Virus record (IMG/VR): IMGVR_UViG_3300037247_000275
Location: 1-44,995 of that record
From: a virus
DNA length: 44,995 nt
Reading direction: 5' to 3' (one strand)
The position numbers were made by a program, and so were the translations under genes. Shown here piece after piece: positions 1-44,995 of the stretch. The notes beneath the pieces are model-generated. The model was given only the letters and a program-made list of their open reading frames with translations, did no database searches and was not told where the DNA came from. Within the stretch, counting starts at the first letter, position 1. The number at the start of each line of letters is the position of its first letter.

Positions 1-108
1 CCTATAAGAGCGGCTCTGCGGTCACGTGGAGCGGCAGTGGTACCGCCGCGCTCGACCTCGCCATCTCTGCGGGTCAGATATACCAGATGCACCTGCACAT
101 CGACGCGG
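1..108. repeat. Left copy of 108-bp terminal direct repeat
   Basis: Bases 1-108 are identical to 44888-44995. The reading frame of the tail-fibre gene runs from the right end into the left end without a break when the copies are merged. This is what an assembler leaves when it closes a circular or circularly permuted genome. The unique genome length is then 44,887 bp. A real short terminal repeat is possible but less likely, because it would lie inside a coding region. Confidence 0.95.
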
Positions 109-2000
109 CGTTCGACACGACCGACCCTGACAACGTGTACGTAGTCAACCACCCTACAGCGTACACTATCACGCCGGATATAGAGACGCTGGTGTTGGAC
201 AGTGGCAACGTGTCCCTGTCCAACAGGTACTACAACCTCGTCATTTGGCGGTCGGTGAGCTCCGGCTCCGAGGAGGAGCAGGTCTTCATTAACCTTCCGA
301 GCGGCTCGTACAAAAAGCAGAGCGACGCCGAGAACGACGTATCAGGATACGACAACTTCGCCATCCCGACCGACTATAGGGGCTACGCCTACTTAGTGCA
401 GCGGGTCACGATCAAACACTCGACGGCTGGCGGAGGAACGTGGACGATTCATCAGCAGACCGACCTCCGAGGCACGGTGCCTAGCCTCGCAGTTGGCGGT
501 GGTACGTTGGCCAGCACCACCGAGTTTGCGGACAGCGCATTCAAGCTGTTCGACGAGGGTGACCCAACCAGGGAACTGGCGTTCCAACTGTCGGGTATTG
601 CAGCAGGTAATACTAGAGAGGTTACTGCACCTGATAAAGACCTAACACTTATTGACTTGGCAGATGCCATTGCTGCGGTTGAGGGTGAGGATACTCTTCT
701 CCTCAGCGGCAATGTGGGTATTGCTAAGTCATTTAGTCTGTCAGGTGACATCTCTCCCTCCCAGCTGACCGCCAACACGAACAACTGGGACCCCACGGGC
801 CTAGCGGATGCCTCGGTAATACGAGTCTCTACCGACGCCTCCCGTGACCTGACGGGGATAGTACCGAAGTCACCTGACGATGGACGAATCCTAATCATTC
901 ACAACATCGGGGCACAGGACTTGGTACTCAAGGATGCCTCTGGCTCCTCATCAGCGGCTAACAGATTCGCCTTGTCTGGTGACATTACGCTGGCTGGTGA
1001 TGACGCTGTAACCCTTCAGTACGACACCACATCTAACCGTTGGCGAGCGATAGGGTCTAGTCCTGGTGGAGCAGGCGGAGGTGGTCAAGACCTCGACTCA
1101 GACACTCTCTGGGCGGCGCGGGGCGATCTTGCCAAAGGAACAGGTGATGATGCTGCTGACATCCTTTCGATAGGCGCAGACCATACGATTCTAGTCTCAG
1201 ATGGCTCAGACCCATTATGGAGTGCCATTCCTCCTCTAGCCGGTATCGCGGATACGGGGGACACCACTAGGATAGCCCTTGCGACCTCTGTCGTTCACGT
1301 TACCCTCACGGGCGAGACAAATGTAGATGGACATCTCGCCGTCCAGAGCGCCACCGGACCCAATGCCACTAGAAGCCTGGGCATCGGGCCGCCCGACACT
1401 CTTCTCCTGGGACTCATCCCGCAGTATTGGTTGCAGGAAGAATTCTCCGTCACCGTCGACGCGAACAACGCCATCCTGACTGGTGTTGGAGGAGTGGCGG
1501 AAGCGGCGCTCGATGGAACGGCTAGGACAGGAGTTCAGCTATTCGGGCTCGACTTCCAGGCCAAGACATCCGGTGGGACAGCAGGCTCGGCCCTCACGTC
1601 ACTCGTGGGAGCAAGGCTAACTGCGTTCAAGACTGGCACCATGACCGCCGTCGCCATGTATGGGCTCTGGGTGAACCGCCAGGCCAATACAGGCACCGGA
1701 GATGTCACCGATAAATACGGCGTTCTTGTGGCTAACATGGCCGATACCAAAACACTGACCAGCTACGCCCTATATATCGCTGACCAGACCGGCGCGAACA
1801 CCGCACACGGCATCTACATCGAGGACGCCGACGATTATGCCATCTGGGTAGACGCTGGCCTCTCCCGCTTCGATGGTGACGGGTCAGATGTGTTTGAGCT
1901 ACCCGCTGACGCCACTGATCCCACTAGCGGAGGTGGTGCAGCAGCAGGCCGGATACCTGTGAAGATTGGTGGCGTAACCAAATACCTGGCATACTACTAA
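1..2000 (+). CDS. Tail fibre protein, C-terminal part (continues from 43753)
   Basis: The open frame enters at base 3 and is the continuation of the gene that starts at 43753; joined, the protein is about 1044 residues. The ATG at 87 is internal and not the real start. The part here is Gly/Ala/Thr/Asp-rich with the low-complexity beta-rich look of phage fibres. It includes a segment of the type DLDSDTLWAARGDLAKGTG that is widespread in metagenomic phage fibres. Near the C-terminus there are repeated strands (YGLWVN, YGVLVA, YALYIA, HGIYIE, YAIWVD), then GRIPVKIGGVTKYLAYY as the very end. It is the last and longest tail gene of the late operon and probably binds the host surface. Family assignment rests on motifs and position, not on a structural match. 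Confidence 0.85.
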   Translation, partial: YKSGSAVTWSGSGTAALDLAISAGQIYQMHLHIDAAFDTTDPDNVYVVNHPTAYTITPDIETLVLDSGNVSLSNRYYNLVIWRSVSSGSEEEQVFINLPSGSYKKQSDAENDVSGYDNFAIPTDYRGYAYLVQRVTIKHSTAGGGTWTIHQQTDLRGTVPSLAVGGGTLASTTEFADSAFKLFDEGDPTRELAFQLSGIAAGNTREVTAPDKDLTLIDLADAIAAVEGEDTLLLSGNVGIAKSFSLSGDISPSQLTANTNNWDPTGLADASVIRVSTDASRDLTGIVPKSPDDGRILIIHNIGAQDLVLKDASGSSSAANRFALSGDITLAGDDAVTLQYDTTSNRWRAIGSSPGGAGGGGQDLDSDTLWAARGDLAKGTGDDAADILSIGADHTILVSDGSDPLWSAIPPLAGIADTGDTTRIALATSVVHVTLTGETNVDGHLAVQSATGPNATRSLGIGPPDTLLLGLIPQYWLQEEFSVTVDANNAILTGVGGVAEAALDGTARTGVQLFGLDFQAKTSGGTAGSALTSLVGARLTAFKTGTMTAVAMYGLWVNRQANTGTGDVTDKYGVLVANMADTKTLTSYALYIADQTGANTAHGIYIEDADDYAIWVDAGLSRFDGDGSDVFELPADATDPTSGGGAAAGRIPVKIGGVTKYLAYY

Positions 2001-2083
2001 GGAGGAATCATGAAAAAGCAGCCTAAACCGATTCCGGTGAAGATCGGCGACAAGGTGTTTTTCTTACCCTACTACTAAGGAGG
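1992..2083 (+). repeat. Direct repeat around the fibre stop codon and the mini-ORF stop codon
   Basis: The 14-mer TACTACTAAGGAGG occurs at 1992-2005 and again at 2070-2083, 78 bp apart. Each copy holds the last two Tyr codons, the stop codon TAA and the next ribosome binding site. It reflects duplication of the 3' end of the fibre gene. Confidence 0.85.
2010..2078 (+). CDS. 22-residue mini-protein duplicating the tail-fibre C-terminus
   Basis: ATG at 2010 follows a GGAGG 5 bp upstream, and the ORF ends in TAA at 2078. The peptide starts MKKQPKP and continues IPVKIGDKVFFLPYY, which matches the fibre end IPVKIGGVTKYLAYY in register. The gene sits directly between the fibre gene and the next ORF, which starts from the second copy of the same stop plus Shine-Dalgarno unit. 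It is probably translated, since its signals are as good as its neighbours'. Its role is unknown: it could be a stand-alone capping or trimer-interface peptide, or the remnant of a swapped fibre end. Confidence 0.6.
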   Translation: MKKQPKPIPVKIGDKVFFLPYY

Positions 2084-2087
2084 CGAG

Positions 2088-2558
2088 ATGGACGACAGAG
2101 ACTCCAACGAAATCAGGCTCCGGCTTCTCGGAGGTAAGGCAGCAATCAGCAATCTCCGAACACTGTCCTCTGTCCACCAGGCGGGCAAGGTCATCATCGC
2201 AGGCAACGATATGCCACTCACAGCAGGCCAGAAGAATGGTATCAAGGCTGCGTTCAACGCCCTCGCTACTAAGGTTGGTGCCGCTGCGGATACTCTCGAT
2301 GTGCCTACAGGCAAGACCGGCACCGTCAACGCCCGTGAGCTGGCTAAGGTTACTTCTGTCCCTGACCGCATGTTCACCCTCCTTCAGCAAGCAGAGGATA
2401 CTGTGGGCCAGCTTGTTGGAGCGCCGGTAGAGCAGCCCGACGGGACGTACCGAGTAGCTATCGAGGACGCCATAGCCCAGGAGGTCGCCGACCTACTCGC
2501 AACCCTCCGTGACGCCGTCAAGTTCTGGATAGGTGTAGAACGGCTGAAGGTAACATAG
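2088..2558 (+). CDS. Hypothetical protein between tail fibre and lysis genes
   Basis: The ORF is 156 residues long, with the start set by AAGGAGGCGAG just before ATG 2088. The sequence is soluble and mostly helical in character (LAKVTSVPDRMFTLLQQAEDTVGQLV), with no signal peptide and no membrane segment. I do not recognise the family. Its place after the fibre gene and before the holin-like gene suggests a late function, perhaps in the tail tip or in lysis timing. Confidence 0.7.
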   Translation: MDDRDSNEIRLRLLGGKAAISNLRTLSSVHQAGKVIIAGNDMPLTAGQKNGIKAAFNALATKVGAAADTLDVPTGKTGTVNARELAKVTSVPDRMFTLLQQAEDTVGQLVGAPVEQPDGTYRVAIEDAIAQEVADLLATLRDAVKFWIGVERLKVT

Positions 2559-2581
2559 GTTAGTAACAGGAGGTAGTTGCA

Positions 2582-2782
2582 ATGCAGTTTCTAATTAACC
2601 TAACGGCTAGTGGAGGACTGCTCCGTGTCAGAGCAGGTATCGCTTTGTCTATAACTGGTGCTATAGTTTACCTGTTTGTGACAGGTGAGCACGTGCCTGA
2701 TGATCTACAGAAGATGTGGATACTAGCCACAGCCTTCTACTTCATACCTAGAATTGGTGCAGACGCAACGAAGAAGAGTTAG
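2582..2782 (+). CDS. Small membrane protein, holin-like
   Basis: A 66-residue protein with ribosome site AGGAGG at 2570-2575. It contains two hydrophobic stretches, roughly residues 17-33 (RAGIALSITGAIVYLFV) and 43-57 (KMWILATAFYFIPRI), separated by a short charged turn, and a basic C-terminus. Two-segment membrane proteins of this size directly upstream of an endolysin are typically holins. The assignment is by size, topology and place; there is no diagnostic holin motif. Confidence 0.55.
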   Translation: MQFLINLTASGGLLRVRAGIALSITGAIVYLFVTGEHVPDDLQKMWILATAFYFIPRIGADATKKS

Positions 2783-2783
2783 G

Positions 2784-3020
2784 GTGTTCAACATCTTTCG
2801 CCGGTACAAGGACAATCCAGGGCCTAGAGGTGAGGAGCCGCCTACACTGGATGATGACGAACCGATATTAGGTATGCACTCCTCTCTATGGAAGTTTCTG
2901 TTTCATCTGGACAAGAGACAGGCTATCACAGACGAGCGTGTGCTGTTTATCCTGCGATGGATGCTGCCTCCTATCTTAGGCATTGAGATGCTGATACTGG
3001 GGTACATGATAGGGGGTTGA
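2784..3020 (+). CDS. Small protein with C-terminal membrane anchor, possible second lysis protein
   Basis: I choose GTG 2784, one base after the stop of the holin-like gene and just after an AAGAAGAG stretch, giving 78 residues. An ATG at 2754 in the same frame would add ten residues inside the previous gene. The N-terminal half is charged and Pro-rich. The C-terminus ends in a hydrophobic segment (WMLPPILGIEMLILGYMIGG). It overlaps neither the holin-like gene nor the endolysin that starts at 3022. Antiholin or spanin-like roles are possible, but no motif decides. Confidence 0.6.
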   Translation: MFNIFRRYKDNPGPRGEEPPTLDDDEPILGMHSSLWKFLFHLDKRQAITDERVLFILRWMLPPILGIEMLILGYMIGG

Positions 3021-3021
3021 T

Positions 3022-3702
3022 ATGAGATTTATCTGGCCGCTGGACGATTACTACGTCACTAGAGACTTCGACTACGAATCCTCTATCTACATCGGGGGAC
3101 AACACGCCGCCGTTGATTTGGTGAGATTACAAGGCGACACGGCGGGAAGAGAGATCAAGGCCGTGGCAGATGGTGTTGTTGTAGGAGATGGCTATGATAG
3201 CATTAGCGGTCACCACATAATCCTGATGCACGAGGATGGCTGGCGCAGTATGTACCGCCATCTAGCGGCGGATGCCCCTCCGGTTGTAGGCCAGCAGATA
3301 GCTCAGGGCCAAGTTATCGGCAATGTGGGCTCCACGGGGATGTCCACCGGTCCTCATCTTCACTTCGACCTCTGGCATAAAGAGAGGAAAGATGACACAG
3401 CCTTCAGCAAGAACGGCTGGTGGGCACATAATCCAGAGTTGTATTTAGGTAAGGAGGACAGCATGGCATTCACACCGGAACAGGTGCAGGAGATACGGGA
3501 CATCATCTTTGGCCACGAGTTTGTAGGAAAGAGTAAGGAAGGGAACAACATATCAGGGAGCCACAACCTTGTGCGCTGGATGGGGATATTGGTTGAGCAC
3601 CAGGACAACGCTGCCAAGCACACAACGGGGAGCGGCATCAGCGCTGGAGAAGCCCGTGTTATCGCTCAGGAAGAGGACAGAAGGCTCAAGATAGGAAAGT
3701 AA
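3022..3702 (+). CDS. M23-family peptidase endolysin
   Basis: A 226-residue protein. Residues 1-125 form an M23 (LytM/gpB-like) zinc metallopeptidase domain. The zinc ligands H28 and D32 lie in GQHAAVDL, and H114 lies in the HxH motif PHLHFDL (112-117), with H80 in MYRHL as the usual extra His. Family members cut peptide cross-links in peptidoglycan. The C-terminal 75 residues (from about 150) form a separate helical region that may bind wall or membrane. There is no signal peptide, so release would depend on the holin-like protein upstream. The stop codon lies only 4 bp from the stop of the convergent polymerase gene. Confidence 0.88.
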   Translation: MRFIWPLDDYYVTRDFDYESSIYIGGQHAAVDLVRLQGDTAGREIKAVADGVVVGDGYDSISGHHIILMHEDGWRSMYRHLAADAPPVVGQQIAQGQVIGNVGSTGMSTGPHLHFDLWHKERKDDTAFSKNGWWAHNPELYLGKEDSMAFTPEQVQEIRDIIFGHEFVGKSKEGNNISGSHNLVRWMGILVEHQDNAAKHTTGSGISAGEARVIAQEEDRRLKIGK

Positions 3703-3706
3703 CCCT

Positions 3707-5512
3707 TTAGCTCCAGTAAGGACTGATCTTCACATTGAATGGAGTGTGGAGGTCAGGGCAGATGTGGTCTAACTCTTTAGGAAACTCTACCCTGCCATCT
3801 ATCAGTATCTCATCGTGGACCTGTAGCACCTGGTCAAAGCCCAGTGCTTCACACCTGAGCATGGCTCGCTTGATTATATCCGCAGCCCCGCTCTGAGCAG
3901 GATAACAGATGCGGCAATTGACTATGTGCTTCCAGGTGTGGTAGATTTCATGGGGTAGCAGGCATCTCCTACCATACAGATTCTCTATCCAATCCTCTCC
4001 TTCTTCTTGGTTCTTCATCCACTGATAGGCTACCGGATAAGCCTCATCCCAAGTAGCTCCGTACTCCCTGCATATATCTTCTGGCAGCTTGGTGTGCTGT
4101 GCTAGGGTCTTAACTATGGCATAGAATATCTTAGCGAAGTTAAAGACCTTAGCCCTTCTCCTCATCTCCTTGTCCTTGAGATCGCTGTCAGGCCACAGTG
4201 CTATCTGTGTAGTAGCGTGAATATCAGAACCATCAGCATAGGCTTGCAGCATCACAGGGTCCTCGGTGACATGAGCGAATACTCTCAACTCAATCTGCGA
4301 GGCGTCCGCGTCAGTCCACAGGCCAGTGTCAGGTGCAAAGATTTCCCTGATGCGCTCAGGTATGTTCTGCTGGTTGCTGTCATAGGAGCTGAGTCTTGCG
4401 GTACTCAGGTCCATGCGGAAGTGAGTATAGTCTCTAGCCTGTCCTCGCATCTTCTCTAGATAGGTAGTCTTCAACTTAGTATACTCTCGATACTTGAGGA
4501 CTACTCCGGCTAGAGGATCAGTGAGCTGGCTGAGTACCGCCTCATCTGTTCTCAGTTGACGCTTTGACTTAGTGAAAGGTAGGAAGCTGCCTCTCTCTGC
4601 CAGCACATAGCCCACCTGCTGATTGCTCCCTGGCTCAAAACCCTCTTTCAAGCAGATGTCTTGCATGAATAGACGAGCCTTGCTAGTCCTCTCATACCAG
4701 TCCTCTACTAGGTCAGCTCTCAGTGCTATGCCACGTCTTGACATCCGCATAAGCAGGACGGTCAGCTTCATGTCTACCTGATAGCAGTCCTTCATAGCCT
4801 GAGTTACAGTGTAGCTGTCAGGTTCGAGGGGGTCACAGCCCTCATACCAGTTACGCTCGTAGGTCCAAGTGTGGCTGTCAGGATACCACCATGCAGGGCC
4901 ACCCATCTTGTCATATACGCGGTAAGTGGCTAGGCAGTCATCTATACATTTCCTAGCCACTACTACTGTCTCTAGGTCCAGCATGTTCTTACGTGCAGGT
5001 AGAATGTCAGAGATGGAGTCTATCCTGAATCCCACATAGGCCCTAGACAGATCAGCTAGCGCATTGTTAGGCAGTGCCTGTATGTGAGACATAGTGGAGA
5101 TGTCAGCTAGGCTACCGTGGCCCAACCAATCAGGGAGACGTGCCTCTTGTACCTTAGCTCCTGCCCAGCCATCTAAGCTGGTGATCTGTTCGGCGCTGCC
5201 AAGCTCCGAATCGCTATCTGATCTGTACTCTGTGAGCGCGTACAAGTCGTATAGCGCGTTGCAGAACACTTTGACCCCTGGGGTACTCATTAACCGCCAT
5301 GCCAGATAGAGGTACTTGGAGCGGCTGGGTAGTATCGGAAAGTAGACTGCCTCACGACTATTGAGGGCTATGCCTATACCTATGATAGTCCGGTCCTTGA
5401 GAGAGATAGTCTCAGTGTCTATGGCTATGGTGCCAGGAGTCTCACCCTTGAGCCTCTCTATAAGCTGCTCTTCTGTGTAATCGTGTGGACCGTAGTAGGC
5501 TATGTTAGGCAT
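3707..5512 (-). CDS. polA: DNA polymerase family A with 3'-5' exonuclease domain
   Basis: A 601-residue replicative polymerase of the phage T7/Pol I type. The proofreading domain shows Exo I DTE at 32-34 and Exo II NALYD at 85-89. Exo III is less clear: the usual Tyr is not obvious near CIDD. The polymerase domain has motif A with DASQIELR (catalytic D403), the O-helix from RRRAKVFNFAKIFY (451-464) and motif C with HDE at 566-568. Aligned to E. coli Pol I, position 762 is Phe (F459) and position 766 is Phe rather than the nearly invariant Tyr (F463); Gly763 is Ala. It is the last gene of the leftward early operon. I see no primase gene in the window. Confidence 0.95.
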   Translation of the reverse strand: MPNIAYYGPHDYTEEQLIERLKGETPGTIAIDTETISLKDRTIIGIGIALNSREAVYFPILPSRSKYLYLAWRLMSTPGVKVFCNALYDLYALTEYRSDSDSELGSAEQITSLDGWAGAKVQEARLPDWLGHGSLADISTMSHIQALPNNALADLSRAYVGFRIDSISDILPARKNMLDLETVVVARKCIDDCLATYRVYDKMGGPAWWYPDSHTWTYERNWYEGCDPLEPDSYTVTQAMKDCYQVDMKLTVLLMRMSRRGIALRADLVEDWYERTSKARLFMQDICLKEGFEPGSNQQVGYVLAERGSFLPFTKSKRQLRTDEAVLSQLTDPLAGVVLKYREYTKLKTTYLEKMRGQARDYTHFRMDLSTARLSSYDSNQQNIPERIREIFAPDTGLWTDADASQIELRVFAHVTEDPVMLQAYADGSDIHATTQIALWPDSDLKDKEMRRRAKVFNFAKIFYAIVKTLAQHTKLPEDICREYGATWDEAYPVAYQWMKNQEEGEDWIENLYGRRCLLPHEIYHTWKHIVNCRICYPAQSGAADIIKRAMLRCEALGFDQVLQVHDEILIDGRVEFPKELDHICPDLHTPFNVKISPYWS

Positions 5513-5708
5513 TGATTCTTAGTATCTTCTTCCACCAAGGCTTAGTCTCCTTGATAATCCAGCTTTCTAGTTCACCTGTCACGTTTCTAACAGCAGAAAT
5601 CCACATCATCAAGAACGCAATCCTTTGCCAACTGTAAGGGGCACCGTGTTCTTTGGCGTATTGGACGACCTTCTCAACTGCCTCACTATCAATTTCAAGG
5701 GTATTCAT
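5505..5708 (-). CDS. Hypothetical protein upstream of DNA polymerase
   Basis: The start is set by AAGGAGAAGC immediately before ATG 5708, giving 67 residues; a start 18 bp further upstream would lose this site. The protein is small, with one aromatic, hydrophobic stretch (WQRIAFLMMWISAV) and a basic C-terminal end (KPWWKKILRINA). It overlaps the start of the polymerase gene by 8 bp, so the two are probably translationally coupled. No family recognised. Confidence 0.7.
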   Translation of the reverse strand: MNTLEIDSEAVEKVVQYAKEHGAPYSWQRIAFLMMWISAVRNVTGELESWIIKETKPWWKKILRINA

Positions 5709-5718
5709 GCTTCTCCTT

Positions 5719-5946
5719 TCAGGCAAGTATCACCATCTGATCGAACCACTCATGGTCAGGCTTATACTTGCACCTGCGACATATCACATACTCCTCGTCC
5801 CATTCAGTGTAGCCCACCTCTATGATGTCCACTCTTTCTATCAGAGGCTCACTATAGATACGGTAGAACCACAGAGGGTGGCCGCATTTAGGGCAAGCCA
5901 CGTTGCCTCCTAGCTCGTCATCCGGTACTGTGATTACCTCACACAT
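5719..5946 (-). CDS. Zinc-ribbon protein
   Basis: A 75-residue protein with two Cys pairs, CPKC at about residues 18-21 and CRRC at about 56-59, spaced as in a rubredoxin-like zinc ribbon. Such small proteins often bind nucleic acid or a polymerase partner. It is in the replication operon, one base from overlapping the preceding gene. The fold is inferred from the Cys pattern only. Confidence 0.75.
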   Translation of the reverse strand: MCEVITVPDDELGGNVACPKCGHPLWFYRIYSEPLIERVDIIEVGYTEWDEEYVICRRCKYKPDHEWFDQMVILA

Positions 5947-6182
5947 TACGGCCTTGCCCTGTCTGCACCCATAGGTGCATTGATGTCACACGGCCTCTCG
6001 TAGACCCACCCTGTCATCAGTCCACCTCTGTTCCCTTGCAGCCTTGATCTTGCATAAGCATGCTTCTTCCGGCACCTTCCAATGCCACACTTGGCAGGGC
6101 CTATACGGATGCCCTCATGCACGGGCCAGCCGTGAGTCTCCACCCAGGAGCGGATGAGGTCATGGATGTCAGGCTGCGCCAT
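5946..6182 (-). CDS. Hypothetical protein, Cys/Arg-rich
   Basis: A 78-residue ORF starting on the last base of the methyltransferase gene and ending on the first base of the zinc-ribbon gene. It contains a short Cys-containing basic stretch (AKCGIGRCRKKHAYARSR) and a further Cys near PCDIN, which may bind zinc or nucleic acid. No family recognised; the gene call rests on tight operon packing. Confidence 0.65.
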   Translation of the reverse strand: MAQPDIHDLIRSWVETHGWPVHEGIRIGPAKCGIGRCRKKHAYARSRLQGNRGGLMTGWVYERPCDINAPMGADRARP

Positions 6183-7000
6183 TAGTCACTCTTTCTGAAC
6201 AGGAGAATGTCCTCATCTTTGACCACTTGAGCTCCTCTACTCTCCTGTATCCTTCTCTGAGCTGAACCAGGTGGCTTCCATTTATACCATTCCTCCAAGC
6301 TGAACCCTGCCTTACCCATGAACTTGATTATGTCAGCAGAGAGGAACACTCGACTGCCCTTCACCATGTCCCTAGTAATGATAGCCACAGGAGCCCCAGG
6401 CACTAGCCTCTTATACATCCTCGTATACATTAGCTTCATGCCCTGTTGGAAGTAGAAGGGATTTAGCTTGCCCAGGTTCTGAGGATGTGTAGCATACCCC
6501 TCTACCTGCTTTGCTATCGAGGGCAGTGGCTTGGCTCGCATGATCGAGGTGCTGAATGGAGGACTGAATATGGCAGCATCACAGAGGAAGTCTATGTCCT
6601 GCAACTTCTGTCTACAGTCTCCCTCATAGATGAAGATTCTCCCAGGGCCCTTGATCTCAGCAGTGACAGACAGGGGCACACCCTCTCTCCACATCGCTTC
6701 TACCTCATGTAGCAGCTCAATGTTGTAGGGCTCCAGTTCGATCAGTGCCACGTTGCGCCCACTGAGGACTCCTATCAGAGTAGTGCCTGTTCCACCGAAC
6801 GGGTCGAGTATGGTGTCTCCTGGCTCAGTCAAGTAGTCTATCAGGGCCTGAGTCAGGTACATATTGTTCTTGGCCGGATGATCGAACACACCAGGAGGGA
6901 ATAGCTCACGCCTCCACTTCGTATCTCTAGGGAAGAGGATGAGTTCCATGTTGTCCATCTTCTCTCGCTCGTACTTCTCGGCGAATACCTTAGTCACCAC
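6182..7000 (-). CDS. Amino-methylating DNA methyltransferase (N4-cytosine or N6-adenine)
   Basis: The start is GTG 7000, with GGAGG 8 bp upstream inside the lipoprotein gene; length 272. The order of motifs is HPAK (41-44, motif X), DPFGGTGTT (66-74, AdoMet-binding motif I) and SPPF (146-149, catalytic motif IV). The Ser-Pro-Pro-Phe form is most often seen in N4-cytosine enzymes, but N6-adenine cannot be excluded. No restriction endonuclease lies next to it, so it is probably an orphan enzyme that masks phage DNA from host restriction. Confidence 0.88.
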   Translation of the reverse strand: MVTKVFAEKYEREKMDNMELILFPRDTKWRRELFPPGVFDHPAKNNMYLTQALIDYLTEPGDTILDPFGGTGTTLIGVLSGRNVALIELEPYNIELLHEVEAMWREGVPLSVTAEIKGPGRIFIYEGDCRQKLQDIDFLCDAAIFSPPFSTSIMRAKPLPSIAKQVEGYATHPQNLGKLNPFYFQQGMKLMYTRMYKRLVPGAPVAIITRDMVKGSRVFLSADIIKFMGKAGFSLEEWYKWKPPGSAQRRIQESRGAQVVKDEDILLFRKSD

Positions 7001-7391
7001 ATACCTCCATGAATTGTGACACTATGCCTAGCCTACGGTCATATACTGCTATCAGGGAAAGCTGTTCTGCCTGACTACCTACTGCATTTCTGATTAGGCC
7101 TGAACCATCTGCCAAGGGGTTGTCACGTAGGAAGTCAGCCCATGCTTGGTGCATGTCACGGGCGTCTTCCAGGCTCCAGATGAGCCAGTCAACCTCAGAT
7201 GAAGGTGGGCAGTTGGCTGGAGCCACAGGTACTTCAACAATTACCTCTACCGGCACCTCGACTATCACCTCTACTGGTACTTCCTTAATGACTTCTACTT
7301 CTCTCACCACCCAGTCGGTGACTGCAGGTTCAGTATTGTCACAGGCTAGGAACAGTAGAGCTAGTGGTATGAGGAGTAGGAGCTTAGTCAC
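6990..7391 (-). CDS. Lipoprotein with Val-Glu-Val repeat stalk
   Basis: The start is GTG 7391, placed by AAGGAGG 5 bp upstream and a GTGA overlap with the previous gene; length 133. The N-terminus is a lipoprotein signal (KLLLLIPLALLFLAC) with the acylated Cys at about residue 17. It is followed by a repeat of PVEVIVEV units, then a Cys-containing globular region of about 75 residues. It is predicted to be anchored on the outer face of the membrane. Phage lipoproteins of this kind may block superinfection or act in lysis; the sequence does not say which. The repeat resembles stalks in Chloroflexota lipoproteins. Confidence 0.75.
   Translation of the reverse strand: MTKLLLLIPLALLFLACDNTEPAVTDWVVREVEVIKEVPVEVIVEVPVEVIVEVPVAPANCPPSSEVDWLIWSLEDARDMHQAWADFLRDNPLADGSGLIRNAVGSQAEQLSLIAVYDRRLGIVSQFMEVCGD
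7231..7302. repeat. Three 24-bp tandem units inside the lipoprotein gene
   Basis: Units at 7231-7254, 7255-7278 and 7279-7302 encode the eight-residue repeat PVEVIVEV and a degenerate first copy. Synonymous third-position changes separate the copies, so the protein repeat is being kept while the DNA drifts. Confidence 0.8.
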
Positions 7392-7690
7392 TTCAACCTC
7401 CTTGGCACCAGTAGTATGATAGTGGCTAATACGATGAGAGGCAACCATCGTAGCAAGGTGTTTCGAGCAACTCTTATACGATGCCTACGTCTCTGACGCC
7501 TTTCATTCAACAACTTCTGCAACGCAATCCGCATACTACCTAGAATGTAGCCTCCAGGTTCAGGCAGTGGGTCGGGAGGTAGACAGTGGAGAAGGTGTTC
7601 CATATACCTGTCTGGTAATCTAGCTATAGCCTTGGCAGTCTTTGTGGTACCATCAGCGCTCACTTTGATATGTGGACATACCTCATACAT
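7388..7690 (-). CDS. Protein with C-terminal membrane anchor
   Basis: 100 residues, with GGAAGG 4 bp before ATG. The N-terminal 70 residues are soluble with Cys/His near the start (YEVCPHIKV) and in LLHCLPPDPLP. There follows a very basic stretch (ERRQRRRHRIRVAR) and a single membrane segment (LLRWLPLIVLATIILLV) at the C-terminal end. The basic patch before the segment predicts a cytoplasmic N-terminus. It overlaps the lipoprotein gene by GTGA, so the two may form a membrane pair. No family recognised. Confidence 0.68.
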   Translation of the reverse strand: MYEVCPHIKVSADGTTKTAKAIARLPDRYMEHLLHCLPPDPLPEPGGYILGSMRIALQKLLNERRQRRRHRIRVARNTLLRWLPLIVLATIILLVPRRLK

Positions 7691-8411
7691 CAGGCCTTCC
7701 CACTCCTCTCAGAAACTTAATAGCCACAGCCTTGCCTATACCTTCAACACTAGCCAGCATCTCAGGCGTAGCTGTAGCCACGTTGTACACGGTTCCGAAT
7801 CGTTTGATTAAGGCCTCAGCCCTCACTGCTCCTATCCCCAGGTGCCCTCCCATACCCATTAACCTCTGTACCATAGGATTAGGATGGAAGGTGATATCCT
7901 TGAGATAGCGATGGAATGTGCCGTGGTCCTTCTTCTGGTCAGCTCTGTAGAACGCAGTCAGCATATTCAAGGTGTCTCCGTAAGTAGGTGTCTGGTACAC
8001 CTCTATATACTTACCCACCTCGTACAGCCACGCATACACTCCCTTCATAGGACCCAGGAAGTATGACTTACCAGCATAGAACAGGTGGCGCTTGCCTTTA
8101 GTAGTCTCCTTGAATACTGTAGTACCTTTAGCAGTAGATACTGCCACGCCTTCCACAATCAGTATGAGTCTGACACTAGGATGAGCAGCTAGCTGCCTAC
8201 GCAACTGGTCCTCTATGCTGTCCAGACCTCCTAGCAGCTCATACCAGGTCTTGCGCTCCACCTGCTGCTTACCATCCACGCCTGTCCACAGGTAGTCAGC
8301 ATAGCCTTCACTATTAAGAGGCTGTACTACGCAGGGCAGCACAGGTGACAGTATAGGCAGGGCTTCGTCTGGCTCATGGACATCTATGCCGAACAGCTCG
8401 CCACTTACCAT
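7683..8411 (-). CDS. XPF/ERCC4-type structure-specific nuclease with HhH domain
   Basis: 242 residues. Residues 35-90 match the ERCC4 nuclease core: ADYLW (38-42) supplies the first acidic site and VERK (51-54) the ERK catalytic motif, followed by a helical LDSIEDQLRRQL region. The C-terminal 55 residues hold two helix-hairpin-helix turns (GIGAVRAEALI at about 192 and VEGIGKAVA at about 222), as in XPF/Mus81 and archaeal Hef. Family members cut flaps, forks or nicked junctions. Within this operon it probably resolves replication or recombination intermediates. No helicase domain is fused. Confidence 0.85.
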   Translation of the reverse strand: MVSGELFGIDVHEPDEALPILSPVLPCVVQPLNSEGYADYLWTGVDGKQQVERKTWYELLGGLDSIEDQLRRQLAAHPSVRLILIVEGVAVSTAKGTTVFKETTKGKRHLFYAGKSYFLGPMKGVYAWLYEVGKYIEVYQTPTYGDTLNMLTAFYRADQKKDHGTFHRYLKDITFHPNPMVQRLMGMGGHLGIGAVRAEALIKRFGTVYNVATATPEMLASVEGIGKAVAIKFLRGVGRPDV

Positions 8412-8662
8412 TTACTTTTTCCTTCTGTTAGCTTTCTTAGTTCGTCTAGCGCAAGGTCAGTGACATAGTAGTGGTGTGTCCTGCCTTTCTTGATAGCTAT
8501 TATATACTTCATCCCTCGCAGCCTACCTATGTATCCCCATATCGAACGCTTGGTGAGGAAGCTAGTCTCGGCCAGTTTCTTGATAGTAGTTCCAGGCATA
8601 TTCACAATCTCCAGAAGCAGTCTACCCTTAGCTGTGAAAAGCCCCGATTCGTCAGGCATCAT
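8405..8662 (-). CDS. Winged-helix DNA-binding protein
   Basis: About 85 residues. Two adjacent ATG codons (8662 and 8659) follow GAGG; the second has the better spacing. Features of a winged helix are a recognition-type stretch TIKKLAETSFLTKRSIWGYIGRLRGMKYI followed by a hairpin with HHYYVTDLA and a final helix, like MarR or GntR-type wings. It is encoded directly before the XPF-like nuclease. It is likely a transcription regulator or DNA-binding accessory; target unknown. Confidence 0.72.
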   Translation of the reverse strand: MMPDESGLFTAKGRLLLEIVNMPGTTIKKLAETSFLTKRSIWGYIGRLRGMKYIIAIKKGRTHHYYVTDLALDELRKLTEGKSKW

Positions 8663-8897
8663 TAGCCTCAATCGCAGCGATGGCTAATGCCGCAAGTTCA
8701 ATAAGGGCACGGCGACGCTTTGTTACATTACTCGCCTCATCCATATCGGACTGGAAGGCTAGGTGTGGCTCAACAAGCCTCAGTCGCAGTCTCATATATC
8801 CCTGCCAGTCCCACCAGCTATGGTTCCTGTCATGCTGTGCGCCCCACCTGCTACGCTGGCGTTGTCTTTCGTGGCGGACCTCATCTATCACGCTCAT
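8652..8897 (-). CDS. Conserved phage hypothetical protein
   Basis: The start is ATG 8897, with GGAGG 7 bp upstream and an ATGA overlap with the previous stop; length 81. The pattern is DEVRHERQRQRSRWGAQHD near the N-terminus and RRALIELAALAIAAIEA at the C-terminus. It recalls a widespread small phage family of the type ERQRQ...W...HD...ELAA.A.AAIE, whose function I do not know. It is helical and soluble. Confidence 0.72.
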   Translation of the reverse strand: MSVIDEVRHERQRQRSRWGAQHDRNHSWWDWQGYMRLRLRLVEPHLAFQSDMDEASNVTKRRRALIELAALAIAAIEANDA

Positions 8898-9064
8898 CCG
8901 TTTCCCTCCATGAACTCTTGTAGGTCTTCCAGACATATCCTCACTATCTTGCCCCCTGGCCTGCTGACCTTCAGCTTGCCACTAGAGATGTACTTCTGGA
9001 TAGTGGTGTAGTGGACCTTGATATAGTTCGCTGCTTCCTTTATGGTGAGCCATTCACAGCTCAT
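8894..9064 (-). CDS. Excisionase-type HTH protein (MerR-like helix-turn-helix)
   Basis: The start is ATG 9064 with GGAAGGAG 5 bp upstream; length 56. The whole protein is one HTH_17-type domain: LTIKEAANYIKVHYTTIQKYISSGKLKV, followed by the small wing KIVRICLEDLQEFM. This fold occurs in excisionases and in many small regulators. No integrase is present, so I read it as a regulator of the early operon rather than as evidence for temperate growth. Confidence 0.82.
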   Translation of the reverse strand: MSCEWLTIKEAANYIKVHYTTIQKYISSGKLKVSRPGGKIVRICLEDLQEFMEGNG

Positions 9065-9920
9065 TATTTCTCCTTCCAACATCTATCCTGTTCCCCGTGC
9101 CCATTAGAACCAACTCAGCTATGGAGTTCCATGTAGGATTCTCAAGCGTGACCCCTTCCAGCTTTAGGTTGTAACCGCACTTCAACAGCTCACTCTTGAT
9201 CTCTCCACCTTCCTTGCTAGTGCGGATGGCTATGTCTACAAAGCGGTGAGTCTGAGCCAAGCCCTCCAGTATCTTCTTACCTGTGAGTATCTGAACAAGT
9301 TTGCCATGCTCGTCCGGTGCCTCCTTTCTCTCATCAGTCAGATGGTGAGTGGCAATCAGGTTCTTCTTGACACCTGCTCCTGTAGTATAGATGTCACGGA
9401 TAGCATCATTTATCTTGCCATACTCTATCTGAATGAGCTGCTCGCGAGGTCTCAGGAATCCACCTCTACCATCAGGCAGTGGGCTACCATCAGGAGCATA
9501 GGCGGCACCTTGTAAGACCTCTAAGTGTGAGCTGGCCTTGGTCCGCCTAGCCACTGTCATAGTATCCACTACTATGCTGGCTATCTTAGGATCAGAGAAG
9601 GCAGCAGCCATGAGGTTAATGGAGTACAGCCAGAGATCAGTGTTGCCTCGGAGTCTCATACTGTCAAGCTGTATAGGACTAGGCAGCTCAAAGATTGTAA
9701 TATCAAAGTCCTTCCAGGGCTCAGTATCCAGGTGGTCTATGGTCTTGTTGTAGGGTATGACATTGATCTCTAGCCCAGCGAACAACTCCTCATACTTACC
9801 TCCCTTGATAGCTCGCTCTATGCCCATGTCGAAGGCAAAGCCTACAATGGGCAGCGGAGCGGAATAGGCCAGTGTGGTCTTGCCTGTGGCTTCATCTCCC
9901 TCAATGCTAAGTAGCATCAT
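9054..9920 (-). CDS. Sak4-like RecA-fold ATPase (single-strand annealing or recombination)
   Basis: 288 residues. Walker A is GDEATGKTT (8-16) and Walker B is IVVDT (116-120). There follows a stretch typical of the AAA_24/Sak4 group, ending in LIATHHLTDER, the sensor-like His pair. Sak4 proteins are short RecA-like ATPases that support recombination and replication in phages. The start ATG 9920 has AAGGAG 5 bp upstream. Its neighbours encode a RecB-type nuclease and an XPF-type nuclease, so a recombination module is likely. Confidence 0.82.
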   Translation of the reverse strand: MMLLSIEGDEATGKTTLAYSAPLPIVGFAFDMGIERAIKGGKYEELFAGLEINVIPYNKTIDHLDTEPWKDFDITIFELPSPIQLDSMRLRGNTDLWLYSINLMAAAFSDPKIASIVVDTMTVARRTKASSHLEVLQGAAYAPDGSPLPDGRGGFLRPREQLIQIEYGKINDAIRDIYTTGAGVKKNLIATHHLTDERKEAPDEHGKLVQILTGKKILEGLAQTHRFVDIAIRTSKEGGEIKSELLKCGYNLKLEGVTLENPTWNSIAELVLMGTGNRIDVGRRNNEL

Positions 9921-10123
9921 CCCATCTCCTTATCAGCCTCTTGTATGCCTGACCTGATCTCCTTCATCTGGTCGATCAGCTTGGACATATCTGCTATGCA
10001 GCTATGAGCGTCCGCCACCTTGGACTTATACCTGGCTGCACTTACATGTTGCTCCTTCTCCAGGTACTCTACTAAGGAGTCAGCATAGCCTATCTGCTTT
10101 TCACTGGCGGGGTGGCACGACAT
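9917..10123 (-). CDS. Hypothetical helical protein
   Basis: 68 residues, overlapping the Sak4-like gene by ATGA. The N-terminus has SEKQIGYADSL, a short pattern seen in several phage and plasmid proteins. The rest is a probable coiled coil (IADMSKLIDQMKEIRSGIQEADKEM). It may be a partner of the adjacent recombination ATPase; this is inferred from position alone. Confidence 0.65.
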   Translation of the reverse strand: MSCHPASEKQIGYADSLVEYLEKEQHVSAARYKSKVADAHSCIADMSKLIDQMKEIRSGIQEADKEMG

Positions 10124-10295
10124 AGCGGCCCTCCTTTACAGCTCTGTCAAGTACCTCCATAGCTCGTTCCACTGCCTTGTGCAAGACTGGACGAGTGGTT
10201 ACTTGATTGAGTGGCAGCAGCCCTACACCTTTCAGCAGCTCATCCAAGGTTTCATATACCCCTTGATACATTGTACCTACTGTGTCACCTTGCAT
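10101..10295 (-). CDS. Hypothetical protein
   Basis: The start is ATG 10295, whose A is the last base of the preceding stop (TGATG), with AAGAGGAG upstream; length 64. The longer ORF starting at 10349 would lie inside the preceding gene without its own ribosome site. The sequence is helical with no recognisable motif (ETLDELLKGVGLLPLNQV, VERAMEVLDRAVKEG). Confidence 0.62.
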   Translation of the reverse strand: MQGDTVGTMYQGVYETLDELLKGVGLLPLNQVTTRPVLHKAVERAMEVLDRAVKEGRYVVPPRQ

Positions 10296-10459
10296 CACAA
10301 TCTCCTCTTCGGCTTGTGTCCTGCATGATACCCAGTACAGAACGGGCATTTGTAGATCACCAGACTAGGCCTCAGCCCGCTCTGCCTAGCCTCCTGCTTA
10401 GACGCATAACGTTTCTTGCGCCTGCACTGCCGGCGTCTAAGCCTCCTCTTGCTTGCCAC
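10295..10459 (-). CDS. Small basic zinc-finger-like protein
   Basis: The start is GTG 10459 with GGAG about 6 bp upstream; length 54. It is strongly basic at the N-terminus (SKRRLRRRQCRRKKRYASK) and carries CPFCTGYHAGHK near the C-terminus. This Cys/His set, with the earlier Cys, could bind zinc. A TTG at 10498 in the same frame is less likely. It overlaps the preceding gene, as is usual in this operon. Probably binds nucleic acid. Confidence 0.65.
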   Translation of the reverse strand: MASKRRLRRRQCRRKKRYASKQEARQSGLRPSLVIYKCPFCTGYHAGHKPKRRL

Positions 10460-10634
10460 GATACGCTCCAGGGTCAGCAACGAGGTCTGCCTTCTCAAAG
10501 TAGAACCTGTCTACTGCTGCCTCCAATGCTTGTAGCTGCCAAGTCAGCAGCTCAGTCCTAGGAATAGACTGCTTCCTCGATCTAGCTACTCTGTCCTTGA
10601 GTATGGCCCAGGCTGTCTGGTATATGTTAGACAC
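10437..10634 (-). CDS. Hypothetical helical protein
   Basis: 65 residues from GTG 10634, with GGAGAGGAG 7 bp upstream. It is helical and amphipathic (TAWAILKDRVARSR, LLTWQLQALEAAVDRFYFEKA) with a Gly/Pro turn at the end. It overlaps both neighbours. No family recognised. Confidence 0.62.
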   Translation of the reverse strand: MSNIYQTAWAILKDRVARSRKQSIPRTELLTWQLQALEAAVDRFYFEKADLVADPGAYRGKQEEA

Positions 10635-10809
10635 AGAGGCACTCCTCTCCTATGTCAGCATCTTCTTGAGTGACATCCTCTACTCTGTGAGAACAACCAG
10701 GCACACAGGTACACGTCTCAAATGGTGGCTCAAAGTCGTGGCTATGAGGGTAGTCACAATCACACTCAGGTCCGAGGCCTGCTAACTGATCTAGTCCATC
10801 ATCAGGCAT
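10627..10809 (-). CDS. Small acidic Cys-rich protein
   Basis: 60 residues, acidic, with seven Cys in three groups (ECDCDY, TCTCVPGC, ECLC) and several His (YPHSHDFE). The pattern suggests metal binding, but it is not a standard zinc ribbon. It overlaps the RecB-like nuclease gene by 8 bp. Function unknown. Confidence 0.6.
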   Translation of the reverse strand: MPDDGLDQLAGLGPECDCDYPHSHDFEPPFETCTCVPGCSHRVEDVTQEDADIGEECLCV

Positions 10810-11665
10810 CTGACTTCACCACCCCTAGGTCCTTAGCTTGCTCACAGAACTGCATGACAGGACAGTACCTTGCACATCGAACACTCTCACCAGGCCTGAA
10901 CTGCGCTATGTATAGACTACCAGGAGCGTTAGCTAGGGAGTTAGCTAAGGCCTCTTCCTCAAACACCCGATAAGCCTTCTTAGCTCCAGGCTTCATCACT
11001 GCCCATGAATCGGGCCGCGCCCATCTCTCAACAGGAGTGCATGGAGGGTATGTGCCTGACATAGCCAACTGATGCAGCTTCACCTTATCCTGGAAGGCTA
11101 GAGCCTGTGAGTCCAGTGACCACATAGGTATCTCATGCTCGATGACCTTCAATGGAGGGTAGTTCCTGTCCCTCTCCACCTGAGACTTCATCCAGTCACG
11201 GAACCACATGACTACGGCCAGCTTATCCACCTGTATCTTATTCCTCTGTGCTAGGTAGGCATAGAAGTTGAGCTGCTCGTCATGGTCCTCCTTGCCTCCC
11301 AGTATGTGCCCCCATACTGAGGATACTTTGTAGTCCTTGAGTGTGTTGGTGTCAGTATACAGCACATCGAACTTGCCTGACACCTCCCACCCGTTGTAGT
11401 CCACTGTCAGCCTCTGCTCCTGCATAACAGGCAGTTCACCTTTACCCTGAGAGATGATATGGTGCAAGGCTCTCCCCTCTAGGGAGTACAGCCCGTCTAC
11501 TACATCCTGTACTATCTCCTCCCCATACTTGTCCTCCAGATATGTGATCTGTGGTGGGCGTACTAGGCGAGTGACTGAGATATCGCCTACAGCCTCGTAG
11601 TCGTCCTCCATCACAGCCCGTGCTATGACAGGGTCAATGTTGTGGCGGTTCGTCCACTTAGGCAT
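10802..11665 (-). CDS. RecB/Cas4-type PD-(D/E)XK nuclease with Cys cluster
   Basis: 287 residues. The PD-(D/E)XK signature is present: motif I region ALHHII (67-71), D100 in SGKFDVLY, the DYK triad (111-113) and QLNFYAYL (131-138). C209, C264, C268 and C274 form the Cys cluster that in Cas4, AddB and related nucleases holds a 4Fe-4S cluster. The probable role is a DNA exonuclease for recombination or end processing with the Sak4-like ATPase. The start has a long upstream leader with GAGAGGAG about 7 bp before ATG. Confidence 0.85.
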   Translation of the reverse strand: MPKWTNRHNIDPVIARAVMEDDYEAVGDISVTRLVRPPQITYLEDKYGEEIVQDVVDGLYSLEGRALHHIISQGKGELPVMQEQRLTVDYNGWEVSGKFDVLYTDTNTLKDYKVSSVWGHILGGKEDHDEQLNFYAYLAQRNKIQVDKLAVVMWFRDWMKSQVERDRNYPPLKVIEHEIPMWSLDSQALAFQDKVKLHQLAMSGTYPPCTPVERWARPDSWAVMKPGAKKAYRVFEEEALANSLANAPGSLYIAQFRPGESVRCARYCPVMQFCEQAKDLGVVKSDA

Positions 11666-11670
11666 ACTGT

Positions 11671-11689
11671 TCTCCTCTCTTAGTTATGG
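11671..11689 (-). promoter_or_regulatory. Repeated leader motif upstream of the RecB-like nuclease gene
   Basis: On the - strand the 19-mer CCATAACTAAGAGAGGAGA precedes the start codon. The same 19-mer with one change occurs at 18487-18505 before another gene. It contains the Shine-Dalgarno but extends well beyond it. Just upstream lie the palindromic arms TGGGGT and ACCCCA (11686-11698) and a 6-bp stem GTGGCT/AGCCAC (11705-11722). A translational control site is possible. Confidence 0.45.
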
Positions 11690-11732
11690 GGTGACCCCAG
11701 GCTTGTGGCTACCTGAAGCCACCCCCGCTTAC

Positions 11733-12062
11733 CTACTGCTGATGGGTGCCTTCCACATCCCTTGCTATACGGTCCTTGGTTCGTCTATCGAGGATACAGA
11801 GAGTGTCTTTTAGGTGACTGATAGCAATGGCGTTCTCCTCACACTTGAACTTACCTCCACACACCTCCTGATACCACTCTATCCTCTGTAGAGCAGCCGC
11901 TATGACTGTCTCCACGAACGCACCGTTAGGCTCAATGCGGAAAGCAGCCTTGCCTAGTGGTCCATTCTGCCACTGGATACTCAGCCCTACTCCGTCCACC
12001 ATACCACCAGCAGGCCTATCCAATGCATCAGTGAGGTTACTTCTTGAGAACTTCTGCAACAC
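11733..12062 (-). CDS. Candidate Acb2/Tad1-type hairpin-domain protein (anti-CBASS/anti-Thoeris)
   Basis: 109 residues. The layout matches a widespread small phage family that I associate with the Acb2/Tad1 hairpin domain. It has WQNGPLGK (31-38), PNGAFVETVIAAALQRIEWYQ (45-65), a CEENAIAISHLK helix (74-85) and LDRRTKDRIARDVEGTH (91-107). Known members bind cyclic oligonucleotide or cyclic ADP-ribose signals and so silence CBASS or Thoeris immunity. I recognise the family from sequence patterns only; the ligand cannot be told. It lies between the SSB-position gene and the RecB-like nuclease gene. Confidence 0.5.
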   Translation of the reverse strand: MLQKFSRSNLTDALDRPAGGMVDGVGLSIQWQNGPLGKAAFRIEPNGAFVETVIAAALQRIEWYQEVCGGKFKCEENAIAISHLKDTLCILDRRTKDRIARDVEGTHQQ

Positions 12063-12805
12063 TAGCTCGTAGCCTCTGTTGGTGCAGCAGTCTCATCTGC
12101 TGGAGGCGTGGTGCCTGCTACTACCTTGTGTAGTATGCCCTCAGCATCACGCTCAATAAGTTTCATCTCCTTGAGGTTGGGCAGTAGTGTGCGCTTGACG
12201 ATGGCATCCACTATGTGTGGCCTGGAAGTTACCTCCGAGTTCTGCAAAGCCTCCTCATAGAACTTGGGCTCGGTCTTACCATCAGCCAGGTTTACAAGGA
12301 ACTCATTGAAGTTGGCGTCAGCCTCCTTAGCCGAGCCCAAGCCTTCAATAGCTATAACAGTCCAGCACAGGGTAGGCACCTCTCCCCATAACTGCTTGTT
12401 GTTGCCGTCCATCAAAGGGTTACCTTCTTCATCGGTCAACCCTCTCCGTAACGACCTATTCTCCATCTTCCACTCTTGCTTCTTGCCCTTGAGTAGGTTA
12501 ATGTCAGGATTATCTGGCATCAGCTTTCGCAGGCTACCAGCAAGAGCCTCGAACTTAGTCCCCCCTCTGGACGATGCGGGCGGTGCATAGCCTACTGTGA
12601 TAGTGGCTATGGGGAAGGGGTAAGGCTCTACTGCTTCTAGCACTTCAAGGTCTGAGAACTTGAAGTTGAGGACCACGTAGGACCGGCTACCGTCCTTAGT
12701 CTGTCTCCGCTCTGATATTTCCTCGTCTGGAGCCAGTGTTCCCTTGAAGTGCCTCAATGGAGTGTCGGCTCCTGAAGGCTTCGCTATGCTAATCTCTTCT
12801 GACAT
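12062..12805 (-). CDS. Hypothetical protein in recombination module, possible ssDNA-binding role
   Basis: 247 residues with AAGGAG 8 bp before ATG 12805. The N-terminal 100 residues look beta-rich (SYVVLNFKFSDLEVLEAVEPYPF, IATITVGYAP), the central part is mixed, and the C-terminus is a disordered Pro/Ala/Thr/Glu tail (PPADETAAPTEATS). Genes next to Sak4-type ATPases often encode a single-strand binding protein, and the tail would fit such a protein, but I see no conserved OB-fold motif. The assignment is open. Confidence 0.6.
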   Translation of the reverse strand: MSEEISIAKPSGADTPLRHFKGTLAPDEEISERRQTKDGSRSYVVLNFKFSDLEVLEAVEPYPFPIATITVGYAPPASSRGGTKFEALAGSLRKLMPDNPDINLLKGKKQEWKMENRSLRRGLTDEEGNPLMDGNNKQLWGEVPTLCWTVIAIEGLGSAKEADANFNEFLVNLADGKTEPKFYEEALQNSEVTSRPHIVDAIVKRTLLPNLKEMKLIERDAEGILHKVVAGTTPPADETAAPTEATS

Positions 12806-12816
12806 TCTGTTTCTCC

Positions 12817-13026
12817 TTAGCTACCGAACAAATCATTTTGGCATATCTGGCATAGGCCAGACAGCCTGTACTCGTCTGCACTTGCGTCATCCCTGAAGTC
12901 CTCAACAGGCTTGCCACAACCTATCGGTTCATCGACACAGCGATCAGCCTCTATAGCTGTAGTCCTACCACTGAATCCCTCAAGGAGTCTCTCTATCTCT
13001 GGTGATTTGGGTGCGGGTATCGCCAT
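12817..13026 (-). CDS. Small zinc-binding protein
   Basis: 69 residues with AAGGAGAGGAG directly before ATG. Cys residues fall as C..PIGCGKPV and GLCQICQNDLFG, a four-Cys arrangement found in many small phage proteins ending in a CQxCxDxLFG-like motif. The fold is probably a treble-clef or ribbon zinc site. Function unknown. Confidence 0.72.
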   Translation of the reverse strand: MAIPAPKSPEIERLLEGFSGRTTAIEADRCVDEPIGCGKPVEDFRDDASADEYRLSGLCQICQNDLFGS

Positions 13027-13035
13027 CTCCTCTCC

Positions 13036-13278
13036 TTACAAATGCCCTACGCGATTGGCTACATTCTCTAGCCTCTCTAGCAGGCGCATCAGACCACGCT
13101 GACAATGAGACGCAGCAGCCTCCGCCCCTTCTATTGTAGGCTCCACAGTTGCCTTATCGTCTACTCCGTCTACACAGATGCGGTCAAGAGCCTCGTGTGC
13201 CTTGTCAACCTGAACTCCGATCTGGTCAAACCTGGATTGAAGGCTTGGCGCCTCTGTTGTCGCCTCTCCGGTTGCCAT
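13036..13278 (-). CDS. Hypothetical helical protein
   Basis: 80 residues with GGAGGAG 3 bp before ATG. It is helical, probably forming a coiled coil (SRFDQIGVQVDKAHEALDRI and RGLMRLLERLENVANRV). It begins 9 bp after the RepA-like ATPase gene. It could be an adaptor for the ATPase, but no motif supports more than that. Confidence 0.65.
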   Translation of the reverse strand: MATGEATTEAPSLQSRFDQIGVQVDKAHEALDRICVDGVDDKATVEPTIEGAEAAASHCQRGLMRLLERLENVANRVGHL

Positions 13279-13287
13279 CTTCTCCTC

Positions 13288-14094
13288 CTACTTCACAACT
13301 ACTAGCCGTTCGCCTTCATGGAACGTCAAGTCTTCCCTATTGAACACCACCTCCTTTGGCTCAATTAAATCCTCGGCGTGTCTAATAATATCAAAGTTCA
13401 GTGTCAGCCCTACTTCATTACTCCTTTCTGCTACCTTTGTGATCTTGCAAACGGTGTCAGCCCAGTACGAAAACACAGCCGCACCTAGCATATCATCTGA
13501 ACCTAAGTCAAACGCGTTCTCCTCACTAATGGCAGACTTCCTTGCATGGTGGGCGAACACGACTGACACCTCAAACTCACTCAACATTATGTCAACCTGA
13601 TCACACACTTCCCTCACATGGTTAGGATCAAGGATGTTCCCTGAGATAGTCTTGTAGATAGGGTCTATCATTATTACCGCAGGCTCTATCTTCTCCACGT
13701 ACTGCTTGATAGTACCTATCCCTTCAGGTCGGTCCAGTTTGAGGAACGGTTCGGTCCAGATGTATATGTTCTTCCTGACTCTCTCTAACAGCTCCTTCCT
13801 GTCTGTCGCATCCCAGGCCATCTCCATCTTGGTCATCCTCTTATGCAGCAGCGGGTGAGGAATTTCCAACTGCAGGTATATGACCTTGTTGCCCTGCTCT
13901 GGAGTCTTGAAGCTCATCCAGGGCTGGCCTGCTGCTATGCACCGTGCTAGGTGCAACAGGGTCATGGATTTAAGGGTCTTATACCTGCCATAGATAATCA
14001 TTTTGGTCCTGGCATATAGCACTCCTCCTCCGACAATAGCTTCAGGGTAATTGGGCTTCCACTTGAGAAACTCATCAAGGCGTTGGGGCTCCAT
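13288..14094 (-). CDS. RepA/DnaB-like RecA-fold ATPase (AAA_25), replication helicase
   Basis: 268 residues. The Walker A position reads GRYKTLKS (36-43), where Leu takes the place of the Gly that normally precedes the Lys. Walker B is IMID (141-144) and the sensor is HHARKS (182-187), in the order of AAA_25/RepA hexameric helicases. LLHLARCIAAGQPW after the P-loop is also typical of the family. It probably unwinds DNA at the phage fork with the family A polymerase. The deviant P-loop may still bind ATP, since the Lys-Ser pair is kept. Confidence 0.78.
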   Translation of the reverse strand: MEPQRLDEFLKWKPNYPEAIVGGGVLYARTKMIIYGRYKTLKSMTLLHLARCIAAGQPWMSFKTPEQGNKVIYLQLEIPHPLLHKRMTKMEMAWDATDRKELLERVRKNIYIWTEPFLKLDRPEGIGTIKQYVEKIEPAVIMIDPIYKTISGNILDPNHVREVCDQVDIMLSEFEVSVVFAHHARKSAISEENAFDLGSDDMLGAAVFSYWADTVCKITKVAERSNEVGLTLNFDIIRHAEDLIEPKEVVFNREDLTFHEGERLVVVK

Positions 14095-14095
14095 G

Positions 14096-14236
14096 CTACC
14101 TTCTGTTGCCTGTTGTTAAGTAGTGAAGTAGACCCTTTGATGGCTCCCTGTTATGATCTGGTATCCACACTATCTCATTAAGTTGTATAAGCAGGTGAAT
14201 CTCAACCCACATGAAGGTACGAGGGACTACAATCAC
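14096..14236 (-). CDS. 46-residue hypothetical protein
   Basis: GTG 14236 overlaps the stop of the HTH gene as GTGA, and TAG lies one base before the ATG of the RepA-like gene. Such exact packing on both sides supports translation. The peptide is VIVVPRTFMWVEIHLLIQLN followed by a basic end with HYLTTGNRR. No ribosome site of its own is visible, so it would be coupled to the upstream gene. No family recognised. Confidence 0.5.
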   Translation of the reverse strand: MIVVPRTFMWVEIHLLIQLNEIVWIPDHNREPSKGLLHYLTTGNRR

Positions 14237-14502
14237 AGTCTTAGCCCTAGTCGCAACCTCCAGTAACTCACAGTAGACTCACTGATACCTAACAACAACG
14301 CAACCTCCTTTAGACTACCCTCGGATAACAGTTCCTCGATCATTACTCCTAGTCTAGCCTCTATTAGTCTCATAGCTAGGGTCTTGTTCGGATCGTTAGG
14401 CTCATCGAGAGCAGGCTCAAGGTGTCCTTTACCTGTGCGCACAAGCCCACGATCCTTGAGTATCTTTCTCCTGACTCGCTCCTTAAACTGTATACCTCCC
14501 AT
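14233..14502 (-). CDS. HTH DNA-binding protein
   Basis: 89 residues. The C-terminal 45 residues form a helix-turn-helix of the sigma/transposase-like type: LLSEGSLKEVALLLGISESTVSYWRLRLGL. The N-terminal half is basic (RVRRKILKDRG) and Pro/Asp-rich. It sits directly upstream of the replication ATPase and may act at the origin or as a regulator. The A of the start codon is shared with the stop of the MazG-like gene. Confidence 0.75.
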   Translation of the reverse strand: MGGIQFKERVRRKILKDRGLVRTGKGHLEPALDEPNDPNKTLAMRLIEARLGVMIEELLSEGSLKEVALLLGISESTVSYWRLRLGLRL

Positions 14503-14852
14503 TAAGCCCTCTTACCTCCATGTCTATACGAGCGCGTCTTATTGTACTCCATCTTCATCTCGATCAGGTCTTGAAGGTTGAGACCGTGGACTTCACACAC
14601 ATCAAGTATACGAATGACTGCATCTGCTAACTCTATTCCCCAACCTTCAGGCTTCCGTGGTCCTTCTACTAGCGGTCCAGATGGTGCTCCCAGGTAGAAG
14701 TGGACAGGACTCTCTCGCCACGCCTCTAATGCCTCTGATATTTCAGAGTGTATGAGAGCCAAGACCATGCCGAAGTTCCTGTCATCCTCCCACCACCCCT
14801 TCTCTACTGCTGTCTCATGTATTTGTTTCTGTAGGTCAGATAGTGTGTTCAT
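14502..14852 (-). CDS. MazG-like nucleotide pyrophosphohydrolase
   Basis: 116 residues, all-alpha. The metal-binding helices are visible: EISEALEAW (E37, E40) and WGIELADAVIRILD (E74, D77), followed by KMEYNKTRSYRHGGK, typical of MazG-like phage enzymes. These hydrolyse NTPs or dNTPs to monophosphates, and some act on alarmones such as ppGpp. The phage role is probably nucleotide pool control or dampening of the host starvation response. It starts within the stop of the preceding gene (ATGA). Confidence 0.82.
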   Translation of the reverse strand: MNTLSDLQKQIHETAVEKGWWEDDRNFGMVLALIHSEISEALEAWRESPVHFYLGAPSGPLVEGPRKPEGWGIELADAVIRILDVCEVHGLNLQDLIEMKMEYNKTRSYRHGGKRA

Positions 14853-15139
14853 CTCTTCCTACTAATCCAGTCCCTGAACCTGAGTATCCAGTAGCCTAGC
14901 CAGATTCTCATTCCTTCTCCCCTCCAATGGCAGCACAAGGATTGTCCATAATGCTCAGACCATACTCCACTGCCAAGCACCTTATAGATTTCTCCCGCTC
15001 TGGTCGATGGCCTATGTAACTGAGACAGGCCCATGAAGGGATTTACCACCACATAGTCATAGTCCTTCAACCAAGCCTCAATGCGAGGCTGAATGATGTG
15101 GTCTACCTCAGTGGAGGGTACAGCCTTGATAACTCTCAT
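14849..15139 (-). CDS. Hypothetical protein
   Basis: The start is ATG 15139, with GAGGAGG 4 bp upstream and an ATGA overlap; length 96. It is a mixed sequence with a short Cys pair (SLCCHWRGEG) and an aromatic, basic C-terminus (IWLGYWILRFRDWISRKR). The fold is unclear; the pattern VVNPFMGLSQLHRPSTRAGEIY may hold an active or binding site, but I do not recognise it. Confidence 0.68.
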   Translation of the reverse strand: MRVIKAVPSTEVDHIIQPRIEAWLKDYDYVVVNPFMGLSQLHRPSTRAGEIYKVLGSGVWSEHYGQSLCCHWRGEGMRIWLGYWILRFRDWISRKR

Positions 15140-15579
15140 TTCCCCTCCTCGATGGCAGCAGGCCATAGAATTCGCTCAACGTCTCTCTTTACCAACCCCT
15201 GCCAAGTGCCGCTGACGTGCCCCTTTGCTAACTTGTCAACGTATGTCTGTACTGCATCTAGCCGTTCCTTCCGCTGCTCTGCCAGCGCCTTGTAGCGGTC
15301 ACGCTCCTCGGTGAGGTCATTTCTGCCATCGCGTTCAGCCCCGAAGTGCTTGGCGGCGTGTTCATGGCAGAAGCCATCATCGCACCAGTAGCAGATGTAC
15401 ACCGCCTTACTCAGTGGTGTTTCACCAGCACTACGACACGGGTTACAGTATTGCCTCTCGGCCTCCTCCACCCTGGCCTGCAAAGCGTCACGCTCAGTCT
15501 CTAGCTCGGCGATGTTCGCATGAGCCTCTGGATACTCCTCAGCAAAGTGGCCTCGCTCTGGTCTACAGCACACCGGCAT
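15136..15579 (-). CDS. Coiled-coil protein with central zinc-binding insert
   Basis: 147 residues. An N-terminal coiled coil (ELETERDALQARVEEAERQ), a central Cys/His group (YCNPC, YICYWCDDGFCHEHAAKHF) and a second coiled coil (LTEERDRYKALAEQRKERL) are visible. The metal site resembles a B-box or PHD-like double zinc site. GC content is higher than in the flanking genes. It overlaps the next upstream gene by 17 bp. Confidence 0.68.
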   Translation of the reverse strand: MPVCCRPERGHFAEEYPEAHANIAELETERDALQARVEEAERQYCNPCRSAGETPLSKAVYICYWCDDGFCHEHAAKHFGAERDGRNDLTEERDRYKALAEQRKERLDAVQTYVDKLAKGHVSGTWQGLVKRDVERILWPAAIEEGK

Positions 15580-15901
15580 ACCTCTGGCAGTCTAGGCAAC
15601 CCGCTTCGTCGCCTCCATAGTAACCATGTGTTTCCCAGTTGTGCTGCCGCTTAGCCTTAACTAGCACGGCCTGAGACTTCTCCACCCGCTCCTGTAGGCG
15701 GAGCAGCTTGTCGTGCTCCTCATCGTACTGGCACTTCAGGCCATCGTATCCGTCCTGTAGGCGGGCGTTCTCGGCCTCTAGTTCAGCGAGGTGGCAGGAT
15801 GGGCAGCGTGTTTTTAACATAGCCAACGGCGCACCATGAGGGCACCGGCCTATGTTGTCCTTTGGCCCTAGTTGCCGACTTATTCCCTTTGGACTTGCCA
15901 T
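15563..15901 (-). CDS. Coiled-coil protein with Cys pairs
   Basis: 112 residues with GGGGG about 8 bp before ATG. Cys pairs CPHG and CPSCHL lie in the first 40 residues and CLDC near the C-terminus, flanking a long coiled coil (LAELEAENARLQDGYDGLK, KLLRLQERVEKSQAVL). It resembles the neighbouring gene in layout, and the two may be distant relatives or partners. Function unknown. Confidence 0.66.
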   Translation of the reverse strand: MASPKGISRQLGPKDNIGRCPHGAPLAMLKTRCPSCHLAELEAENARLQDGYDGLKCQYDEEHDKLLRLQERVEKSQAVLVKAKRQHNWETHGYYGGDEAGCLDCQRYAGVL

Positions 15902-15904
15902 TAT

Positions 15905-16372
15905 CTATTCCCCCTTCAGGATGCGGTCAGCCCAAACACGGTCTTGATCTTTCTGTTCCTCTGACAGTTCTGCGTAAGGCACCCACATCTTTTCCCAGCG
16001 GGCCAGCCGCGTCGCTGTAATCGCCTCTACGTCAGCGATAGCCCGTGACCACTCCACCCACTGCTCATGCTCCAACGCCGCGAGCCGTTCCCTGTCCAGC
16101 TTCCCCTGCGCCTCCTCTAGCGCCGTGACAAGCTGGGGGATGTCGGTGCGGGCGTGAACAATGAAGTCAGTGTTAGCCCGCAACCCTCCCAGCTTATCTA
16201 ATGGCATCACTCGCGCAATGAGTTTGGTTAGGTATGAGTTGGCGATACATCCTGGCTCTGGTGCTAAGACCCACGGACCCTCCGTCGCCGCCTCGTACCG
16301 CGCCTTTATCGCTGGGATGTCAGGCTTACTGCCACTGACACCAGGGCCAGGGACTCGTTCGGGTTCCTTCAT
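15905..16372 (-). CDS. Conserved phage two-part hypothetical protein (Ead/Ea22-like N-terminus)
   Basis: 155 residues with GGAGG 7 bp before ATG. The N-terminal part (IKARYEAATEGPWVL ... NTDFIVHARTDIPQLVTALEEA) is a pattern seen in many phage early genes. The C-terminal part (LEHEQWVEWSRAIAD ... EKMWVPYAELSEEQKDQDRVWADRIL) is a second motif common in phages and normally found alone. The gene looks like a fusion of two early-gene modules. Function unknown for both. Confidence 0.75.
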   Translation of the reverse strand: MKEPERVPGPGVSGSKPDIPAIKARYEAATEGPWVLAPEPGCIANSYLTKLIARVMPLDKLGGLRANTDFIVHARTDIPQLVTALEEAQGKLDRERLAALEHEQWVEWSRAIADVEAITATRLARWEKMWVPYAELSEEQKDQDRVWADRILKGE

Positions 16373-16874
16373 GGCTTAACCTCCAACTCACAGCTAGGTT
16401 CGGCGCGGCGAGGTACATATCCTCTACCGTGTAGCCCATGCTCAATATCAGGTCGTGATGTAGCTCCACATCTATTTGTCCCAGCCCAACATAGGGCCAG
16501 TTGGTATCCTTGGTCGGGTCGAGGGTGGCCTCGCAGAAGAATATTGCTATCCAATACTCACATCCTTGGGGCCAGGGGTAGGAACAAATGGTGTCTCTGA
16601 CTCTATCCGTAGTAGTTCTCTGCGTCGGTACCACCTCCGCAACATCACCTCTATCCCCGCTCCCAGGAGTTGATCTAGCATCGGAGGCGGCGAGAGTAGG
16701 TGTACCTCCCTGTGCTTGCAGGTCAGCCAGTGGAATAAGTCTAGCATCTATTTTCTCCGTCGCTCTAACGCCCGCAGCCACTTCTGTAACTTGGCCTGCT
16801 CCTGACCGCTCACTCCCCAACGGTATTCCATCATATCCTCCTGTGGTCAACAGCAGCCCTACGACCGCTATCAC
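16326..16874 (-). CDS. Lysozyme-like (transglycosylase-type) protein with N-terminal membrane segment
   Basis: 182 residues from GTG 16874, which has no good ribosome site. A CTG at 16889 in the same frame follows GAGGAGG by 4 bp and would add IRWLV, giving a complete hydrophobic signal (WLVIAVVGLLLTTGG). A long disordered Ala/Thr/Gly stretch then leads to a C-terminal domain of about 85 residues. This has IFFCEATLDP, PYVGLGQIDVELH, LAAPNLAVSWRLSHEGT and WPWC, like lysozyme-fold SLT domains. It is probably exported and acts on peptidoglycan. It overlaps the next gene by 47 bp. Confidence 0.62.
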   Translation of the reverse strand: MIAVVGLLLTTGGYDGIPLGSERSGAGQVTEVAAGVRATEKIDARLIPLADLQAQGGTPTLAASDARSTPGSGDRGDVAEVVPTQRTTTDRVRDTICSYPWPQGCEYWIAIFFCEATLDPTKDTNWPYVGLGQIDVELHHDLILSMGYTVEDMYLAAPNLAVSWRLSHEGTRTSPWPWCQWQ

Positions 16875-16885
16875 TAACCATCGAA

Positions 16886-17140
16886 TCAGTCAGCCTCCTC
16901 TAGCATTTGCCTGTCCCGCATCTCGTCGTACAGCCTGTCAGGATCAGGCTCTTCCTTCTCAATGTCCTCAGCGTGGTCGTTGTCACACAACAGCCACCTC
17001 TCATCCTTGTAACTCATCTCCATTGTAGGCGCACCACATTGAGAGCAGGTCTCATCCGATTCCTTTTCAGAGTCTGGTCCTGCTATCTCATACTCATTGC
17101 CTGTCACTCCTGGCGGGTAGTCCCATCCGAACAGCCTCAT
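16886..17140 (-). CDS. Conserved small zinc-binding phage protein
   Basis: 84 residues. It begins with MRLFGWDYPPGVTGNEYEI, a signature found at the start of many short phage proteins. There is one CSQC pair and a later Cys/His (LLCDNDH) that together may bind zinc, and an acidic C-terminus (EEPDPDRLYDEMRDRQMLEEA). It overlaps the preceding gene by 4 bp. Confidence 0.72.
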   Translation of the reverse strand: MRLFGWDYPPGVTGNEYEIAGPDSEKESDETCSQCGAPTMEMSYKDERWLLCDNDHAEDIEKEEPDPDRLYDEMRDRQMLEEAD

Positions 17141-17361
17141 GGCCCCATCCTAAACAACACTGCCCCGCATGACCTACATCTGGTACTCTCCCTCGGATAA
17201 CCAGAGAACCTATGCTTACCTGTGTTAGCGACAGCGCATGACGATGCCGCTTTGCTAATGCTTTCCCACATTGTACTCATGGCATTGAGGAAGAGGAAGT
17301 CAGGCTTTAGTTTCACTGTCGCATTGAGCTGGTCTGCCTCTTCTACAGGTGTGTTGTCCAT
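17137..17361 (-). CDS. Hypothetical protein with C-terminal Cys pair
   Basis: 74 residues, with a TAATG overlap to the upstream 56-residue gene. The C-terminal end holds CRSCGAVLF, a half zinc ribbon, with another Cys at AASSCAVA. No family recognised. Confidence 0.62.
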   Translation of the reverse strand: MDNTPVEEADQLNATVKLKPDFLFLNAMSTMWESISKAASSCAVANTGKHRFSGYPRESTRCRSCGAVLFRMGP

Positions 17362-17531
17362 TACAGCAAACCTTTAGGCTTGGCACAAGAACAGCTTAGA
17401 TACCAGGTAGGCTGCAACCCACCCTTCCCAGTATCCACCATGCCACGCCTAGCCTCTCTCGGTGACTTACATTCGGGGCAGAACAGGTAGGTGCCTGGGA
17501 TATGTGCGTGTCCGCATCCTGAGGTGAACAT
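17361..17531 (-). CDS. 56-residue zinc-ribbon protein
   Basis: Start ATG 17531 overlaps the stop of the upstream gene as TAATG, and its own stop overlaps the next start in the same way. The peptide begins MFTSGCGHAHIPGTYLFCPE and has Cys at CGHAH, CPEC and CSCAK, which suits a zinc ribbon. The fit between both neighbours to the base makes it a firm gene call despite its size. Confidence 0.72.
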   Translation of the reverse strand: MFTSGCGHAHIPGTYLFCPECKSPREARRGMVDTGKGGLQPTWYLSCSCAKPKGLL

Positions 17532-17962
17532 TAGGAGTCCTCTCTTACTGTGTGATTGTACAGAGCCTCCGCCGCTTCCAGGTTTTCTTGTGACTCCCCT
17601 TCTGCATCAGCCATCGCTTGCTCATAGTTGGCACAGTCTAGGTGTACCTCACCATTCTTAGAGGGCTTGTTGCAGAGAGGGCAAATCTCAGGTACAGGTT
17701 CTAGTCCACAGGCTGCTAGGAATTGCTCACGGTCGAAGCCTGTGATCTTACAGTCCTCGCTGTATCCGGTGTCATGCTCGCCGTGAAAGGAGCACCTCTT
17801 GGGGTTGTCGGCGGCGAAGAGGTCAGCGAAGGTGTGCTTTAGATTGATTACAGCACCAGCAGCGCTCAGGCCCTCAGGTCTTCCCGATGTCTCCTGAAAG
17901 TGCTGCTCCTCTGCTAGGATTCGGGCCACGTCCTCGTAATGCTGCTTACTGTACCTACTCAC
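17531..17962 (-). CDS. Conserved phage early protein with zinc motif
   Basis: The start is GTG 17962 with GGAGG 5 bp upstream, giving a protein that opens with SRYSKQHYEDVARILAEE, the usual beginning of this phage family; length 143. LKHTFADLFAADNPKRC follows, then CPLCNKPSKNGEVHLDC as a zinc-binding region. The function of the family is unknown. It overlaps its upstream neighbour as GTGA. Confidence 0.78.
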   Translation of the reverse strand: MSRYSKQHYEDVARILAEEQHFQETSGRPEGLSAAGAVINLKHTFADLFAADNPKRCSFHGEHDTGYSEDCKITGFDREQFLAACGLEPVPEICPLCNKPSKNGEVHLDCANYEQAMADAEGESQENLEAAEALYNHTVREDS

Positions 17963-18204
17963 GACGGCCTCCATCCTCTCTGATACAGCTTGTTGGCCTT
18001 AGACATAACAGTGGTAATCCTGTACATGGCTATGGCCTCGTTCTTGCTGCGTGGGTCTAGGACATCAGCAATCCTGTCTATCAGGACCTCCATGTTGCCA
18101 TCGTCTAGACCATCGAACGGCCTCTCTGCGTGTTCCTTGCAACGAGGACAGCCATCGTCCAGTCCATTCTCCCTGATCGAGGGATGTCCGATATGTGCAG
18201 TCAT
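17959..18204 (-). CDS. Conserved small early protein
   Basis: 81 residues with GGAAGGAG 7 bp before ATG. GLDDGCPRCKEHAERPFDGL is a pattern shared by short early proteins of several phage groups. The C-terminal half is helical (AIAMYRITTVMSKANKLYQRGWRP). It has a single CxxC pair. Function unknown. Confidence 0.72.
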   Translation of the reverse strand: MTAHIGHPSIRENGLDDGCPRCKEHAERPFDGLDDGNMEVLIDRIADVLDPRSKNEAIAMYRITTVMSKANKLYQRGWRPS

Positions 18205-18482
18205 CGTGGTTCTCCTTCCAACTCCTCACCTCCATGTACTAGAGCTAAAGGCTTCCTGACAAGGGCATCAATAGCCTCCTCAGCATCCAGGCGCCCTTCA
18301 TCACAGCCGTCCTCTTTCATCTCCTCATCCACGAACTTGAGGAGTAGCTGTGCATATTCGGGATGCCTTATGGCTAGCCTTATACCAGTCTCGATGCCTA
18401 TACAGTGAGCAGTGTGGCCTAGGCCATCACCTATTAACTGAGAAGTAATTTCCTGTATGGCTTTCACGCCTCGTCCTGACAT
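18201..18482 (-). CDS. Hypothetical protein
   Basis: 93 residues, starting after the repeated leader motif with AGAGGAG 6 bp upstream. It is helical and acidic toward the C-terminus (FVDEEMKEDGCDEGRLDAEEAIDALV), with no recognised motif. It overlaps the following gene by 4 bp. Confidence 0.65.
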   Translation of the reverse strand: MSGRGVKAIQEITSQLIGDGLGHTAHCIGIETGIRLAIRHPEYAQLLLKFVDEEMKEDGCDEGRLDAEEAIDALVRKPLALVHGGEELEGEPR

Positions 18483-18486
18483 TCTA

Positions 18487-18505
18487 TCTCCTCTCTAAGT
18501 TATGG
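18487..18505 (-). promoter_or_regulatory. Second copy of the 19-bp leader motif
   Basis: CCATAACTTAGAGAGGAGA on the - strand matches the copy at 11671-11689 at 18 of 19 positions. Both stand just before a start codon and after a GC-rich, hairpin-prone interval of about 75 bases. The interval 18506-18580 has no convincing gene; a 30-codon frame there lacks a ribosome site. Confidence 0.45.
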
Positions 18506-18580
18506 AGGGGCCACCGCATAGTCAAGGCCAACGGGGGTGCGGACTTCAACTCCTTAGGAAGGTGCGGCAGCCCCATGAGG

Positions 18581-18733
18581 CTAGCGTTGGCTAGGCGTCC
18601 CACCGTTCAGGAAGTTGACACGATGAGCAGCTTCCTCACTGGATGAGAAATCCTGGTCAGAGTGCCATACGCCTTGAGGGTCGTAGAAGCCTGTCGTGTA
18701 CAGTCCAGGCTCCGACTGTATGTAGACCCACAT
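18581..18733 (-). CDS. 50-residue conserved phage protein
   Basis: ATG 18733 lies 2 bases after the TAA of the upstream gene. The peptide has TTGFYDPQGVWHSDQDF followed by SSSEEAAHRVNFLNGG. This GFYDPxGxWHxxxD...EEAAxRVxxLNGG pattern recurs in small proteins of many phages, which makes this a confident call for so short a gene. Function unknown. Confidence 0.78.
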   Translation of the reverse strand: MWVYIQSEPGLYTTGFYDPQGVWHSDQDFSSSEEAAHRVNFLNGGTPSQR

Positions 18734-18735
18734 GG

Positions 18736-18897
18736 TTAGTTGGCCTCTATAGTGACAGTAATGGACTGAGGCGCACCACCTGGGAAGGCGGTCTGCTGGA
18801 TATATAAGGTACTTAGCTCACTGTCCTCGTCCGCTACCATCTTGTCATACCTGTACGTCCTCTTCGTGGTCCTGGTCAGGGTCAGTATGTATTGCAT
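18736..18897 (-). CDS. 53-residue conserved phage protein
   Basis: ATG 18897 has AGAGGAG 6 bp upstream and overlaps the preceding stop (TGATG). The sequence LTLTRTTKRTYRYDK ... LYIQQTAFPGGAPQSITVTIE fits a known kind of short beta-rich phage early protein (TLYIxKxAxxxxPxxIxVTIE). Function unknown. Confidence 0.78.
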   Translation of the reverse strand: MQYILTLTRTTKRTYRYDKMVADEDSELSTLYIQQTAFPGGAPQSITVTIEAN

Positions 18898-19004
18898 CAG
18901 TTTCTCCTCTCCTGCATCTTCAACACTAGGTACTCCTTCATGGCATCATCTCGACGCTCACGACCGAGCCTGGTCAACAATTCTTCCAGCTCCTTCTCAG
19001 TCAC
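18897..19004 (-). CDS. 35-residue hypothetical protein
   Basis: GTG 19004 overlaps the TGA of the DUF2786 gene, and the TGA overlaps the ATG of the next gene. The peptide is almost all charged helix (EKELEELLTRLGRERRDDAM ...). The nearest ribosome site (GGAGGAG) is about 13 bp upstream, so translation probably depends on coupling. Moderate support only. Confidence 0.5.
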   Translation of the reverse strand: MTEKELEELLTRLGRERRDDAMKEYLVLKMQERRN

Positions 19005-19714
19005 GTTAGTCTTTTCCTCTCTCCTCCCACTTGCCGGCCCTCTGGCGATATGGACACGCCATCAGCCGCAGTGACACCTACATTGTAAGCAGCACCATTG
19101 AATCTCACCGTTCGGTTGACCAGTCCACCAGGATAGGCCTGCTTCACGAAGTTATTGTTCTCAGCACCTAGGTCCACCACTAAGGCTCTCACATTGGAGT
19201 CTCGGCCTTCCTCAAATGCCTTCTGCTCGGCCAGCCTCTCTTTCAATCTGGTGATGATACCGAAGGCGAACCCGTCCTTCCAGTCCTGCTCCCAAGTGCC
19301 CTCATCAACCTGATCCAGCACCAGAGCCTCTATCCCCCATCGTTCATGTGTGAGGTCAGCCACCTGTCCCATCAACCACAGTGACATCGCCTTGGTAGCG
19401 GCTACGTTGTGTGGCCTACCAATGACACGCATCGTTCGGCCTGTCGCTATGACCCTACAGTAGTTGTGCTGTGCCACGATGTTGGTCAGGCTAGGCCTCC
19501 ATCTGTTAGCATACTTGTAGTCGAACTCCTCATTCACAACCGTCTGCGTCTCACCGTCCGCACCTGCCTCCACTTCCACCATATCCAGGTTGTGCTTGAG
19601 CAGGAGCGCGTGAGCCCTCTCCATTGCTAGGCTAGCCTCATGCTCACTAGCACCTGCATCATTAGCCAGCCTGAGTAGCGCCCTGATCTTCTCCTCTATA
19701 CTACTTGCCGGCAT
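19001..19714 (-). CDS. DUF2786-domain protein
   Basis: I choose ATG 19714, with GAGGGG about 8 bp upstream; length 237. The N-terminus IEEKIRALLRLANDAGASEHEASLAMERAHALLLKHNL is a clear DUF2786 signature. A longer C-terminal part of the kind usually paired with it follows (PHNVAATKAMSLWLMGQVADL, YPGGLVNRTVRFNGAAYNVG). The molecular role of the family is not established; it is common on phages and plasmids. Confidence 0.82.
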   Translation of the reverse strand: MPASSIEEKIRALLRLANDAGASEHEASLAMERAHALLLKHNLDMVEVEAGADGETQTVVNEEFDYKYANRWRPSLTNIVAQHNYCRVIATGRTMRVIGRPHNVAATKAMSLWLMGQVADLTHERWGIEALVLDQVDEGTWEQDWKDGFAFGIITRLKERLAEQKAFEEGRDSNVRALVVDLGAENNNFVKQAYPGGLVNRTVRFNGAAYNVGVTAADGVSISPEGRQVGGERKRLT

Positions 19715-19896
19715 AGCTGCCACCCCTCTTCCCTCATTTCAGCCACCAGCAGCAGCAGGCGCAGAGGACTCACCTCTTCACCATGCCTGATGTAGGTCTG
19801 CTTGTCCTCGTCAAACTCCCACATCCACCACTCCACTTCGAGGCCTCTGGCCCATGTAGCGCGGCAGGCTCGGAGTCCTGTGTTAGGAGTCTCCAT
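19696..19896 (-). CDS. Hypothetical protein
   Basis: 66 residues with ATG overlapping the stop of the upstream gene. It contains WARGLEVEWWMWEFDED and ends with a helix (PLRLLLLVAEMREEGWQL). No motif recognised; tight packing supports the call. Confidence 0.6.
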   Translation of the reverse strand: METPNTGLRACRATWARGLEVEWWMWEFDEDKQTYIRHGEEVSPLRLLLLVAEMREEGWQLCRQVV

Positions 19897-20087
19897 TACT
19901 GCCTGCCCGCCTCGCCATCATCATATCCTTCGTAGTAGCACCAGTCAGTCAGCTTGACCACTAACTGCTTTAGCCGTGTGTCAATAGGAGACACGTTGAC
20001 CAAGAAGTCGAGGGTCTCCTTGTCCTTAGCACTAGCATCGGAGTCACTGAGGAACTGTGCTAGCAGGTCTTCCTGTTCGTCTGCCAT
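19896..20087 (-). CDS. Hypothetical acidic protein
   Basis: 63 residues, acidic (DEQEDLLAQFLSDSDASAKD), with a helical middle and a C-terminal YYEGYDDGEAGRQ. The start overlaps the TGA of the upstream 50-residue gene. No family recognised. Confidence 0.62.
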   Translation of the reverse strand: MADEQEDLLAQFLSDSDASAKDKETLDFLVNVSPIDTRLKQLVVKLTDWCYYEGYDDGEAGRQ

Positions 20088-20239
20088 CAGTCTCTCACTG
20101 AATGGCCGTTGCCAGCCAGCCCCTGCTCGATCTGCCTACGCATCTCTGCTGGCAGCACCGACCATTGCTTAGACTGACGCAGAGCCTTGACTGCATTGAC
20201 TAGGTTGATGGACACTAACACCATCTTAGGCTTGCTCAT
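20087..20239 (-). CDS. 50-residue hypothetical protein
   Basis: ATG 20239 has AGGAG about 7 bp upstream and a TGATG overlap at its end. It begins MSKPKMVLVSINLVNAVKAL and continues with a helix containing VLPAEMRRQIEQGL. The region is otherwise free of genes on this strand, and the signals match those of neighbours. Confidence 0.65.
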   Translation of the reverse strand: MSKPKMVLVSINLVNAVKALRQSKQWSVLPAEMRRQIEQGLAGNGHSVRD

Positions 20240-20295
20240 TATGACTCTCCTATGAGACTACTAGCCTCTGTTACTCTTCTGTAGGCTGCTGTCAT
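20239..20295 (-). CDS. 18-residue ORF, possible leader peptide
   Basis: ATG 20295 follows GAGAGGAGG by 9 bases, and its TAA overlaps the ATG of the next gene (TAATG). The peptide is MTAAYRRVTEASSLIGES. The good ribosome site and the coupling argue for translation; the size leaves open whether it is a leader or a working microprotein. Confidence 0.45.
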   Translation of the reverse strand: MTAAYRRVTEASSLIGES

Positions 20296-20324
20296 TGATA
20301 CTCACCTCCTCTCTCATGGTTCTG

Positions 20325-20600
20325 CTACACGTTAAGCAGGTCCTTCACTAGTGGCTCCACGCTTATAACCTTGTCGGATGGCACGTAGTACCAGGTCCGA
20401 GGTCGGCCATCAGGAGTTACGAACGCTTGAAACTCCTGCTCGCTGAAACAGATACCCGCTGCGGAAAATGGCCCGTTGTCTATGAGGCACACCAAAGCTG
20501 AACCGTCAGGGGCAGGCCAGCTAGGAGTCCCTACTTCGTCTCCATGCTCCTGCAACCAGTCTTCCTTGGTCTGGTCAGGTGGGTTGATGTAGTATCCCAT
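20325..20600 (-). CDS. Conserved phage protein (MGYYINP family)
   Basis: ATG 20600 is fixed by GAGAGGAGG 8 bp upstream; length 91. The opening MGYYINPPDQTKEDWLQEHG is a typical start for a group of small early phage proteins. The rest is a compact mixed fold (ALVCLIDNGPFSAAGICFSEQEFQAF). Its mRNA begins with a candidate structured element at 20622-20748. Function unknown. Confidence 0.78.
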   Translation of the reverse strand: MGYYINPPDQTKEDWLQEHGDEVGTPSWPAPDGSALVCLIDNGPFSAAGICFSEQEFQAFVTPDGRPRTWYYVPSDKVISVEPLVKDLLNV

Positions 20601-20621
20601 TAGTCTCACCTCCTCTCTACT

Positions 20622-20748
20622 GATCGACTCAGCGCCGCCACCGAGGAGACCACTACCAGTTCGTGTCCTGAAAGAGCACTCATCCTCAAGTGGTGAGAGG
20701 ACAGTGTTATCAGGCGCATATATCCTCAGCAGCGGCGCTCAATCGACC
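20622..20748 (-). ncRNA. Candidate structured RNA leader with 17-bp outer stem
   Basis: Arms at 20622-20638 and 20732-20748 pair over 17 positions with one mismatch and two G-U pairs. On the - strand the 5' arm is GGTCGATTGAGCGCCGC and the 3' arm is GCGGCGCTGAGTCGATC. Inside the 93-nt loop are further pairs such as TGTCCT with AGGACA and CTCA with TGAG. The element lies between the stop of the 35-residue gene and the ribosome site of the gene at 20600. It could be a riboswitch-like or protein-binding leader. It has no U-run, so it is not a simple terminator. Confidence 0.55.
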
Positions 20749-20846
20749 AGACAACTCAAGCACCGACCTCTAAACGGATTCAGTAAGGTAGGCTTGTTAC
20801 AGGAGGTACAGTGTCCGTGGCTGTGTTCACTTTTATGTTGTCTCAT
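20739..20846 (-). CDS. 35-residue zinc-ribbon microprotein
   Basis: ATG 20846 lies 2 bases after the stop of the upstream microprotein. The peptide has a His-rich start (MRQHKSEHSHGH), CTSCNKPTLL and GRCLSC, two CxxC pairs separated by 14 residues, a minimal zinc ribbon. The Cys pattern is the main evidence. No ribosome site of its own; coupling is likely. Its stop codon lies in the outer stem of the structured leader. Confidence 0.6.
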   Translation of the reverse strand: MRQHKSEHSHGHCTSCNKPTLLNPFRGRCLSCLVD

Positions 20847-20848
20847 GG

Positions 20849-20914
20849 CTACATACTCAGCATGTACGCCACTATGATGCCAGTGAACATGATGTATCCT
20901 ACGGCTCTAAGCAT
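20849..20914 (-). CDS. 21-residue membrane microprotein
   Basis: ATG 20914 has AAAGGA 6 bp upstream. The peptide MLRAVGYIMFTGIIVAYMLS plus a final Met is one hydrophobic segment after a single Arg. It resembles tiny phage membrane peptides. Support is from the ribosome site, from composition, and from the following zinc-ribbon ORF placed 2 bases downstream. Confidence 0.45.
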   Translation of the reverse strand: MLRAVGYIMFTGIIVAYMLSM

Positions 20915-21000
20915 GGTGCATCCTTTCTCGTAGCTCTAACCACAATGCTACTAACCCAACCAAGGCCAGCCACTATCTCTAATGGCTGACGTTGGTGAGG

Positions 21001-21171
21001 CTAGTCGTCCGCTAGTCCGGCTCGTCCTCCGTCCAACTCCTTCACTTGAATCTCGCCATCCTCATCCGACGTGATCTTGATGATGATATACATACCATCA
21101 CCGAGGTAGTCCTGCAGGTCTGGAATGTTGATGTCATTCAACACCGCCTGTATGGTGTCCTTGATCGGCAT
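21001..21171 (-). CDS. 56-residue early protein, first gene of leftward operon
   Basis: ATG 21171 has AGAGGAG 6 bp upstream. The peptide contains IKDTIQAVLNDINIPDLQDY, then GMYIIIKITSDEDGEIQVKEL and ends ADD. It looks like a small alpha-beta acidic protein. It is the first gene of normal size after the leftward promoter and so is made earliest. Interval 20915-21000 has no gene that I can support. Confidence 0.7.
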   Translation of the reverse strand: MPIKDTIQAVLNDINIPDLQDYLGDGMYIIIKITSDEDGEIQVKELDGGRAGLADD

Positions 21172-21196
21172 TGTGATCTCCTCTCGTTGCTAACCA

Positions 21197-21226
21197 TTAG
21201 GGAGGGGGACTCGGCTTGCGCTTCAC
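21197..21226 (-). CDS. Nine-residue leader peptide ending in Pro-Pro-Pro
   Basis: GTG 21226 follows GGAGG by 8 bases; the frame is VKRKPSPPP and then TAA. Three prolines before a stop are a classic context for slow translation and termination. It is the first ORF after the leftward promoter, so it could set attenuation or ribosome queuing for the early operon. The evidence is only the ribosome site and the position. Confidence 0.4.
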   Translation of the reverse strand: MKRKPSPPP

Positions 21227-21256
21227 ATGGCACACCTCCATATCAATGTCCATTCT

Positions 21257-21285
21257 ATTGTACCATAGGCGCTTGGCGTTGTCAA
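21257..21285 (-). promoter_or_regulatory. Main leftward early promoter (sigma70-type)
   Basis: On the - strand TTGACA (21285-21280), 17 bp, then TACAAT (21262-21257). The predicted start of transcription is near 21249, followed by a short leader and the operon at 21226. No other promoter of this strength is visible downstream on this strand before 3707. Confidence 0.85.
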
Positions 21286-21300
21286 GTGTTTTGCTTGACA
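21280..21300. promoter_or_regulatory. Operator-like inverted repeat over the leftward -35 box
   Basis: TGTCAAG, 7 bp, CTTGACA is a perfect 7-bp inverted repeat. Its left arm contains the -35 box of the leftward promoter, so a dimeric protein bound here would block that promoter. The right arm also reads TTGACA on the + strand, but no -10 box follows at the right distance. Confidence 0.5.
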
Positions 21301-21429
21301 TAAGCATGCAAACTGTTGTTCTAGTCTTACAGCCGCAACCGTATACACACATAAACAATAACCAGCCTACTGACCAAATGATAACCTGCTTATGCAATTA
21401 AACCTACTAGACCACCCGCTCCACTTGAC

Positions 21430-21443
21430 ATAATACCTATTAT
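21430..21443. promoter_or_regulatory. 14-bp AT-rich palindrome upstream of the rightward promoter
   Basis: ATAATACCTATTAT is a palindrome with 6-bp arms ending 31 bp before the -35 box of the promoter at 21475. The position suits an operator or activator site. The interval 21301-21429 is AT-rich and holds no gene that I can support. Confidence 0.4.
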
Positions 21444-21474
21444 CAAACCACTTGAAAATAGAGAGGAAAAACCC

Positions 21475-21503
21475 TTGACAACAATACTGGATCGTGGTAA
21501 TAT
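21475..21503 (+). promoter_or_regulatory. Rightward promoter of the single-gene cassette
   Basis: TTGACA (21475-21480), 17 bp, TAATAT (21498-21503). Transcription should begin near 21510, and the gene starts at 21547 after AAGGAAATGAGAC. Confidence 0.82.
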
Positions 21504-21546
21504 GATGTCAGTGGCGAAACGGGTTAGTAGTGGAAGGAAATGAGAC

Positions 21547-22143
21547 ATGACCGACGAGAAGACCGAAGTAACTCCGCCCACAGTGGACGAATTGCAGGGC
21601 AAAGTGAATCGTCTGACGGCGCAAGTGGAGACCGATACCAAAGCGGTAGCCGGTGTTGATGAGGCCGTTAAACGGGCGATGAAGTCTGGCGCTCTGGATG
21701 AGGTGCTGGCGGCTACTGACAGTCGCACGGCATTGCTGGCGACCCTCAACAAGTCACAAAGCCAGTTGAAAACGGCCACTAACGCTGTAGTCTCAGGCAA
21801 GCGGGCTGCGAACGCCGGTAAGATTGCTGACGTTCACAACGCCATGAGGAGCGATGGGAAGCTGATCGCTCACTTTAACGCGCTGCGTGAGTTGGGCGTG
21901 GAGTGGACGAAGGTGGAAGTCAGCGAAGAGACCGGCAAGTGGATTTTCAATAGTGGCGGGGCCGAAGTCAAGCGCACTCGTGGGGCTGGAGGCGGTGGCA
22001 CTAAAGGCCAGTCGCTCACAGTGGACGGCACCGAGTACGCCTCAGCATCCGCTGCCATCCGCGCGTTCTACCCGGACAGTGGGCCTCTCAACCGTGACTC
22101 CATCATCAGCAAGCTCACCAACGCGGGGCACAAAGTCAGCTAA
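21547..22143 (+). CDS. Autonomous (moron-like) gene; putative DNA-binding protein
   Basis: 198 residues, with AAGGAAATGAGAC before ATG. The N-terminal 100 residues are a long helical or coiled region (DELQGKVNRLTAQVETDTKAV, LLATLNKSQSQLKTATNAVV). A Gly-rich linker (RTRGAGGGGTKG) leads to a compact C-terminal domain (LTVDGTEYASASAAIRAFYP ... SIISKLTNAGHKV) that resembles short nucleic-acid-binding modules. It has its own promoter and terminator and is surrounded by genes on the other strand. Its codon choice and GC content differ from the neighbours, with few CTA/TAG-type triplets. Function not known. Confidence 0.8.
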   Translation: MTDEKTEVTPPTVDELQGKVNRLTAQVETDTKAVAGVDEAVKRAMKSGALDEVLAATDSRTALLATLNKSQSQLKTATNAVVSGKRAANAGKIADVHNAMRSDGKLIAHFNALRELGVEWTKVEVSEETGKWIFNSGGAEVKRTRGAGGGGTKGQSLTVDGTEYASASAAIRAFYPDSGPLNRDSIISKLTNAGHKVS

Positions 22144-22161
22144 CAACCGAATAGCCATTAG

Positions 22162-22195
22162 CCCCTCGGTACATCGCCACGCCGAGGGGTTTTCT
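22162..22195 (+). terminator. Rho-independent terminator of the moron-like gene
   Basis: An 8-bp perfect stem CCCCTCGG / CCGAGGGG (22162-22169 and 22182-22189) with a 12-nt loop is followed by TTTTCTTT. It lies 19 bp after the stop codon of the gene at 21547-22143. It is the only strong intrinsic terminator that I see in the window. Confidence 0.9.
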
Positions 22196-22364
22196 TTCGA
22201 TCACTAACATTGTGAAGGATTACACAATCCATTCACTAGCACAACCAATCCAGCATCCTACCACCAGAACACCAATACCAGTACTCAGCGACCGGCTATA
22301 GCTAAGGCGACGTTGGCTAGCCTAGAAAGCGGAAGATAGACCCGCTGCGAGATTTTTCTCAAAA

Positions 22365-22595
22365 TTATTTCCCCGACTCCTCACCCAATCCCTCAATGTA
22401 CTTCCTCGTGTTCAGAGCTTGCCTGGATTTGTAATCCCAGTAGCCTTCGCCCGCGCTATTCTCAAAGGGCCTCTCCGCGAGACAATACTTGCATATACCT
22501 ACAGGGTGAGCACCTGGTGATGGTATCATCCAGTGGTGCTTGCCGGTGGGGGATGGAGGACAGAGGGCTGCGGCCTGTCTGTCTACGGGTAACAT
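22365..22595 (-). CDS. Conserved small zinc-binding phage protein
   Basis: 76 residues. GKHHWMIPSPGAHPVGICKY and then CLAERPFENS form a pattern common in short phage proteins, with CKYC as a half zinc site. It overlaps the upstream membrane-protein gene by 13 bp. It is the last gene of the short leftward operon; the 170 bp beyond (22196-22364) contain no gene, only a weak stem AGCGG/CCGCT with a short T-run on the - strand. Confidence 0.75.
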   Translation of the reverse strand: MLPVDRQAAALCPPSPTGKHHWMIPSPGAHPVGICKYCLAERPFENSAGEGYWDYKSRQALNTRKYIEGLGEESGK

Positions 22596-22735
22596 GAGCC
22601 GTCAGACATATTGCAGAATCCTGGGCTCGCATAGCCTTCCAGCCCCCAGGACACCAGCATGAATAAGCCTAACAGGGCGAGCATTACGGCTATGACTATC
22701 AGTGTGCCTACTATCTGGTCTTTCATATCAATCAT
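22583..22735 (-). CDS. 50-residue single-pass membrane protein
   Basis: ATG 22735 overlaps the TGA of the upstream gene (ATGA), with AAGGTGAG just before. Residues 8-31 are one hydrophobic helix (IVGTLIVIAVMLALLGLFML), followed by a short Cys-containing tail (GFCNMSDGSCYP) likely outside the membrane. Its role is unknown; a membrane effector against the host or against superinfection is possible. Confidence 0.62.
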   Translation of the reverse strand: MIDMKDQIVGTLIVIAVMLALLGLFMLVSWGLEGYASPGFCNMSDGSCYP

Positions 22736-23016
22736 CTCACCTTGATAAGGCGCTCTATAGTAGGCAGCGTATCTAGCAGGTGCTGTGAGTCACCATCCAA
22801 CCCCTTGTCAAGGAGGAGCGCTTCTAGGCACCAGGTTAGGAAACATTCAGGGTGGAACCAGAGCACCTCAATGGTGTCATACGGAGGAGTTGACGTGTAC
22901 TTGTTCAACGCGAACATAGCCTCCCCTTTGCGTATCACGCCATTGCGTCTACAGAGTTCTAAGTGGCAATCTTCTTCTTTAGTGTACTTACCCTTGCGAT
23001 TGATAAATACCCTCAT
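22732..23016 (-). CDS. Zinc-finger-like protein (PARP-type look), short copy
   Basis: 94 residues. Cys/His order is DCHLELC, RRNGVIRKGEAMF, then WFHPECFLTWC. This follows the C-x2-C...I..GE...W.H..C..W pattern of nick-sensing PARP-type zinc fingers. The next gene upstream (23013-23552) carries a similar order, so the two may be paralogues. DNA binding is likely; the role is unknown. It overlaps the upstream gene by ATGA. Confidence 0.68.
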   Translation of the reverse strand: MRVFINRKGKYTKEEDCHLELCRRNGVIRKGEAMFALNKYTSTPPYDTIEVLWFHPECFLTWCLEALLLDKGLDGDSQHLLDTLPTIERLIKVR

Positions 23017-23552
23017 GACAGCTCCTTCGTAGCTTGGTTAATCTTTCTTTGCACTATAGACAGTACCATGCTTCTGTGCAGGTTCTTTCTATTTGGAGGT
23101 GTAACAGGAATCTCCATCTTGTCTTGCACTTCTCGTAGTCGGCCAGCCAACACCCTGATCCTGACATCATCATCTGTGACCTCAATCTGTCTAATGATCT
23201 CAGCTCTCCTACGAACTAATCTGTGTCTGAGCAACTTCTCCTCAGGGTTCATGGGGGGTAGAGGTGGTCTGCCACCCTTACGTTCTCGTCTGGCCTCGGT
23301 ACGTTGAATGTAAGAGAATGTCAACCATTCAGCTAGACAGTCCTTCAGGTGTAGTCTCCGATACTTCAAGCCAGCCTTCTTACTCCATGCTTTGCCTTGA
23401 GCTGCCTTCATCTTAAAGACTGCTTCCTGGGCATTTCCATATCTGACTATGACTACTGCATGAACATCTCCTACATTGATGACTCCCTTGCAGCGTTTGC
23501 ATTGAGCAGACTTGCCCTTCTTTCTGTTAACGTGTATAATGCCTAGTATCAT
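23013..23552 (-). CDS. Zinc-finger-like protein with basic C-terminal region
   Basis: 179 residues. CKRCKGVINVGDVHAVV and later RRLHLKDCLAEWL give the same C-x2-C...H..C..W order as the following gene. The second half is strongly basic and helical (KLLRHRLVRRRAEIIRQIEV, IVQRKINQATK), suited to DNA contact. It is the first gene after a consensus leftward promoter and opposite the late promoter, so it may be a regulator of the switch to late transcription. That role is inferred. Confidence 0.68.
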   Translation of the reverse strand: MILGIIHVNRKKGKSAQCKRCKGVINVGDVHAVVIVRYGNAQEAVFKMKAAQGKAWSKKAGLKYRRLHLKDCLAEWLTFSYIQRTEARRERKGGRPPLPPMNPEEKLLRHRLVRRRAEIIRQIEVTDDDVRIRVLAGRLREVQDKMEIPVTPPNRKNLHRSMVLSIVQRKINQATKELS

Positions 23553-23588
23553 GCTCTCCTCCTACTGCGACCATTAACTTCTATTCAC

Positions 23589-23617
23589 ATTATATAATAG
23601 TGGGTGGTCGTTGTCAA
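23589..23617 (-). promoter_or_regulatory. Second leftward promoter (consensus)
   Basis: TTGACA (23617-23612), 17 bp, TATAAT (23594-23589): both boxes match the sigma70 consensus exactly. The start of transcription is expected near 23582, 30 bp before the ATG of the gene at 23552. Confidence 0.9.
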
Positions 23618-23712
23618 GCTGTCCGCCAGTATATGCACTTTATCAATTCAGAGCGACCCCGTATAGTTATATACAGTGAATGGGAGTAAATGGTCGTCTA
23701 GCCTCTGAAATC

Positions 23713-23760
23713 ACTATAACATACTACACCACACTAGTAACTACTATAGTGTACTACAGC
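23713..23760. repeat. Two 18-bp direct repeats spaced 30 bp before the late promoter
   Basis: ACTATAACATACTACACC (23713-23730) and ACTATAGTGTACTACAGC (23743-23760) agree at 14 of 18 positions, start to start 30 bp, close to three helical turns. The second ends 7 bp before the -35 box of the late promoter. This is a fitting place for an activator or repressor. The rest of 23618-23712 is AT-rich and shows no gene. Confidence 0.6.
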
Positions 23761-23767
23761 GTAATGC

Positions 23768-23796
23768 TTGACACATGCCTCAAAGTGTGCTATAAT
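23768..23796 (+). promoter_or_regulatory. Rightward promoter of the packaging and virion operon
   Basis: TTGACA (23768-23773), 17 bp, TATAAT (23791-23796), an exact consensus. Transcription should start near 23803. It faces away from the leftward promoter at 23589-23617; 150 bp separate the two -35 boxes. Confidence 0.9.
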
Positions 23797-23815
23797 AATA
23801 GTGGAGGACAGTAGT

Positions 23816-23905
23816 ATGACATTCCCATCATCTCCTTTCGGGCTGGCAGGCTTTCTGGGTAGTGGGTTTGCCAGCCCTCTCAGGAGCCTACTATGTCAGA
23901 GCTAG
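23816..23905 (+). CDS. 29-residue leader ORF of the late operon
   Basis: ATG 23816 has GGAGG 8 bp upstream. The peptide MTFPSSPFGLAGFLGSGFAS ends 13 bases inside the TerS gene in another frame. Because the frame covers the hairpin at 23840-23877, translating ribosomes would open the hairpin, a layout suited to translational control of TerS. Confidence 0.45.
   Translation: MTFPSSPFGLAGFLGSGFASPLRSLLCQS
23840..23877 (+). promoter_or_regulatory. 9-bp hairpin in the late leader
   Basis: GGGCTGGCA (23840-23848) and TGCCAGCCC (23869-23877) pair perfectly around a 20-nt loop, ending 15 bp before the TerS start. No T-run follows, so it is not an intrinsic terminator. It lies near the TerS ribosome site (CAGGAG) and may affect its use. 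Confidence 0.6.
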
Positions 23906-24603
23906 TCAGTGTACAGTCCGGCCACCCTAAGCCTCAGCACGAGGTACAAGTGGTTGAGTCAGGTCAGTCAGACATCGAGCCGGATGACTATGAGGAGATG
24001 CTCAAGGCCCGCATACCACTAGGCAACAATCCCAGGAAGGCCTCGTATCTGAGTTACCGAGCAGCAGGCTTCTCAGTGCGTGAGTCCTGTGTCCTAGTCC
24101 CCGTCATGTTCGGCACTGTCAAGGCTTGGCGTAGGGATGATGAGGAGTTCAGGAGTTGGGAGTCGGGTGAGAAGCTGTCTTGGCTGCAATCCAACGTAGC
24201 GCACGACCTCACACAGATGGAGTTTATGAGGAACTTCCGGCTGTGTCTCAGGTTAGATAAGAAGGTGCTCTACAGGGCTGCACTCAGCCTAGACCTACTA
24301 ACTGAGCGTGAGATGGAAGTCCTCAAGATCATCCGCAAGCACTACACTCCTTCAGACATCATGGCTGTACAGAGAGCACTGGTGCCGGAACCTGACCAGA
24401 TGCCACCTGGGAGTTACCGAGAAAGCATTACGGTCACTGTAGAGGGCAGGACTATTGAGGGCGAGAACGCTAGGCGAGCTGCTGCAAGGGAACTGCTGGC
24501 GAACTTTGAGTCAGGCAAGAGGGCTATAGAGGCGGCAGAAAAGCTTGAGCTGGCTGAACACGCTAACGGTGACAAGCCGCTTGAGGGTGAGATTGTAAAC
24601 TAA
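23893..24603 (+). CDS. Terminase small subunit (putative)
   Basis: 236 residues, directly upstream of the large subunit with a 1-bp overlap. An HTH-like region is at about residues 50-80 (KASYLSYRAAGFSVRESCVL ... GTVKAWRRDDEEF), as in TerS DNA-binding domains. The central part is helical (LLTEREMEVLKIIRKHYTPS) and the C-terminus is an acidic tail. Family-level motifs are weak, so the call relies on order and HTH. Confidence 0.72.
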   Translation: MSELVSVQSGHPKPQHEVQVVESGQSDIEPDDYEEMLKARIPLGNNPRKASYLSYRAAGFSVRESCVLVPVMFGTVKAWRRDDEEFRSWESGEKLSWLQSNVAHDLTQMEFMRNFRLCLRLDKKVLYRAALSLDLLTEREMEVLKIIRKHYTPSDIMAVQRALVPEPDQMPPGSYRESITVTVEGRTIEGENARRAAARELLANFESGKRAIEAAEKLELAEHANGDKPLEGEIVN

Positions 24604-26054
24604 TGCCTGTAGCCACGGCTCCTCTCAGTGATCTCGGCGTCAAGGCGTTGGCTGCGCGTGACGGTGATGCTCGCACCTATGCCAAGGCTGTCCATAACCG
24701 CGAGTATGAGCTGTATCAGGATGCCTGGGCTGAGGCACTAGAGACTAGCAACAGGACCGTCATCGTCTGTCCTCCCGACACCTATAAGAGCACAACCGTT
24801 CGTGACTTCGTGGAGCGAGAGATAGGCAATAATCCTAATGTCCGCATCCTCTGGGTGATGAACACTGGAGAGCAGGCTCAGAAGCAGGTCATGGCGATCA
24901 GGCAGTGCATCGAGAGCAACAACGTCTACAAGGCAGCCTTCAATGTCATAGAGGATACAGATGCTCAGTGGACTAAGAATGTCCTGTTCGTCCAGCGTGA
25001 CATTGAGGACCCTGACCCGACTCTCATGGGCACTGGCCTCAACGGTCCCTATCAGGGCCTCCACTTCAACATCATCATCATAGATGACCCTACAGACCAG
25101 GATGACGTAAAGAGTCCTACCACTATGCTCTCCCAGGTGGAGAAGATCAGGGGCGTCATCTTAGACCGCCTGATGAAGAATGGCAATATACACTACCAGC
25201 ACACAGGCCGTATCGTAGTTATCCTTACCCGTTGGGGCCAGAATGATCTAGTGCCTGTCTTTGCTGATATGGGCTTCACCATCTACGAGATGCCCATAGT
25301 AGGCCCTTACCCCTGGGGTCCTACACTTTCTCCCACACGGTTCCCTATGGAAGAGGTCAACAGGATACATCAGGATAAGAGAGATGTACTCTTTGCTCTT
25401 ACCTATATGTGCAATCCGCAGGCTGTCCGAGGCAACGTCATACTGCGTGAACACATTTCCTACTGGACAGCCGCGCTCATACCTGAACATCCTATGCAAT
25501 TCGTTATGGCTGTAGACCCTGCCGCATCCACCAAGGATTATGCGGACTACTCGGCCATTGCTACTTTAGGTGTAGACATTAAGACTAAGTGGATATACCT
25601 GGTGGATATGTGGGCTGGCAGGGTGGAGACTCCTGATCTAGAAGCCCAGATCGTGCGAATAGCCAAGCGTACCGCAGGTCTTCGTACTGTAGCCTTAGAG
25701 ACAGTAGGCTTCCAGCTCAGCCTTCTTCAAGGTATGCGCCGTCGCTATCAGCTCCCATTCAAGGAGATACCCTACCGCACCAAGAAGAATGTGCAGACTA
25801 AGGTGCTAGGCATAGACAGAGATAAGACTGGAAGAGCCCTTTACCTAGACGCACTGTTTGCCAGTGGTAGACTGTTCATCCCTAGAGATATGCCACTGCT
25901 AGATGGCGTATCCCTAGAAGATGAACTCTGTTCCTTCTCTCCTACCAACAGCCACCGCAATGATGACCGCATGGATGCCCTAGCTATAGGCTGTGTCATG
26001 GCCGAGTCTCTAGTGGCAGGTGTTAGTACCAAAGTGAAACTAAGGGGGTTCTAG
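24603..26054 (+). CDS. terL: Terminase large subunit (ATPase and nuclease)
   Basis: 483 residues. The ATPase has a deviant Walker A CPPDTYKST (56-64), keeping Lys-Ser but with Tyr in place of Gly, and a Walker B IIIIDD (157-162). The motif GRIVVILTRW follows (202-211). The RNase H-like nuclease has its acidic residues at D305 (MAVDPAAS), E366 (VALETVGF) and D458 (NDDRMDAL). It packages DNA into the procapsid through the portal. Start ATG overlaps the stop of TerS. Confidence 0.93.
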   Translation: MPVATAPLSDLGVKALAARDGDARTYAKAVHNREYELYQDAWAEALETSNRTVIVCPPDTYKSTTVRDFVEREIGNNPNVRILWVMNTGEQAQKQVMAIRQCIESNNVYKAAFNVIEDTDAQWTKNVLFVQRDIEDPDPTLMGTGLNGPYQGLHFNIIIIDDPTDQDDVKSPTTMLSQVEKIRGVILDRLMKNGNIHYQHTGRIVVILTRWGQNDLVPVFADMGFTIYEMPIVGPYPWGPTLSPTRFPMEEVNRIHQDKRDVLFALTYMCNPQAVRGNVILREHISYWTAALIPEHPMQFVMAVDPAASTKDYADYSAIATLGVDIKTKWIYLVDMWAGRVETPDLEAQIVRIAKRTAGLRTVALETVGFQLSLLQGMRRRYQLPFKEIPYRTKKNVQTKVLGIDRDKTGRALYLDALFASGRLFIPRDMPLLDGVSLEDELCSFSPTNSHRNDDRMDALAIGCVMAESLVAGVSTKVKLRGF

Positions 26055-27973
26055 TGCCTGACGTAGCCACCGACCTAACTCCAGCAGTCTCCGCCACATA
26101 TGTCAATCGCCTGCTAGAAGAGTTCAAGCGGGAGTTTGAGGGCCTGCACACCAAGATGAACGAGGTGGACCTGCTGCGTCACTATGAGGATCCTATACAG
26201 CTCCCCACGGGTGAGACACCATCTGGCCTAGAAGTCCGCATTGGTGCTACTTCTGAGCTGGTAGAGAACATTAAAGCCTCACTCACTGCCAACGAGCTGA
26301 ACATAATCTTCACAAACCTACGCACTGGTGACCCTGCAACCGGGAACACTAGCAACAGGGAAGCCTTCTGGACTCAGTTCTTCCGTTGGGTGCAGAAGTT
26401 CTCCCCGTTCCTAGTCGAAGTAGTAGATGGACAAGCTGGCTTAGGTCTGGGTATACTCAAAGCCTCATTCTACCCGTGGCCGAAGAAGGAGCGCAAGAGG
26501 CTCAAGGGTGAGCTCGACAAGGACTACAAGGATCGCACAAAAGCTCTCAAACGCAAGTGGGGGCCTCCATTCAGAGTCACCACTATTCATCCTCTTACAT
26601 TCTACTTCCGGAGAGGCCCTGCTGGTGAGGTTATAGAATCTATCGAGCACTCCTGGAAGCCCAAGCGCGAGGTTTACCCCGCATACGGGCTCAATGATGC
26701 AGAACTCGCAACCTACCCAGAGTCTCTCAGTGCGGAGACTACTCAGGCTGTAGCAGCTACTCCTGGACAACCTGAGCAGACCATACGGCCATTCTCTGCT
26801 GATGTCAATGCTACGACTATGGTGCTGGTCACTGAATACCGTAGAGAGCGCATGCCCAACTCCAAGGGTGTGTATCAGGTCTATCTCAATAACCGTTTGG
26901 TCTACCAGGAAGTTGGCGATCCTAGCTGTAAATACTTCGTCTGCTTTGGCCGCACCTCATCCAGCAAGGACCCTGACAAGCTCGGTATCTCGGTTGCTGA
27001 GTCCTTCCGCCACAATGAGCCCCTCATCAACAGAGCCCTGACTCGTATGGGTGAGGCCGTGGACCTGCTCGTTCGCAAGCGGCTCACTATCCAAGTGCCT
27101 GACGACTTCCAACCTGAGATGGTACAGGCTGGAGCTGAGGCCGGTGAGAACAATGACCTAGTGCCTAGGCAGTATAAGTTCAAGGCTGACAGCGTAGACA
27201 CCCTGCCTCCAGGCTCCGAGGTCATTGACCCATTCGCAGGTGTAGAAAACGTATTCGCTGCTATGCCCTACATACAGCTCCTAATGCAAATCATGGGTCA
27301 GCATGGTGTCTCACCTATCTTCAAGGGCGAGCCACCTGGGGCAGCAGGCTCCGGCTATCGTGACAACTCCCTCTACATGATGGCTAAGAGTCAGTTCCAG
27401 TACCTTATAGATTCATATAGTAACTGTCTAGTCAACCTCATCGAGTGGTTAGAGGAGCAAACAGTTTCTCGCGCTCGGCAAGAGATATGGGTAGGGGACA
27501 TCTCGCTCACTCCCAAGGCTATCAGGGAGTTCCCTGTCACTATTGAGGTCAGTATTGATCCACTCTTGCCACAGAACCTCATTGCCGAGGGTCAGTTCTA
27601 TGATCGTATGCATACTCAGGGCCACATCACACGCCGCACGTTCCTTGAGAAGGGTCTACGCATAGACCAGCCTGAGCTGGAGATAAGGAGCCGTTGGCTT
27701 GAGGACCTTCAAAGCATGATGATGCCTATACTCATGCAGGATGTGTTGCAGACTGTAGGTGTTCTGCCACCTCCAGAGTCTCAACTGGTGGGCCCTGATG
27801 GTCAACCTATACAGTCTCAGAATGGCGATGGGGGGCAAGTGACAGGTAATGTCAGTGGCGCTCAAGCCAACATAATCCAGATGCTACAGGAGATGGGAGG
27901 CCGCACTCGACAAGGCCAGCCACGTCAACCTCCAGAAGAGTCCGGCTCACTACCTGGTAGGGAAGGCTTCTAA
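26054..27973 (+). CDS. Portal protein
   Basis: 639 residues from GTG 26054, which overlaps the terL stop. Size, place after terL and content agree with podovirus-type portals. It has an N-terminal helical region and a central beta-rich part. A long helical stem region follows (FAAMPYIQLLMQIMGQHGVS, NSLYMMAKSQFQYLIDSYSN), then a Gln/Gly-rich disordered C-terminus. It forms the dodecameric ring that docks the terminase and later joins the tail. Confidence 0.85.
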   Translation: MPDVATDLTPAVSATYVNRLLEEFKREFEGLHTKMNEVDLLRHYEDPIQLPTGETPSGLEVRIGATSELVENIKASLTANELNIIFTNLRTGDPATGNTSNREAFWTQFFRWVQKFSPFLVEVVDGQAGLGLGILKASFYPWPKKERKRLKGELDKDYKDRTKALKRKWGPPFRVTTIHPLTFYFRRGPAGEVIESIEHSWKPKREVYPAYGLNDAELATYPESLSAETTQAVAATPGQPEQTIRPFSADVNATTMVLVTEYRRERMPNSKGVYQVYLNNRLVYQEVGDPSCKYFVCFGRTSSSKDPDKLGISVAESFRHNEPLINRALTRMGEAVDLLVRKRLTIQVPDDFQPEMVQAGAEAGENNDLVPRQYKFKADSVDTLPPGSEVIDPFAGVENVFAAMPYIQLLMQIMGQHGVSPIFKGEPPGAAGSGYRDNSLYMMAKSQFQYLIDSYSNCLVNLIEWLEEQTVSRARQEIWVGDISLTPKAIREFPVTIEVSIDPLLPQNLIAEGQFYDRMHTQGHITRRTFLEKGLRIDQPELEIRSRWLEDLQSMMMPILMQDVLQTVGVLPPPESQLVGPDGQPIQSQNGDGGQVTGNVSGAQANIIQMLQEMGGRTRQGQPRQPPEESGSLPGREGF

Positions 27974-28278
27974 TGCCTCTGATAACTGGTCCTAGTTTGG
28001 ATGAATTGGCGAAGGAACTTAGTCAGTGGTATATAGATACTCGTGAGTTTCTTATTCAAGCCGTCAGCGAGGGCTATCCTTATGGCAGTGACCCACTTAC
28101 CCCTAGACAGCAGTTGGAAAAGTTCATGTCCATGACTCCTGAGGACTGGCAGGACATGACAGCCAAGCTAATCGACCGTCACCGAGGGAAGCCTGATGCT
28201 GAGGCACTGGCTCGTAAGGACTTGGAGGAGTTCACCAACAAGATGAATCGTATGGCCTTCTCAAGGAGAGCTGTATAA
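27973..28278 (+). CDS. Hypothetical virion-operon protein
   Basis: 101 residues with ATG on the portal stop (TAATG). It is helical and acidic (LDELAKELSQWYIDTREFLIQ, PRQQLEKFMSMTPEDWQDMTAKL). No motif recognised. It could be a head-completion or scaffold-like factor, judged by place only. Confidence 0.72.
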   Translation: MPLITGPSLDELAKELSQWYIDTREFLIQAVSEGYPYGSDPLTPRQQLEKFMSMTPEDWQDMTAKLIDRHRGKPDAEALARKDLEEFTNKMNRMAFSRRAV

Positions 28279-29189
28279 TGGAGTTCTGGACTAACTATTT
28301 AGGCTCTGCCATGTGGGTGTTTGATGCTGGTGGTCTTCCTCCCTGGCGCAACTTACAGACTGGAGTGTATGCTGACTCAAAGCCTTCTAGTGTGGACCGG
28401 AAGTTTACTCCCTCAGGGCCTTACACTCCAGATGATGCACAGTTATTCCCATTTGCCGATCAACATATTCCAGGCTTTCCTAGTGCTACAGGACAGAGAG
28501 CGCCTGCTCCTACTCCATCTGGAGAGGTACTCGGTCCTCCAAGGTCTTTAGCACAGCCACCCTCTACAGTTCCTACTGGCATAGGTGAGGTCCCTGAGCT
28601 AAACCCTGACGACTTTTACTGGAAGTGGGATGTAGCGTCAGGAGAGATGATACCGGCCAGGAAAGGTGAGTCTGGTGCCGTATTCAGCAACGTGTGGTGG
28701 TCCGAGGCAAACGAGGCCAGGGCCAATGTTGCTGGAGGTTTCCCTGGAACTGCTGGTCCTACAGGTCCCACTGCTGCCGAGCTAGCCATTGAACGCTCTA
28801 AGGTAGACGCGCAGAACCTCGCCACATTCATCAGCGGCACTATAGCCGAGCTAGAGACTGAGATAGATGCCAAGCGTCTCAGCACTGAGCAGGCCATAGG
28901 TGAGTTCAACAAGAGGCTAGACGCATTTGCTGAGGGTGGTAAACAGTTTGTAGGCATCCAGCCGTTCACCATCACTCCAGGCTCCAAGTATCTCCCAGGA
29001 CGACAACCTGGAGGTGTAGGAGAAAGGCTTGGCAGACCTGTACTTGAAGCCAGTCCTACGGTGTTTGACCCGTTTGGTGAGGCAAATAGAATAGTAGCTG
29101 AATCTCCTGACCTAACAGAGATAGGTGTACCTAGTGGAGCTGCTCTGGACGAGGCCAATCGGATAGCGCGACAGTTCTTAGGAGTTTAA
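28278..29189 (+). CDS. Hypothetical structural or internal virion protein
   Basis: 303 residues. The N-terminal part is Pro/Gly-rich and likely extended; the middle has a helical region (IERSKVDAQNLATFISGTIA ELETEIDAKRLS). The C-terminus ends in LDEANRIARQFLGV, a short motif that reappears near the start of the protein at 30136. No family recognised; place suggests an internal or head-tail protein. Confidence 0.72.
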   Translation: MEFWTNYLGSAMWVFDAGGLPPWRNLQTGVYADSKPSSVDRKFTPSGPYTPDDAQLFPFADQHIPGFPSATGQRAPAPTPSGEVLGPPRSLAQPPSTVPTGIGEVPELNPDDFYWKWDVASGEMIPARKGESGAVFSNVWWSEANEARANVAGGFPGTAGPTGPTAAELAIERSKVDAQNLATFISGTIAELETEIDAKRLSTEQAIGEFNKRLDAFAEGGKQFVGIQPFTITPGSKYLPGRQPGGVGERLGRPVLEASPTVFDPFGEANRIVAESPDLTEIGVPSGAALDEANRIARQFLGV

Positions 29190-29190
29190 G

Positions 29191-30126
29191 ATGGCTGAGT
29201 TAGTTCACCAAACCTGGACGAGAGTTACAGGACGGCCCTGGTCCGATGCTAGAGCAGGTGGTTTCACTACTGGTAGTTTCGAGGACAACGTAGCTCTACA
29301 GAAGAAACTGCTGGGAGGCTGGGACCCTTATGCTGCGGCCAAGCCTGCAGCAAAAGCCACAGCTAAACCGGCGGCTAAGGCTGCCACACCTGTTGTTCCT
29401 AAGCCAGGAACCGTCTTCCAGGTGACTGGCGACGCCAAGGTGTACCTGATGGGTAGCGATGGCCTAGCTCACCACATAACAAGTGGGACCACATTCGATG
29501 CTATGGGCTTTGATAGGTCTAGCATCGTTATGATACCATCCCTTACAAAGGCAGGTATCTCTGTAGGTGCCAAGATAACTAAACCACCTGGTGTTCCTGT
29601 TCAGCCTGGACTTCAAGCTGAGCAGTTCGCGGATCAGCTAGCCCTGGAGGAGTTTATAGCTACTCAGCTAGCTGGATTAGAGAAGCAGCGCATAGAACTC
29701 CAGGAGCAACGGGATGCCGATGCTCGCCGCCTCCAGGAGGCCCAACTGGGAGCTAACCCTGCTGACTTCGTAGCTTACGAGCTATACAAGAGGAACCTAG
29801 TAGAACAAGGCTTCCAGCCGGAAGGTGCGATCAGGTCTGACGCAGATATTCAGGACCTCTTCACATCAGCTCTCAGACTTAACGAAGGTGACAGCCTCGG
29901 TACAGGACAGTTCGGAGTTGAATTACCTAGCACACAATCTGTCAGCAGGTCTGAGCTGCAAGGCTTTAGCACTACTGACATAGACATCCTCTCTAGCTTC
30001 CTTAGAGGAGGTGTGGATATTGGTCAAGGAGAACTCGCAGGGGTTAGTCCTGCTGACTTCTTTAAGGAGCTAGAAGAAGGTCTCGTACCTGTACTACCTG
30101 CACAGCGTACACAGTTCATAGCATAG
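29191..30126 (+). CDS. Hypothetical structural protein with Ala/Lys/Pro linker
   Basis: 311 residues. After about 45 residues comes a linker of Ala/Lys/Pro repeats (AAKPAAKATAKPAAKAA). Then follows a small domain (PGTVFQVTGDAKVYLMGSDG, LAHHITSGTTFDAMGF), a coiled coil (EFIATQLAGLEKQRIELQEQ RDADARRL) and a C-terminal globular part. Such linkers suggest a flexible virion component or ejected protein. No family recognised. Confidence 0.7.
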   Translation: MAELVHQTWTRVTGRPWSDARAGGFTTGSFEDNVALQKKLLGGWDPYAAAKPAAKATAKPAAKAATPVVPKPGTVFQVTGDAKVYLMGSDGLAHHITSGTTFDAMGFDRSSIVMIPSLTKAGISVGAKITKPPGVPVQPGLQAEQFADQLALEEFIATQLAGLEKQRIELQEQRDADARRLQEAQLGANPADFVAYELYKRNLVEQGFQPEGAIRSDADIQDLFTSALRLNEGDSLGTGQFGVELPSTQSVSRSELQGFSTTDIDILSSFLRGGVDIGQGELAGVSPADFFKELEEGLVPVLPAQRTQFIA

Positions 30127-30135
30127 GAGGTCACA

Positions 30136-30414
30136 GTGGCACAGCATCCGACAGAGGAAAGCATCAATATCACTAGGAAGTTCTTGGGTGGTGAGCCTGG
30201 GGTGCCAGGGCAGGCGCCTCAAGCATCTCAGTTGCCTAGCCAAGCTGCACCTGTAGCCAAGCGTAGAGCTTTCGGCCAGCAGAGAGCGACGGCGCCACAG
30301 GGCTCTCTAGGAGACCGCTTCCTCGGCTTGCCTGGACCTGTAGACTTTGCTCGGACTTCTCAAGGCCAAGCCATGCTACAGCGCATCTTGAGAGGCTTCG
30401 GGGGACGTAGGTAA
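30136..30414 (+). CDS. Hypothetical small virion-operon protein
   Basis: 92 residues from GTG 30136, with GGAGG 5 bp upstream. It starts with EESINITRKFLGGEPG, close to the end of the protein at 28278, then a Pro/Gln/Ala-rich stretch and a basic C-terminus (MLQRILRGFGGRR). It is mostly disordered in character. It may be an ejected peptide or a linker piece; function unknown. Confidence 0.62.
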   Translation: MAQHPTEESINITRKFLGGEPGVPGQAPQASQLPSQAAPVAKRRAFGQQRATAPQGSLGDRFLGLPGPVDFARTSQGQAMLQRILRGFGGRR

Positions 30415-30416
30415 TC

Positions 30417-33400
30417 GTGGGCAACCTCTGGGAGTACGAGAGCAGGCGCACTCAACGGCGTGGTCGCCGTGAGAGCTTCGTTCAGGGTGCTCAAACGTCA
30501 GGCCTTCATAAGCTGATACGTGACTCCTTAATCTCTCGTGGCATGGACCCTGACGCAATACCCAACCTCTCTGCTCCTCCATCAGTGACTAAGCCTGTAG
30601 ACCGCGACACTATCAGAGAGGTGGTGCCTGAGAGCAGTGTGCGTTCTGCTGAGACAGCCTTGCAGACTCCACCGAGGCGCACAGTTGTTGAGCCATCGGA
30701 GCCTTCTGGTGGCGGGTTCCTCAAGAAGGCTTTAGGGGAAGTGGCTGGCGTTGCGGGTGACATCATCTCCTCGCCGCCTGTCAGAGTGGCATTATCCATT
30801 CTTGACATCGCAGACATCCCTAGACGAGAGATAGGTAAGCCTGTGGCCAGGGCCATACTGGAGCCTATAGCTCTAGCTGTCGAGGCTGCTGATGCACTCT
30901 CACCTGCCAATCTCTCAGCTCTGCCTCGTATCGTACCCACTGGTGGACAGATTAGAGGCAGTACCTCAGTAGAGATATTGTCCTACATTACTGATCCTCT
31001 CAACTTAGCCTTCTTTGCCGGCCCCGTAATCAAAGCTGCCAAGGCTGCCACACTGGGGGCTAAGCTGAGTATAGGAGATGCACAGCTCCTACGCAAGGCT
31101 GTACCCCAGGCTAGGAGACTGCTGGCTAGCGAGGCCGGTGGAATAAGGTTTGGCCCCAGGAAGCTGCCTGCTTTGCCTACAGATAATTTCACAGTTAGGC
31201 TTGATAAGTACACAGATGTCCTCTATCACGAAACGAGTGTAGACTACGGAGTAGGATACATAAGCAAAGGTGTCAGTGATCGCACAGGGGATATATTCTT
31301 GGCTAACACGCCTGAATTGGCATTAGGTCAGGGCCGCAGTCGAGGTTTACTTTTTGAGTTTGACGCTGCCGCGATTGAAGGTCAGGTTAACAGGTCAAAA
31401 CCTGGTTGGCAGTTTGCCTGGAGTGAGCAAAACTCTGCTGAGTTTCTAGGTCGTAGAGTTTCAGCAGCAGGCCTCAAGAACCAGGGCGCTGTTCGTGCTG
31501 TGACGGTAAAAAGTGATGCTATGGCTGGTGGTGGCTCCAACAAGTTGCTTCGTAGGACGCTTATGGACCTGGAACAGCAAGGTTGGTCGCGCACCGTTGC
31601 TGAGGATGGCAGTGTAACGTTGAGACGACTTGGTGGTGAGGCTGGCGGTGGTCTTCTAGGTGGACGAGGGGCTGGGGCTGCTGCTGAGGTAGCAGAAGCA
31701 TTGCCTATACAAGGTCGAGCCCTATCTGGTCCTCAAGCAGCTCGCAAACTCATAGGTGGCGATCTCCCTGGCACACGTACACTAGCTAGGGAAGAAGCCG
31801 AAGCTCTCACTCGTAAGGTGCCCATCCACGAGGGCCCTGACATCAAGGCTCTCAGAGGCAAGGTTACTGGTGAAGGTCGCAACCCGCCACCTGCACCACC
31901 ACCACGTCTCCCTGGAGAACCTCCTCCGTTGCTACCTGGAGGTCAGGCTCCCTCAATGAGTCTCTGGCGCACTGTTGAGTCTGGATTGTTCCTTTCTGGA
32001 CGTTCTAGTGATCTCATGCGTAAGACGGCTGAGATTCTAGGCGATGCACCTGCTATCAAACTGTTTCTAAAAGCTCTTGCTGGACCTGCCGCACTAGCCC
32101 GATTTATAGCTGAAATAAGAGCAGGTGTGGTTTATCGTCGTATCCAAGGCATCATGGAGGCTGAACTAGGCCAGCGTCTAGTGGGCCAAGAAGAAGCCTT
32201 CCACAGAGCCTTCATTCTAGGTCGTGACACTAGTAAAGTAGTCTGGCAGGGCAAAGAGCTAGCCTTCGGTGACGTAGCCACTGCCATTCTCAAAGGCCCT
32301 CGCATTGGGGCCAAGCATGGCAAGTTCGCTGCCACTCCTGCCCAACGCGAATGGGTACTAACTCAGAAGTCCCTCATGGATGACCTGGCTCGTCAGTATG
32401 AGCATGTCAGTGGTGAGAAGCTCCGCCTCTTAGGTGACGACTACTGGCCTCGCTTCGTCCAGGGCGACGATGGGCGAGTCGCCATCAAGGGCCGCGTGGG
32501 GGCCAAGCAGTCTCCTGTCAAAGACCGCATCATACCTGAGATGGAAGAGGCTATCAACCGAGGCGTCCCGTATGCTGCTCCTACTGAAACTGTCCAGCTC
32601 TACGGTCGAGCCCTACAGAAAATGATCCGTGACAAGATGCTCATACAGGTCATCAAAGAAGATAAGATAGGCCGACCTGTTATGAAGCAGCTTACTCAGG
32701 AGATCAAGGCTCTCAGAACCCTGGCCAAGTCTATTGATCCTAATACTGTAGACAAGGCTAGTGAACTTACGGTCATCCGCAATAAGATAAGCAACCTACA
32801 GGCTATCAAAGCCTCCAAGAAACGCTCTCTGATCCCTGCCAAGCAAGTCCTCGGTCCTGGCTTTGGTAAAGACCTACTGGAGCCTGACGCTGCCAAGGTA
32901 GTTCAGGATATCATCGGCCCTGGTCTAGGTGGCAAGGTTGGTAAGGGTCTGCGCTTCTCCACCTATGTAGCCTCCATCCCCAGGTTCGTTGTCACTGGCA
33001 TGATGGATGTAGGACAGTTCCTTATTCAAGGTGCCACACTCTTAGCCACGGACCCCGCTGGTTGGAGCCGTGCAGTAGGCCACTCACTTGTATCCCTCTT
33101 CTCTCCTGAACACTGGAACACCTTTCTCAAGAACAGCCCTGAGGCCATCGAAGCTGCTAAGTATGGCATAGGCAGAGGTGGCATCGAGTTCCTGGAGATC
33201 ACCAAACGCTCCGCAGCTCTAGGCCGTGCTCCTGGTGCTGGCATCATCAAGGCAGTCTTCGGCGCTGCACCTCGATCATTTGAGACTTTCATTGAAGGCA
33301 GTCGCATCTTCAATTTCAATAGCCTAGCCAAGATACAGCGTGGAGCGGTAGGTAAGACTGCTAGAGGTCTACCCACTACAGGACGAGCCGCTGCAGGTAT

Positions 33401-35048
33401 TACTGCTGCTGAACTAGAGGGTGAGCTGTTCCGTATCGCCGGTTACGTCAAGACTAAACTAGGCACCACTGATCTGCTAGGCCTAGGACTCTCCACCACA
33501 CAACGTCAAGTCGAGTCAGCCTTCCTTCTCTACTCTCCTCGTTACACTCGCTCAGTCTTCGGCATGCTAGGGTGGGCCATGAGCAATGGTGTACCTGCCA
33601 GAGACGCCCAACGAGCCCTCGGCACCATGCTCTTTGGAGGCCTGTCAGCCTTCTACGGCTTCGCCCGTGCTGCTGGTCTGTCACATGAGGATGCCATCGA
33701 ACGCATCAATCCTATGTCCGGTGGCAAGTTCCTTTCTCTCCCAATGGGAGGCAACGAGTATGGCTTCGGTAGTTCCTACCGAGCAACTCTAGGCTTCCTG
33801 GGCCAGCTCATCAAGGAAGACAACCTAGAGCTATCCACATGGACATCCACTGACAACCCTATCTTCAAGTATCTGCGGTCTCGTACAGCTCCCACTACTG
33901 GCACTCTCATAGACTTCATTGAGGGTGAGGACTTCCTGGGCAAGGAGGTAGACCTCAATGCCTTCATAGAAGACCCTGGTAGAATACTGGACTATGCCAC
34001 AGGCAAGTTCCTTCCACTGAACCTGGAAGCCCTGTTTGAGGCTAGAGGCCCACTAGAGCAGAGGATGCTGGCAGGTCTCACGGAGACAGTTGGAGGCCGC
34101 AGCTTCCCTCGCTCCTCATTTGCACTCTTCCAGGAGGCTCAAGAGTCGGTCTTCCAGGAGAAGCGGACTATGGGAGAGAAGCCCTACACCGACTTTGACA
34201 GCTTTGAGGATATGTCCAAGGCCAATGCTCCTGCCACCGCAGTCATCAATACTGATCCTAGAGTGCAGGGAGCTCAGGAGCGCATGGAGCATGAGAACCG
34301 CTACAGAGTCCAGACTACCACAGGCGTAGGCTTTGAGAAGTTGGAGGAGACTCGTGTTGAACAGGAACGCCAGCAGCTTGAGGATGATGCAACATTCAAT
34401 CGTGACGAGATGGATGTCTCTGTCTGGAAGGACAACTTTAGAGGTCGTCAAGGTGAGTTCTTTGCCAGACGAGATCAAATAGTTCAGGACTTCGGGCTCC
34501 AGTTCGGTACTGACAAGGTAGGCGTCAATGCTGCGATAGAGGAATACTTCGCTGTAGATGGTGAGGACTACAAGAATCTAATGACTGGTGGAGTAGACTG
34601 GGACAGGTTCTTCGCTGCTAGGGATGCTACACTAGAGGTCTTGTCTCCAACTAACTTCCGACTGGTCAAGGATTACTTACGCCGCTACGATACTCCTACA
34701 GTACGAGAGTTTAGAAAGGCTCAGTCCGACCTTGAAGAATACTGGGCTGTAGAGGACCTAGTGTGGAGTCGCTTACGAGAGAACGCCGAGTTTAATCCTT
34801 ATCTAAACCTCAGCGATTACCTAGCTGCTAAGATGCAGGCACTACTTGACTCCGGTGTTTCTCAGACGGAAGCTGCTCAGACCCTATCTAAGCTAGCCAT
34901 AGTGAGCCGTGTAACCTCCAATGTAGCCACACTGCGTAACAGATACAGGCTGACTCACCCTGCTGCTGACGATCTCCTTGTCAAGTGGTATGGCCTGTCA
35001 CCGGCTAAACCGTCAGGCTCAGCCAGGGGTAGGAGGGCTGGTCGGTGA
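30417..35048 (+). CDS. Very large internal virion (ejection) protein with ADP-ribosyltransferase-like segment
   Basis: 1543 residues from GTG 30417. Size and place between the portal and the scaffold suit an internal protein ejected with the DNA, as in podoviruses. Residues 265-365 have the order LYHETS (269-274), GYISKGVSDRTGDIFLANTPELA (280-302), LLFEFD (311-316) and AEFL (341-344). This resembles ADP-ribosyltransferase-like (ART) folds. A Pro-rich linker (NPPPAPPPRLPGEPPPLLPG) near residue 500 divides it from a long, mostly helical C-terminal region with some hydrophobic stretches (VVTGMMDVGQFLIQGATLLA). No lytic transglycosylase motif is seen. ART activity is inferred from pattern only. 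Confidence 0.75.
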   Translation: MGNLWEYESRRTQRRGRRESFVQGAQTSGLHKLIRDSLISRGMDPDAIPNLSAPPSVTKPVDRDTIREVVPESSVRSAETALQTPPRRTVVEPSEPSGGGFLKKALGEVAGVAGDIISSPPVRVALSILDIADIPRREIGKPVARAILEPIALAVEAADALSPANLSALPRIVPTGGQIRGSTSVEILSYITDPLNLAFFAGPVIKAAKAATLGAKLSIGDAQLLRKAVPQARRLLASEAGGIRFGPRKLPALPTDNFTVRLDKYTDVLYHETSVDYGVGYISKGVSDRTGDIFLANTPELALGQGRSRGLLFEFDAAAIEGQVNRSKPGWQFAWSEQNSAEFLGRRVSAAGLKNQGAVRAVTVKSDAMAGGGSNKLLRRTLMDLEQQGWSRTVAEDGSVTLRRLGGEAGGGLLGGRGAGAAAEVAEALPIQGRALSGPQAARKLIGGDLPGTRTLAREEAEALTRKVPIHEGPDIKALRGKVTGEGRNPPPAPPPRLPGEPPPLLPGGQAPSMSLWRTVESGLFLSGRSSDLMRKTAEILGDAPAIKLFLKALAGPAALARFIAEIRAGVVYRRIQGIMEAELGQRLVGQEEAFHRAFILGRDTSKVVWQGKELAFGDVATAILKGPRIGAKHGKFAATPAQREWVLTQKSLMDDLARQYEHVSGEKLRLLGDDYWPRFVQGDDGRVAIKGRVGAKQSPVKDRIIPEMEEAINRGVPYAAPTETVQLYGRALQKMIRDKMLIQVIKEDKIGRPVMKQLTQEIKALRTLAKSIDPNTVDKASELTVIRNKISNLQAIKASKKRSLIPAKQVLGPGFGKDLLEPDAAKVVQDIIGPGLGGKVGKGLRFSTYVASIPRFVVTGMMDVGQFLIQGATLLATDPAGWSRAVGHSLVSLFSPEHWNTFLKNSPEAIEAAKYGIGRGGIEFLEITKRSAALGRAPGAGIIKAVFGAAPRSFETFIEGSRIFNFNSLAKIQRGAVGKTARGLPTTGRAAAGITAAELEGELFRIAGYVKTKLGTTDLLGLGLSTTQRQVESAFLLYSPRYTRSVFGMLGWAMSNGVPARDAQRALGTMLFGGLSAFYGFARAAGLSHEDAIERINPMSGGKFLSLPMGGNEYGFGSSYRATLGFLGQLIKEDNLELSTWTSTDNPIFKYLRSRTAPTTGTLIDFIEGEDFLGKEVDLNAFIEDPGRILDYATGKFLPLNLEALFEARGPLEQRMLAGLTETVGGRSFPRSSFALFQEAQESVFQEKRTMGEKPYTDFDSFEDMSKANAPATAVINTDPRVQGAQERMEHENRYRVQTTTGVGFEKLEETRVEQERQQLEDDATFNRDEMDVSVWKDNFRGRQGEFFARRDQIVQDFGLQFGTDKVGVNAAIEEYFAVDGEDYKNLMTGGVDWDRFFAARDATLEVLSPTNFRLVKDYLRRYDTPTVREFRKAQSDLEEYWAVEDLVWSRLRENAEFNPYLNLSDYLAAKMQALLDSGVSQTEAAQTLSKLAIVSRVTSNVATLRNRYRLTHPAADDLLVKWYGLSPAKPSGSARGRRAGR

Positions 35049-35365
35049 TGCAAGACATCCTGCCAGAGCACATTAGGTATCGTGATGTAGGCTGTGAACT
35101 CCATGACCACTGCCTTACCTGCCCACTGCCAGTCTGTAAAGAGGAGCTCACCCAAGGGGTACAAGCTGTTAGGGCTTACATGAGGAACCTACAGATAGAC
35201 CTCTTGCGAACCGAGGGCTACACTGTGGAATGGGTTGCTCAGGTTATGGGTATCTCAGTCCGAGGAGTCTACAAGTCGGTAGCTAGAAAACATGAACTGG
35301 GGCCGTTGACAGATACAATCAGACGCGCTAAGATGACTGTAGCAGCCCATAGCAACGGGAGATGA
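35048..35365 (+). CDS. HTH protein with N-terminal Cys cluster inside the virion operon
   Basis: 105 residues with ATG overlapping the previous stop (TGATG). The N-terminus has GCELHDHCLTCPLPVCKEEL, five potential metal ligands close together. The C-terminal half is an HTH region (TEGYTVEWVAQVMGISVRGVYKS) of a sigma or terminase-small-subunit type. A DNA-binding protein is unusual between internal protein and scaffold genes. It could be a late regulator or a DNA-contacting packaging factor. Confidence 0.72.
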   Translation: MQDILPEHIRYRDVGCELHDHCLTCPLPVCKEELTQGVQAVRAYMRNLQIDLLRTEGYTVEWVAQVMGISVRGVYKSVARKHELGPLTDTIRRAKMTVAAHSNGR

Positions 35366-35370
35366 CTCAC

Positions 35371-36336
35371 ATGACAGATAAAGAATCTGGCACCGCTCAG
35401 GCCGATCCTGAAGTAGCTGAACTGGCCGCGTCTATTATAGGCGAAGAGGTGCCAGCTGTAATTGAAGGTAAAGACTCCGTTTCGCCTCAAGCCAAGACTA
35501 CCTCTGATGGGAAGGATGTCAAACCCGAAGATGGGAAGGCTCCTGCCTCTGAGGGGAAGACTGGGACTGAAGGTGAAGGGGATGGCAAACCTGAGGAAGG
35601 TGGAGGGAAAGGTGAACAGGAGGATCCTCTCAAGGACCTGGCAGGTGACGCTGGGGCCTTGAAGACACTTCTCGGACATTCTACCTTGGGACCTATCCTG
35701 AACAAGTGGGCTGATGATGCAGCAAAAGCCCAAGTCACCGCAGCCTTAACACAGCAAAAGCCTATCACCGAGGCAGAGACTCGACAGGCAGAAGCTGTGC
35801 GTGTTGAGGATGAACACTTCTCTTCCATGACCCAGGAGCAAATCTCCGAAGAGATAGCAGGTGATGAGGTAGCTGCTGTTGCCTACGCCAAGTACCAGGA
35901 GCGCAAGCAAACTGCGGGCCAGCCTAACGCTGGTGCAATAGCGGAGTCGTCTCAAATCTACTCCTACGCTTCCAGAGTGGCTGTGGTATCCGATCTAATA
36001 AAGGGATCAGACCTTTCGGCTGAGATAAAGGAAAGCCTGAAGTCTGAGAACTTTACTCATAGACAGGATGGTACAGCCACAGGAGCTGAGGGTATCAAGG
36101 AGTGGGAGTCGGCAGTGTTCAAGGCTCTAGTCACTCACGAAGCCTCTGCCATTGCAGTCAAGGAAATAGCTGCTAAGAAGGAAACCCTCGAGGAAGAGGT
36201 CATGGCTGAGGTGGATGGTGAGAGGCCAGCTATTGTTTCTGGCAGGGCGGAAGGCCCAACTCCTGATCTAATCAAGACTGATAGCAGTGTCCTACTAGAA
36301 AGGGCACTTAGCCAAAAACCAAAGAAAGGAAATTAG
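35371..36336 (+). CDS. Scaffolding protein (putative)
   Basis: The ATG at 35371 has GGGAG 9 bp upstream; an ATG at 35362 has it too close. 321 residues, acidic and Lys/Glu/Gly-rich with a disordered first third (GKTGTEGEGDGKPEEGGGKG). Helical segments follow and a basic end (ERALSQKPKKGN). Acidic scaffold-type proteins stand directly before the capsid gene in many podoviruses. Assigned by composition and order, no motif. Confidence 0.72.
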   Translation: MTDKESGTAQADPEVAELAASIIGEEVPAVIEGKDSVSPQAKTTSDGKDVKPEDGKAPASEGKTGTEGEGDGKPEEGGGKGEQEDPLKDLAGDAGALKTLLGHSTLGPILNKWADDAAKAQVTAALTQQKPITEAETRQAEAVRVEDEHFSSMTQEQISEEIAGDEVAAVAYAKYQERKQTAGQPNAGAIAESSQIYSYASRVAVVSDLIKGSDLSAEIKESLKSENFTHRQDGTATGAEGIKEWESAVFKALVTHEASAIAVKEIAAKKETLEEEVMAEVDGERPAIVSGRAEGPTPDLIKTDSSVLLERALSQKPKKGN

Positions 36337-36339
36337 GCA

Positions 36340-37260
36340 ATGGCCGACGTAACCATGCTTGAGGCGGCAAAGCACTCTAAGGATGCGCTTGAGGCTTCGG
36401 TGGCAAAGATCATCGTTGAAACCTCTCCAGTCCTAGAGTACTTGCCTCAGAAGACAATCATGGGTCCAGCCTTCCGTTACCACCGTGAGGCATCTCTGGG
36501 CACTATCAACTTCCGTGGTGTAGGCGGAACGTACACGCCTGACGCAGGTGTAATCAATCCGCTGTTCGAGCCTCTAGTCATCATGGGTGGCGAGGTCAAG
36601 ATAGACAACTTCGAGGTCGAGGTCATGTCTAACCTGCTCAACCTCAAGGCTGAGAAGTACCGGATGAAGGCCCGCCAAGCAGGTATCAAGTTCTCGGAGA
36701 CATTCTTCGAGGGTGACACTGCTGTAGATGCGTTCTCCTTTGATGGTCTTCGCAAGCGGCTAACTGGCACCCAACTAGTTACGGCAGGTGGCAATGGTGC
36801 TGCTCTCGCTCTCTCCATGCTAGACGAACTCCTAGACACCGTTATTGGTGATGGTAGCGACAAGCAGCTCTGGATGTCACCAGCTATGAGGCGAGACCTG
36901 ACAGCTCTAGTCAGGGCGCAGACTGGTTCATCCCTCATCAACTTCACTCAGGACGTTTTCGGCAAGCAACAGATGGCCTACGCTGGTACTCCAATCCGCA
37001 TTGTCCGTAGGGAGGATGATGGCTCATCCTTCTTCGGCTTTGACGAGACTGTAGGCTCCTCCGACGTAACGGCCTCGATTTACTGCACCCGAATGGGAGC
37101 TGACTACCTTCACGGTATCCAGAGCAAGTCCCTCCCCACAGTCAAGGACTTTGGTGAGGTAGAGGCTGGTCCTTATCATCTGGGTCGAATCGAGTGGTAC
37201 ACTGGCATAGTCCTAAAGCATCCCCGCGCCGCTGCAAGGCTACGCGGTATCACCACCTAG
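36340..37260 (+). CDS. Major capsid protein (HK97-like fold)
   Basis: 306 residues, 4 bp after the scaffold gene. Features of HK97-fold capsid proteins are visible: an N-terminal helix, the E-loop region (IIMGPAFRYHREASLGTINFRG), a spine-type helix (AEKYRMKARQAGIKFSETFF) and P-domain strands with the phrase QMAYAGTPIRIV. The C-terminal RIEWYTGIVLKHPRAAARLRGIT is typical as well. It is the most abundant virion protein. No delta domain is visible, consistent with a separate scaffold. Confidence 0.9.
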   Translation: MADVTMLEAAKHSKDALEASVAKIIVETSPVLEYLPQKTIMGPAFRYHREASLGTINFRGVGGTYTPDAGVINPLFEPLVIMGGEVKIDNFEVEVMSNLLNLKAEKYRMKARQAGIKFSETFFEGDTAVDAFSFDGLRKRLTGTQLVTAGGNGAALALSMLDELLDTVIGDGSDKQLWMSPAMRRDLTALVRAQTGSSLINFTQDVFGKQQMAYAGTPIRIVRREDDGSSFFGFDETVGSSDVTASIYCTRMGADYLHGIQSKSLPTVKDFGEVEAGPYHLGRIEWYTGIVLKHPRAAARLRGITT

Positions 37261-37271
37261 AGGAGGCAACG

Positions 37272-37568
37272 ATGGCAGAACTACCTGAAGGTGTCTACGA
37301 GAAAGGCGGTCAATTGTATCGTGATGTCACCAGGCCTTCGGCTGATGGTGAGGAGTACGTACAGCATCGTCTAGTAGCTCTTACTCTAGCCGAGGCTAAA
37401 GCAAGGCACTGGGACTGGTTCCATCCCAGATACGGGTGGATACTAGAGGGCTACAAGCTGGCCAAGGACCGAGACGTGGAGGATATCCTAGCTGATGGCT
37501 CCGAGGTAGTTGTTGCTACACCTGAGAAACAGGAACAATTGGCACTAGCCGAAGCAGAAGGAGCATAG
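37272..37568 (+). CDS. Hypothetical protein downstream of capsid
   Basis: 98 residues with GAGGAGG about 5 bp before ATG 37272; the longer frame from 37194 would overlap the capsid gene. The sequence is acidic, mixed (LTLAEAKARHWDWFHPRYGW), with a disordered tail of Glu/Ala. Possibly a capsid decoration or head-completion protein. No motif. Confidence 0.7.
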   Translation: MAELPEGVYEKGGQLYRDVTRPSADGEEYVQHRLVALTLAEAKARHWDWFHPRYGWILEGYKLAKDRDVEDILADGSEVVVATPEKQEQLALAEAEGA

Positions 37569-37571
37569 GAA

Positions 37572-38003
37572 ATGGTACGTGACGTAAACCTACAACTAAT
37601 CTCTGGCGCTACTGCTATGGCAGGCACCGGAGCCAAAGGCTCAGTAGTGGACACCGAGGGAGGCTTCTATGCCTTGGTGAGTATGCTACTGGGAACCTGC
37701 ACTGGGACACCGGCTGTCTCTGTGGCAGTGCAGGCCTCTATCGACGGAGGCAGCAACTACTTCCATATTGGACAGTTCCCCATCCTAGACGAGGATGACG
37801 ACGACATTGAGATTTCTCGCGTGGTCTGGGTTCCCAAGCCTGACAGCAGCAATACTGCAACCAAGGTTAGGCTGAACACAGTAGTCTCCAGTGGCGGCAG
37901 TCCTGTAGTCCCTGTCAACCAGGCCTTCCTTGAGCCTCTCGTTTCTCTGGGTGGTCCTGGAATTGACCTTGAGCTGACTCAGGGTGTTGAGAAGCTGGTC
38001 TAA
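37572..38003 (+). CDS. Hypothetical small virion protein
   Basis: 143 residues. It is beta-rich and Ser/Val/Asp-rich, with a repeat-free sequence (VSMLLGTCTGTPAVSVAVQA SIDGGSNYFHI) like small phage structural proteins of the head surface. Place after the capsid gene suggests a decoration or neck protein; family not recognised. Confidence 0.72.
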   Translation: MVRDVNLQLISGATAMAGTGAKGSVVDTEGGFYALVSMLLGTCTGTPAVSVAVQASIDGGSNYFHIGQFPILDEDDDDIEISRVVWVPKPDSSNTATKVRLNTVVSSGGSPVVPVNQAFLEPLVSLGGPGIDLELTQGVEKLV

Positions 38004-38033
38004 CATATCATAGGAGGAAAGAGGAATTAGATA

Positions 38034-38687
38034 ATGGTCTACCAGATAATCCAAAACAAAACCCTCCCTGCTAATGCTCCTGCTGGTGGAGCAGCTTTGC
38101 TGGAGCTCAGCGGTAGCACCTTGAGATTGAAGGCGGTTGCTGCTGACCATCTCTACATAGAGACTATGCAGGACGGCAAGAACGTTCGCATCAACAGCCG
38201 TAACGTTACTCAGGCCACCGGCGACCACACTGCCGTCAGCATTAAGCCTAGCAAGACTGCCGATGGTACTGGCAGCGTGACGGGGCTAGAGGTCTCACCC
38301 AGGTTCCAAGCCGGTATAGGTGGTAATGGCCTGCGAGCTATCCTCGGTGATCCTGTTCTCAAGGCCAGCACTGGTGACTTGACAGGTCAAGTTGTGGCTT
38401 TTGAGGCCAACATTGACTTCGGTACGTCTGGTTCTCGTACCATTACAGGTGACGTTTCAGCCTTCTCGTCGTTCCTAGCCATTCCAAGCGGGTTCACCTA
38501 CAGTGCTCTAGTCTCGTTCCTGCGAATCCGAGATGTGAATGTCAGAGGTTGGGATGCCTTCCTAAACTGTGACAGCAATGGCAACGGAGCCATTACAGAC
38601 AGCGATAAGGCTAGCAACTCTAAGGACCACACACTGAAGGTATATGTGGGTTCCAGCCTGTATCACATTCAGTTGTACGCCAACTAG
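38034..38687 (+). CDS. Hypothetical virion protein, beta-rich
   Basis: 217 residues with GAGG about 9 bp before ATG. It is mostly beta in character (NAPAGGAALLELSGSTLRLK, FEANIDFGTSGSRTITGDVS), with an Asp-rich short motif near the end (DSNGNGAITDSDKA) that could bind calcium. A head-surface or adhesion role is likely. No family recognised. Confidence 0.7.
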   Translation: MVYQIIQNKTLPANAPAGGAALLELSGSTLRLKAVAADHLYIETMQDGKNVRINSRNVTQATGDHTAVSIKPSKTADGTGSVTGLEVSPRFQAGIGGNGLRAILGDPVLKASTGDLTGQVVAFEANIDFGTSGSRTITGDVSAFSSFLAIPSGFTYSALVSFLRIRDVNVRGWDAFLNCDSNGNGAITDSDKASNSKDHTLKVYVGSSLYHIQLYAN

Positions 38688-38700
38688 AGGAGGAGAGAGC

Positions 38701-38877
38701 ATGGCTAGACTACACTGTACGGCAACTTGCTATATGCCAACTGGCGACAAGCCTAAGAAAGGCAAGAACCAGGTGGTAGAGCGGTACGAAGATGAAGATG
38801 GTGGCATCTACGAGGTCGAGGAGGACCGAGTGGATGAGTTCATCGCTTCAGGCAACTTCGTAGCAGTGACAGGATAA
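38701..38877 (+). CDS. Hypothetical small protein
   Basis: 58 residues from ATG 38701, with GAGGAGGAG about 6 bp upstream. It is charged (KPKKGKNQVVERYEDEDGGI YEVEEDRVDEFIASGNFVAV) and resembles small head-completion or linker proteins. No motif. Confidence 0.7.
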   Translation: MARLHCTATCYMPTGDKPKKGKNQVVERYEDEDGGIYEVEEDRVDEFIASGNFVAVTG

Positions 38878-38881
38878 GGTA

Positions 38882-39364
38882 ATGCTTCTCACTATCAAGT
38901 ACCGTCTGCTCCTAATGAACATACTTCCTGACGAAGGTAACTACGACACACTCAAGATAGTCAGGGAGCAGCAGGATCACCTGGGCATCTCTGAGGAGGA
39001 ACACAAGCGGCTCAAAGTGAGGCGCGAAGGAAGTATCATTCAGTGGGATGAGTCTCAGGATGCGCCTGTGGAAATCGAGATTGGTGAGGTGGCAGGCCAC
39101 ATCATCAAGAGGGAGTTGACGAGGCTTGATAGTGAGGGGCTGTTGCAGATGGAGTTCCTCTCCCTCTATGAGTACTTTGTGGAGGGGGAGGACTGGCTCC
39201 CTGATGTGACTGCATCTAAGTCTACTGCCGAGCCCATGCCTATCGTAGACCCTGAGCCCACACTTATCTCACAAGATGGTTCAGTTCCGCTCACAGGTGC
39301 TGGGCCTCGCACTACTAAAGAGGCCCTGGGTAGTCACCCTGCTGCTGAGGGCTCTAAAGACTAA
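38882..39364 (+). CDS. Hypothetical virion-operon protein
   Basis: 160 residues. The N-terminal 100 residues are helical and acidic (YDTLKIVREQQDHLGISEEE, IIKRELTRLDSEGLLQMEFL), then comes a disordered tail. No ribosome site is strong (AAGGTA 2 bp before ATG). No motif recognised; position between head and tail genes. Confidence 0.65.
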   Translation: MLLTIKYRLLLMNILPDEGNYDTLKIVREQQDHLGISEEEHKRLKVRREGSIIQWDESQDAPVEIEIGEVAGHIIKRELTRLDSEGLLQMEFLSLYEYFVEGEDWLPDVTASKSTAEPMPIVDPEPTLISQDGSVPLTGAGPRTTKEALGSHPAAEGSKD

Positions 39365-39570
39365 TGCCCTACAAGAAGACTAGTGTTGGTGGAGGCAAGG
39401 TTAGAGTAACAGGCCCTGGTGGCGTCCACTCCAAAGCTACTACTCCTGCAAAGGCTGCTGCTCAGATAAGACTCCTGCATGGAGTCAAACATGGCATGAA
39501 GCCTCGCACTACTACTCAAGCCATGAGTGAGGTGCACATTAGCTCCACGCGCAAGCGGCGCAAGAAATAG
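39364..39570 (+). CDS. Small basic protein
   Basis: 68 residues, Lys/Arg/Thr-rich with a TAATG overlap to the preceding gene. GGGKVRVTGPGGVHSKAT, TPAKAAAQIRLLHGVKHGMK and a basic end (SSTRKRRKK) suggest nucleic-acid contact. It may be packaged with the DNA or act as a small DNA-condensing protein. Confidence 0.68.
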   Translation: MPYKKTSVGGGKVRVTGPGGVHSKATTPAKAAAQIRLLHGVKHGMKPRTTTQAMSEVHISSTRKRRKK

Positions 39571-39608
39571 TAGATTACTGTTAGTCAGCCTCCAGGAAGG
39601 ACGACCTA

Positions 39609-40823
39609 ATGGCTGATACCGATACCGGCGCTGTTCCTACAGGATCACTACACCTTCGGGCTTTACGACTAGGGCCTGTATGGGTAGATGTCAACACTGC
39701 CTACATCATCTACTCCCAAAGTGGCTTGGACCTCGTATACCAGAAGACAACTGATGGTGGAGTGACCTGGGGGTCATCTGTAACTATTCATGATGGCCTA
39801 GCTGTAAAGGCTAGCGTCTGGTATGACAGGTGGACTCCTGGTGACTCAGGCACGAAGATACATCTCGCCTATATAGATACAGACTCCGATGATGTGTTCT
39901 ATGCTAGCCTTGACACTTCTGATGACAGCCTTAGCTCAGAAGTAGTGGTGTTCGCAGGTGCCTCGTTCACTAATGGCAACTGGGACGCAGGTGTTGTAGA
40001 TGTTGTGAGGGCCAGAGGAGGTAACCTGTACGTAGGCTTTTGGGGTAATGGCACAGGAGAGTTTGGCTTTTATCGCTCTACAGACGAAGGGGACAACTGG
40101 ACGAGCCGCGCACAACTTGCAGACGGCAATGCGGCTGATGGCATGCTGCTTATGCCTGGAGACGAGGCAGATGATGACGACATCTGGTGTATCTACTGGG
40201 ACAGGTCTGCCAACGCATTAAGCATCAAGGTTTACGATGACTCAGGCAACTCCTGGGCCGAGACCTCAATAGCGACTAGCATGACGGATACCAATGTCTA
40301 CATCCAAATGTCTGCCGCGCCTCGTCACAGGGATAACCATGTTATCCTAGTCGCCTGGAGTGAGCTTAGTGCCGCTACCGCAGACCTGAAGGCATGGGAC
40401 ATTGGAGGCAGTGGTAGTATTACGGCTCTGGCAAATGTTGTCACCGACCTTGATGAGTCTGCTCAGGTAGCTGTACTTATCAACCAGCAAAACGACGACA
40501 TCTATGTGGCTTATCTCAAGGGGGGCACCTGGAGGGCCACGGTAGATGTCGTCTACAAGAAATCCACAGATGGAGGGGTCACTTGGGGTGCAGAGCAATC
40601 ATATTCCGAGGCTGCTGCTGCTGACCTGAGTGCGTTGTGGGCTGGTATTAGCGTAGGTCCAGGTGGAGGCAGATTCCAGCCCATATTTCACCATGCTGAT
40701 GATTTTGAGTTGCACGTCAACCTCAACAACAGCGTAAGCGTCTTTCCTGTTCTGCCACTTAGAGCTGCCTATGTGGGTGCCTCTGTAGACAGCATACCTA
40801 GCCAAGGCTCTGCAAGGAGTTAA
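39609..40823 (+). CDS. Asp-box (BNR/sialidase-like) repeat virion protein
   Basis: 404 residues with GGAAGG 8 bp before ATG. It carries Asp-box motifs: TTDGGVTW (47-54), STDEGDNW (157-164), a weaker YDDSGNSW (209-216) and STDGGVTW (319-326), spaced as blades of a beta-propeller. Asp-boxes are found in sialidases and related sugar-binding proteins. The place between small head proteins and tail proteins suggests a tail or spike component that contacts a surface glycan. The catalytic Arg triad of sialidases is not clear, so enzymatic action is uncertain. Confidence 0.78.
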   Translation: MADTDTGAVPTGSLHLRALRLGPVWVDVNTAYIIYSQSGLDLVYQKTTDGGVTWGSSVTIHDGLAVKASVWYDRWTPGDSGTKIHLAYIDTDSDDVFYASLDTSDDSLSSEVVVFAGASFTNGNWDAGVVDVVRARGGNLYVGFWGNGTGEFGFYRSTDEGDNWTSRAQLADGNAADGMLLMPGDEADDDDIWCIYWDRSANALSIKVYDDSGNSWAETSIATSMTDTNVYIQMSAAPRHRDNHVILVAWSELSAATADLKAWDIGGSGSITALANVVTDLDESAQVAVLINQQNDDIYVAYLKGGTWRATVDVVYKKSTDGGVTWGAEQSYSEAAAADLSALWAGISVGPGGGRFQPIFHHADDFELHVNLNNSVSVFPVLPLRAAYVGASVDSIPSQGSARS

Positions 40824-40826
40824 TTC

Positions 40827-41945
40827 GTGAGCGTCACCTTACGTTTCATAGTGGAGGACATAGCCACTCAGATTGCAACCTATGAGAGCATCCGAGTCTA
40901 CCGTGCCAGTTCCCTAACAGGTACATACTCTGTCATAGACATGGTGACTCTGGTGGCAGATACATTCTACTACTCCTACACAGACTCTTCTGGTGACCTT
41001 AACAAGTGGTACAAGTATTCCTTCTACCACTCCACAGGCCCCGTAGAGTCGGACCTCTCAGCCCCATTCAGGGTAGATGGGGTTACTAGGCTCAGAGCAC
41101 GACAGGCCGCACTAGCCAAGTATGGCGCAGGCATAGTCCTGGTCAACACAGGCACCGACAGCGACAAGATCACTACTGCTGATTACCGTGTCAAGACTAC
41201 CCTGTTCAGAGATGACAGAGGCAAGGGCACATGGCTGTGGCCTACTACAGGCAACAATGCTGAGAAGGCTCGGCTCATCTCTGCTTCTGTAGCGTCTACA
41301 GGTGTCATAACAGTGCTGCCTACCTGGGCTGGTGCATTTGTAGATGGTGATGAGATAGAGTGGCACACACTGGCTGATCCTACCGAATGGAACAACGCAC
41401 TTAACAGAGGTATGGCTCGCTACTGGTATGTGGAGATAGTACCTATAGTAGGTGTCGCTAACCAGGAAGAATACGACCTAGCTGGTATCCCATTCCTCCG
41501 AGACAAGGAACACGTACATGATGTACGCTGGTATCCTACATCAGGACTAGACGTGGATGAGTCCTTCGGTGTAGACGGTCGCTGGTGGAGGATCAGAGAA
41601 GATGTAGGTGTACTAACTCTACAGATTCATCCGGCCATAGGTACATCACAAACTCTTTACCTAGAATGTACCCGTCCCATGCAGCCTCTCTACACTGACG
41701 CTTCGGCTGCTCCCGCTAATGCTGCTGAGGAGCTAGTAGCTGCTCTCGCCTACGATGAGGTACTGGCTTACCTCAGTGCTCCTGGTAGAGGCTCGATAGA
41801 CACCAGGAATACGTGGCGCTTGGCTAGAGCCGCTCATGCTAGTGAACTTCATAAACTCCTAATCAGACACCGGCCCAAGCCTCGTCAGGGTCAGCCTCAA
41901 CTGCCTTGGCCTCCAAAGGTGCCGCAGCCCTGGAGTGCTAGGTAA
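40827..41945 (+). CDS. Tail tube/connector protein (putative, tail tubular A-like)
   Basis: 372 residues from GTG 40827 with AAGGAG 7 bp upstream. The first 90 residues form a fibronectin III-like beta domain (YESIRVYRASSLTGTYSVID, YYSYTDSSGDLNKWYKYSF). The rest has helical segments (PLYTDASAAPANAAEELVAA, RLARAAHASELHKLLIRHRP) as in podovirus gatekeeper or adaptor proteins. Place before a large beta-rich protein and the fibre supports a neck or tail-tube role. Not identified by motif. Confidence 0.62.
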   Translation: MSVTLRFIVEDIATQIATYESIRVYRASSLTGTYSVIDMVTLVADTFYYSYTDSSGDLNKWYKYSFYHSTGPVESDLSAPFRVDGVTRLRARQAALAKYGAGIVLVNTGTDSDKITTADYRVKTTLFRDDRGKGTWLWPTTGNNAEKARLISASVASTGVITVLPTWAGAFVDGDEIEWHTLADPTEWNNALNRGMARYWYVEIVPIVGVANQEEYDLAGIPFLRDKEHVHDVRWYPTSGLDVDESFGVDGRWWRIREDVGVLTLQIHPAIGTSQTLYLECTRPMQPLYTDASAAPANAAEELVAALAYDEVLAYLSAPGRGSIDTRNTWRLARAAHASELHKLLIRHRPKPRQGQPQLPWPPKVPQPWSAR

Positions 41946-43753
41946 TGACTGTCAAGCCTAAGCACGTAGGCACTGTGAAAATAGGCTCCGAGTCTTACAA
42001 CCTGGTACAGACTGAGGAACGTCAGGCTTGGCGAGAGGATTACCTCCATGAGCCACCCTGGATTGAGGGCTTACCTTCTACGCTTTCGGAGCCTGCTGAG
42101 ACTTGGCACCTTGGAGGTCTAAAGTCCAAACAGGGTATCCCTGGAACCTCCGAGTACGGACAGAACACTGATGGTAGATTCCCTTTCAGACTACTGCCAG
42201 GACCTGAGGTTACTACTGTCACTCTCACAAGTAGTATTGCCAATCCTTCACGTATCTTCGAGGCACTAGGCTACATATGGGCTGTCTGTGGTAGGTACGT
42301 GTACAGGATAGACCCGTCTGATGACAGCATACGACAGTCTAAGGACTTTGGCGCAGGCGGTACATTAGGTGTAGATGGTCTAAAGTGGGAGGATGACACT
42401 GGTTTAGTGACCACTGATGATGCTGACCAATCCCTATGGGAGGTCACAGCCATAGGCACACCTGACACCTGGGCACAAGCAGCGGCAGGTGTCAAGCCCT
42501 ACAGACTGGCCGCTGGCATCGACCGCATGTTTGGCATCGAGGACAGCGGACTCCTCCGCAACTGCCTCTCAGGACTGGACCCTATGCTTGCTGCAAGCTG
42601 GTCTGATGAGATACAATGTGGTGAAACATCTACGCTACCTACAGGTCTACTAGCCTTTGAGAAGACTGTACTGGCAGGTAAGCCTGAAGGCCTCTTTGGT
42701 GTAAGCCCTGAAGGTAAGGGCGCACCTCTCATCAGGCGCATGGTGAGGGATGATGACAATTGCCTTGGCATGAGGATACACGATCCCTACGCCATCGTGC
42801 CGCACAGCAGAGGGACCTACCGCTTCGTTCCTGGCCTGGTAGAAAGCATCGGGCTAGAGAAGGAGTTGATGAACGAGAGTCCTATTATAGGTCAGTTCAA
42901 GGACTTCGCCACAGACAACCAGTGGCTTCTAGGACTCTTGACCGTAGGCAGTGCCATTTACATAATGACTGCCAGAGACAGAACCAGTGGGGAGCCAGGA
43001 TTCGGTCCTATGATATGGGACACCTGGGTATACCTAGCATCTACAGCTAGTCAGGCCATGTATCCTTCAACGTTGACTACACCACCTAGACTATGGTTTG
43101 GCAACGATAACAACATCTCCTACATTAAACTCACTGATATAAATAACTCCGGTTACAGGTTCACTACCTCCGGAGTGCGCTACACTCACAAATATATGTT
43201 CGGAGACTGGCAGAGTAAGGACTTCCCTAAAGTCATTGCTGTAGGCACAGGCACTCTGTCTGCTGCCCGCTACATAGACATCTTCTACAGCGTGGATGGA
43301 GGAGCCTTCTCTGCCGTTGACATTGATGGCTCTACAATGAGGGTAAACTCTGATGGCCTGCACACCTTCTATCTGCCGCTCACTGCTGTAGGTCGAGAGA
43401 TTCAATTCCGCTTTGACTTCACAGGAGACTCGACCTCAGCTCCTCCTGAGCTATCCTACTTCGAGCCCTTCGCTGTGCCACAGAGCAAGAAGGTGCCTGT
43501 CAATATTGTTCAGCTACATTTAGTTGCGAATGAAGTTGATGGTGAGAGGCGTGAGGTCAGGACTGCTGCCCAACAATTAAGTGACCTACACACTCTTGAC
43601 GAATCATCCTCGCCACTCAAGGCCAGCGGCCCCTGGGGTGAGAGCAAGGATATGTGGCTCAAGTCACTGCGACTGGTAGGCGTTATCCAGGAGCCTGATG
43701 TGGAGGCTGAATACTTGGTAGAAGTGTCGCTACAAGAGAGGAAAGTGTCGTAG
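41945..43753 (+). CDS. Tail protein, beta-propeller-like (tail tubular B-like)
   Basis: 602 residues, overlapping the upstream stop. It is beta-rich and Trp/Gly/Asp-rich (LGVDGLKWEDDTGLVTTDDA, FGVSPEGKGAPLIRRMVRDD), with a repeated YRIDPSDD/GIEDSGLL style that fits a propeller or tail-nozzle protein such as T7 gp12. It lies directly before the fibre gene. The assignment uses order, size and composition. Confidence 0.62.
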   Translation: MTVKPKHVGTVKIGSESYNLVQTEERQAWREDYLHEPPWIEGLPSTLSEPAETWHLGGLKSKQGIPGTSEYGQNTDGRFPFRLLPGPEVTTVTLTSSIANPSRIFEALGYIWAVCGRYVYRIDPSDDSIRQSKDFGAGGTLGVDGLKWEDDTGLVTTDDADQSLWEVTAIGTPDTWAQAAAGVKPYRLAAGIDRMFGIEDSGLLRNCLSGLDPMLAASWSDEIQCGETSTLPTGLLAFEKTVLAGKPEGLFGVSPEGKGAPLIRRMVRDDDNCLGMRIHDPYAIVPHSRGTYRFVPGLVESIGLEKELMNESPIIGQFKDFATDNQWLLGLLTVGSAIYIMTARDRTSGEPGFGPMIWDTWVYLASTASQAMYPSTLTTPPRLWFGNDNNISYIKLTDINNSGYRFTTSGVRYTHKYMFGDWQSKDFPKVIAVGTGTLSAARYIDIFYSVDGGAFSAVDIDGSTMRVNSDGLHTFYLPLTAVGREIQFRFDFTGDSTSAPPELSYFEPFAVPQSKKVPVNIVQLHLVANEVDGERREVRTAAQQLSDLHTLDESSSPLKASGPWGESKDMWLKSLRLVGVIQEPDVEAEYLVEVSLQERKVS

Positions 43754-44995
43754 TGGTACAGGGTAATCCGTCTCGTCTTCAACTGTTAGGACTTGTGGAC
43801 AACGAGGGTGGTATTCTACAAGCTGTAGTTGACAGGCACTCCATTCTCCTAGGTAAGCTCATAGGTGAACTTGGTCTAGGCAACATCCTCTATGGCATAG
43901 AAGACCCTACACAGAAGCTACAGGTTCTAGTTGCTACTGGTACATCTGATCTTACTCTCTCCACTTCCGCCCAGTCTATTGTAGGTGATGGTGATGACTC
44001 CAAGGTACGCATCATCTTGCCTTTACCAGGAGACTGGCTGATTGAGGCTACCTTCGACTTCAACGTTACTGCCACCGACCCCGATGCGCTCATCGGCGAG
44101 CTCTACCTTGATGACTCCGGCTCTCCTGAATCGCGTAAAGCCATCTTCTGGCCTGCTACAGCCCTCGACCGTGCTACCGTTACTCAGAGCTGGAAAGTCA
44201 CCACAACAGCTATCAACGTGCCAGTCGAACTTAAAGCCTACAAGAATGCTGCCGGCGGAACAGCCCTTGCTGAAACCAATACTAGGATAACTGCTATTGG
44301 AGGTGGAGGCGCTGCCGACATCAGGCTCTCCAATCACGGCTTGCTTGAGGGGCTAAGTGACATAAACGATCACCTTTATGCTCTGTTGAAGGACGGCTCC
44401 CGCGCCTTGGAAGGCGACTTAGCTGTAGACGCAGGTATCACAATCGACGGCATGGATGTCGGTGCCCACGGCGATGCCTATAATGGCTCCCTTCTGGAAC
44501 CAATGACCTTTGTTATAACTTCAAATGGCACCACCATCACGGGTACTATAGATAAGAACCCCTCTGGGGATTTGACGGAAAGGTTCTCGGATGGGTACAC
44601 CACCCTGTTATCTGGGGCTACAGTGACCCTCATAGCCGGTAGTGCAACTGTTCCGAAGAAGAATTACATCTACGTCCTCCAGTCAAACAAGGGTGTGCTA
44701 GTTGCTTCGGACTCGGACTGGCCAGCGACCGAGCACATTAAGATAGCCGAGGTAATCGTCCAAACCGCCGCGCTCGTGCAATCCGACGGTATCCTCGCTA
44801 ACCGAAACTGGAATGATTTTGCTAAGGGCGCTGACGGTCAAGGCCACCATCTTCATGCTTGGGCGAGGCTGCGGTGGGAGCATGCGGCCTATAAGAGCGG
44901 CTCTGCGGTCACGTGGAGCGGCAGTGGTACCGCCGCGCTCGACCTCGCCATCTCTGCGGGTCAGATATACCAGATGCACCTGCACATCGACGCGG
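43753..44995 (+). CDS. Tail fibre protein, N-terminal part (continues at base 1)
   Basis: GTG 43753 overlaps the stop of the tail protein before it. The first 415 residues are here; the gene runs off the end and continues at base 3, joined length about 1044. Residues 1-60 probably attach to the tail (VVQGNPSRLQLLGLVDNEGG). Near residue 200 is HGLLEGLSDINDHLYALLKDGSRALEGDL followed by ITIDGMDV, a very common phage-fibre motif. The GC content rises toward the end of the window. Confidence 0.85.
   Translation, partial: MVQGNPSRLQLLGLVDNEGGILQAVVDRHSILLGKLIGELGLGNILYGIEDPTQKLQVLVATGTSDLTLSTSAQSIVGDGDDSKVRIILPLPGDWLIEATFDFNVTATDPDALIGELYLDDSGSPESRKAIFWPATALDRATVTQSWKVTTTAINVPVELKAYKNAAGGTALAETNTRITAIGGGGAADIRLSNHGLLEGLSDINDHLYALLKDGSRALEGDLAVDAGITIDGMDVGAHGDAYNGSLLEPMTFVITSNGTTITGTIDKNPSGDLTERFSDGYTTLLSGATVTLIAGSATVPKKNYIYVLQSNKGVLVASDSDWPATEHIKIAEVIVQTAALVQSDGILANRNWNDFAKGADGQGHHLHAWARLRWEHAAYKSGSAVTWSGSGTAALDLAISAGQIYQMHLHIDA
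44888..44995. repeat. Right copy of 108-bp terminal direct repeat
   Basis: Identical to bases 1-108; see the left copy. It lies inside the fibre gene and merges the two fragments into one frame. Confidence 0.95.

Follow-up and report, generated by a model that had tools for sequence, protein, structure and literature searches.

The hairpin at 20750-20620 on the minus strand of IMG/VR virus record IMGVR_UViG_3300037247_000275 (44,995 nt, referred to here as the window) is a structured RNA. It belongs to a set of hairpins that seem to form a new family of signals for cutting mRNA or insulating genes. At least eight contigs of related uncultured phages carry homologues, with up to four per contig and 19 elements in all. 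The element and its surroundings in the early operon contain the following parts:

21257-21285, minus strand: sigma-70-type promoter TTGACA-17-TACAAT upstream of the element's operon, the presumed start of the transcript
20950-21005, minus strand: second, compact member-like hairpin of the same operon, CTAGCCTCACCAACG...GGTTGGGTTAGT, with an 8-1-5-1-11 stem, a small loop and relatives in contigs L013 and L032
20739-20846, minus strand: 35-aa ORF, MRQHKSEHSHGHCTSCNKPTLLNPFRGRCLSCLVD, with a zinc-ribbon-like CxxC...CxxC arrangement; ends in the 5' arm of the hairpin
20725-20750, minus strand: 5' arm of the base stem, CTGGTCGATTGAGCGCCGCTGCTGAG, holding the stop codon of the 35-aa ORF; kept in relatives
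20646-20724, minus strand: variable interior of 79 nt, weakly structured (z -1.7) and unlike every relative in sequence and length
20620-20645, minus strand: 3' arm of the base stem, CTCGGTGGCGGCGCTGAGTCGATCAG; kept in relatives
20606-20618, minus strand: extended Shine-Dalgarno sequence AGAGAGGAGGTGA, 1 nt past the stem and largely unpaired in the fold (mean 0.76)
20325-20600, minus strand: MGYYINP-family gene, 91 aa, with no assigned function, between the hairpin and the MSKPKM gene
20302-20314, minus strand: exact repeat of AGAGAGGAGGTGA, beyond the MGYYINP gene
20087-20239, minus strand: MSKPKM/MAKPKM gene, 50 aa, whose counterpart lies directly behind the same hairpin in contigs L010 and L032

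The hairpin takes up the space that separates the 35-aa ORF from the MGYYINP gene. Its stem begins in the last codons of the ORF, whose stop codon (TGA, 20741-20739) lies within the 5' arm as an earlier, preliminary description of this DNA had noted. The 131-nt element folds at about -69 kcal/mol (z about -6), and none of 200 shuffles is equally stable. For the 127 nt to which the preliminary description had confined it (20622-20748, minus strand), the values are -65.2 kcal/mol against -41.1 +/- 3.9 in dinucleotide shuffles (z -6.24, 0/200), the comparison with shuffled sequence that this description had named as a check; the plus strand of the same stretch folds more weakly (-48.2 kcal/mol, z -4.1). 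The two 17-nt arms described earlier are indeed found on the minus strand, with one G.G mismatch and two G-U pairs, but the length of the stem had been understated: it comprises 26 consecutive positions, 25 of them paired and one a G.G mismatch (20750-20725 with 20645-20620, minus strand). The interior pairing TGTCCT/AGGACA turned out to be an alternative, as the minimum-energy fold prolongs the stem by CTGAGGA/TCCTCGG and adds the pairs CCTGA/TCAGG and CACTGTCCTC/GAGGATGAGTG. The stem stands well above chance, as only one other of comparable quality occurs in the 45-kb window, a promoter dyad near 23.6 kb.

The window and five homologous loci match no Rfam family at or above its curated score. 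ARAGORN finds no tRNA or tmRNA gene, and Rfam no tRNA. The search for an intrinsic terminator, i.e. a GC-rich hairpin with a U-run, gave none; the stem is followed by TAGAGAGGAGG, in agreement with the earlier statement that a U-run is absent. A promoter within the element was rejected, with hexamer matches of at most 8/12, no better than chance. A 23-aa ORF that starts at an ATG in the window's interior and runs through the 3' arm into the Shine-Dalgarno sequence is not general, because the interior in L010 has no ATG. The 35-aa ORF matches no family; judging by its two CxxC pairs, it is possibly a zinc-ribbon microprotein. The nearest recognisable promoter (21285-21257, minus strand) is located about 500 nt upstream of the element with no terminator in between, and the element is therefore probably carried within an early transcript.

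Relatives of the window were found via the terminase (TerL), and more via stem patterns. Contigs L010, L013, L031, L032 and L035 contain the full element with nearly the same arms (CTGGTCGGTTGAGCGCCGCTGCTGAG / CTCGGTGGCGGCGCTGAGCCGAACAG) and a different interior, and the gene after the hairpin differs in most of them. Diverged classes built on the same plan (CTAGACCTTCCCGCGCTGC..., CTAGACCTGCCTACTCC... and CTAGTCTCACCAG...) occur in L031, L032, L040, L041 and L063. All copies lie in the same orientation, at ribosome sites of the early strand. A covariance model gives the homologues that it detects scores of 29-93 bits, with 1-4 copies per contig, and unrelated contigs at most 17 bits. Matches to the 5'-arm pattern in L017-L019, L021-L030, L033 and L034 were dismissed as chance; they come without a 3' arm and reach at most 17 bits in the model. 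A scan with the MAKPKM protein yielded no further contigs. GenBank phage records contain no similar DNA and no MGYYINP protein, and their TerL relatives are all under 60% identity. In prokaryote genomes there is no TerL relative, and a pattern search of 84,980 species genomes found no element. Literature searches found no published description of this hairpin family.

The stems covary strongly. Compensatory changes affect 12 of 26 pairs in a set of 10 elements and 15 of 22 pairs in a set of 16, the covariation in homologous leaders that the preliminary description had named as a check; these counts are not all independent events, since the phages are related and most of the elements stem from a single metagenome (3300005253). 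The 16-element set has 50 compensatory cells against 16 in shuffles, a value that 0 of 500 shuffles reach, and the signal is lost when the pairings are slid. RNAalifold, supplied with no structure, recovers the stem with 21 pairs, 11 of them compensated. Non-Watson-Crick cells read on the mRNA strand are G-U rather than A-C by 51 to 15 (p 1e-5 in a binomial test, indicative only since the test takes cells as independent and the rows are related). A dyad acting as DNA would not be biased in this way, and the same measure applied to the ESAS dyads of mycobacteriophage Anaya, whose arms were located by a Watson-Crick-only search, gives 9 to 10. Because the stems covary and the wobbles lie on the mRNA strand, the element is an RNA structure, not a dyad in DNA, and the suggestion of a new structured RNA is upheld.

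In the family, the base stem spans about 22-26 positions, interrupted by one or two single mismatches that are conserved, and C1, U2, G4 and C6 as well as G, A and G on the 3' side are constant across classes. The interior, in contrast, is exchangeable. It ranges from 3 to more than 100 nt across copies, is unrelated in most of them and is mostly no more stable than its own shuffles. Since interiors vary in length and mostly have shuffle-level stability, the base stem is the conserved object and selection acts mainly there. One interior (GAGGCCyCTCATAGGACCA...TGGTCCTCACAGGGTAAGTCCTC) is common to L010 and L063, in which the outer arms are different:

L010 5439-5496, minus strand: shared insert in one outer stem
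L063 9251-9294, plus strand: shared insert in a different outer stem

Frame and insert can therefore recombine or diverge separately. A UAAG shortly 5' of the 3' arm recurs in L010, L063, L032, L013 and L035. The interiors in L032 (5113-5225, minus strand) and L013 (1363-1521, minus strand) carry a canonical T-arm, GAGGGTTCGACTCCCTC, and a near-canonical one, GGGGTTAGAGTCCCC, respectively, and neither ARAGORN nor Rfam reports a tRNA in them.

The reading that we favour, with a probability of about 0.5, is that the hairpins are intercistronic double-stranded RNA processing and insulation sites that would work like the RNase III sites of phage T7. RNase III is specific for double strands and needs a duplex of two turns, whatever the insert. 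The family offers a covarying stem of about two turns (22-26 positions with 1-2 mismatches) between early cistrons that are presumably co-transcribed. A host or phage RNase of this type would recognise the stem whatever the insert and cut it, and the cut would leave the downstream gene with a short leader in which the ribosome site is open, parted from the upstream message. An uncut stem would still block ribosome read-through and keep the Shine-Dalgarno sequence free. This sequence is unpaired at 0.53-0.98 across elements, and the complementarity between it and the interior is at chance level in 15 of 16 elements; an open Shine-Dalgarno sequence and an interior not complementary to it beyond chance argue against both sequestration and a riboswitch. 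What speaks against RNase III alone is the partly invariant sequence of the stem, which goes beyond the needs of this enzyme and points to a specific binder or to recent common descent.

A constant double-stranded stem over an arbitrary insert is also the plan of the RNase III base stems of pre-rRNA, in which the insert is an rRNA of more than 1 kb; here it is 3 to more than 100 nt of RNA between phage genes. The early polycistronic RNA of T7 is cut at five RNase III sites, with R1.1 RNA cut at one phosphodiester (PMC4858673), and T7 has 10 RNase III sites (PMC9135205). R1.1 and the others resemble the present hairpins in layout: they are double-stranded hairpins between cistrons, and one early polycistronic RNA holds several of them. 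Unlike the T7 sites, the present stems have in common a base of related sequence in which mismatches are conserved. They enclose inserts of up to more than 100 nt and border directly on a 13-nt extended Shine-Dalgarno sequence, and their cleavage is a prediction.

Because some stem bases are invariant, the main rival to a processing site is a protein-bound operator of translation or stability, in which a phage or host RNA-binding protein on the base stem would switch a set of early genes together. Such a protein could read the conserved mismatches and the CURG.C / G..AG positions, i.e. the partly invariant primary sequence in both arms, and several copies in one early transcript would suit coordinate control. 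There is a precedent in T4 gp43, which binds a hairpin 5' of its own ribosome site (PMC3014915). In the present family, however, the Shine-Dalgarno sequence lies open outside the stem, so that repression would have to involve an additional step. A candidate binding protein was not found, and the sequence varies greatly between classes while the pairing is kept. The operator is thus possible but doubtful.

It is unlikely, though worth stating, that the constant stem is a scaffold for exchangeable small RNAs. This idea comes from the T-arm-like hairpins in L032 and L013 and from the one insert in different frames in L010 and L063. A cut in the base stem would then release the insert in the form of a stable small RNA of the phage, and the same cut would give the downstream gene a standard leader.

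Processive antitermination of the put type, with the nascent hairpin binding RNA polymerase and carrying it past terminators in a long early operon, would fit a strongly structured RNA that lies within 0.7 kb of the start of an early transcript. It is nevertheless quite improbable, as an operon holds several copies, which all stand at ribosome sites and not at its head, no terminators are seen nearby, and Rfam gives no match.

A DNA-level dyad, serving as an operator or promoter, is largely refuted and has very little left in its favour beyond the likeness to the ESAS of cluster K mycobacteriophages. These are 17-bp imperfect inverted repeats with spacers mostly of 4-13 bp and with arms for which pairing in mRNA lacks support (PMC3203893); the ESAS of Adephagia are reported to contain SigA-like promoters (PMC11373665). 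In TM4, Anaya and Adephagia, the ESAS/SAS pair has the same layout as the present element, a variable-spacer inverted repeat directly 5' of an unusually conserved ribosome-site sequence, and likewise occurs several times per genome, ahead of some of the non-structural genes (PMC3203893). The present arms, however, are 22-26 nt long around a spacer of 3 to more than 100 nt, their pairing as RNA is supported by the wobble bias described above, and they contain no promoter hexamers. The 13-bp SAS at the start codon matches in position, but the present motif, AGAGAGGAGGTGA, is close to a plain extended Shine-Dalgarno sequence and not to GGGATAGGAGCCC. The ESAS is the closest look-alike but does not match in RNA pairing, promoter content or spacer length. 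Microbacterium phages of cluster EF have SAS/ESAS-like motifs, in which a conserved motif at the ribosome site is linked to a second one 5' of it that is weakly conserved and centred on GTAGAG (PMC7302621); the present element differs from this second motif in being a long hairpin that covaries.

A miniature mobile element with terminal inverted repeats is scarcely credible: its ends would be conserved, its interior variable and its copies several per genome, as here, but every copy sits in one orientation at an early-strand ribosome site, compensatory changes, with G-U falling on one strand, account for the divergence of the arms, and the 84,980 prokaryote species genomes hold no copy by pattern. 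A ligand-sensing riboswitch or attenuator, the riboswitch-like leader of the preliminary description, is just as hard to credit: leader position and strong structure agree with it, but there are no conserved interior, no anti-Shine-Dalgarno complementarity beyond chance in 15 of 16 elements, no terminator and no Rfam match.

Long hairpins are over-represented at the early ribosome sites of this lineage. In 19 related contigs, a long stem is found just 5' of 29 of 275 early-strand Shine-Dalgarno/start sites, against 0.8 expected from shuffles, a count that includes some promoter dyads (e.g. at window position 23563) which are not RNA hairpins; on the late strand the figure is 2 of 190 sites, against 0.4 expected. 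The early matches include stems unrelated in sequence to the family (L040 3635-3510 and L039 1456-1265, both on the minus strand), which suggests that the use of such hairpins extends beyond the sequence family. Phage early operons consist of many tiny genes with few promoters, and how each gene attains a level of expression of its own is little understood outside a few model phages. Covarying multi-copy hairpins at about one in ten early ribosome sites of an uncultured lineage would amount to a general RNA-level system of punctuation. The covariance signature of the family is a ready search query. An ESAS-like architecture, an inverted repeat plus a conserved ribosome site, can evidently be built at the RNA level, and this helps to sort out the role of such motifs.

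The genes behind the hairpin change from phage to phage. In L010 and L032 the 50-aa MAKPKM gene follows it immediately; the MGYYINP gene in the window and an MKVLVCGDRNW gene in L013 stand between the hairpin and the MAKPKM homologue. The MGYYINP gene is flanked by exact 13-nt direct repeats of AGAGAGGAGGTGA (20618-20606 and 20314-20302, minus strand), and a similar repeat flanks the L013 gene. The simplest reading is that genes were inserted behind the hairpin via recombination at the ribosome-site repeat, and such repeats may be recombination points for gene capture. The distant MGYYINP homologues in IMG/VR (L001-L003) have no hairpin upstream, and homologous elements precede other genes. 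The element is thus not a leader specific to the MGYYINP family, as had been supposed; the MGYYINP gene is cargo.

Elsewhere in the window, an inverted repeat at 23569-23696 with arms of about 24 nt encloses a perfect sigma-70 promoter, TTGACA-17-TATAAT (23617-23589, minus strand). It lies upstream of the MILGIIHVN gene and has counterparts in L011 (~2540), L036 (~2803) and L047 (~7951). This repeat looks like a DNA operator/promoter dyad, nearer to the ESAS than the element at 20750-20620 is. A second perfect sigma-70-type promoter, TTGACA-17-TATAAT at 23768-23796 (plus strand), faces the late strand and is divergent from the promoter at 23617-23589.
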